Below are positions 1 to 44,196 of a stretch of DNA of 44,196 bases, one piece after another. Location of the stretch: the NCBI GenBank assembly GCA_947372425.1, contig CANBTQ010000002.1:1-44196 (forward strand). Reading direction: 5' to 3'. The notes beneath the pieces were generated by a model, which ran no database searches, was not told where the DNA came from, and saw nothing but the letters and a program-made list of their open reading frames with translations. This stretch comes from Comamonadaceae bacterium (GTDB taxonomy: Bacteria > Pseudomonadota > Gammaproteobacteria > Burkholderiales > Burkholderiaceae_C). Made by a program: the position numbers and the translations under genes. Numbering within the stretch: position 1 is the first letter of the stretch; each line of letters begins with the position of its first letter.

Positions 1-177
1 CACGGCCTGATGGCCGTGCTGCCGATCGAACTGCCCTGCCAGATGGAGGCCTTTGGCATCATCACCCGGCGCGACCGGCTGCTGTCACCGGCGGCTGAGG
101 TGATGCTGCGGGCGATACGGGCGACGGCGCAAGAGGTGTATGGGCTGGCACCTGTGGAGGCGCCACAGGTCCTCTGA
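1..177 (+). CDS. LysR-type transcriptional regulator, C-terminal fragment (5' end outside window)
   Basis: Open frame from base 1 to TGA at 175-177 (HGLMAVLPIELPCQMEAFGIITRRDRLLSPAAEVMLRAIRATAQEV...), typical of an LTTR effector-domain C-terminus; next to a catabolic cluster. Confidence 0.6.
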   Translation, partial: HGLMAVLPIELPCQMEAFGIITRRDRLLSPAAEVMLRAIRATAQEVYGLAPVEAPQVL

Positions 178-195
178 ACTTTCCGATCTGAAAAC

Positions 196-984
196 CTAGT
201 TCCAGCCCGCGTCCACCTTGAACTCCTGCGCCGTGCACATGGCGCCGTCGTCCGACGCCAAAAACAGTGCCATGCGCGCCACGTCCGAGGGCTGCAACTT
301 GTCGGGCAGGCACTGGTTGCGCTGGATGTCTTTTTCGCCTTCTTCGTTGAGCCACATCTTGATCTGGCGCTCGGTCATGACCCAGCCCGGCGAGATGGTG
401 TTGACGCGGATGCGGTCCTGTCCCAGGCTGCCGGCCAGGCCGCGCGTCAGGCCATTGACGGCCGACTTGGCGATGGCGTAGCAGGGGTAGGTGCTGCCCT
501 TGGTCTGCCAGCCGGTGGAACCGAAATTGATGATGGAGCCGCCGCCCAGGCGCTTCATGCCCGGGACTATGGCCTGGATGGCGAAGAAGGCCGGGCGCTG
601 GTTCACCGCCATGCGCTCTTCCCAGTATTCGGGCGTCACCGATTCCAGTGTGTGGCGGTCGTCGCGCGCCACGTTGTTGATGAGGGTGGAGAAGTCGCCC
701 AGCGCAGTAGTAGCGTCGGCCACGGCTTTTTGCAAGGCCGGCACATCGCGCACATCGCACTGGCAGAACCAGGGCTTGACGTGGCCGGCGGCGGCAATCT
801 TGTCCACCAGGGCCAGGCTCTCGGTTTCGGCGAAGTCGACAAAGGCGACCTGCGCGCCTTGCTGGGCAAAGGCCTCGACCATGGCCGCGCCAATGCCGGT
901 GCCGCCGCCGGTGATGAATACGCGCTGGCCTTGCAGGCTGGGATAGTGGGCGAGTTTGGTGGAGATGGGGGGTAGGGATGCCAT
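196..984 (-). CDS. SDR family oxidoreductase, likely D-xylose/L-arabinose 1-dehydrogenase
   Basis: TGGGTGIG nucleotide-binding motif, YxxxK (YAIAKSA), C-terminal MTERQIKMW..RNQCLP..MCTAQEFKVDAGWN as remembered for Caulobacter XylB-type enzymes. Start chosen at ATG 984 rather than the ORF-track start at 1305. Confidence 0.8.
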   Translation of the reverse strand: MASLPPISTKLAHYPSLQGQRVFITGGGTGIGAAMVEAFAQQGAQVAFVDFAETESLALVDKIAAAGHVKPWFCQCDVRDVPALQKAVADATTALGDFSTLINNVARDDRHTLESVTPEYWEERMAVNQRPAFFAIQAIVPGMKRLGGGSIINFGSTGWQTKGSTYPCYAIAKSAVNGLTRGLAGSLGQDRIRVNTISPGWVMTERQIKMWLNEEGEKDIQRNQCLPDKLQPSDVARMALFLASDDGAMCTAQEFKVDAGWN

Positions 985-1125
985 GCGAATTCCTGATCTA
1001 TTGCAATTTGTATATGTCAAACACTGATAACTTGATTTTCCTTTATCAATGTGCCTTGCTAGGATGCCTTTTGTCAAGAGCCACGGGCTCTGCGCTCCGC
1101 AAAAAACACACACGAGGACGACTCC

Positions 1126-2850
1126 ATGGAATCCAAAAAATACCCCTTCCGCCGCAGCCAGGCCTGGTTTGGCCGCAACGACAAAGACGGCTTTGTGCAC
1201 CGCAGCTGGATCAAGAACCAGGGCTATCCGCACGATGAACTCGATGGCCGCCCCGTCATCGGCATTTGCAACACCTGGAGCGAGCTGACCCCTTGCAACG
1301 GCCACTTCCGCGAGCTGGCCGAATTCGTCAAGCGCGGCGTGTACGAGGCCGGCGGCTTCCCGCTGGAATTCCCTGTGATGTCGCTGGGCGAAACCCAGCT
1401 ACGCCCCACCGCCATGCTGTTTCGCAACCTGGCCAGCATGGATGTGGAAGAAAGCATACGCGGCAACCCGATTGACGGTGTGGTGCTGCTCATGGGCTGC
1501 GACAAGACCACCCCCTCGCTCTTGATGGGCGCGGCCAGCTGCGACCTGCCGACCATCGGCATTTCCGGCGGCCCCATGCTCAACGGCAAGTTCCGTGGCA
1601 AGGACATCGGCTCCGGCACCGGCGTCTGGCAGATGTCGGAAATGGTGCGTGCCGGCGAGATGACGCAGGCCGATTTCACCGCCGCCGAATCCGATATGCA
1701 CCGCTCCAAGGGCAGCTGCATGACCATGGGCACGGCCAGCACCATGGCCAGCATGGTCGAAGCCCTGGGCATGTCCCTGCCCGAAAACGCCGCCATCCCG
1801 GCCGCCGACACAAGGCGCAACCGCCTGGCGCAAATGAGTGGACGCCGCATCGTCGAGATGGTGGAGCAGGACCTCAAGATGTCAAAGATCGTGACGCGCC
1901 AGTCCTTCGAGAACGCCATCCGCACCAACGCGGCCATTGGTGGCTCTACCAATGCGGTGATCCACCTCATCGCCATTGCCGGACGCATGGGCATCCAGCT
2001 GAACCTGGAAGACTGGGACAAGCTGGGCGCGCAAGTGCCCTGCCTGTTGAACCTGCAGCCTTCGGGCAAATACCTGATGGAAGATTTTTACTACGCCGGT
2101 GGCCTGCCCGCCGTACAGCGCGAAATCCAGAAGCTGCTGCACCTGGATGCGCTGACGGTCAATGGCAAGACCCTGGGCGACAACATTGCGCAAGCACCTT
2201 GCTACAACCGCGAAGTGATCAAGACGCCGGAAGAGCCCTTTATGAAGGACGCCGGCATTGCCGTGCTGCGCGGCAACCTGGCACCCAATGGCGCGGTCAT
2301 CAAGCCCTCGGCCGCCTCGGCCCATTTGCTGCAGCACCGCGGCCGCGCCGTGGTGTTTGAAAACATTGAAGACCTGCATGCGCGCATCGACAGCGACGAC
2401 CTGGACGTGGATGAAAACTGCGTCATGGTGCTGAAGAACTGCGGCCCGCGCGGCTACCCCGGCATGGCCGAGGTCGGCAATATGCCGCTGCCACCCAAGG
2501 TGCTGAAAAAAGGCATTACCGACATGGTGCGCATCAGCGACGGCCGCATGAGCGGCACGGCCTATGGCACGGTGGTACTGCACACCTCGCCTGAAGCGGC
2601 CGCTGGTGGCACGCTGGCCCTGGTGCAGAACGGCGACATGATTGAACTGGATGTGGCCGGACGCCGCCTGCACCTGGAGGTGAGCGACGAGGTGCTGGCC
2701 GAGCGCCGCAAGCTTTGGGTGGCGCCCGAAGCGCCCAAGCGCGGCTACCAGAAACTGTATGTGGAAACCGTGCAGCAGGCACACCTGGGTGCCGACCTGG
2801 ACTTTTTGGTCGGCGGCAGCGGCGCCGGCATTCCGCGCGACTCGCATTGA
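1126..2850 (+). CDS. IlvD/Edd family dehydratase, likely L-arabonate (pentonate) dehydratase
   Basis: 574 aa; GICNTWSELTPCN, MGCDKTTPSLLMGA, GSCMTMGTASTM, PRGYPGMAEVG motifs of the sugar-acid branch of IlvD/Edd; next to an AraD-type dehydratase and semialdehyde dehydrogenase. Confidence 0.88.
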   Translation: MESKKYPFRRSQAWFGRNDKDGFVHRSWIKNQGYPHDELDGRPVIGICNTWSELTPCNGHFRELAEFVKRGVYEAGGFPLEFPVMSLGETQLRPTAMLFRNLASMDVEESIRGNPIDGVVLLMGCDKTTPSLLMGAASCDLPTIGISGGPMLNGKFRGKDIGSGTGVWQMSEMVRAGEMTQADFTAAESDMHRSKGSCMTMGTASTMASMVEALGMSLPENAAIPAADTRRNRLAQMSGRRIVEMVEQDLKMSKIVTRQSFENAIRTNAAIGGSTNAVIHLIAIAGRMGIQLNLEDWDKLGAQVPCLLNLQPSGKYLMEDFYYAGGLPAVQREIQKLLHLDALTVNGKTLGDNIAQAPCYNREVIKTPEEPFMKDAGIAVLRGNLAPNGAVIKPSAASAHLLQHRGRAVVFENIEDLHARIDSDDLDVDENCVMVLKNCGPRGYPGMAEVGNMPLPPKVLKKGITDMVRISDGRMSGTAYGTVVLHTSPEAAAGGTLALVQNGDMIELDVAGRRLHLEVSDEVLAERRKLWVAPEAPKRGYQKLYVETVQQAHLGADLDFLVGGSGAGIPRDSH

Positions 2851-2867
2851 TTTTTACAAAGCACTGA

Positions 2868-4307
2868 ATGACACAAGAACACAACAATTTGATCAACGGT
2901 GAATGGGTGGCGGGCACGGGCTATACGCCCAACGTCAACCCATCCAACACCGCGGATGTGCAGGGCCATTACACGCAAGCCAGCGCGGCGCAATTGGACG
3001 ATGCCGTACAGGCCGCGCGTGCAGCGTTTGCCGCTTGGTCGGTCTCGGGCATCCAGGCGCGCGCTGATGCGCTGGACAAGATAGGCACCGAAATCCTGGC
3101 GCGACGCGAAGAGCTGGGCACGCTGCTAGCGCGCGAAGAGGGCAAAACCAAACCCGAGGGCGTTGGCGAAGCGGCGCGGGCCGGCAATATCTTCAAGTTC
3201 TTCGCCGGCGAATGCCTGCGCCTGGCCGGTGAAACCCTGCCCTCGGTGCGGCCCGGCATTGGTGTGGAAGTCACGCGCGAGCCGCTGGGCGTGATCGGCA
3301 TCATCACGCCCTGGAATTTTCCCATTGCCATCCCCGCCTGGAAGATTGCACCGGCCCTGGCCTATGGCAATTGCGTGGTCTTCAAGCCGGCCGATCTGGT
3401 GCCGGGCTGCGCCTGGGCGCTAGCCGAGATCATCAGCCGCAGCGGCATCCCCGCCGGTGTGTTCAACCTGGTGATGGGCCGTGGCAGCGTCATTGGTGAC
3501 CCCCTGGTCACCCACCCCGGGGTGGACGCCATCAGCTTCACCGGATCGCAAGCCGTGGGTAACCGCATTGCGCTGCAATGTGCCAACAGCCTGAAGAAGT
3601 TCCAGCTGGAAATGGGCGGCAAAAACCCGCAGGTAATTCTGGACGACGCCAACCTGGCGCAGGCCGTGGAACTCAGCGTGCAAAGCGCCTTTTTCTCCAC
3701 CGGCCAACGCTGCACGGCATCCAGCCGCCTGATCGTGACGGACGGCATTTATCCGCAGTTTGTTGAAGGCATGCAGGCGCGCATGGCCACGCTGAAGATT
3801 GGCGACGCGCTGGAGGCCGGCATCGACATCGGCCCGGTGGCCTCACTTGCGCAGCTGGAGCAGGACCTGGGTTATGTGGGCATCGCACAGGGCGAGGGCG
3901 CCACGCTGGTGTGCGGCGGCGAGCGTCTGCTGCGTGGCACCGAAGGCTTCTATATGCAGCCGGCGCTGATCACCGACACCACCGCTGCCATGCGCATCAA
4001 CCGCGAAGAAGTGTTCGGCCCGGTGGCCAGCATCATCCGCGTGAAGGACTACGACGCCGCACTGGCCGAGGCCAACAACACGCCCTTTGGCTTGTCGGCC
4101 GGCATTGCCACCAGCAGCCTGAAATACGCCACGCATTTCAAGCGCCATTCACAGGCCGGCATGGTGATGGTGAATCTGCCCACTGCCGGTGTGGACTACC
4201 ACGTGCCCTTTGGCGGGCGCAAGGGCTCCAGCTACGGCCCGCGCGAGCAGGGACGCTATGCGCAGGAGTTCTTCACCGTGGTGAAGACGGCCTACACGGG
4301 AATGTGA
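2868..4307 (+). CDS. Aldehyde dehydrogenase, likely alpha-ketoglutarate semialdehyde (2,5-dioxovalerate) dehydrogenase
   Basis: 479 aa; ITPWNFPIAIPAWKIAPAL, FTGSQAVG, LEMGGKNPQVI, GQRCTASSR motifs of the NAD(P) ALDH superfamily; pathway context. Confidence 0.88.
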   Translation: MTQEHNNLINGEWVAGTGYTPNVNPSNTADVQGHYTQASAAQLDDAVQAARAAFAAWSVSGIQARADALDKIGTEILARREELGTLLAREEGKTKPEGVGEAARAGNIFKFFAGECLRLAGETLPSVRPGIGVEVTREPLGVIGIITPWNFPIAIPAWKIAPALAYGNCVVFKPADLVPGCAWALAEIISRSGIPAGVFNLVMGRGSVIGDPLVTHPGVDAISFTGSQAVGNRIALQCANSLKKFQLEMGGKNPQVILDDANLAQAVELSVQSAFFSTGQRCTASSRLIVTDGIYPQFVEGMQARMATLKIGDALEAGIDIGPVASLAQLEQDLGYVGIAQGEGATLVCGGERLLRGTEGFYMQPALITDTTAAMRINREEVFGPVASIIRVKDYDAALAEANNTPFGLSAGIATSSLKYATHFKRHSQAGMVMVNLPTAGVDYHVPFGGRKGSSYGPREQGRYAQEFFTVVKTAYTGM

Positions 4308-4315
4308 GAAGCAAC

Positions 4316-5245
4316 ATGAACGCAAGACTGTCACCGCGCTACCAGGGCGTATTCCCGGTGGTGCCCACCACCTTTACCGAAACCGGCGCGCTGGATCTGG
4401 AGAGCCAGAAGCGCTGCGTCGATTTCATGATTGACGCGGGCTCCAACGGCCTGTGCATCCTGGCCAACTTCTCCGAGCAGTTTGTGCTGTCGGACGCAGA
4501 ACGCGAACTGCTGACGCGAACCATGCTGGAGCATGTGGCGGGCCGCGTGCCGGTGATCGTCACCACCACGCATTTCAGCTCCCTGGTCTGTGCCCAGCGC
4601 AGCAAGCAGGCGCAGGACCTGGGTGCGTCCATGGTGATGGTGATGCCGCCCTACCACGGTGCCACCTTCCGCGTGCCGGAGCCGCAGATCCACAGCTTCT
4701 ACCAGGCCGTGTCCGACGCCATCTCCATCCCCATCATGATCCAGGACGCGCCGGCCAGCGGCACCGTGCTTTCCGCCGCATTCCTGGCGCGCATGGCGCA
4801 GGAGATTGAGCAGGTGTCGTATTTCAAGATCGAAACGGCCGGTGCCGCGTCCAAGCTGCGCGAGCTGATTCGCCTGGGTGGCGCGGCCATTGAAGGCCCC
4901 TGGGACGGCGAGGAAGCCATCACGCTGATGCCGGATCTGGATGCTGGTGCCACCGGCGCCATGACCGGCGGCGGCTTCCCCGACGGCATCCGCAAAATCG
5001 TCGATGCGTACGCTGCAGGCCGCCGCGAAGACGCCGCACAGGCCTATCAGGAATGGCTGCCACTGATCAACTACGAGAACCGCCAGTGCGGTCTGCTGGC
5101 TGCCAAAGCGCTGATGAAAGAGGGCGGTGTGATTGCCTGCGAGGCACCGCGCCATCCGTTGCCATCCATGCATCCGGACACGCGTGCCGGACTGATCGAG
5201 ACCGCCAAGCGGCTGGATCCGCTGGTGTTGCGCTGGGGTCAGTAA
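4316..5245 (+). CDS. DHDPS/NAL family protein, likely L-2-keto-3-deoxyarabonate dehydratase
   Basis: 309 aa; GVFPVVPTTF, GSNGLCILANFSEQF, MVMPPYHGA, YFKIETAGA; closely resembles my recollection of the Azospirillum L-KDA dehydratase. Confidence 0.82.
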   Translation: MNARLSPRYQGVFPVVPTTFTETGALDLESQKRCVDFMIDAGSNGLCILANFSEQFVLSDAERELLTRTMLEHVAGRVPVIVTTTHFSSLVCAQRSKQAQDLGASMVMVMPPYHGATFRVPEPQIHSFYQAVSDAISIPIMIQDAPASGTVLSAAFLARMAQEIEQVSYFKIETAGAASKLRELIRLGGAAIEGPWDGEEAITLMPDLDAGATGAMTGGGFPDGIRKIVDAYAAGRREDAAQAYQEWLPLINYENRQCGLLAAKALMKEGGVIACEAPRHPLPSMHPDTRAGLIETAKRLDPLVLRWGQ

Positions 5246-5273
5246 ACAGCGGATTCGCCGGACCCGCTGCCCG

Positions 5274-5313
5274 CGGCTCCGTCTGGCCCATCGGCCGGAC
5301 GGAGCCGTTTTTT
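5274..5313 (+). terminator. Rho-independent terminator after the pentose operon
   Basis: CGGCTCCGTC...GACGGAGCCG 10-bp stem with inner GGCC/GGCC, followed by TTTTTT; between convergent genes. Confidence 0.85.
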
Positions 5314-6472
5314 ATACCGCCGTCCACGCCCCATCACGGGCATTGGAACGGATCACGGCGTCAACAAACTGCAAACCCAACAGGCCATCGGTAGCGCTGG
5401 GAAAATGCAGTGCCAGCGGCTCCGGCACTTTGCCGGCACGGCGCGCCGCAATGGCCTGCGCCGCATCCGAATAAAGATTGGCAAAGCCCTCATGAAAGCC
5501 CTCCGGATGGCCGGCAACGATGCGTGAAGCATGGGCCGACAGGGGCAGGGTACCGGGGCCGTTGGGCGTGCGCGTCTGCGCCGGCGCACCATGGGGTTTG
5601 AAGCTCAGCAGTTGTGGAATTTCCTGCTGCCATTCCAGCGTGCCCAGGGAACCACTCACGCGGATGCGCAGCGCGTTTTCCACGCCCGTAGCTGCCTGCG
5701 TCACCCAGAAGCTGCCGCGCGCGCCGTTGGACATGCGCAGCATGGCGCCAGCATAGTCATGCGTCACGCGGGTGGGTACCACGGTGCCAACCTCGGCCGC
5801 CACCTGGGCCACTTCCAGCCCGGTAACAAAGCGCAGCAGGTTGTGGGCATGGGTGCCAATATCACCCATCACCAACGACGGACCACCGCGTGCCGCATCG
5901 TCCTTCCAGGGCGAGCGCGAGACACCGGGCTGCGAACGGCCGCCCTGCACGTACTCCACCTGCACCAGGCGGATCTCACCCAGCTCGCCGGCTTCCACCA
6001 TGGCGCGGGCCTGGCGCACCATGGGATAGCCGGTGTAGTTATGCGTCAGACAAAACACCAGGCCACTGTCTTTCACCTTCTGCAACAGAGCCTGCGCCTC
6101 GTCCAGGGTGTTGGTCATGGGCTTGTCACAGATGACGTCCAGGCCGGCGCTCAGGGCCGCCATGGACAGCGGGAAGTGGCTGTCATTGGGCGTCATGATG
6201 GCAATCACGTCGGCACCATCGGCACGTGCTGCCTCGGCCGCAATCAACGTCTTGCCATCGGGATAGCAGCGCTCGGGCGCCAGTCCAAGCTCGCGTCCGG
6301 CCTGCACCGAGCGTTCGGCATGGGAGGACAGGCAGGCGGCGACCAAGTCGTAGCGGTCATCCAGGCGCGCCGCCTGGCGATGCATGGCGCCGATAAAGGA
6401 GCCGGGGCCGCCGCCGATCACGGCCAGACGCAAGCGCCGGCCCAACAAAGAAATCACGGGATTCAATGACAT
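5312..6472 (-). CDS. Gfo/Idh/MocA family oxidoreductase
   Basis: Rossmann motif LAVIGGGPGSFIGAMH, MTPNDSHF, CDKPM motif (EKP-like). Confidence 0.85.
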   Translation of the reverse strand: MSLNPVISLLGRRLRLAVIGGGPGSFIGAMHRQAARLDDRYDLVAACLSSHAERSVQAGRELGLAPERCYPDGKTLIAAEAARADGADVIAIMTPNDSHFPLSMAALSAGLDVICDKPMTNTLDEAQALLQKVKDSGLVFCLTHNYTGYPMVRQARAMVEAGELGEIRLVQVEYVQGGRSQPGVSRSPWKDDAARGGPSLVMGDIGTHAHNLLRFVTGLEVAQVAAEVGTVVPTRVTHDYAGAMLRMSNGARGSFWVTQAATGVENALRIRVSGSLGTLEWQQEIPQLLSFKPHGAPAQTRTPNGPGTLPLSAHASRIVAGHPEGFHEGFANLYSDAAQAIAARRAGKVPEPLALHFPSATDGLLGLQFVDAVIRSNARDGAWTAV

Positions 6473-6532
6473 GCTGTCGCCTCTCTATAAATATTCGCTC
6501 CGACGGTTGCCCACTGCGTGGAACGGCCGGAC

Positions 6533-6567
6533 GAAAAAAACAGGCAGGCGAAAAAAAAGCCGCCTGT
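6533..6567 (-). terminator. Rho-independent terminator downstream of infA
   Basis: Minus strand ACAGGCGGC-TTTTTTTTC-GCCTGCCTGT stem (one bulge) followed by a T run. Confidence 0.7.
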
Positions 6568-6593
6568 GTGAAGAGCGGCTAGTTTGGCAGGTT

Positions 6594-6848
6594 TTACTGC
6601 GGGCGGCGCGGCGTCATGGGCCCGCGTCCTTCGATGTGGCGGAAGTTGATACGGCCCTTGCTCAGGTCATAAGGCGAGAGCTCCAGGGACACACGGTCGC
6701 CCGCCAAAATGCGGATGTGGTTCTTGCGCATCTTGCCGGCGGAGTAGGCGATCAATTGGTGACCGTTGTCCAGGGTCACGCGAAAGCGCGTGTCTGGCAG
6801 CACTTCGTTGACAACGCCCATCATTTCAATCAGTTCTTCTTTAGCCAT
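6594..6848 (-). CDS. infA: Translation initiation factor IF-1
   Basis: 84 aa; [71 protein letters not shown]. Confidence 0.96.
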
Positions 6849-6881
6849 GGTTAGATCCTTAAGCTCTCTATTATCGTACGT

Positions 6882-7157
6882 TTAGTGGGCGCGTGTCTTC
6901 TCATGTACCCAATCGATGCCCTGGGCCAACGCATAGTGGGCTGCGGCATCGTGTGTGAGGAAGTCATCGCTAAAGCGCATGACGCGGTCGGTGGAGGCGC
7001 TACCGCGTCCGCTGGCAATCGAAACCTGGGCTTCAAAGCGCCCGCTGGTGAGCGGTCGGGGGCAGGCCGCAATGCGGTATTTGCCCATGGTCACGGGGGA
7101 CAGTAGCGAGAAATTATTATTTTGAATCATTAAAAACACATTGAAATACAGTCGCAC
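6882..7157 (-). CDS. Conserved hypothetical small protein (start may be internal, MIQNN or MGKYR)
   Basis: 91-aa ORF; GKYRIAACPRPLTSGRFEAQVSIASGRGSASTDRVMRF core resembles small proteins I recall from betaproteobacteria. Confidence 0.55.
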   Translation of the reverse strand: MRLYFNVFLMIQNNNFSLLSPVTMGKYRIAACPRPLTSGRFEAQVSIASGRGSASTDRVMRFSDDFLTHDAAAHYALAQGIDWVHEKTRAH

Positions 7158-7393
7158 GGGTCGCTGGCAGGGACTTCGTGCAGGAAAAAAGGGGAGAAAT
7201 AACCGCTGGGCCGTGAGAGTGCTGTGCGGTGCGCTTTGAAATTGCTGAACGGACGACCTCTCTGCCAGGGGCCGGTGCAGCGTTGCGTGTGATGAATTGC
7301 CTGGGAGGCAAACCGCGGATGTGCACAGTCAGTTCGCATGAAGCGACCCCCTAATGTAACACGGTTACCAAAATCGGTGGAAAATACTGCGAT

Positions 7394-8104
7394 ATGAAGA
7401 AACTCTGCATCCTCGAAAACGACGATCTGTCACCCGAAATTGCGCCGCTCTACAAACGCTACGGCGCCATGTTTGAGCGCCTGTTCCGCGACGCCGGCGC
7501 CACCGACTGGCAGTTTGATGTGTTCCATACACCGGCGTTGGAATACCCGCAGTCGTTTGACCCATATGACGCCGTACTGCTCACCGGCAGCAAAGCCGAT
7601 TCATTTTCAGATGAAGCCTGGGTGGTGGAACTGCGCTGCCGCGTCAGCCTGCTGCTGGAACAGAAAAAGAAGCTGTTGGGCATCTGCTTTGGTCACCAGC
7701 TGATTGCCATCTGCCTGGGCGCCAAAGTTGGCCGCGCGCCCCAGGGCTGGGGCGTGGGCCGCATGTCTTACGACTGGCACGCCGCCGAACTGCCGCTGGC
7801 ACCCGAAGACCACAAGATGTCCTTGCTGGTCAGCCACCGCGACCAGGTGCTGGAATTACCGGAAAACGCCGTGCTGCTGGCCAGCAACGCACATTGCCCG
7901 GTGGCTGGTTATGCCGTGGGTGAAGAGGTGTTCTGTGTGCAGGGCCACCCGGAGTTTGTGGAAGAGTACAGCGCTTTTTTAATGGGAAAGCGCCGCGAAA
8001 TTCTGGGCGAAGACTTGTATGGCGCGGGTGTCAAAAGCCTGGAACACGGCCACGACGGGCTGGACGTGGCACGCATGATGAAGGCCTTCGTCGAAGCGCC
8101 CTGA
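7394..8104 (+). CDS. Class I glutamine amidotransferase / GMP synthase-like protein
   Basis: LLGICFGHQLIAICLGAKV nucleophile elbow, QGHPEF motif. Confidence 0.87.
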   Translation: MKKLCILENDDLSPEIAPLYKRYGAMFERLFRDAGATDWQFDVFHTPALEYPQSFDPYDAVLLTGSKADSFSDEAWVVELRCRVSLLLEQKKKLLGICFGHQLIAICLGAKVGRAPQGWGVGRMSYDWHAAELPLAPEDHKMSLLVSHRDQVLELPENAVLLASNAHCPVAGYAVGEEVFCVQGHPEFVEEYSAFLMGKRREILGEDLYGAGVKSLEHGHDGLDVARMMKAFVEAP

Positions 8105-8105
8105 A

Positions 8106-8594
8106 TCAGACCGGGCTGCGCATCACCTGCGCTAGCTCGTCTGCATCAATCGAGCGCGCGGCGCCAAAACCGGCCACCTGGCGCGCGCCAGTCACCTCGA
8201 TTGCGACAAATCGAAAGTCCCCCAGCTGGGTCATGTATTCCACATCCGGAAAGCGCTCCAGATAGGCCGTGCGGGCACCGACCCAAGCGGGACTCTCCAC
8301 CCGCAGCACCGAGGCCAGACCATCCAGCGTGACGCGCGGCAGCGCGTGTACCGGCTCGCCCGCCACCTCGGACTGCATCACCATCAGCGACACCCGTGGC
8401 GTGCGTTCCAGATTGCGTGCATGGGCAGCCAGGCCACTGACATGAATGACCAATGCACCGCTGCTGCCATCGATGGCAAACGGCACCATGGATACGAAGA
8501 CCTGTCCGGCTTCGTCCAGCGTTCCGAGCGCCGCTACCCGCTGCGTGTCTAGCAACTGGCGCAGTGCGATTGTCAGACGGGGTTCGTGGGTCAT
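8106..8594 (-). CDS. Pyridoxamine 5'-phosphate oxidase / HugZ-like family protein
   Basis: RQLLDTQRVAALGTLDEAGQVFVSMVPF, HVSGLAAHARNLERTPRVSLMV. Confidence 0.8.
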   Translation of the reverse strand: MTHEPRLTIALRQLLDTQRVAALGTLDEAGQVFVSMVPFAIDGSSGALVIHVSGLAAHARNLERTPRVSLMVMQSEVAGEPVHALPRVTLDGLASVLRVESPAWVGARTAYLERFPDVEYMTQLGDFRFVAIEVTGARQVAGFGAARSIDADELAQVMRSPV

Positions 8595-8884
8595 CGGAGT
8601 AGTCCTAAACGGTGAATGGCAACGTTGTAGCCCGTGTACTCTGTGCTACAGGCTGAAAAAACAAACCCCCGGAGCAGATGCTGCGCCGGGGGCTGGATTT
8701 TGCAATATCCGGCCTTGTGGGCCGGGGCTGCGCAAGCAGGGTTTGTGACCGGTCTTGCTTTGTGCTGTGGATTACAGATGCATCCAGTGTACGGTTGGGC
8801 GTCTGGCAGCAGATTGCGTTATTGCGCACTGATTGCATAAATTTGGCATAATCTGCCAAGTTTTTCTATTTTTAAAACATCCCT

Positions 8885-9349
8885 ATGGCTCTGGATCGGT
8901 ATGACCGGCAAATTCTGGAAATTTTGCAGACGGATGGCCGCATCGGCAACCAGGATCTGGCGGACCGTATCGGCCTGTCACCTTCGCCCTGCTTGCGCCG
9001 GGTGCGGGCGCTGGAGGAATCCGGCCTGATCGTGGGCTACCGCGCCCTGCTGGACGCGCGTAAATTGGGCCTGACCCTGATGGCTCTGGTACACATTTCC
9101 ATGGACCTGCACACGCCCGAGCGCTTTGCCAACTTCGAGGGCTCGGTCAGTGTGCTGCCCGAGGTGCTGGAATGCCTGCTGATTACCGGCCAGGATGCGG
9201 ACTACCAGCTCAAAGTGGCGGTACGTGACATGGATCATTACCAGACCCTGCTGCTGGACAAGCTGACCCGCATCACCGGTGTAACCGGGGTGCACAGCAG
9301 TTTTGTATTGCGGCGTGTGGTTGACAAGACCGCACTGGCGCTGGGCTGA
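8885..9349 (+). CDS. Lrp/AsnC family transcriptional regulator
   Basis: DRYDRQILEILQTDGRIGNQDLADRIGLSPSPCLRRVRALEESGLI HTH plus RAM domain. Confidence 0.95.
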   Translation: MALDRYDRQILEILQTDGRIGNQDLADRIGLSPSPCLRRVRALEESGLIVGYRALLDARKLGLTLMALVHISMDLHTPERFANFEGSVSVLPEVLECLLITGQDADYQLKVAVRDMDHYQTLLLDKLTRITGVTGVHSSFVLRRVVDKTALALG

Positions 9350-9364
9350 CAGGCTTGTACAGCC

Positions 9365-10117
9365 ATGTGCCTGATTGCCTGGAACTGGCAGCCCGGTAGT
9401 GCAACGCCCTTACTCCTGCTTGCAAACCGCGATGAGTTTTATCAGCGTGAGGCTGCGCCCTTGCACTGGTGGGAAGGTGGACAGGTATTGGCTGGAAGAG
9501 ACCTGCAGGCCGGCGGAACCTGGCTGGGCGTGAACCGGAGCGGGCAGCTTGCCGCGCTCACCAATTACCGACTTCCTGCAAAAGACCTGACAACCAGGCC
9601 GTCACGCGGTGCATTGCTTACCGATTTTTTGTTTGGGCAACGGAATGCAGCGGAATACCTGGATAGCCTGTTGCAGCGGGCCGGCGACTACAACCCGTTC
9701 AATCTGCTGGTATTTGACGGCAAGCAGCTCATGGGCTTGGAGAGTCGTCACCGACGCGTGCTCACGCTGCTACCGGGCATTGGTGGCGTTTCCAATGCTG
9801 ACTTTGACACGCCCTGGCCCAAGTTGCTAAAACTCAAGAAGGGTCTGCAGACCCAAATTCTTGGTGCTCGCACGGCCGTGCCGGAGCTGTTGCCTTTGCT
9901 GCAGGATCGCGTGCGTGTGTGCGCTGCAGAGTTGCCGCAAACCGGTGTCTCGCTGGAACTGGAAAGCGCACTGTCCGCTGCATTTGTAAACACGGACCAC
10001 TACGGCACGCGTGCCTGCAGCATCGTTGCATTGCATCAGAAAAAATCCTGTTTTTTTGAACAAAGCCATGGTGAACATGGCATGCTCTCGCAGACGCAGC
10101 AGTTCTTTACTCCATAA
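9365..10117 (+). CDS. NRDE family (TANGO2-like) protein
   Basis: MCLIAWNWQPG..LLLLANRDEFYQREAAPLHWWEG...GRDLQAGGTWLGVNRSG. Confidence 0.9.
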   Translation: MCLIAWNWQPGSATPLLLLANRDEFYQREAAPLHWWEGGQVLAGRDLQAGGTWLGVNRSGQLAALTNYRLPAKDLTTRPSRGALLTDFLFGQRNAAEYLDSLLQRAGDYNPFNLLVFDGKQLMGLESRHRRVLTLLPGIGGVSNADFDTPWPKLLKLKKGLQTQILGARTAVPELLPLLQDRVRVCAAELPQTGVSLELESALSAAFVNTDHYGTRACSIVALHQKKSCFFEQSHGEHGMLSQTQQFFTP

Positions 10118-10177
10118 ATACCCAGTCGGGATTTCAACCAGGTTTGTTGCGCATCACCTGGGTCCTGTAACTGTTCG

Positions 10178-10206
10178 CCGCCTGCGCAAGCTGTGCGGCT
10201 TTTTTA
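10178..10206 (+). terminator. Candidate Rho-independent terminator downstream of the NRDE gene
   Basis: GCCGC...GCGGC stem followed by TTTTTT. Confidence 0.5.
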
Positions 10207-10453
10207 TGGCTGCTTTTTCCCGCTCGGGTAGACACAGGGCTATGCGAGACATGCCTGGAGGTGGCCCGCAAGCCGGCCTGGCACACCCGATTGCCATTGG
10301 AGAAGCTTGGAATCACATCGATTTTTCGTCCGGATAGAAGCACAATTTCAGTTGCGTGTGTGGTATCAGAGGCGAATAATATTTCTCAGGGGTGGGTAGG
10401 CGGACGTTGTTTCAGGGGCTGCCTCAAGCATCGAATATCAACATGAAAGCCTT

Positions 10454-11617
10454 GTGATGAGCACCTTTGACGCTGACGAAAAACCTACGATTCTGGTAGT
10501 TGACGACACACCAGACAATCTGACGTTGGTCAGCAACCTGTTGAGAAAAGACTACCGGGTACGGGTCGCGATCAACGGAGACAAGGCATTGAAGATCGCC
10601 TTTTCGGAAACGCCACCAGATCTGATTCTGCTGGATGTCATGATGCCCGTCATGGATGGTTATGAGGTGTGTATGCATCTCCGGGAAAATCCCCTGACAG
10701 TCCATATTCCCATTATTTTTCTAACGGCCAAATCCGAAGTTGAGGATGAGCGCAAGGGCCTGAGTCTGGGTGCTTCCGACTACATTACCAAGCCCATCAG
10801 CCCGCCGATACTGGAAGCCCGTGTCAAGACCCATCTGGTAGCCAAGGCACATGCCGACTTTCTGACCGACAAGACGGCCTATCTGGAAAACGAAGTGGCA
10901 CGCCGGACACGCGAAATCAGCGCCATTCAGGACGTGACCATTCAGGCCATGGCCTCACTTGCAGAGACCCGTGATTCCGACACCGGCAATCACATCCGCA
11001 GAACCCAGTTCTATGTCAAGGCGCTTACCAGCAAGCTCAAAGGACATCCCAAGTACAACGTATTGTTGACGGACAACATGATCGAGATGATTTTCAAATC
11101 AGCGCCCTTGCATGACATTGGCAAGGTCGGTATTCCGGACCGCATCCTGCTCAAGCCTGGCCGTTTTGAACCGGCCGAGTTCGAGATCATGAAGACCCAC
11201 ACCACACTGGGACGTGACGCCATCCAAGCCGCAGAAAACTCATTAGGACTTCAGGTGGAATTTTTGTCCATAGCCAAGGAAATCGCGTACGGGCACCAGG
11301 AAAAATGGGATGGATCGGGCTATCCCCAAGGCCTGAAGGGCGAGGCCATTCCGGTTTCTGCCCGTGTCATGGCGGTGGCAGATGTTTACGATGCCCTGAT
11401 CAGCCGGCGTGTCTACAAAGACAGCATGTCACACGAGAAGGCCATTTCCATCATCCAGGAGGGCCGGGGCAGCCACTTTGATCCGGATATGGTGGATGCA
11501 TTTCTGGTCATTCAGGATGACATCCGTGCGATTGCAGCGCGTTATGCAGACTCCGATGCGGACATGGAAGTCAAGCGCAAACAAATCGAGTTGTACGCAC
11601 CTCCCGTGCTGCAGTAA
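10454..11617 (+). CDS. Response regulator with REC and HD-GYP domains (c-di-GMP phosphodiesterase)
   Basis: REC: ILVVDDTPDNL..LILLDVMMPVMDGYE; HD-GYP: LHDIGKVGIPDRILLKPG, GHQEKWDGSGYPQGL. Confidence 0.93.
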   Translation: MMSTFDADEKPTILVVDDTPDNLTLVSNLLRKDYRVRVAINGDKALKIAFSETPPDLILLDVMMPVMDGYEVCMHLRENPLTVHIPIIFLTAKSEVEDERKGLSLGASDYITKPISPPILEARVKTHLVAKAHADFLTDKTAYLENEVARRTREISAIQDVTIQAMASLAETRDSDTGNHIRRTQFYVKALTSKLKGHPKYNVLLTDNMIEMIFKSAPLHDIGKVGIPDRILLKPGRFEPAEFEIMKTHTTLGRDAIQAAENSLGLQVEFLSIAKEIAYGHQEKWDGSGYPQGLKGEAIPVSARVMAVADVYDALISRRVYKDSMSHEKAISIIQEGRGSHFDPDMVDAFLVIQDDIRAIAARYADSDADMEVKRKQIELYAPPVLQ

Positions 11618-11647
11618 GGCAGCGCGGGAGACCGCCAGTCGGCGGCG

Positions 11648-11908
11648 TTAGCGAGCGTCTGGCAGTTCGATCTTGACTTCCAAGACTTCCAGATTGTCCT
11701 GGCGTTCCAGATTGACCTTGATGTCGTCCGGATTGATCTTGATGTACTTGCTGATTACCGCCACCAGATCTCTTTGCAAGTCGGGCAAGTAATCGGGCTC
11801 GGCAGCATTGCGGCCACTGCGCTCATGCATCAGGATCATCTGCAGGCGTTCTTTGGCAACCGTGGCAGTCTTCTTTTTTTCACCCAGAAAAAATGACAGA
11901 AAAGACAT
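11648..11908 (-). CDS. minE: Cell division topological specificity factor MinE
   Basis: 86 aa; [46 protein letters not shown]; adjacent minD. Confidence 0.96.
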
Positions 11909-11911
11909 GGC

Positions 11912-12727
11912 TTATTTACCTCCGAACAGGCGCTTGAACAGACCTTGTTTGGGTGCCTCGATAAACCGCATCGGCTTGTCCTCACCCAGGAAGCGCGAAA
12001 TCACATCCTTGTAGGCCTCGGATACATCGCTGCCCTGAATGTGCACGGCCGGAACACCCTGGTTGGAAGCCTGCAATACGGATTCGCTCTCCGGTATCAC
12101 ACCGATTAGTGGAATGCGCAAAATGTCCTTGATGTCATCCAATGACAACATCTGACCCTGGTCCACCCGTGCCGGGTTGTAGCGGGTGATGAGCAAATGT
12201 TCCTTGATCGGATCCAGCCCGTCCATGGCCCGTTTTGTTTTGCTGGCCAGCATACCCAGGATGCGATCGGAATCCCGTACGGAGGACACTTCCGGGTTGG
12301 TAACCACCAGTGCTTCGTCGGCAAAGTGCATTGCCATCAGGGCGCCGGTCTCAATGCCTGCCGGCGAGTCACACACGATGAACTCAAAACCCATGGCAGC
12401 CAAATCCATCAGTACCTTTTCAACGCCATCTTGCGTGAGCGCATCCTTGTCACGGGTCTGCGACGCTGCCAGCACATACAGGTTTTCACACTGCTTGTCC
12501 TTGATCAGCGCTTGATTCAAATTGGCTTCACCATGGATGACATTGATCAGGTCGTACACCACACGGCGCTCACAACCCATGATCAGGTCCAGGTTGCGCA
12601 GACCCACATCAAAGTCGATCACAGCAGTCTTGTGCCCACGCAATGCCAGACCAGTTGCAAAGCTGGCGCTGGTGGTGGTTTTGCCCACACCGCCTTTGCC
12701 GGATGTCACCACGATGATTTTTGCCAT
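11912..12727 (-). CDS. minD: Septum site-determining protein MinD
   Basis: MAKIIVVTSGKGGVGKTTTSASFATGLALRGHKTAVIDFDVGLRNLDL; amphipathic C-terminus GLFKRLFGGK. Confidence 0.98.
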   Translation of the reverse strand: MAKIIVVTSGKGGVGKTTTSASFATGLALRGHKTAVIDFDVGLRNLDLIMGCERRVVYDLINVIHGEANLNQALIKDKQCENLYVLAASQTRDKDALTQDGVEKVLMDLAAMGFEFIVCDSPAGIETGALMAMHFADEALVVTNPEVSSVRDSDRILGMLASKTKRAMDGLDPIKEHLLITRYNPARVDQGQMLSLDDIKDILRIPLIGVIPESESVLQASNQGVPAVHIQGSDVSEAYKDVISRFLGEDKPMRFIEAPKQGLFKRLFGGK

Positions 12728-12758
12728 GCTGGGATTTCTTTCTAAATTAATTCAAATA

Positions 12759-13529
12759 TCAGGTCTTCAGAGGCTCAATCAGCAGTTTGTCCTGCCCATC
12801 CTCACTGGAGAGACGAACCTGTGCCGGTTTGCCCGCAACATCAGCCGGCAACGGGTTTTCGCTGGTGCGATACACACCGGCGATGGAAATCAGTTCTGGC
12901 TCCAGACAGAGCGAAAAAATCCGCGCTGCACCGTTGCCACGGGCACCTGCCATGGCTTTGCCACGCAAGGGAGCATAGACATGGATATTGCCATCCGCCA
13001 CCACTTCAGCACCCTGGTTGACCATGGCCAACAACACCAGATCGCCACCCCGGGCATAAACTTTTTGGCCGGAGCGGATCGGCTTGTCAATCACCATCGT
13101 CCCAGGTCCCGGGACTTCCCGGATCACCGGTGCTACCGGTAATTCAGGCTTCGCCGCCAATTGGGCCAACTTGCTGATTTCCACCGGTCCACTGATCAGA
13201 CCAGCCTGCAGCAGTGGCTTTGTCCAGTGCACAGGTTCACCACGAAAAGCCAGCGGTACCAGGCGACAGTCACGCAGTGCCTGCAGCACAGAACCCATAT
13301 CGTCCCATTCCGCATTGCGCACCAAAGCCGAGAAATCCAGCACAACCGGATCTTGTTCAAAAAATTCCGGATTTTCGCCAGCCACACCAAATTGCCGTTG
13401 CAAATCGCTTGCTACGTCTTCCCAGCGATGGGACTTGAGCAACAAAGCTACCAGCGGTAGCTGGGCACTTTTGATTTCGAAACTCACATTGCTGCGTGAC
13501 GGGGATTGGCCTGTGGGCTTGACGGACAT
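12759..13529 (-). CDS. minC: Septum site-determining protein MinC
   Basis: 256 aa; C-terminal VYARGGDLVLLAMVNQGAEVVADGNIHVYAPLRGKAMAGARGN; order minC-minD-minE. Confidence 0.95.
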   Translation of the reverse strand: MSVKPTGQSPSRSNVSFEIKSAQLPLVALLLKSHRWEDVASDLQRQFGVAGENPEFFEQDPVVLDFSALVRNAEWDDMGSVLQALRDCRLVPLAFRGEPVHWTKPLLQAGLISGPVEISKLAQLAAKPELPVAPVIREVPGPGTMVIDKPIRSGQKVYARGGDLVLLAMVNQGAEVVADGNIHVYAPLRGKAMAGARGNGAARIFSLCLEPELISIAGVYRTSENPLPADVAGKPAQVRLSSEDGQDKLLIEPLKT

Positions 13530-13599
13530 GGGGAGGTTACTTGGCCTGGGGCTGCAAGGCTCGAATCTTACTTGATTGACATGCTCAAAACGATGGCGC

Positions 13600-13870
13600 C
13601 AAACAACAACATTTTTTGTTTTGCGCTTTGGGTTTTACTGTCTTCTTATCTTCTTTTTTATAAAAAGAATAGTAGTAGTAGATAGAAGAAAGGGCATTTC
13701 TGTGGACAAGCCTCTTTTCCAGATTGAAATCATGGACTTAGGGCACTCCAACCCGTGTTGGTGAGCACGCTTCCGAGGTGTATCGCGAAACTGGATAACT
13801 TGGCGTTGTTGCAGCAAGCTGTGGATAAGCTGCTGGTTGTGCGGGATCTATCCACAGCTTTGTACCTTGA
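13600..13870. other. Candidate replication origin (oriC-like): AT-rich region, DnaA-trio-like tract and DnaA boxes
   Basis: AT-rich 13631-13690 with TTCTTTTT-tat-AAAAAGAA; TAGx4 at 13670-13681; DnaA boxes TGTGGACAA 13701-13709, TGTGGATAA 13820-13828, CTATCCACA 13848-13856, weak ACTGGATAA 13790-13798. Confidence 0.7.
13816..13860. repeat. 12-bp perfect inverted repeat built on two DnaA boxes
   Basis: AAGCTGTGGATA (13816-13827) / TATCCACAGCTT (13849-13860), 21-nt spacer. Confidence 0.85.
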
Positions 13871-14021
13871 CACCTCTGGAAAAAGGAAAATGGCACATCT
13901 TTCCTTGGTCGCGAGTCTTTGGTGGTGTTAAATTGCCTTTCAGCGGATACTTGCCGAATTTTCCGCGCAGTCACGCTGGCGGGAAATCCGTTGGTCCCAA
14001 ACCCTGTGTTTTGTTGCACGA

Positions 14022-14047
14022 TTAGCTATTAAAAAGATAGCTGCTAG
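14022..14047. repeat. Short AGCTAT/ATAGCT palindromic element
   Basis: TTAGCTATTAAAAAGATAGCTGCTAG immediately before the GGDEF gene; resembles elements near 27440 and 33610. Confidence 0.4.
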
Positions 14048-14054
14048 CCAAGTT

Positions 14055-15611
14055 ATGAGCGATAAAAAATCTTTCGAAACTGCCCGGGAAACGCTTAAGC
14101 AACTGACTGCGCGCAAGCTTGCCCCCACCCCGGTGAACTACAAGGCGATCTACAACGAAATTGCCGGTATCCCGTCCATTGAACATTTTCCAGCGCAGGA
14201 ATTGCGTGGCATCTCGTCGGCATTGCAGGCCAAAACGCCCGGGCAGCAGCGACAAAAGGGCTTACTGGAATCATCCATAGACCGGATGAACTGGGATGGC
14301 GTGCGGTCGTCTCTGGTGGCTTATTGCGGTTTTGGCGGAAGTACTGTGGCCGAGCCGGGGACTGTGTCCAGCAGTTCCTCCGGCGGTGCCGCTGCTGATG
14401 TCGATGCTGTCCCTATTCCGATGGCGTCGGAGTTCTTATCCCAGATGGGGCGTTTGATTGAGTATGCGCAACCCGCATTGGGTGCGGACGACGAACGTTT
14501 CGCTGAACAGGGCAAGCAGTTGATCCGTGCGCTGAAGGAGCCGGACTTCGACATGGCCACAGTCAAACAGATGCTGGTGAACTACAGCCACCGTTTGTCT
14601 TTTGCCGCAGAAGACCAGTCAGAAATCAAGAAAGCGTTGCTCAAGCTATTGCATCTGGTGTTTGAAAACATCGGTGAACTCAGCGTGGAAGACCATTGGC
14701 TCAAAGGCCAGATGGACAGTCTGAAAACGGCCTCGGTACCACCGCTGAGCTTGCGCAGACTCGATGATGTGGAGCGCCTGTTGAAGGACGTGATCATCAA
14801 GCAGAAGGAGGCCAAGCAAAAGACCCTGCTTGCCCAGGATGAAATGCGCAGCATGCTGGCTTCCTTTATTGACAAGCTTTCGCAGATCACCCAGTCAACC
14901 GGGAGCTTCCAGGAAAAGTTGGAAGACAGTGCACGCCAGATCGAGAACGCAAAAACCCTTGCAGAAATTGCACCGGTGCTGAAGGAAGTGGTGGGTGCCA
15001 CGCGCAATATTGCCAGTGACACCTTGTCCACGCGCAATGAATTGCAGACCATGCGTGAGCAGGCCAACACAACGCAGGCGCAAATTGCCAAGTTGCACCA
15101 GGAACTCGACCGGGTCAGCACGCAGGCGCGCCATGATCCATTGACCGGTGCACTGAATCGCAAGGGTCTGGAAGAGGCGCTGGAACGTGAGATCTCAACC
15201 TTCCGCCGCAAGGAAACGCCGCTGAGCGTGGCTTTGCTGGACATTGATAATTTCAAGGCACTGAACGATTCTCTTGGCCACGCCATGGGAGATACGGCAT
15301 TGGCCCATCTGGCGCAGGTAGCACGTGAGTGCATGCGCCCGCAGGACACATTGGCCCGTTATGGCGGTGAAGAATTCGTAATTTTGCTGCCTGACACCTT
15401 GATGGACAAAGGTATAGAAGCCATGACCCGGTTGCAGCGGGAACTGACCAAGCGACTGTTTCTTGCAGGCACCGAGAAAGTACTGATTACCTTCAGCGCG
15501 GGTGTTGCACAGGTTGCCACGGAGGAGCCTGGCATGGATGCCATTCGCCGCGCAGACCAGGCTATGTACCTGGCCAAACGTTCGGGCAAGAACAGGGTTA
15601 TTGGAGCCTGA
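14055..15611 (+). CDS. GGDEF domain diguanylate cyclase
   Basis: DPLTGALNRKGLEEAL, DIDNFKALNDSLGHAMGD, RYGGEEFVILLP; RPQD inhibitory I-site 5 residues before GGEEF. Confidence 0.93.
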   Translation: MSDKKSFETARETLKQLTARKLAPTPVNYKAIYNEIAGIPSIEHFPAQELRGISSALQAKTPGQQRQKGLLESSIDRMNWDGVRSSLVAYCGFGGSTVAEPGTVSSSSSGGAAADVDAVPIPMASEFLSQMGRLIEYAQPALGADDERFAEQGKQLIRALKEPDFDMATVKQMLVNYSHRLSFAAEDQSEIKKALLKLLHLVFENIGELSVEDHWLKGQMDSLKTASVPPLSLRRLDDVERLLKDVIIKQKEAKQKTLLAQDEMRSMLASFIDKLSQITQSTGSFQEKLEDSARQIENAKTLAEIAPVLKEVVGATRNIASDTLSTRNELQTMREQANTTQAQIAKLHQELDRVSTQARHDPLTGALNRKGLEEALEREISTFRRKETPLSVALLDIDNFKALNDSLGHAMGDTALAHLAQVARECMRPQDTLARYGGEEFVILLPDTLMDKGIEAMTRLQRELTKRLFLAGTEKVLITFSAGVAQVATEEPGMDAIRRADQAMYLAKRSGKNRVIGA

Positions 15612-15631
15612 TCGATGGCTTACGGGAACCA

Positions 15632-16225
15632 GTGGAAGGAATATCTGTGGCGTATCTGATCCTGGGGCTGCTGCTGTTTTTGGGTGTGCATTCAACCCGC
15701 ATTGTTGCGGATAGCTGGCGTACGCGCGTGCGGGCACGTGTCGGAGAGCAAGCTTTCAAGGTCATCTACTCAGTGCTGTCGCTTGGCGGTTTTCTGCTGA
15801 TCATCTGGGGCTTTGGTATTGCCCGTGAAGCACCCACCCTGCTCTGGTTGCCACCCAATGGCTTGCGCCATGCCGCAGCCTTGTTGAATGTGCTGGCCTT
15901 TTTGCTGTTTGCGGCAGCCTATGGGCCAGGCAATGCGATCAGGGCCCGACTGCACCATCCCATGGTGCTGGGCACCAAAACTTGGGCACTTGCCCACCTG
16001 ATTGCCAACGGCAATCTGGCCCATGTGGTGCTGTTCGGAGCGTTTCTGCTGTGGGCGGTGTTGGACTTCATCAGCTTGCGACAGCGTGACCGGGCCCAGG
16101 GCATTCAGTACCCGGCCGGTACCGCTTCGGCGACGGTGTTGACCGTGGTCATTGGGGTGGGAATAGCGGCGGTGTTTGCCTTCTGGCTGCATGGTCTGCT
16201 GATAGGCGTCAAGCCCTTCGGCTGA
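15632..16225 (+). CDS. NnrU family membrane protein
   Basis: LLLFLGVHSTRIVADSWRTRVRARVGEQAFKVIYSVLSLGGF, multiple TM helices. Confidence 0.85.
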   Translation: MEGISVAYLILGLLLFLGVHSTRIVADSWRTRVRARVGEQAFKVIYSVLSLGGFLLIIWGFGIAREAPTLLWLPPNGLRHAAALLNVLAFLLFAAAYGPGNAIRARLHHPMVLGTKTWALAHLIANGNLAHVVLFGAFLLWAVLDFISLRQRDRAQGIQYPAGTASATVLTVVIGVGIAAVFAFWLHGLLIGVKPFG

Positions 16226-16241
16226 GACGCAAATTCGCGCG

Positions 16242-16454
16242 TTAACGCGTGAGAAACCACTGGATGGCGTACTTGGCAACAAATCCCACCATGCCAAAGG
16301 CCAGGCCCAGGAAGATGACAAAGGTGCCAAACTTGCCGGCCTTGGACTCCCATGCCAGATGCCCAATGATGAACAGCATGTACAGCATGAAGCCGCCCAC
16401 CCCGAAGGTGAGGCCGAAAGTTGCGATCTGTTCTTCAGAAAAACCAAACATCAA
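16242..16454 (-). CDS. DUF2788 domain-containing small membrane protein
   Basis: 70 aa; FGFSEEQIATFGLTFGVGGFMLYMLFIIGHLAWESKAGKFGTFVIFLGLAFGMVGF. Confidence 0.85.
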   Translation of the reverse strand: MMFGFSEEQIATFGLTFGVGGFMLYMLFIIGHLAWESKAGKFGTFVIFLGLAFGMVGFVAKYAIQWFLTR

Positions 16455-17302
16455 GGGTTCCCAAACTGACTATCGGGCGCGGACAAGGCTTCCCGCGCAG
16501 GGAGTTGGGAGGCATCCACCAAATCCCGGTAGGCATGCCAGCTGGCGTGTCCCAGCATGGGGACTACCGGAATCAGCCCCAGCATCAGCGAGCCCAGACC
16601 CAGCAGGGTAAAGACCATGATGATGCTGGCCCAGAAGGCCATCGGTAACGGGTTTGCCAGCACAGCCTGCCAACTGGTCAAAATGGCCTGCATCAGCGTG
16701 ACACGGCGGTCCAGCAGCAGCGGCATGGCGACCACACTGGATGCAAACAAGGGCGCAGCCATGATGCCGCCCAAAGCCAGCCAGATTTCAAACAACCAGC
16801 CGTCCGGTGCCAGCATCACATGGTGCACAAAATCCAGCGGACTGTTAATCGGAACGGGTGCCAGCAGGGTAATCAGGGCGGCAGAGGTCAGTACCCAACC
16901 GGTGGCTGCAGCCGCCAGCAGCGCACCGAACTGCACCATGCACCAGTAATCGTTGCTCCACTTGCTGAGGCGCTTGTCCTGCCAGTTCAACCAGGTATTG
17001 AGCACGGCCGAAAAATTGGGTTTTTCCCGACGCTCAATGGCGCGGCTGAGCGCATACAGACTGGTGGCCAGCACCGGTGCAACCACCAGGAAGCCGGAGA
17101 GCGCACCGGCCAGCAGCCAGAAGCGGTGGCGGGCGATAACCACGATGGCAACGCCGCCTACCGTGAGAATCAGGCCGTGCAAAATGCTGATCCAGCCGGA
17201 TCTCGCAATGTCCCGCCATCCCAGCACCAGCCAGATCAGGGGCTGCATCATGCCAATGGTCTTGACCTGTGGCGCGTTGCTTGAAGTAGAGGTGTGGGGC
17301 AT
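16451..17302 (-). CDS. BPSS1780-family polytopic membrane protein
   Basis: Start chosen at MPHTSTSS (17302); multiple TM segments; overlaps the DUF2788 gene by 4 bp. Confidence 0.7.
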   Translation of the reverse strand: MPHTSTSSNAPQVKTIGMMQPLIWLVLGWRDIARSGWISILHGLILTVGGVAIVVIARHRFWLLAGALSGFLVVAPVLATSLYALSRAIERREKPNFSAVLNTWLNWQDKRLSKWSNDYWCMVQFGALLAAAATGWVLTSAALITLLAPVPINSPLDFVHHVMLAPDGWLFEIWLALGGIMAAPLFASSVVAMPLLLDRRVTLMQAILTSWQAVLANPLPMAFWASIIMVFTLLGLGSLMLGLIPVVPMLGHASWHAYRDLVDASQLPAREALSAPDSQFGNP

Positions 17303-17412
17303 AGTGGTCAGTGCAGAAGTGTAGTGCCGCGTCCATCTTACTGGCTTGATGTTGGTCAACCATGTGGGTAACCCGCATAATGCGGCGGACCTATCAGCCA
17401 AGGAGCCTCACC

Positions 17413-17778
17413 ATGCCACGCGCCGTACTTGATGAAACAGCCATTCATCCTTCCATTCGTGCACGCATTGCCGCGCACGAGTCCGCCATCGTCAAAGAGG
17501 TGCAGGCAGCGGTAGCCTCCAACGCAGTCGTCGTGGTGGGCATGGCTGCCAACCCGTTTCCCAAGAAGGCCTGCAAGGCGCTGGACGCTGCAGGCATCCC
17601 CTACCGCTACCTGCAGTACGGAAGCTATTTCAGTGCCTGGCGTAGCCGCAATGCGCTGAAGATGTGGACCGGCTGGCCCACCCTTCCCATGGTGTTCGTC
17701 AAGGGCATGCTGGTGGGCGGGGCGACCGACTTGCAGGCCTTGATAGACAGTGGGGAAATCAAGGCACTGCTGGCCTGA
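17413..17778 (+). CDS. Glutaredoxin-fold protein with degenerate active site
   Basis: VVVVGMAANPFPKKACKALDAAGIPYRYLQYG ... WPTLPMVFVKGMLVGGATDLQAL: glutaredoxin architecture with NPFP where CPYC is expected. Confidence 0.8.
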   Translation: MPRAVLDETAIHPSIRARIAAHESAIVKEVQAAVASNAVVVVGMAANPFPKKACKALDAAGIPYRYLQYGSYFSAWRSRNALKMWTGWPTLPMVFVKGMLVGGATDLQALIDSGEIKALLA

Positions 17779-17793
17779 GCCGGGGCTCAGGCC
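17772..17793. terminator. Candidate hairpin between convergent genes
   Basis: GGCCTGAGCC-GG-GGCTCAGGCC perfect 10-bp palindrome at the convergent 3' ends; no clear T tract. Confidence 0.4.
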
Positions 17794-17799
17794 CGGGGA

Positions 17800-18315
17800 T
17801 CACTGTTTGGGTGGCTGGGCCGGTTTCGCGCCGCCATGGTCCATCTTGTGCGCGTGTTCACCGCGCATGCCCATTTTGGAAAATTCGGCATCAAAGGCTT
17901 TTTGCTGCTCCGGGCTCAGCACCGCATACAGGGCCTTGGTTGCGTCACCCCGTTTGTCCATGGCTGCTTCCATGGTGGCCATGCGTTCCTTGTGCATGGC
18001 GCGCATCTTGTCGATGCGCTCGGGTGTGGTGAGCTTGTCCATTTCAGCACGGTCGGGACGCTTTCCCATCATGTCGGCGGGTGGCTTCATGGCATCGGCA
18101 AATGTGTTCCAGGCGCCTTCCTGTGATGCCGTGATTTTGAGTTTGGCTTTCAGATCAAGCAGATGCTTTGCATGTCTTTGCGCCATCTTGGCCGGATCCA
18201 TCTGGTGCATGCCTTCGTGCGCCATCATGCCGCCGTCCATCTGTGCGAAGGCCGTGCCTCCGGCGGTGGCCAGCACACCGGCAATGACCAAGGATTGGAT
18301 TAGTTTTTTCATCAT
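17800..18315 (-). CDS. Periplasmic Spy/CpxP-like (LTXXQ) protein
   Basis: Signal peptide MMKKLIQSLVIAGVLATAGGTAFA; LTTPERIDKMRAMHKERMATMEAAMDKRGDATKALYAVLSPEQQKAFDAEF. Confidence 0.8.
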   Translation of the reverse strand: MMKKLIQSLVIAGVLATAGGTAFAQMDGGMMAHEGMHQMDPAKMAQRHAKHLLDLKAKLKITASQEGAWNTFADAMKPPADMMGKRPDRAEMDKLTTPERIDKMRAMHKERMATMEAAMDKRGDATKALYAVLSPEQQKAFDAEFSKMGMRGEHAHKMDHGGAKPAQPPKQ

Positions 18316-18503
18316 TTTTTCCTTCTGCTCTGTGGGGTGTGAGCGGACATCGCTCATCACAGGTAGGCAGTGTGTTCCGCCTGTGTAACAGCTGTGTGCG
18401 GCCTCGACAAGTGTTTGTAAAGTTGCCAAAAAATTGCTGGCACGCTTGCGTTGACAATAGCCCTTGCGCTGCTTTGTGTGCGGCGCGATGAATAAGGAAT
18501 GCT

Positions 18504-19421
18504 GTGTTCAAGAATGTGATGATGTACCGCATGCTGTCGCCCTGGACGGTGACCGCTGCGCAACTGGAAGCGGCACTGGAGCCTGCACGCTATGTGGAAT
18601 GTGCCGGCTCGCAGGAAAAGTCCGTTGGCTGGGTTGAACCCCGTGGCAAGGCCCATGGTGCGCTGGTGGAAGTGGTTGGTGGCCAGTGGATCCTCAAGCT
18701 GATGGTGGAAACCAAGGTCTTGCCGGCCTCGGTGGTGAAGCGCCGTGCGCAGGAGCAACTGGCGCATATCGAAGCCACTACCGGCCGCAAACCGGGCAAG
18801 AAGGAAGCGCGCGAGATTCTGGACGACGCCCGCATGAGCCTGATGCCCATGGCCTTTACCAAACAGGGTGCGACCGTGGTCTGGATCGATCCGCAAGCCA
18901 TGCTGCTGGTGGTGGATGCCGGCAGCCAGGGCCGCGCCGATGAGGTCATGACCTGCCTGATCAACGCCATTGAAGGCTTTGCCGTGCAGTTGATCAATAC
19001 CGAGATGTCGCCCGCGGCGGGCATGGCGCAGTGGTTGGCGAGCAAAGAAGCCCCGGCTGGCTTCAGCGTGGACCGCGAATGCGAACTCAAGGCCTCCGAC
19101 GAGTCGAAGGCGGTGGTGCGCTACACGCGCCATGCACTGGATACCGACGAGGTGACCGGGCACATTGCCATGGGCAAGATGCCCACGCGCCTGGCCATGA
19201 GTTGGAACGACCACGTGTCCTTTGTGCTGACCGAGGCACTGCAGTTGAAAAAGGTGGCGGTACTGGACGTGGTGTTTGAGGCCGCATCGGCCCTGGCCTC
19301 GGACGGCAAGGACGACAACTTCGATGGCGACGTGGCGATTGCCACCGGCGAGTTGCAGAAGCTGATACCGGACCTGCTGGAGGCTTTGGGCGGCGAAGTG
19401 TTGCCCATCCCTTCCGCCTGA
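18504..19421 (+). CDS. rdgC: Recombination-associated protein RdgC
   Basis: MFKNVMMYRMLSPW..ECAGSQEKSVGWVEPRGKAHGALVEVVGGQWILKLMVETKVLPASVVKR. Confidence 0.96.
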   Translation: MFKNVMMYRMLSPWTVTAAQLEAALEPARYVECAGSQEKSVGWVEPRGKAHGALVEVVGGQWILKLMVETKVLPASVVKRRAQEQLAHIEATTGRKPGKKEAREILDDARMSLMPMAFTKQGATVVWIDPQAMLLVVDAGSQGRADEVMTCLINAIEGFAVQLINTEMSPAAGMAQWLASKEAPAGFSVDRECELKASDESKAVVRYTRHALDTDEVTGHIAMGKMPTRLAMSWNDHVSFVLTEALQLKKVAVLDVVFEAASALASDGKDDNFDGDVAIATGELQKLIPDLLEALGGEVLPIPSA

Positions 19422-19474
19422 GTTTCGCTGTCAAGTTGTGCCCAGGGATTTGAACTCCTTGGGGGGCACTGAAT

Positions 19475-19503
19475 GAAAAATCGCACCCCTCGGGGTGCGA
19501 TGT
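19475..19503. terminator. Bidirectional hairpin terminator between rdgC and the glycine-zipper gene
   Basis: GAAAAATCGCACCCC-TC-GGGGTGCGATGTCT; 10-11 bp perfect stem with A tract. Confidence 0.75.
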
Positions 19504-19525
19504 CTATACCAGTCTGCGTACGGGA

Positions 19526-20038
19526 TCAGTCGTGGCGACCGCTTCCACCGTGGTCGCCACCATGGCGCTCCATATCGTGGCGGTATTCGTCGCGCTGATC
19601 CCAGCGTCCATGGTTGTAGCCGTGTCCATCCTCACCCCAGCCGCGGCGTCCGTAGTCGTGCACCGGGTAGTAGCCGACCCGCTCCACTTCGCGGTAGCCG
19701 TATGCGGGCATCGGCCGGTAGGGCTGTTCATAGACCACGACCGGGGCCGGGCGATACCGTTCCTGGTAAACCACGGTGCGCGCCGGTTCATAGCGGCGGT
19801 AGGCACCATCGCTGGCGATGCTGACACCTGCTACGCCACCGACGGCGGCGCCAATCATGGCGCCATCGCGGCCACCCACCGATTGACCGATCAGTGCACC
19901 GGCCATGGCACCCAAGCCACCACCCAGAACGGGATTGAGATTGTCGGCATGCGCGGCCTGGGCTGCCAGACCCGCAATGGCCAAGGCCAGCGTGGCCGTG
20001 GTGCGCAGAACCGTGTTGTTGCGTGCAGTGGTAAACAT
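19526..20038 (-). CDS. Glycine-zipper 2TM domain protein with His/Gly/Tyr-rich tail
   Basis: Signal peptide, GGGLGAMAGALIGQSVGGRDGAMIGAAVGGVAGV zipper; start chosen at MFTTARNN. Confidence 0.8.
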   Translation of the reverse strand: MFTTARNNTVLRTTATLALAIAGLAAQAAHADNLNPVLGGGLGAMAGALIGQSVGGRDGAMIGAAVGGVAGVSIASDGAYRRYEPARTVVYQERYRPAPVVVYEQPYRPMPAYGYREVERVGYYPVHDYGRRGWGEDGHGYNHGRWDQRDEYRHDMERHGGDHGGSGRHD

Positions 20039-20175
20039 GGCGTTGGTGGGTTGTGACACCCCGTACTGCCAGAAGTGGCAGTTTCTGACTGTTCAACGCC
20101 TGCCAGCCTTCTGCGATGACCCGGTTAACAAGGTCTTACAACTGGAGTGCCTTGGTTACAGGGACTTGGGCAGGG

Positions 20176-21099
20176 TCAGCCCATGCGGCCGGCTTGAAAA
20201 TCTTCCACTGCCGTCATCAACTCGTCGCGCGTGTTCATGACAAACGGGCCGTATTGTGCAATCGGCTCGTGCAGGGGTTTGCCGGCAATCAGCAGCGCGC
20301 GTGCCGGTTCCTGCGAGCTTTCCGACTGCAGCATCACCGCATCGCCGGCGTTTTTCAGGATCGCCATGCGGTTGCGCGGTACTGGTGTGGCCTTGCCTTC
20401 GGCGTCCACCACATGCACGGTGCCGCGGTAGACGTAAAGAAAGGCGTTGTGCGCTTCGGGTACCGGCTGGGTGATGCTGGCACCGCCTGCGGGGAACTGC
20501 AGGTCCAGGTAGAGCGGGTCGGTCGGGTAATCGGCAGCGGGCCGGTGCATGGCGCCTTCGACGCCATGGCTGCTGCCGGAGATGATGCGCACCAGCACGC
20601 CGCCGCGCGGGTCGTCACCCTCGCCCACGGGGGTGGTCACTTCGGGGATGCTCTCGCTCTGGATGTCGCGGTACCAGGGTTTGCACAGCTTGTCCTTGCC
20701 CGGCAGGTTCAGCCAGAGCTGAAAGCCCTCCATCACGCCTTCTTCCTGCTCCGGCATTTCGCTGTGGATCAGGCCAAAGCCGGCGGTCATCCACTGCACA
20801 CCACCGTTTTGCAGCAGGCCCTCGTGGCCGCCGCTGTCCTTGTGGCGCATGCGCCCGGCAATCATGTAGGTCACAGTCTCAAAGCCGCGGTGCGGGTGGT
20901 TGGGAAAACCCGCGCCGTAATCTTCCGGGTTGTCGCTGGCAAAGTTGTCCAGCATCAGAAACGGGTCCAGGCGTTTTTGCAGGTCCTGCGTCAGCACGCG
21001 GGTGAGTTTGACGCCGGCCCCATCGCTGGTGGGTTGGCCGGTTACCAGGCGCTCGACCTGGCGCAGTGCGGGGGAGGTGGGTGCGTTCATGGTGCGCAT
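20176..21099 (-). CDS. Pirin family protein
   Basis: LDPFLMLDNFASDNPEDYGAGFPNHPHRGFETVTYMIAGRMRHKDSGGHEG..GGVQWMTAGFGLIHSEMPE. Confidence 0.95.
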   Translation of the reverse strand: MRTMNAPTSPALRQVERLVTGQPTSDGAGVKLTRVLTQDLQKRLDPFLMLDNFASDNPEDYGAGFPNHPHRGFETVTYMIAGRMRHKDSGGHEGLLQNGGVQWMTAGFGLIHSEMPEQEEGVMEGFQLWLNLPGKDKLCKPWYRDIQSESIPEVTTPVGEGDDPRGGVLVRIISGSSHGVEGAMHRPAADYPTDPLYLDLQFPAGGASITQPVPEAHNAFLYVYRGTVHVVDAEGKATPVPRNRMAILKNAGDAVMLQSESSQEPARALLIAGKPLHEPIAQYGPFVMNTRDELMTAVEDFQAGRMG

Positions 21100-21134
21100 T
21101 ATCCGGAATCCGGCCTGGGCGTGCAGCGGCGGAC

Positions 21135-21335
21135 TCAGGCGGCGGTGACCGCGTAGCCCTCTTCGGCGATGGCCTGGGCCAGGGCCTCGCGTGGCTGCTC
21201 GGACGCGATTTGCACCCGGTTCTGGGTGCGGTCAATTTGCACCTGCGCTTGCGGGTCGGCTTGCAGGATGGCGCGGGTAACGGCTTTTTCGCAGTGGCCG
21301 CAGGTCATTCCGGTGACGGTAAAGGTCTGGTTCAT
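21135..21335 (-). CDS. copZ: Heavy-metal-associated (HMA) copper chaperone
   Basis: 66 aa; MNQTFTVTGMTCGHCEKAVTRAILQADPQAQVQID. Confidence 0.9.
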   Translation of the reverse strand: MNQTFTVTGMTCGHCEKAVTRAILQADPQAQVQIDRTQNRVQIASEQPREALAQAIAEEGYAVTAA

Positions 21336-21371
21336 GCTGGCTCCATAGGGGGGAAGTTGAGAATGCAGCGT

Positions 21372-21402
21372 AGTGTGAACCCTTCCACGGTAGCAAGGTC
21401 AA
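21372..21402 (-). promoter_or_regulatory. CueR/MerR-type promoter for copZ
   Basis: Minus strand TTGACC-N19-CACACT with CCTTGC...GGAAGG dyad in the spacer. Confidence 0.6.
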
Positions 21403-21436
21403 GCCTTTCTTGGTTGCCAGAATCCGGTACCAGCGC

Positions 21437-21467
21437 TTGACCTTGCGATGGTAGGAAGCATTAGGCT
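21437..21467 (+). promoter_or_regulatory. CueR/MerR-type promoter for copA
   Basis: TTGACC-N19-TAGGCT, elongated 19-bp spacer, TTGACCTTGCGATGGTAGGAAG. Confidence 0.65.
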
Positions 21468-21473
21468 AGGCCC

Positions 21474-23777
21474 ATGAACAACGATGCAACGCTGGATATT
21501 GGTATTGGTGGCATGACCTGCGCGTCCTGCGTGGCGCGGGTGGAGCGGGCGCTGAAAAAGGTGCCCGGCGTGTCCACCGTCTCGGTCAATCTGGCGACCG
21601 AGTCGGCGCGGGTGCAACTGGCCACGGATGTACCGGTGTCTGCCACGGAGCAGGTGCCCACGCTGAATATGGAGGCGCGCCTGCGCCGCGCGGTGCGCGA
21701 TGCCGGCTATGAGCCACGCGCTGCCAACACCCTGACGGATGCTCCGGACGCCTCGCGCTGGGCCGGTTTTGCGCCGATTGCCTGGGGCCTGGCCCTCTCC
21801 ATGCCGCTGGTGCTGCCCATGCTGGGGGATCTGTTCGGCTGGCACAGGATGCTGCCCGCGCTGTGGCAATTCTTGTTGGCCACACCGGTGCAGTTTGTGT
21901 TGGGCGCGCGCTTCTACAAGGCCGGTTGGCATGCGCTGATCAACTTCAGCGGCAATATGGATTTGCTGGTGGCGATTGGCACGACGGCGGGCTGGGCCCT
22001 GTCGGTCTGGCTCTGGCTGACGGCGGCGCCAGATGCCATGGTGCACCTGTATTTTGAGGGCTCGGCCCTGGTGGTGACCCTGGTGCTGCTGGGCAAATGG
22101 CTGGAAGCCGGCGCCAAGCGCCAGACCACCTCGGCCATCCGCGCCCTGCATGCCTTGCGCCCGGAAGTGGCACACCTGATCGGCCCGGACGGCGAAGTGG
22201 ACGTGCCGGCCGACGAGGTGCTGGTCGGCGACCAGCTGGTGGTCAAGCCGGGTGAGCGTTTCGCTGCCGATGGCGTGCTTCTGGAAGGATTTACCCAGGT
22301 GGATGAATCCATGCTCACCGGCGAATCCCTGCCCGTGGCCAAGGCGCTGGACAGCCTGCTGACGGCCGGCTCTATCAATGGCGATGGCCGTGTGCGGATG
22401 CGGGTGCGCGCCGTGGGGGCCGACACCATGCTGTCGCACATCATCCGGCTGGTGGAGGATGCGCAGGCGGCCAAGGCGCCGATCCAGCGCCTGGTGGACC
22501 AGGTGAGCGCGGTGTTTGTGCCGGTGGTACTGGGCATTGCGCTGGCCACCCTGTTGGGCTGGTGGCTGAGTGGCCACAGCTTCGAGATGGCGCTGATCAA
22601 TGCGGTGGCGGTGTTGGTGATTGCCTGCCCCTGTGCTCTGGGCTTGGCCACTCCGGCAGCCATCATGGCCGGTACCGGCGTGGCGGCCAAGTACGGCATT
22701 CTGATCAAGGATGCCGAGGCGCTGGAGCTGGCGCACCAGGTGGACACCGTGGTGTTCGACAAGACCGGCACGCTGACGGTGGGCAAACCCAAGCTGCTGG
22801 AACTGGCTTGCGTACCTGACCAAGAGCACGGCAGTGGCGCGCCGCGCGCCGAAGTCCTGCAACTGGCGGCCAGCCTGCAAAGCGGCTCCGAGCACCCCTT
22901 GGCCCTTGCCGTGCTGGCGTCCGCCAAGGCCGAGGGCTTGGCCCTGCTGGCGGCGACGGAGGTCAGTGCCGTGCCTGGACGCGGCATGCAGGGCCTGGTG
23001 GCGGGGCGGCCATTGCTGCTGGGCAGCCTGCGCTGGATGGACGAATTGAACGTGGATCTGGGCCCGCTGGCGGCCCGTGCGGCGCTTTGGCAGACACAGG
23101 GCGCCACGGTGTCGGCGCTGGCGCAGCGTGTCACGCAGGATGGGCAAGGTGCGACGGATGGGAATGATCGGAAAGCTGGACAGGCGCGCGTGGTGTTGCT
23201 TGCCCTGCTGGCCTTTGGCGACGAGCCCAAGCCCGCCGCCCGGCAGGCCTTGGACGTCCTGCGTGCCCGTGGCCTGCGCTTGGTGATGCTCTCCGGCGAC
23301 AACCGGGGCGCGGCAGAGTCCATGGCGCGCCGTCTGGGCCTGAACCCGGAGGCTGGCGAGGTCATGGCCGAGGTGCTGCCGGGCGACAAGGCGGCCCAGG
23401 TGCTGCGTCTGAAAGGGGGCGGTCACCGCGTGCTGATGGTGGGCGACGGTGTCAATGACGCACCGGCCCTGGCCGCAGCCGATGTGGGCATGGCCATGGC
23501 CAACCCGGACGGCGGCGGCACCGACGTGGCCATGCACGCCGCCGGCATGACCTTGATGCGCGGCGACCCGTTGCTGGTAGCCGCTGCACTGGATATCTCC
23601 GCACGCACGGTGCGCAAGATCCGGCAAAACCTGTTCTGGGCTTTTGCCTACAACGTGGCGGGCATTCCGCTGGCTGCGCTGGGTTTTCTGAACCCGGTGT
23701 TTGCCGGTGCGGCCATGGCCATGAGCTCGGTCAGCGTGATGGCCAACGCGCTGCTGCTCAAGCGCTGGAAGCCCTGA
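21474..23777 (+). CDS. copA: Copper-translocating P1B-type ATPase
   Basis: [46 protein letters not shown]. Confidence 0.96.
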
Positions 23778-23880
23778 AGCTGCCCGCCCTGTCCCGGCAA
23801 GGTTTGCCTGCGGTTGACCTCGGTCAGTACCCGGCCTATAACAATATGAGAGCCTGTGCGCATAACAAGGAGACACACCA

Positions 23881-24446
23881 TGGCACGCAGCAGCCTGCGG
23901 ATTATTCGGGAAGAGCACCAGACACTGGGTGCCATGTTGCGCGCCTTGGGCAAGATGATTGACCGCGGGCCCGGTGATGAACCGGAGCGCTACTTTGATG
24001 TGATGCGGGCCACATTGTTTTTCATTGATGAGTTTCCGGAGCGCTTGCACCATCCCAAGGAGACGCAGCTGCTGTTTCCGGCACTGGCACGACTGGCACC
24101 GCAGATTCAGGACACCCTGATCCGTCTGGACAAGGACCACGCCGGCAGCGAGCGCTCCATCCGCGAACTGCAGCACCTGTTGCTCGGTTGGGAACTGGTG
24201 GGCGATTCACGCCGGCAGGCCTTTGAGAAGGCGGCCCGTTACTACCTGGATCTGTATCTTGGCCATATGCACCTGGAAGACACCGAGGTGTTGCCGCTGG
24301 CGGAAAAGGTGCTGGGCGAGGCCGATTGGAAGGTGCTGGACGCTGCCTTTGCCACCAACTGCGATCCGCTGAACGGCAAGTACCCGCGTGACCCGATTTA
24401 TGACCGCCTGTTCACCCGCGTTGTGATGAGCGGGGCTTCCAGCTAG
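23881..24446 (+). CDS. Hemerythrin domain-containing protein
   Basis: IREEHQTLGAMLRAL...FIDEFPERLHHPKETQLLFPAL...LDKDHAGSE...HMHLEDTEVLPLAEKVL. Confidence 0.92.
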
Positions 24447-24578
24447 GCGCGTCGTCCCCGGCAGTGCGGCTTCCTGGCGATGGGGCTGGGGCATGGCCTG
24501 GCAATAGGCCTTCTTGTCGCCCCGGTTGCTGCCAGGCTGTGCGCGCAGCCCCACAATGCGGGGCTATGCCTCGCGCCA

Positions 24579-25787
24579 ATGAATGACACCTTGCACACTT
24601 CTTCCCGCCAACTGACGGCGCTGGCCCTGGCCATTGCGCTGGGGGCTGCCATCTCGCTGGGCATTACCCGCTTTGCCTATGGTCTGCTGTTGCCGGCCAT
24701 GCGGGCCGATCTGGGCTGGTCGTACGCACTGGCGGGTGCCATGAACACCGCCAATGCCACGGGCTATTTTCTGGGGGCACTGGCCTGCCCGTGGTTGATG
24801 CGCCGGTTTGGCCCCTCCTTGCTGCTGACGGTAGGCGCAGTTGCGGCCAGTGTGTTCATGGTGGGCAGCGGTTTTGTTACCCAAACCGAGGGCCTACTGC
24901 TGCAGCGGCTGCTGGCCGGCGTGGCCAGTGCGCTGGTGTTTGTGGCCGGTGGCCTGCTGGCGGCCCGGCTGGGCGCCCGCGACCCCTTGCGCAGCGGCCT
25001 GCTGCTGGGCCTGTATTACGGCGGAACCGGTGTGGGCATTGTGCTGTCCAGCCTATTGGTGCCGCTGGCCCTGGATGCCGCGCAACTCAGTGCCCATGGC
25101 TGGCGCTGGGCCTGGTGGGCCATGGGTGCCTTGTGCCTGCTGTTCAGTCTGGTGCTGCTGTGGCCGGCGCGGGTGATGGCCGCCTGGGTAGCCCCTGCTG
25201 CCGCGGCCGGGCAGGTGGCGCAGGCCTTCCGCTGGCGTCTGTTTGGTTTTGGCCTGGCCGGTTACACGCTGTTTGGCGTGGGCTACATCGGTTACATGAC
25301 GTTTGTCGTGGCGCTGCTGCGCAGCCAGGGCCGCAGCGCGCTGGAGATCACCGTGTTTTACGCGCTGCTGGGCCTGGCGGTGATGGCCTCCTCGCGCATC
25401 TGGGCCCGTCTGCTGGATCGCTACAACGACGGGCGACCACTGGCCTTGCTCAATGCCCTGCTGGGCTTGGCCACGCTGCTGCCGGCGCTGACGCAGGTCT
25501 GGGGGCTGGTGTTGCTGTCGGGGCTGCTGTTTGGTGCGGTGTTTTTGTCGGTGGTGGCATCCACCACGGCACTGGTGCGGCACAACCTGCCGCAGTCGGC
25601 CTGGGTTGCGGGCATCAGTGCCTTTACCACGGTGTTTGCAGCGGGGCAGATCATCGGACCCACGGTGGTGGGCTGGATTGCCGACGGTGCTGGTGGTCTG
25701 GAGCGTGGCCTGGTGTTTTCCGCCTGTGCTCTGTGGGTGGGCGCTGCTCTGGCATTGCGCCAGCGCAGCGTGGTTCCCACTACTTGA
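24579..25787 (+). CDS. YbfB/YjiJ family MFS transporter
   Basis: ALALAIALGAAISLGITRFAYGLLLPAMRADLGWSYALAGAMNTANATGYFLGAL; 12-TM profile; start chosen at MNDTLHT. Confidence 0.88.
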   Translation: MNDTLHTSSRQLTALALAIALGAAISLGITRFAYGLLLPAMRADLGWSYALAGAMNTANATGYFLGALACPWLMRRFGPSLLLTVGAVAASVFMVGSGFVTQTEGLLLQRLLAGVASALVFVAGGLLAARLGARDPLRSGLLLGLYYGGTGVGIVLSSLLVPLALDAAQLSAHGWRWAWWAMGALCLLFSLVLLWPARVMAAWVAPAAAAGQVAQAFRWRLFGFGLAGYTLFGVGYIGYMTFVVALLRSQGRSALEITVFYALLGLAVMASSRIWARLLDRYNDGRPLALLNALLGLATLLPALTQVWGLVLLSGLLFGAVFLSVVASTTALVRHNLPQSAWVAGISAFTTVFAAGQIIGPTVVGWIADGAGGLERGLVFSACALWVGAALALRQRSVVPTT

Positions 25788-26388
25788 TCAGACCTTCCGC
25801 CTTCATCGCGGCGATGACGGCCGGGCGCGCCGCCACGCGGGCACGGTAGGCCAGCAGGTTGGCGTAGCCGGAGAGGTCCAGCGCCACATAGGGTGCCCAG
25901 TTGGTCACGGTAAACAGGTAGGCATCGGCCACGCTAAAGGTGTCGCCCATCAGGTACTGTTTGCCGGCCAGTTCGCCTTCCACCCATTGCAGGCGGCTGT
26001 GCAGGTGCTCCAGGCAGGACGGCTTGTATTCGGCCGGGGTGGAGGGGGTGAACAGGGGCGAGAAGCCCTTGTGCAACTCGGTGCCGATAAAGGTGAGCCA
26101 CTCCTGCAGCTTGTAACGCTCAAACGTTCCGTTGGCGGGTGCCAACTGGCTGGCAGGCGCCTGGTCGGCGATGTACTGAACAATGGCCGGGCCTTCATGC
26201 AGGCGGCGGCCGTCGTTCAGCTCCAGCAGGGGCACATAACCCAGCGGATTGATGGTGTAGTAATCGGTGCCATCGTCCAGCTTGTGGGTTTTGTTGGGGG
26301 CGGACACGGCCGTGTAGGCCAGGCCGGATTCTTCCAGCACGATGTGGGGGGAGAGCGAGCAGGCGCCGGCAGAGTAGTAAAGCTTCAT
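25780..26388 (-). CDS. Glutathione S-transferase (GstA-like)
   Basis: MKLYYSAGACSLSPHIVLEESGLAYTAV...TINPLGYVPLLELNDGRRLHEGPAIVQYIAD. Confidence 0.93.
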   Translation of the reverse strand: MKLYYSAGACSLSPHIVLEESGLAYTAVSAPNKTHKLDDGTDYYTINPLGYVPLLELNDGRRLHEGPAIVQYIADQAPASQLAPANGTFERYKLQEWLTFIGTELHKGFSPLFTPSTPAEYKPSCLEHLHSRLQWVEGELAGKQYLMGDTFSVADAYLFTVTNWAPYVALDLSGYANLLAYRARVAARPAVIAAMKAEGLIK

Positions 26389-26609
26389 GGTGTTCCTTCA
26401 GGTCTTGGGAGCGGGGTTCAGGCCCCGGGGCGAGCTGCCACGGGCCAGGGATCTGATGCTAGCTGCATTTGGCGTTGCCGATTGCAAGGGGGTTCACGCG
26501 AACCGTGGATCGTGCGGCGGGGCCGCACTGTTGCGACGAGGCAAGTGCGCCGCAACCGATGGTCCTGCGTCAACGTACAAGCCGCTGGCGCAGCCTGCCC
26601 CGCCAGGCC

Positions 26610-28229
26610 TCAGGCCAGTGGCAGGCCTTTGCCGCCCAGGCGTTTTACCAGGCCCTGTGCCAGCCGGTTCACCATGCCGTAGATGGAGAGCTGGGGATTG
26701 GCCCCGATGCTGGTCGGGAACAGGGAGCCATCGTGGATGGACAGGTTTTCAATCTGCCAGTGCACCCCGTCAGGCCGCGTGACACCCTGGCCCTCCTGTG
26801 CGGACAGGCCGCAACCACCCATGACATGGGCGCTGCCGATCTTGGTCAGCAGCGGTTGCATGGGCAGGCTTTCGATGGCCTTTTTGGCCTCGGCCCAATT
26901 GCCGTAGTGGGAGCCCATTTCATGTGCCGGATAGACGGATTGGGCGCCTGCCGCAAACTGGATTTCGGCCATGGCCAGCTGGGCACGGCGTGCACCGTCC
27001 ATCACAAAGTCGGTCAGCGCGTAGTCCAGCACCGGTTGGCCGTCGCTGTTGAGCTCCACGCTGCCGCCCACACTTTGCGCATGAAACCCGTCACGCATGA
27101 TGGCCACCAGAATCTGGGTGTTGGCAAACTGCCGGAACAGGGCCGTCTGTGGCGGCCCGAAGCCGGGCAACTGGGCACCGACAAAGACCGGATGCACCGG
27201 TGCCGACTCCAGCTTGAAGCCTATGGGCCCGTCAATCGCCTGGCTGTGCAGGAAGTGGTCGGAGTAGACCGACTGCGGCGCGCCAGCCCAGCCTGCCACC
27301 GGGGACGGCATCACAGCGGTGGTAACCGTGGCCGGATGCAGGAACGTCCGTTTGCCCAGGCGGTGCTGCGGGTCGGGCGCCTGGGAGCGCAGCAGCAGGG
27401 CCGGCGAATTGATGGCGCCACCTGCCAGCACATAGTGTCTTGCTATGATTGTTGTAGCAATAGAGCCTGCATTGACAGGGGCTGCATTGCCTTTTACCGC
27501 AATGCACTGCAAATGGCTGATCTTGCCGGCGTTGAACACAAATTGCTGCGCACGCGTTTCCACCAGCAACGTGGCACCCAGGTCCAGCGCTGCCGGAATG
27601 GTGGTGACCAACATGCTTTGCTTGGCGTTGGTGGGGCAGCCCAGGCCGCAGGAGCCCAGGTTAAAACAGCCTTTGACGTTGCGCGCGATGTGTTCGGTGG
27701 CAATGCCCAGCTTGGCCGCGCCCTGGGCCAGCAGTTCGTTGTTGGCATTTGGCGCCATGTCCCAGGGCGTAATGTTGAGGCGCGCCTCGGCCTGCGCAAA
27801 GTAGGGTGCCAGCGCTTCCACGCTGTAATCGGTCAGGCCGAAATGCGCTTGCCAATAAGCCAGGGTACCGGGTGGTGTGCGGAAGGAACTGGTCCAGTTG
27901 ACGGTGGTGGAGCCGCCCACGGACCGGCCCTGCAGAATGCCGATGGCCTTGTCCTTGGTGCGGCGCCCGGCACCTTCCTGGTACAGGTCCTTGTAGGCTT
28001 CGGATTCGAGCTGGTTGAAGTCGGAACTGCTCTTGAGCGGCCCTTCCTCAATGATGACCACACTGAGCCCGGCGCGGGCCAGCAATTCGGCGCTAATGCC
28101 GGCGCCGGCGCCAGAGCCGATGATGGCCACGTCGCAGCTGATTTTTTCCGGCAGGGCTGCGTGCTTGCCGCCCAGCACTTTCCAGCCACGGCCCAGGCCG
28201 TCCCGGATGGGGTCTTTGAATTTGCTCAT
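26610..28229 (-). CDS. GMC family FAD-dependent oxidoreductase
   Basis: CDVAIIGSGAGAGISAELLARAGLSVVIIEEG, VLAGGAINSPALLLRS, ANPQLSIYGMVNRLA. Confidence 0.92.
   Translation of the reverse strand: MSKFKDPIRDGLGRGWKVLGGKHAALPEKISCDVAIIGSGAGAGISAELLARAGLSVVIIEEGPLKSSSDFNQLESEAYKDLYQEGAGRRTKDKAIGILQGRSVGGSTTVNWTSSFRTPPGTLAYWQAHFGLTDYSVEALAPYFAQAEARLNITPWDMAPNANNELLAQGAAKLGIATEHIARNVKGCFNLGSCGLGCPTNAKQSMLVTTIPAALDLGATLLVETRAQQFVFNAGKISHLQCIAVKGNAAPVNAGSIATTIIARHYVLAGGAINSPALLLRSQAPDPQHRLGKRTFLHPATVTTAVMPSPVAGWAGAPQSVYSDHFLHSQAIDGPIGFKLESAPVHPVFVGAQLPGFGPPQTALFRQFANTQILVAIMRDGFHAQSVGGSVELNSDGQPVLDYALTDFVMDGARRAQLAMAEIQFAAGAQSVYPAHEMGSHYGNWAEAKKAIESLPMQPLLTKIGSAHVMGGCGLSAQEGQGVTRPDGVHWQIENLSIHDGSLFPTSIGANPQLSIYGMVNRLAQGLVKRLGGKGLPLA
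27436..27481. repeat. AT-richer short repeat-like segment inside the GMC oxidoreductase CDS
   Basis: TTGCTATGATTGTTGTAGCAATAGAGCCTGCATTGACAGGG, GCTA/TAGC dyads in a high-GC gene, encoding an unusual NAGSIATTIIA segment. Confidence 0.4.
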
Positions 28230-28259
28230 GCTGTGTGCTGTGTTGCGCCGTCGTGCGGC

Positions 28260-28769
28260 TTACAGGTCGATCGGGCCGGGGTAGCCCAGCACCGGCCAGG
28301 ACTCCTTGCCGCTGAAGTAGGCGGCATAGACCAGGTCATGCAGGCCCTGGTAGGCCTGCTGGCGCAGGCTGACGCGGGACAGGCGCATGGCCTGCAGGGC
28401 TTCGGCCAATTCGGCGGTTCCCACGGCATCCCAGGTGTTTTGGATGCCCACCAGGGCGCGCCGGCCGGCCGCGGTGTCCATGATCGTCAGCAGCTGCGAG
28501 AGTTCGGCCTGCACCCCATCGGGTGTGCCCGCAATCTGGGCGTCAATGCGTGTCAGCAGCGCGCCCATGGCGGCCGTGCGGGGCAGGCGGCTTGCGTCCG
28601 GCCAGGCGTCGGCAATGAGGGCTTCTGCCAGCCGCGACAGCATGAGCCGGGAGCGTGCGGTCATAGCGCCCTGTTGCAGGCCCGGCTGCAGCAGGGCAAC
28701 GGCGCCACCGGCGACAGCCAGCACCACGGCCGAGCCGACACCGAGTCTGAGAAGTGTTCTTCGTTGCAT
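28260..28769 (-). CDS. Twin-arginine signal protein, gluconate 2-dehydrogenase subunit 3-like
   Basis: MQRRTLLRLGVGSAVVLAVAGGAVALL TAT-like leader; directly upstream of the GMC subunit. Confidence 0.7.
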   Translation of the reverse strand: MQRRTLLRLGVGSAVVLAVAGGAVALLQPGLQQGAMTARSRLMLSRLAEALIADAWPDASRLPRTAAMGALLTRIDAQIAGTPDGVQAELSQLLTIMDTAAGRRALVGIQNTWDAVGTAELAEALQAMRLSRVSLRQQAYQGLHDLVYAAYFSGKESWPVLGYPGPIDL

Positions 28770-28946
28770 CCCGTGACTATTGCACGGGAGCCTGCGTAAG
28801 GGCTAGAGCCCTCCGCCTAGAGCGGCTCGGGGTTTGCCCAGGCAAGCCATGGCGTGTGCCTGGTTTTGGGGCAGCCGGTAGAATCAGCGCCTCTCCCCCT
28901 GGCTTTTTGCGCCCTGCGTTCTGCACCGCGCCCCATTGGATCCACC

Positions 28947-31030
<2,084 letters not shown>

Positions 31031-31034
<4 letters not shown>

Positions 31035-31711
31035 CCAAGCCGTTGGAATTGGAATTGCGCGCCGGTATTCGGGCACTGGGCCTTGATTTGTCGGATGCCC
31101 AGGTGGCGCAGCTGCTGGCGTATCAGGACTTGATCCAGAAGTGGACCAAGGTCTACAACCTGACGGCGGTACGTGATCCGGCCGAGATGCTGACGCACCA
31201 TTTGCTGGATAGCCTGGCGGTGGTGTTGCCCTTGCAGAAGCAGCTGACGGCTATGCGAGCCGCAGGCGCTTTTGCTGTGGGTGCTCCGGTGCGTTTGCTG
31301 GATGTGGGCTCGGGTGCAGGCCTGCCGGGCGCGGTGATCGCCATCTGCTGTCCGCAAGTCAACGTGCATTGTGTGGATACGGTCGCCAAGAAGGCTGCCT
31401 TTATTCAGCAGGTGGCAGTGTCTTTGCGGTTGCCCAATCTGCGCGGCATCCATGCACGTGTGGAAAATCTGACTGACACCTACGACGTGGTGAGTTCGCG
31501 CGCCTTTGCCTCGCTGCCGGATTTTGTGACCTGGTCGCTGAAGTGCCTGGCAGAGCAGGGCGTCTGGATGGCGATGAAGGGCAAACACCCTGCCGATGAA
31601 ATTGCTGCACTGCCTGCCGGCGTGGAAGTGTTTCACGTGGAACCGTTGGTCGTTCCTGGCTTGGACGCGGAGCGCTGCATCCTGTGGTTGCGTTCAGGTG
31701 TGCTTGTCTGA
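31031..31711 (+). CDS. rsmG: 16S rRNA (guanine(527)-N(7))-methyltransferase RsmG (GidB)
   Basis: [51 protein letters not shown]; overlaps mnmG by 4 bp. Confidence 0.97.
31629..31644. promoter_or_regulatory. parS-like site (inside rsmG)
   Basis: TGTTTCACGTGGAACC, 14/16 to parS consensus. Confidence 0.75.
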
Positions 31712-31748
31712 CCCTTTGTTGGTCGCCTGCATCTGTTCTGGATCCGGC

Positions 31749-31825
31749 GGGCTGGGCACTCTACGCCGCGGCTGTCTCCCGGCCTTCGGCCTCCTCTTTA
31801 TGCTACTGCGCAGAGCACCCAACCC
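31749..31825. repeat. Imperfect inverted-repeat element in the rsmG-lysE gap
   Basis: GGGCTGGGCACTCT (31749-31762) vs reverse complement of AGAGCACCCAACCC (31812-31825), 11/14 match. Confidence 0.4.
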
Positions 31826-31868
31826 ACCTGATCTGAGGTGGGCTCTTGCATGCCAGTGAAAGAGCCAC

Positions 31869-31884
31869 TGTTTCACGTGGAACC
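31869..31884. promoter_or_regulatory. parS-like site (intergenic)
   Basis: TGTTTCACGTGGAACC, identical to the site in rsmG. Confidence 0.78.
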
Positions 31885-32136
31885 AAGGATTTTCGTAGAC
31901 CGGGCGCAGGGCCTTGCCTGTGTAAATGCGGCAAGTGTCCGAGCGAGGTGGAGTGATGGAGGGTGCAGCCCTCTGTGGGGAACACAGCGGCGACACTGCC
32001 CCCACACCTACTGCGGGCAAGGGCCAAACCTGCAACAACCGAAATCAAGAACCGGAAAGCAAACGCCAAGAATCACGAAATCGGGTCCGCCAAAAATCCA
32101 ACGTAAACTCAAGCCCTCCCTTCGAAAGAAACCACC

Positions 32137-32751
32137 ATGCTCGGCGTTACCGACTACGGCACCTTTGTCGTTACTGTGATTGTGTTTTTGGCAATCCCTG
32201 GTCCGGGCAATCTGGCCCTGGTCACCAGCACCAGCAAGGGCGGCATTGCTGGCGGGCTGGCGGCGACCTTTGGCGTGATTCTGGGTGACCAGGTGCTGAT
32301 GTGGTCGGCCGTGGCCGGTGTGGCGGCCCTGCTGATTGCCTATCCCGATGCTTTCTCGGCGGTGCAGTGGTTTGGCGCCGCCTACCTGGCATGGCTGGGT
32401 GTCAAGATGCTGCTGGCCAAGCCGGGCGCTGCGCCGGTCATCAACATCAAGCCCCGCCACTACCTGCGCCAGGCCTTGATGATCACCTTGCTCAATCCCA
32501 AGGCCATCCTGTTTTACATGGCCTTCTTTCCGCTGTTTGTGGATCCGGTACGCCAGCAGGGACTGGTTACCTATGCCTTTATGGCGGCCACCATCGCCGG
32601 ACTGACATTTTTGTATGGACTGGGCGCCACACTGTTGACGCACTTTCTGGCCGAACGTGTGCGCGCCAACCCCATGATCGGGCGGGTACTGGAGAAAGTT
32701 GCCGGTACCTTCCTGGTCGGCTTTGGCATCAAGCTGGCGCTTTCCAAATGA
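32137..32751 (+). CDS. LysE family translocator
   Basis: VIVFLAIPGPGNLALVTSTSKGGIAGGLAATFGVILGDQVLM. Confidence 0.92.
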   Translation: MLGVTDYGTFVVTVIVFLAIPGPGNLALVTSTSKGGIAGGLAATFGVILGDQVLMWSAVAGVAALLIAYPDAFSAVQWFGAAYLAWLGVKMLLAKPGAAPVINIKPRHYLRQALMITLLNPKAILFYMAFFPLFVDPVRQQGLVTYAFMAATIAGLTFLYGLGATLLTHFLAERVRANPMIGRVLEKVAGTFLVGFGIKLALSK

Positions 32752-32795
32752 CGAACGCAGACCTGAACGCAACACCTGCAGGGGACACCAAACGC

Positions 32796-33581
32796 ATGGC
32801 CAAGATATTCTGCATTGCCAACCAAAAGGGCGGGGTGGGCAAGACCACCACCACAGTCAATCTGGCGGCCGGTCTGGCCAAGGTTGGGCAGCGCGTGCTG
32901 ATGATTGATCTGGACCCGCAGGGCAATGCCACCATGGGTTCGGGTGTCGACAAGCGCAAACTGGAGCTCACGGTGTATGACGTGCTGCTGGAGTCCGCTT
33001 CCATCACCGAAGCGCGCGTGCAAAGCGACAAGCTCAAGGCAGCCGGTTGCGGCTACGATATTTTGGGCGCCAACCGGGAACTGGCCGGCGCCGAGGTGGA
33101 ACTGGTGGAAGTGGAGCGGCGTGAGCGCCGCCTCAAGGCAGCCATCGCCGCGGTGCAAACCGAATACGACTTTGTGTTGATCGACTGCCCGCCCTCGCTG
33201 TCGATGCTGACGCTCAACGGTCTGTGCTGTGCCCATGGCGTGATCGTGCCCATGCAGTGCGAATACTTTGCGCTCGAAGGCCTGACCGATCTGGTCAACA
33301 CCATCAAGCAGGTCAAGGCCAATCTGAACGACGACCTGCAGATCATCGGCCTGCTGCGCGTGATGTTTGATCCGCGTATCACCCTGCAGCAACAGGTCAG
33401 CGACCAGCTCAAGGCGCACTTTGCCGACAAGGTGTTCAACACCGTCATTCCGCGCAATGTGCGCCTGGCCGAGGCGCCCAGCTATGGCGTGCCGGGGGTG
33501 GTCTTCGACATTCATTCCAAGGGTGCGCAGGCTTTTGTGGCTTTTGCCCAGGAGATGGTTGCGCGCATCCAGGTCATGTAG
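32796..33581 (+). CDS. parA: Chromosome partitioning ATPase ParA/Soj
   Basis: MAKIFCIANQKGGVGKTTTTVNLAAGLAKVGQRVLMIDLDPQGNATMGSG; start chosen at 32796. Confidence 0.97.
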   Translation: MAKIFCIANQKGGVGKTTTTVNLAAGLAKVGQRVLMIDLDPQGNATMGSGVDKRKLELTVYDVLLESASITEARVQSDKLKAAGCGYDILGANRELAGAEVELVEVERRERRLKAAIAAVQTEYDFVLIDCPPSLSMLTLNGLCCAHGVIVPMQCEYFALEGLTDLVNTIKQVKANLNDDLQIIGLLRVMFDPRITLQQQVSDQLKAHFADKVFNTVIPRNVRLAEAPSYGVPGVVFDIHSKGAQAFVAFAQEMVARIQVM

Positions 33582-33605
33582 GGCAGGGCTCGCGCAGCGG
33601 TATTT

Positions 33606-33630
33606 GTTTGCTATTTAATTCATAGCGTTT
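33606..33630. repeat. Short GCTAT/ATAGC palindrome
   Basis: GTTTGCTATTTAATTCATAGCGTTT between parA and the hydrolase gene. Confidence 0.35.
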
Positions 33631-34218
33631 ATGAAATTTCCGGAACCCATGTCCACTCCCAACATCCTGATTCTTCCTGGCTGGCAAAACTCCGGCCCAG
33701 CCCATTGGCAAAGCCGTTGGGAAGCGCTGTATGGCGATGTGCGCGTCGAGCAGCACGACTGGATGCGGCCGCTGCGCGGCGACTGGATTGCGCGCCTGGA
33801 AGATGTACTGCTGTCACAAACCGGCCCCAGCCTGTTGGTCTGCCATAGCCTGGGTTGCATGCTGACCGCCGCCTGGGCTTCGCACTCGCGCAACACGCAT
33901 TTGGTTGCCGGTGCCTTGCTGGTGGCACCGGGCGATCCAGATACAGAAATGGGGCAATCCAACTTCCCAAGCTTTGCGCCCGTTGCCATGCGCCAACTGC
34001 CGTTCTCCAGCATCGTGGTGGCCAGTCGCGATGACCCATTCACACAATTCGCGCGTGCCCGCAGCTTTGCCGATGCCTGGGGCTCGGAATTTATCGACTA
34101 TGGCGCACGCGGCCATATCAATGCCGAGTCCGGCCTGGGCGATTGGCCCGAGGGCCGCACGCTGCTGGCCCGGCTCGGCGACAGCCGGGCTGTCACACCC
34201 CAACCCAACCCGAACTAA
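33631..34218 (+). CDS. RBBP9/YdeN family alpha/beta hydrolase
   Basis: ILILPGWQNSGPAHWQSRWE, LLVCHSLGCMLTAAWA nucleophile motif, GHINAESGLGDWPEG. Confidence 0.92.
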   Translation: MKFPEPMSTPNILILPGWQNSGPAHWQSRWEALYGDVRVEQHDWMRPLRGDWIARLEDVLLSQTGPSLLVCHSLGCMLTAAWASHSRNTHLVAGALLVAPGDPDTEMGQSNFPSFAPVAMRQLPFSSIVVASRDDPFTQFARARSFADAWGSEFIDYGARGHINAESGLGDWPEGRTLLARLGDSRAVTPQPNPN

Positions 34219-34233
34219 GAAGGAAAACAAAAC

Positions 34234-35220
34234 ATGGTCACCAAAAAACCCAAGGGTCTGGGCATGGGTCTGGAAGCATTGCTGGGCCCCAAGGTCAAGG
34301 AAACCACCAACCTGGACGGCACGGCAGTCACGCCGGATCTGCCCAGCACCTTGAAGCTCGACGACATGGTGGCCGGCCAGTACCAGCCACGCACCCACAT
34401 GGACGAGGGCGCCTTGTATGAGCTGGCCGAGAGCATCAAGGCCCAGGGCATCATGCAGCCGATACTCGTGCGTCGCCTGACTGATGAGCAGGCCTTGGCC
34501 AAGCGCCAGGCGCAGGACCCAAACGGGGCAGTCGGTAGCGGCACCGCGCACCCGTTGTACGAAATCATTGCCGGCGAGCGCCGCTTCCGCGCTGCCAAGT
34601 TGGCCGGGTTGGACAGCGTGCCGGTACTGGTGCGCGACGTGCCGGACCAGGCCGCTGCCGCCATGGCGCTGATTGAGAACATGCAGCGCGAGGACCTCAA
34701 TCCGCTGGAAGAAGCACAGGGTCTGCAGCGCCTGATCAAGGAATTCGGCCTGACGCACGAGACCGCCGCCCAGGCTGTAGGCCGCTCGCGTAGCGCCGCC
34801 AGCAACCTGCTGCGCCTGCTGAATCTGGCCGACCCGGTGCAGACCATGCTGATGGCCGGTGACATTGACATGGGCCATGCCCGCGCCCTGCTGGCGCTGG
34901 ACCGTGCCACGCAGATTACCGCTGCGAGCCAGATTGCCACCAAAAAAATGTCGGTGCGCGAAGCCGAGAGCCTGGTCAAGAAGCTGAGTGCCGAGTTTTC
35001 GCTCACCAGCCCCAAGCCCAAGAAAGAGAAATCGCGCGACCTCAAACGTGTGGAAGAAGAACTCTCCGATTTGCTGATGGCGCAGGTGGATGTGCATATC
35101 AAAAAACGCGTAAAGCGCAACGGGCGCATGGAAGACATGGGCGAACTGGTGATCCAGTTCGGTTCGCTGGACGAGCTCAACGGGCTGATCGAGCGTCTCT
35201 CGCCCGGCGTGACCCGCTAA
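34234..35220 (+). CDS. parB: Chromosome partitioning protein ParB/Spo0J
   Basis: GLGMGLEALLG, QYQPRTHMDEGALYELAESIKAQGIMQPILVR, GERRFRAAKLAG, HTH GRSRSAASNLLRLL. Confidence 0.97.
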   Translation: MVTKKPKGLGMGLEALLGPKVKETTNLDGTAVTPDLPSTLKLDDMVAGQYQPRTHMDEGALYELAESIKAQGIMQPILVRRLTDEQALAKRQAQDPNGAVGSGTAHPLYEIIAGERRFRAAKLAGLDSVPVLVRDVPDQAAAAMALIENMQREDLNPLEEAQGLQRLIKEFGLTHETAAQAVGRSRSAASNLLRLLNLADPVQTMLMAGDIDMGHARALLALDRATQITAASQIATKKMSVREAESLVKKLSAEFSLTSPKPKKEKSRDLKRVEEELSDLLMAQVDVHIKKRVKRNGRMEDMGELVIQFGSLDELNGLIERLSPGVTR

Positions 35221-35228
35221 AGTCAGCG

Positions 35229-35996
35229 ATGAAGGCCAGCAGCAAGTTGTGGCCCGGCCAGTGGCAATGGCCTCTACCCGCCGTGCTGGCCTGGCTGCTG
35301 GCCTGGCTGGTGTTCAAGTTGCTGATCCGCCAGGGGGCGGTCCCTGGCCTTTCGCTGGGTGCGGCCTCCGCGCTCGGCGTGGCTTTGAGCCTGTGGGGCG
35401 AAACCTGGTGGCGTCGCCTGCTGATCGGTGCCGGATTCCCCTTGTCCCTGGCCATTTCCCTGGCCTCTTCGGGCGCCACCGGTATACCGGCCTGGGCCTG
35501 GCTGTTGCCATTGGGTTTGTTGCTGCTGGTGTACCCCATCAATGCCTGGCGCGATGCGCCGCTATTTCCCACGCCGGCCGACGCGCTGCAGGCATTGCCG
35601 CAGCACGCGCCACTGCCCGTCGGCGCGCTGATTCTGGACGCCGGCTGCGGAGCCGGCCACGGCTTGCAGGCGCTGCGCGCGGCTTACCCGCAGGCCGTGC
35701 TGTCGGGGCTGGAGTGGAGCTGGCCCTTGCGCCTAGTCAGCGCCTTGCGCTGCCCCTGGGCGCGCGTGCGCCGCGAAGATATCTGGATTGCCGACTGGTC
35801 CGCCTATGACATGGTCTACCTGTTCCAGCGTCCGGAGAGCATGACCCGTGCGGTAATCAAGGCCGCAGAGTTGCGGGCCGGTGCCTATATGGTGAGTTTG
35901 GACTTCGAAGCAACACATCTGCGTGCCACAGCCCAATACCGCACGCCCGGTGGCAAAATGGTATGGGTGTACAGGGCGCCGGTTCAGGCGCTCTAA
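35229..35996 (+). CDS. Polytopic membrane domain fused to a class I SAM-dependent methyltransferase
   Basis: About four hydrophobic segments then LILDAGCGAGHGLQALRAAYPQAVLSGLEWSWPL (motif I). Confidence 0.8.
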   Translation: MKASSKLWPGQWQWPLPAVLAWLLAWLVFKLLIRQGAVPGLSLGAASALGVALSLWGETWWRRLLIGAGFPLSLAISLASSGATGIPAWAWLLPLGLLLLVYPINAWRDAPLFPTPADALQALPQHAPLPVGALILDAGCGAGHGLQALRAAYPQAVLSGLEWSWPLRLVSALRCPWARVRREDIWIADWSAYDMVYLFQRPESMTRAVIKAAELRAGAYMVSLDFEATHLRATAQYRTPGGKMVWVYRAPVQAL

Positions 35997-36007
35997 AGGA
36001 GGACAAC

Positions 36008-36754
36008 ATGGGTTCCCAATTATCAACAGACGGTCCGGCGGATTTGGACGCACTGCATGCGCACCGGGTGGTGCTGTTTGCCGTAGCGTCCCTGGCCGAA
36101 TTGCGCGAATCCGATACCGCCAGCCATCTGCTGCGCGTCAAGCACTATGTGCGGCTGCTGGCGGACCGGTTGCAACAGCACCCGCTTTTTGCCTCCCAGC
36201 TGACCACGGCCTATATCAACGCCCTGGTTGACAGTGTCCCCATGTACGACCTGGGTGCAGTGGCCATTCCCGATCGCATCTTGCTCAAACCCGGACGGCT
36301 CACACCCGAAGAACTGGCGGTCATGAGTGCTCACACCACACTGGGCTATGAGGCCATTGTGCGTGCCGAAAACGCATTGGGACTGCAGTCGCCCATGCTG
36401 GCCTTTGCCAAAGAGCTGACCTTGTCCCACCATGAAAAATGGAACGGCAAAGGCTATCCCAAGGGGCTGTCCGAGACCCAGATTCCCCTGTCGGCCCGCC
36501 TGGTTGCGGTGGCCGATGTCTATGACGCGCTGATCAGCAACAAGATTTACCGCCAGGGTGTTTCGCACGAAGCCGCTGTCGGGGTGGTCTTTAGCGAACG
36601 TGGCCAGCACTTTGATCCGGACGTGGTGGACGCGTTCATGGAACTGACGGTGGAGTTCGAAGGGGTTGCCATCCGCTTTGCGGACAGCGAGAGTGACATG
36701 CAGAACAAGATTGAGTACATGGCCAGTGCCATTGCCGAAATCACGGAAATTTGA
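36008..36754 (+). CDS. HD-GYP-like protein with degenerate catalytic motif
   Basis: VPMYDLGAVAIPDRILLKPGRLTPEEL, SHHEKWNGKGYPKGL, AVADVYDALIS; YD in place of HD. Confidence 0.88.
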   Translation: MGSQLSTDGPADLDALHAHRVVLFAVASLAELRESDTASHLLRVKHYVRLLADRLQQHPLFASQLTTAYINALVDSVPMYDLGAVAIPDRILLKPGRLTPEELAVMSAHTTLGYEAIVRAENALGLQSPMLAFAKELTLSHHEKWNGKGYPKGLSETQIPLSARLVAVADVYDALISNKIYRQGVSHEAAVGVVFSERGQHFDPDVVDAFMELTVEFEGVAIRFADSESDMQNKIEYMASAIAEITEI

Positions 36755-36780
36755 GCCACGGGCGTTGCCCGCGCAGTCGC

Positions 36781-38151
36781 TCACAGCGTAAAAATCTTCC
36801 CCGGGTTCAGGATGTTGTCCGGGTCCAGCGCCCGTTTGATGGCGCGCATCATGTCCACCGCGCCCGCGCCGGCCTCGCTCAGCAGGAAGTCCATCTTGTG
36901 CAGGCCCACGCCATGTTCACCACTGCAGGTGCCGCCCAGGGCCAGGGCGCGCTGTACCAATTTTGTGTTCAGCGTCTCCGCCAGCACCCGTTCCTGCGGT
37001 TGTTCCGGGTCGATCAGATAGCCCATGTGGAAGTTGCCGTCACCCACATGGCCGACCAGAAAATACGGGATGCCGGCAGCCTGGGCCTCGTCCACACAGT
37101 CCAGCAGCGCATCGGCCAGGCGCGAAATTGGCACGCAGGTGTCGGTGCTGATGGCGCGGCAACCCGGGCGCGACTGTACCCCGGCAAAGTAGGCGTTGTG
37201 GCGGGCCGTCCACAGGCGCGTGCGCTCCTCGGGTGTTAGTGCCCACTCAAATGACTTTCCACCGTGTTCTGTGGCAATGGACTGCACCGTGCCTACCTGC
37301 TCTTGCACGCCGTCGGGCGAGCCGTGGAACTCCATCAGCAGCAGCGGCGTTTCGGGCAGGCTGAGCCTGGAATGGCGATTCACCATGCCCACGGTGTTGC
37401 CGTCCAGCAGCTCGCAGCGCGCAATCGGTACCCCCAGCTGAATGATCTGGATGGTGGTGTTGACGGCATCGGCCAGGCTGGCGAAAGAGCAGCTGGCCGC
37501 CAGCACCGCCTCGGGCAAGGGATACAGCTTGAGGGTGATCTCCGTCATCACGCCCAGCGTGCCCTCGGAGCCGACCATCAGGCGCGTCAGGTCGTAGCCG
37601 GCGCTGCTCTTCTTGGCGCGGGTGCCGGTGTGTATGACTTCGCCGCTGGCTGTGACCACCTCCAGGGCCAGCACGTTCTCGCGCATGGTGCCGTAGCGCA
37701 CGGCATTGGTCCCGCTGGCGCGCGTGGCGCACATGCCACCCAGGCTGGCGTCGGCACCCGGGTCTATCGGGAAAAACAGGCCGCTGGATTTCACCGCCTC
37801 GTTGAGTTGCTTGCGCGTCACGCCCGCTTGCACCGTCACTGTCAGGTCTTCAGCGTGGATGTGCAGCACCTGGTTCATGCGCGACACATCCAGGCTGATG
37901 CCACCCTGTACTGCCAGCAAATGCCCCTCCAGCGAAGAGCCCACGCCAAAGGGAATCACCGGCACCTGGTACTGTGCAGCCAGCTGCACGGTATCGCTGA
38001 CATCCTGCGTGCGCTCGGCAAACACCACGGCCTCCGGTGGCGCCACGGTAAAGGCGGATTCGTCCCGCCCGTGCTGCTCGCGCACGGCCAGCGCCACCGA
38101 GAACTGTGCGCCAAAACGCGCCCGCAAGGCTTGCAGCAAAGCTTGCGGCAT
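36781..38151 (-). CDS. FAD-binding oxidase, D-lactate dehydrogenase/GlcD-like
   Basis: VIPFGVGSSLEGHLLAVQGGISLDVSRMNQVL, FFPIDPGADASLGGMCATRASGTNAVRYGTMRENVLALEVV; C-terminal GTCSGEHGVGLHK. Start uncertain (GTG 38175 possible). Confidence 0.9.
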   Translation of the reverse strand: MPQALLQALRARFGAQFSVALAVREQHGRDESAFTVAPPEAVVFAERTQDVSDTVQLAAQYQVPVIPFGVGSSLEGHLLAVQGGISLDVSRMNQVLHIHAEDLTVTVQAGVTRKQLNEAVKSSGLFFPIDPGADASLGGMCATRASGTNAVRYGTMRENVLALEVVTASGEVIHTGTRAKKSSAGYDLTRLMVGSEGTLGVMTEITLKLYPLPEAVLAASCSFASLADAVNTTIQIIQLGVPIARCELLDGNTVGMVNRHSRLSLPETPLLLMEFHGSPDGVQEQVGTVQSIATEHGGKSFEWALTPEERTRLWTARHNAYFAGVQSRPGCRAISTDTCVPISRLADALLDCVDEAQAAGIPYFLVGHVGDGNFHMGYLIDPEQPQERVLAETLNTKLVQRALALGGTCSGEHGVGLHKMDFLLSEAGAGAVDMMRAIKRALDPDNILNPGKIFTL

Positions 38152-38250
38152 GGCGCGCGGTGTCACGCGCGGCACAAGGTGATAGTCTGGGGGGCTGCAT
38201 GCATGGGCTTCTCCGTCAATAATCTGATTTTGATCCAAGGACGCACCGCA

Positions 38251-38832
38251 ATGGGAAACCGCCTCACACAAATCGCCACCCGCACCGGGGACGCTGGCAC
38301 CACCGGCCTGGGCGACAACACCCGCGTCTCCAAGAACAGCCTGCGTGTGCACGCCATGGGCGATGTGGACGAGCTCAATTCCAATATCGGCGTGTTGCTG
38401 TGCGAGGACATGCCTGGCGGCATCCGCAGCCTGCTGGTCGAGATTCAGCACCAGCTCTTCAACCTGGGCGGCGAGTTGTCCATCCCCGGCTACGAGCTGC
38501 TCAAGCCCGAGGCCGTGCTGGCGCTGGACCAGGCACTCGACGAATACAACGCCACCCTGCCGCGCCTGGCCGAGTTCATCCTGCCCGCCGGCACCCGTGC
38601 CGCCTCACTGGCCCATGTGTGTCGCACCGTGGCGCGCCGCGCCGAGCGCGCGCTGGTGGCCCTGGGCAATGAAGAGGCGCTGAAGGAAACCCCGCGCCAG
38701 TACCTGAACCGTTTGTCGGATTTGCTGTTTGTGCTGTCGCGTTCGCTGAACCGGCATCGCACTGACGGCAGCGTGGGCGACGATGTCTATTGGAAAAGCG
38801 AGCGCATGCAGAAGGACGGCGCAGCCGAATAG
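38251..38832 (+). CDS. PduO-type cob(I)alamin adenosyltransferase
   Basis: MGNRLTQIATRTGDAGTTGLGDNTRVSKNSLRVHAMGDVDELNSNIG; RTVARRAERALVAL; LNRLSDLLFVLSR. Confidence 0.94.
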   Translation: MGNRLTQIATRTGDAGTTGLGDNTRVSKNSLRVHAMGDVDELNSNIGVLLCEDMPGGIRSLLVEIQHQLFNLGGELSIPGYELLKPEAVLALDQALDEYNATLPRLAEFILPAGTRAASLAHVCRTVARRAERALVALGNEEALKETPRQYLNRLSDLLFVLSRSLNRHRTDGSVGDDVYWKSERMQKDGAAE

Positions 38833-38932
38833 TCGCTGCCCGGCTTCACGCGAGGCACTGCCGCTTATTGCATTGGCGGCCCGGCTGGCTGCGCAGCGCC
38901 AGCGGGCTGCTCGCCATTCAGGTGCTTGATTG

Positions 38933-39955
38933 CTAAGCCGGTACGTTGAACGGCGTCACCACCTGCACCCCGGATAGGGTGGCGGGTGTCTGCCTGGGAC
39001 CCACGCCATGGGCGCGCATGATGTGCAAGCAGGCCATGCGCATGTCGTGCGCCAGATCGTGGTGCAGCACGGCGCTGAGTTGCCCGGTGCGCAGCAGCGC
39101 CAGGTTGTCGGCGTCCAGATCGTGGCCTATGAAAACCTTGCAGGCGCGCCCGGCCCGGGCAAAGGCCTGCAGGATGGCAGCGTTGGCGCCGCCAATCGAA
39201 TACACCGCGCAAACCTCCGGCCACTGGCGCAGCCGCTCCAGTACCAGGGCGGCGGTGGCCGCATGCAGGCCCAGGCCTTCGCTGGCGTCCACCGAATGCA
39301 GCAGCGGGAAGCGCGCTCGCAGTGCCTCGGCAAAGCCGGCCTCGCGCTCTTCCTCGCCGCGAAAGCGCGTGCTGCTCAGCGACACCAGCACCCCGGCGCG
39401 TGTATCCGTACCCAGCCATTGGCCCAGCAGATAGGCGGCCGTCTGCCCGGCGGCGCGGTTGTCCATGCCCACATAGGCCCGGCGTGCGGAGTCCGGCAGA
39501 TCGGTTACCAGCGTCACCACCGGTATGCCCCGGGCCTGCAGCCGCGCCACCGCAGCTACTACCTGCGCATCATTGGGTGCCTTCAGCAGTACGCCGTGGC
39601 TGCCGCGCGCGGCGATCTTGTCCAGGCTGGCGACCAGTTCCCCCGCGGGCATGGACTCCTCCATCTGGTAACGGGCGCGGAAGATGGCGGGGTGCAGCAG
39701 CGGCATCTCGTGCTCCAGCGCATCGCGCACTACCCGGGTAAAACGCTCCGGGGCCTGTACCACCACGTCCAGCATGAACTTGCGGCCCTGCAAGCCCACT
39801 TGCGCGCTCTGCCGATCCAGCTCGGCTCTTGCCTGTTCCACCCGTCGCACGGTGTGGGCGCGCACGCCGGGGCGCTGGTGCAACACGCGGTCCACCGTGG
39901 CCAGGCTGACGCCGGCTTGCAGTGCGATGGCTTTGAGCAGGTGCGGGTGTGACAT
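38933..39955 (-). CDS. LacI family transcriptional regulator
   Basis: LLKAIALQAGVSLATVDRVLHQRPGVRAHTVRRVEQA HTH; periplasmic-binding-like sensor domain; start chosen at MSHPHLL. Confidence 0.92.
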   Translation of the reverse strand: MSHPHLLKAIALQAGVSLATVDRVLHQRPGVRAHTVRRVEQARAELDRQSAQVGLQGRKFMLDVVVQAPERFTRVVRDALEHEMPLLHPAIFRARYQMEESMPAGELVASLDKIAARGSHGVLLKAPNDAQVVAAVARLQARGIPVVTLVTDLPDSARRAYVGMDNRAAGQTAAYLLGQWLGTDTRAGVLVSLSSTRFRGEEEREAGFAEALRARFPLLHSVDASEGLGLHAATAALVLERLRQWPEVCAVYSIGGANAAILQAFARAGRACKVFIGHDLDADNLALLRTGQLSAVLHHDLAHDMRMACLHIMRAHGVGPRQTPATLSGVQVVTPFNVPA

Positions 39956-39990
39956 GGCGAAGACTATTGTGCGGCAGTCTGCCAAACGCT

Positions 39991-40012
39991 GAGGTGTTTT
40001 TGAGGTGTTTTA
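39991..40012. repeat. Tandem 11-bp direct repeat in the LacI/PhyH divergent intergenic region
   Basis: TGAGGTGTTTT x2 (39991-40001, 40002-40012). Confidence 0.7.
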
Positions 40013-40085
40013 AAGCCACGTGCCGGCGGTGCTGTTTCTACACTGCAACTTCTCTGAATTGACCCACATCACAAAGGCGTCCCGC

Positions 40086-41288
40086 ATGAATACTTCCTCC
40101 GCCATGAATATCCCTGCCCACCACGGCTACCTGCGCGCTGCTGCCTGTCAGCTCGCCGACCTGGACCGTCTGGTGCAGACCGCGACCCGCGCGCAGGACT
40201 GCCCGCAGGCCACGGCCATTCTCCAGGGCGTGCCGGTCTACGACGGCAAGGCCCTGCGTGCGGCCCAGGCCGCGTCTGCTGATCCGCACAGCTGGCGCAA
40301 TCAACTGATGGCTGAGTGGGCGCAGGTCTGGCGCAGCGGCCCCGGCGTGCTGGTGGTGCAGGGCCTGGTCCCGGATGCCACCGTGGTGGACGCCACCTCG
40401 GACGAGTTCCGCGCACTGATTGCCGAGTCACACGCCGCCGGTTACGGGGGCGACCACTTCGCCAAGCCGGGTGCCAATGACCGGGTCTGGAACGCGCTGG
40501 AAAAGCTCTGCCTGCGCGCGCCGGATGTGTTTGCCGCCTACTACGGCAACGCCATGCTGGCCACCGTTTGCGAAGCCTGGCTGGGCCCGGCCTACCAGAT
40601 CACCTCGCAGATCAACAGCGTGAATCCCGGTGGCGCGGCGCAAACCGCACACCGTGATTACCACCTGGGCTTTTTCACTGCTGCCGGGGCCGAGCGCTTT
40701 CCGGCCCATGTGCACCAACTCTCGCCCCTGCTCACGCTGCAGGGCGCCGTGGCCCATGTGGACATGCCGCTGGAAAGCGGCCCCACGCTGTACCTGCCGC
40801 ATTCGCAGAAGTATGAAGCGGGCTATCTGGTGGCCGGCATGCCGCAGTTCCAGCAATACTTTGACCAGCACCATGTGCAACTGCCCTTGAAGAAGGGTGA
40901 TGGCATCTTTTTCAACCCGGCGCTGCTGCATGCCGCCGGCCACAACCGCTCCACCGACATCCGCCGCATGGCCAATCTGCTGCAGGTGTCCTCGGCCTTC
41001 GGCCGCTGCATGGAGACGGTGGACCGGGTACGCATGGCGCAGGCCTTGTACCCCAGCCTGCTGCAGGCACACAGCAGCAGCGCTTGGTCTGCAGACGATC
41101 TGCATGCCGCCGTGGCAGCCAGTGCCGAGGGCTATGCCTTCCCCACCAATCTGGACCGCGATCCGCCCCTGGGCGGCCTGGCGCCGCAAAGCCAGCAGGA
41201 CCTGATGCGCAGCGCGCTGGCGCTTGGGCACACGCCCGAACAGTTCAACACCACCTTGCAGGCCCAGGCGCAAACACGCCTGAGCTGA
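40086..41288 (+). CDS. Phytanoyl-CoA dioxygenase (PhyH) family Fe(II)/2OG oxygenase
   Basis: HRDYHLGFF (HxD) and HAAGHNRSTDIRRMANLLQVS distal His/Arg. Confidence 0.85.
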   Translation: MNTSSAMNIPAHHGYLRAAACQLADLDRLVQTATRAQDCPQATAILQGVPVYDGKALRAAQAASADPHSWRNQLMAEWAQVWRSGPGVLVVQGLVPDATVVDATSDEFRALIAESHAAGYGGDHFAKPGANDRVWNALEKLCLRAPDVFAAYYGNAMLATVCEAWLGPAYQITSQINSVNPGGAAQTAHRDYHLGFFTAAGAERFPAHVHQLSPLLTLQGAVAHVDMPLESGPTLYLPHSQKYEAGYLVAGMPQFQQYFDQHHVQLPLKKGDGIFFNPALLHAAGHNRSTDIRRMANLLQVSSAFGRCMETVDRVRMAQALYPSLLQAHSSSAWSADDLHAAVAASAEGYAFPTNLDRDPPLGGLAPQSQQDLMRSALALGHTPEQFNTTLQAQAQTRLS

Positions 41289-41315
41289 TGGCCCCTTCCA
41301 AAACAGGAGACACAC

Positions 41316-42155
41316 ATGACCCATTCAAGCGCTTCAAACACCCACGTCCTCGCCACACTGCACGGCCAGGTCGCCATCGTCACCGGCGGCACCCAAGGCC
41401 TGGGCGCGGCGATTGCCGCCACCCTGGCTGAACGCGGCGCCAAAGGCGTGGTGATCTGCGGCCGCAACGCAACCAAGGGCGCGGCCCAGGTGGAGACGCT
41501 GCGCGCACTGGGCACCCAGGCCCTCTACGTGCAGGCCGATCTGGGCCAGGTGCAAGACTGCCGCCAGGTGGTGCAACAGGCCGACGCCAGGTTTGGCCGC
41601 GTGGACGTGTTGGTCAACGCCGCCGCGATCACCGACCGCGGCACGATTCTGGATACCGAGCCGGAACTGTTTGATCGCATGTTCGCAGTCAATGTGCGCG
41701 CACCCTTTTACCTGATGCAAGAGGCCATCAAGGTGATGCGTCGTGAAGCCATCCAGGGCAGCATCGTCAACATCGGCTCCATGTCGGCCATGGCCGGACA
41801 GCCGTTCATTGCCGCCTATTGCGCTTCCAAGGGCGCGCTTGCCACGCTCACGCGCAACACCGCCTATGCGCTGCTGCGCAACCGCATCCGCGTCAATGGC
41901 CTGAACATCGGTTGGATGGCCAGCGAGGGCGAAGACCGCATCCAGCGCGAGTTCCACCACGCCGATGCCGACTGGCTGGAACAGGCCGCCGCTTCCCAGC
42001 CCAACGGCCGCCTGGTGGACCCGCTGGAGGTGGCGCGCGCCGTGGCCTTTCTGTGCAGTGCCGAGTCCGGCCTGATGACCGGCTCGGTGATCGAGTACGA
42101 CCAGTCGGTGTGGGGTGGCTACGACGGCTCGCCCCATCCGGTCGCTGCTTTGTAG
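41316..42155 (+). CDS. SDR family oxidoreductase
   Basis: GQVAIVTGGTQGLGAAIA, NAAAITDRG, SIVNIGSMSAMAGQPFIAAYCASKGAL. Confidence 0.93.
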   Translation: MTHSSASNTHVLATLHGQVAIVTGGTQGLGAAIAATLAERGAKGVVICGRNATKGAAQVETLRALGTQALYVQADLGQVQDCRQVVQQADARFGRVDVLVNAAAITDRGTILDTEPELFDRMFAVNVRAPFYLMQEAIKVMRREAIQGSIVNIGSMSAMAGQPFIAAYCASKGALATLTRNTAYALLRNRIRVNGLNIGWMASEGEDRIQREFHHADADWLEQAAASQPNGRLVDPLEVARAVAFLCSAESGLMTGSVIEYDQSVWGGYDGSPHPVAAL

Positions 42156-42312
42156 TGCGGCAATAAGGGCTGGCAGGAGCCGGCCCGTGGGTGATCGGGG
42201 CGATGCCGCCTGCGCTGCGGCATTGATCAACATTCGATCAAGACAGTGGATGTGCGAATCAGCAGACTTCGGTGACCGCCCCGTGCTGTTTGCTGAACCA
42301 AAGTCTGCGCCT

Positions 42313-42879
42313 GTGAACTCCCTTGCCATTGCCTCTGTCTGCCTGCTGGGCCTTGCTCTGGGCTTGCGCGTGGTCCAGCGCCGCAACGCATGGCGCGAAG
42401 CCGATGTGCAGTGGCCGTTCTACCTCAGAAAGCCACTGGTCAGTCCCAGGCAGTTGCTCTACCAGCGCTTGGTGAGCGCCTTGCCCGGACACCTGGTTCT
42501 GTCGGATGTAGCGCTTTGCAGCGTGCTGGCAGTCAAGCGGGGTTCCGACCCGGGCAACTGGACCCGGCGCATTCGCCACCTGCGCTATGACTTTGTGGTC
42601 TGCACGCACGATGCGACCGTATTGGCCGCCATCGAACTCGACGACAGCGCGCGCAACGCGCGTGACGCGGCAAACGTGGGCCCCATCAAGAAGCAGATCA
42701 GCACACAAGCCGGCCTGCGTCTGTTGCACTGGAAGGCCAATGCCTTGCCAGACCAGGCGCAGATACAGGCGGTATTCGGCGTGCCCTTGACGCTTTTCTT
42801 CGAGGACGTGGCATCCAGCGCAAACCAGTCCTGGTGGCCCTCCCTTTCAAGCGCCAGACGCCGGCCACCCATTTTCTGA
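42313..42879 (+). CDS. DUF2726 domain-containing protein (start uncertain)
   Basis: N-terminal TM; LVSPRQLLYQRLVSALPGHLVLSDVALCSVL...RHLRYDFVVCTHDATVLAAIELDD...KKQISTQAGLRLLHW. Confidence 0.78.
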   Translation: MNSLAIASVCLLGLALGLRVVQRRNAWREADVQWPFYLRKPLVSPRQLLYQRLVSALPGHLVLSDVALCSVLAVKRGSDPGNWTRRIRHLRYDFVVCTHDATVLAAIELDDSARNARDAANVGPIKKQISTQAGLRLLHWKANALPDQAQIQAVFGVPLTLFFEDVASSANQSWWPSLSSARRRPPIF

Positions 42880-43057
42880 ATCCGGCTGGGCGTACCTGCG
42901 CCGCCTTGTTGCACAAGCTGATCAGGCTTTGATCAGCAGCCTGGAAATACCACCCGCGTTCCATCAAGACTTGGCTGCCGCCTGGCGGCAGACTCCGGCA
43001 TGCCTTGGCGCCACCGCAGGCGAAAGCGCATATCCCCCAATCCCTCCGGAGCACTCC

Positions 43058-43471
43058 ATGGACAGCAACGACAAAGTACAAGAAATCATTCGCGGCTATT
43101 ACGCCGTCTTCGACGCCCAAACCGGCAACCCCGCCACACTGGACGCCGTTCTGGCCCCTGGCTGGAAGAACTACGCCAGCGACACGGTCTATGCCGAAAG
43201 GCCTGCCTTCATGGGTCTGCTGAGCGGCATACAGCAGGCGGTGCCCGATCTGCGTTGGCGCATCTGCGAAGTACTGGTGGTCGGCGACCGTGTGGTCGTG
43301 CGCGGCGAAGGCAGCGGCACGCCGGCGGGAGCATTCTTTGGTGTGCCGCACACGGGCAAGGCGTTCAGCCTGATGAGCATCGACATCCATACGGTCCGTG
43401 ACGGCCGCATCCAGACCACCTACCACCTGGAAGACTGGGCCGGTGCCTTGCGGCAACTGAGCGGGCAGTGA
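43058..43471 (+). CDS. SnoaL-like/NTF2-fold ester cyclase family protein
   Basis: IIRGYYAVFDAQTGNPATLDAVLAPGWKNYAS...GLLSGIQQAVPDLRWRICEVLVVGDRVVVRGEGSGT. Confidence 0.85.
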   Translation: MDSNDKVQEIIRGYYAVFDAQTGNPATLDAVLAPGWKNYASDTVYAERPAFMGLLSGIQQAVPDLRWRICEVLVVGDRVVVRGEGSGTPAGAFFGVPHTGKAFSLMSIDIHTVRDGRIQTTYHLEDWAGALRQLSGQ

Positions 43472-43500
43472 AAGAGCAAGCGCCGCCCGCGGTGAAGGCC

Positions 43501-43923
43501 TCAGGCGGGCGCCAGTACTGCCATGGTGATGCGTGACACGCAGGTCATCCGGCCGGCGTCGTCACGCATATCGATTTGCCAGACCTGGGTGCTGCGTCCG
43601 ATATGCACTGCCCGTGCCGTGCCGGTGACCCAACCGTCTTTCACGCCGCGCAAGTGGTTGGCGTTGATGTCCAGGCCCACCGCCTGCTGGCCCGGCGCAC
43701 AGCTATAGAAGGCGCCGCAGGAGCCCAGGGTTTCTGCCAGCGTGACCGATACGCCGCCGTGCAGCAGGCCAAAGGGCTGGCGCGTGCGTTCGGTGACCGG
43801 CACACGCGCTACAAGGTAGTCGTCCCCCACTTCCACGAATTCAATGCCCAGGTGCGAGACCGCCGTGTTTTCAGAGCCCCGGTTAAGAATGTCTACCGAA
43901 ACGGGCTGTTGCCAGATGCGCAT
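43501..43923 (-). CDS. PaaI-family hotdog-fold thioesterase
   Basis: RQPFGLLHGGVSVTLAETLGSCGAFYSCAPGQQAVGLDINANHLRGVKDGWVTGTARAVHIGRSTQVWQIDM; start chosen at MRIWQQ. Confidence 0.92.
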   Translation of the reverse strand: MRIWQQPVSVDILNRGSENTAVSHLGIEFVEVGDDYLVARVPVTERTRQPFGLLHGGVSVTLAETLGSCGAFYSCAPGQQAVGLDINANHLRGVKDGWVTGTARAVHIGRSTQVWQIDMRDDAGRMTCVSRITMAVLAPA

Positions 43924-44114
43924 GGTTTTCTGAGTAGCTAATCGAAGCCTGCACTGTAACGGCAGCAGGGACCGTCCCTGCGCCTGACGCATCACGCACC
44001 GCCAGCAATATGCAGCGCAATGCGCGGTTTTCTGACGCACGTCACCCCGGGGCAAAAAGCCGGGCAGTACAAACCCCAGTGGCGCCACTGGCATGAAACT
44101 CGCTAGTATCGCCA

Positions 44115-44142
44115 CATAAGTTAACCAATTGGTCAACTTATG
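44115..44142. promoter_or_regulatory. 28-bp near-perfect palindrome, candidate operator
   Basis: CATAAGTTAACCAATTGGTCAACTTATG, one mismatched pair, just upstream of a possible truncated gene beginning ATGACTAAAACC at 44177. Confidence 0.65.
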
Positions 44143-44196
44143 CTTTCTGACCCCAAAGTAGTGCAGCCCTGCGCCAATGACTAAAACCGAATCGAA

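Follow-up and report, generated by a model that had tools for sequence, protein, structure and literature searches.

Genes and motifs at the locus

The window, by which we mean the whole stretch of 44,196 nucleotides, is one contig (C2) of a MAG that comprises 387 contigs and is 77% complete. The MAG was treated as Rhodoferax, since the closest named relative of its GGDEF gene is found in Rhodoferax lacus, with 82% identity. The region under study is the gap at 13530-14054, and its neighbours, originally called as minC and a GGDEF gene, were confirmed by their Pfam domains. The genes and features of the window are as follows.

11912-12727: minD, following minC
12759-13529, minus strand: minC, left neighbour of the gap (Pfam MinC_N and MinC_C)
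13640-13669, unstranded: AT-rich presumed DNA unwinding element, called from composition and AT-rich in all relatives aligned
13670-13681, plus strand: TAGTAGTAGTAG, four perfect DnaA-trio repeats (5'-TAG-3', equal to 3'-GAT-5'), called as a conserved motif
13701-13709, minus strand: putative DnaA box TTGTCCACA (TGTGGACAA on the plus strand), one mismatch, pointing at the trio
13728-13740, plus strand: IHF-like site AATCATGGACTTA, matching a relaxed IHF consensus
13790-13798, minus strand: weak DnaA box, presumably of low affinity (ACTGGATAA on the plus strand), with a conserved GNATAA core
13820-13828, minus strand: putative DnaA box TTATCCACA (read as TGTGGATAA at 13820-13828), exact consensus
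13848-13856, plus strand: inverted putative DnaA box CTATCCACA, one mismatch
14055-15611, plus strand: diguanylate cyclase gene, right neighbour of the gap (Pfam GGDEF)
28854-31711, plus strand: mnmG and rsmG
30434, 31630 and 31870: parS sites
32301-33581, plus strand: open reading frame of parA, presumed chromosome partition gene
34234-35220, plus strand: parB, presumed chromosome partition gene

A LysE-type transporter gene (32137-32751) is located between rsmG and parA, and a serine-hydrolase gene (33631-34218) between parA and parB. The original prediction had noted a nearby parS/parAB cluster and the absence of dnaA, and both observations hold. The parS sites (30434-31883), parA and parB all lie within the window, and dnaA was found on another contig (C68), where it is cut off by the contig end.

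The trio and the three boxes were recovered at exactly the positions first proposed for them, and the weak box was confirmed as well. From left to right, the gap contains the AT-rich stretch, TAGTAGTAGTAG, a box on the minus strand, the IHF-like site, the weak box, the consensus box on the minus strand and the inverted box. The proposed order of DnaA box, spacer, DnaA-trio and unwinding element was confirmed, and it is repeated in relatives at fixed spacing. The GC content is 23% in the AT-rich stretch (13640-13682), 46% in the whole gap and 62% in the window. Thus, the gap carries a DnaA-box cluster beside an AT-rich unwinding-type element, as is expected of an oriC. It also carries the elements of a BUS-type origin, which are a DnaA box, a short spacer and at least three trios with a central A, in the form of four perfect TAG repeats. 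Box 13701 is separated from the perfect trios by 19 nt, or by fewer when degenerate trios are included.

Isolated motifs like these do arise by chance in the window, which could favour a chance cluster in an AT-rich gap. On the other hand, three boxes within 160 bp or a four-unit trio were found in none of 300 order-1 simulated windows and in none of 20,000 simulated 525-bp gaps having the gap's own composition, and the arrangement is conserved throughout the family. We consider that the chance explanation has a negligible probability and count it as already refuted.

Conservation and position of the module

The motifs form a module that is also present in the gap preceding minC in relatives. 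Its spacing is constant, with distances of 31 from trio to box, 119 between the boxes and 28 from box to inverted box, and the same arrangement is seen next to minC throughout the genus. Conservation is highest in the trio, in the boxes including the weak one, and in the core of the IHF-like site. The position of box 13701 is conserved, and its sequence is looser than that of the other boxes. A match to the relaxed IHF consensus was present at the IHF-like position in 26 of 32 module copies. In three well-assembled Rhodoferax genomes, the 400-kb region surrounding dnaA contained no array of at least three units other than the module trio, which coincided with the top-ranked DnaA-box cluster of this region.

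A search model built from 21 module copies, using sequence only, matched 381 of the 400 high-quality genomes searched from the GTDB family, representing 114 of 115 genera, usually with one copy. Outside the family the matches became weaker. At the level of the order, 82 of 250 genomes matched, and a sample covering the phylum gave matches in 9 of 120 genomes, three of which were family members; the six matches among the 117 genomes outside the family were weak (best E 9e-8). Conservation and one copy per chromosome, which are expected of an oriC, were thus observed, with the module single-copy in every Rhodoferax genome of this search and with two to four copies in part of the 381 family genomes. 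Tandem pairs 300-800 bp apart were seen in six genomes (G203, G219, G283, G454, G071, G456) and inverted pairs 2-46 kb apart in six others (G323, G368, G194, G266, G293, G344). In one Rhodoferax locus (L092, genome G015), another group of boxes, accompanied by one TAGTAG, was observed about 450 bp past the first module, downstream of the minC start.

The position of the module was surveyed for 92 copies in 80 genomes of 28 genera, which were chosen as the strongest matches and are not a random sample. The dnaA-dnaN gap harbored 36 of the 92 copies (14 of 28 genera), while 20 were upstream of minC (5 of 28 genera), another 20 were elsewhere on the dnaA contig, and the remaining 16, belonging to neither the dnaA-dnaN nor the minC class, were on contigs without dnaA. 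At the loci fetched, the flanking genes were consistent with these classes. Among the 30 single-contig genomes, the module was at dnaA-dnaN in 10 and displaced by about 14-300 kb from dnaA in 20. G158, which has two copies, one of them just upstream of dnaA, was counted among these 20 at a distance of 14 kb. No genome among the matches listed had the module both at dnaA-dnaN and upstream of minC, a result that would overlook copies scoring below these matches.

The original prediction regarded the rpmH-dnaA interval as the usual betaproteobacterial place of oriC. In this family, the dnaA-side place of the module is dnaA-dnaN instead, and comparison of the region upstream of dnaA, which had been proposed as a check, showed that the rpmH-dnaA gap lacks a trio and has no more than two boxes. 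The dnaA-dnaN gap is 217-350 bp long when it contains the module and 36-181 bp long otherwise (89-128 bp in Rhodoferax), and trios were absent from the dnaA-dnaN gaps lacking the module, including those of the Rhodoferax genomes examined. An origin beside dnaA was rejected, because the rpmH-dnaA gap has no trio, the short dnaA-dnaN gap has no module, and the GC skew is against dnaA. In the rpmH-dnaA gap on contig C68 (L113), two DnaA boxes 40 bp apart occur just upstream of dnaA and are kept in most relatives; they are candidates for dnaA autoregulation.

These boxes upstream of dnaA, together with the location of the gap between two divergent genes, are in line with another explanation, namely that the gap is an extra DnaA-controlled site, serving DnaA titration or reactivation or the regulation of minC and the GGDEF gene, and that the real origin is at dnaA. 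We consider this explanation unlikely. The gap has both the trio and the AT-rich unwinding-type stretch, whereas the dnaA-side regions have neither, and the same module occupies dnaA-dnaN in other genera. Moreover, the module recurs beside minC in relatives having no GGDEF gene in the fetched stretch, and also away from minC. DnaA regulatory sites of the datA/DARS type have no unwinding element and exist beside a separate full origin. The gap was rejected as such a site, as it contains the AT-rich element and the trio; in three relatives, the 400 kb surrounding dnaA contained no other comparable site.

GC skew and the link to parAB

In the three Rhodoferax genomes G007, G034 and G001, the raw cumulative skew reached its minimum between dnaA and the module, at a distance of 27-31 kb from the former and 20-28 kb from the latter. 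A minimum elsewhere than at the gap had been named in advance as an argument against an origin there. The minimum was not at dnaA, and its distance of 20-28 kb from the module counts against an origin at the module. Corrected skew, which is the third-position skew adjusted for gene strand, rejected dnaA in all three genomes with a penalty of 13-20 twice-log-likelihood units, which also speaks against the extra-site explanation. It preferred 28-38 kb and penalised the module by 4.5-8 units. Over a wider range, the penalties were 21-23 for dnaA and 6-12 for the module.

Since raw and unfiltered corrected skew point to the same region in all three genomes, the true origin could be placed at the minimum of the raw skew, some 30 kb from dnaA, with the module being a secondary site. 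We regard this as very improbable. There is no DnaA-box cluster or trio at the raw minimum, and the region preferred by the corrected skew adjoins a series of catabolic genes, nearly all in one orientation, which lies 28-47 kb from dnaA, between dnaA and the module, and has an unusual GC skew. Without 28-47 kb, the fit moved to the module or to within error of it, with the switch at 55, 51 and 69 kb and the module at 55, 51 and 59-60 kb in G007, G034 and G001, respectively. The exclusion of this island was chosen after seeing the data, so the skew is strong evidence against dnaA and only moderate evidence for the module. Taken together, the skew moderately supports the module as the origin and is not decisive.

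In two further genomes (G118 and G254), the strand-corrected skew was too weak to favour either position. In a genome presumed to be R. ferrireducens, for which dif has been published at 2,472,550 (PMC2731167), the arms to dif were somewhat more even from the module (40.7 kb) than from dnaA, which weakly supports the module as the origin.

The parS sites of the window are 17-18 kb from the module, so that the gap is close to parS/parAB, as expected of an oriC. The module was nearer to parB than dnaA was in all 20 displaced genomes, with median distances of 30 and 102 kb; a sign test without correction for relatedness gave p = 2e-6. It is known that parS sites usually mark origin-proximal DNA. 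This closeness therefore supports the module as the origin.

The module as a probable displaced oriC

The family-wide conservation of the module, its single copy in Rhodoferax, its counterpart at dnaA-dnaN elsewhere and its closeness to parAB favour the reading of the gap as an origin. We suggest that the gap at 13530-14054 is very probably the chromosomal oriC of this Rhodoferax, which has moved away from dnaA. Of the two options offered by the original prediction, a main oriC separated from dnaA is thus strongly favoured, since the conserved single-copy module replaces the dnaA-dnaN module and lies near parAB.

From the motifs, DnaA is expected to bind the boxes at 13820 and 13848, and an IHF bend near 13728 would help DnaA to load from box 13701 onto the TAG repeats on one strand. 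The DnaA filament would extend along the TAG strand from box 13701, the AT-rich stretch would melt, and the helicase would then be loaded. That DnaA and IHF bind, that the strands open and that the origin fires at the module is inferred by analogy with B. subtilis (PMC6669920) and E. coli (PMC4285127).

The oriC/BUS of Bacillus subtilis likewise has a DnaA box facing TAG repeats and then an AT-rich stretch (PMC6669920, PMC8287927), and it is located at dnaA-dnaN, as is the module in many related genera. The module of the window differs in lying far from dnaA, in having an IHF-like site and in having one box by the trio, not two. Two points count against the reading of the gap as an origin, as the trio-proximal box 13701 is not an exact consensus and the 19-nt spacer to the perfect trios exceeds the 16-nt maximum of the published search, unless degenerate trios are included. 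The oriC of Escherichia coli has the order AT-rich element, DnaA box, IHF site and further boxes, and the same order is seen in the module. That origin is also away from dnaA (PMC4285127), and its IHF site is GATCAACAACCTG, as compared with AATCATGGACTTA in the module. Unlike it, the module has minC and the GGDEF gene as neighbours, a strong trio array and fewer strong boxes.

In another member of the Burkholderiales, Cupriavidus metallidurans CH34, the putative origin of chromosome 1 was placed at a GC-skew transition about 90 kb from dnaA, adjoining a 213-nt stretch with three perfect DnaA boxes (PMC2864759). This site, likened here by its published description only, is similar as a suspected origin away from dnaA, but it concerns a single genome with no described trio or family comparison. 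The minC-side location and the family-wide movement of the module are new, while the architecture is of a known kind. None of the papers searched describes the minC site or movement of the module, and origin databases such as DoriC may list some of the sites.

We tentatively propose that the oriC of the family may be a compact 200-bp module that has moved several times, between dnaA-dnaN, the region upstream of minC and other places as far as about 300 kb from dnaA, with its closeness to parAB kept. Such moves could perhaps have passed through two-copy stages (tandem or inverted, up to 46 kb apart), and some chromosomes may have two potential origins. Origins are often taken to sit at dnaA, and it is common to open genome sequences at this gene. 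In a studied Burkholderia, B. cenocepacia, the precise location of oriC1 was described as uncertain (PMC4948915). With a sequence model that detects the module in almost all genomes of the family, plasmid construction, marker-frequency studies and growth-rate estimation have a direct target. The model also makes origin movement testable, as to which moves take place, whether two copies can exist together and whether the moves are limited by the need to stay near parAB.

The catabolic block between dnaA and the module includes dehydratase, aldehyde dehydrogenase, DapA-like and Gfo/Idh-like genes, some of these names being given from sequence appearance only, and sugar ABC transporter genes are also present in the block of relatives. 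Relatives of some genes of the block are found in the window at 1126-6472.
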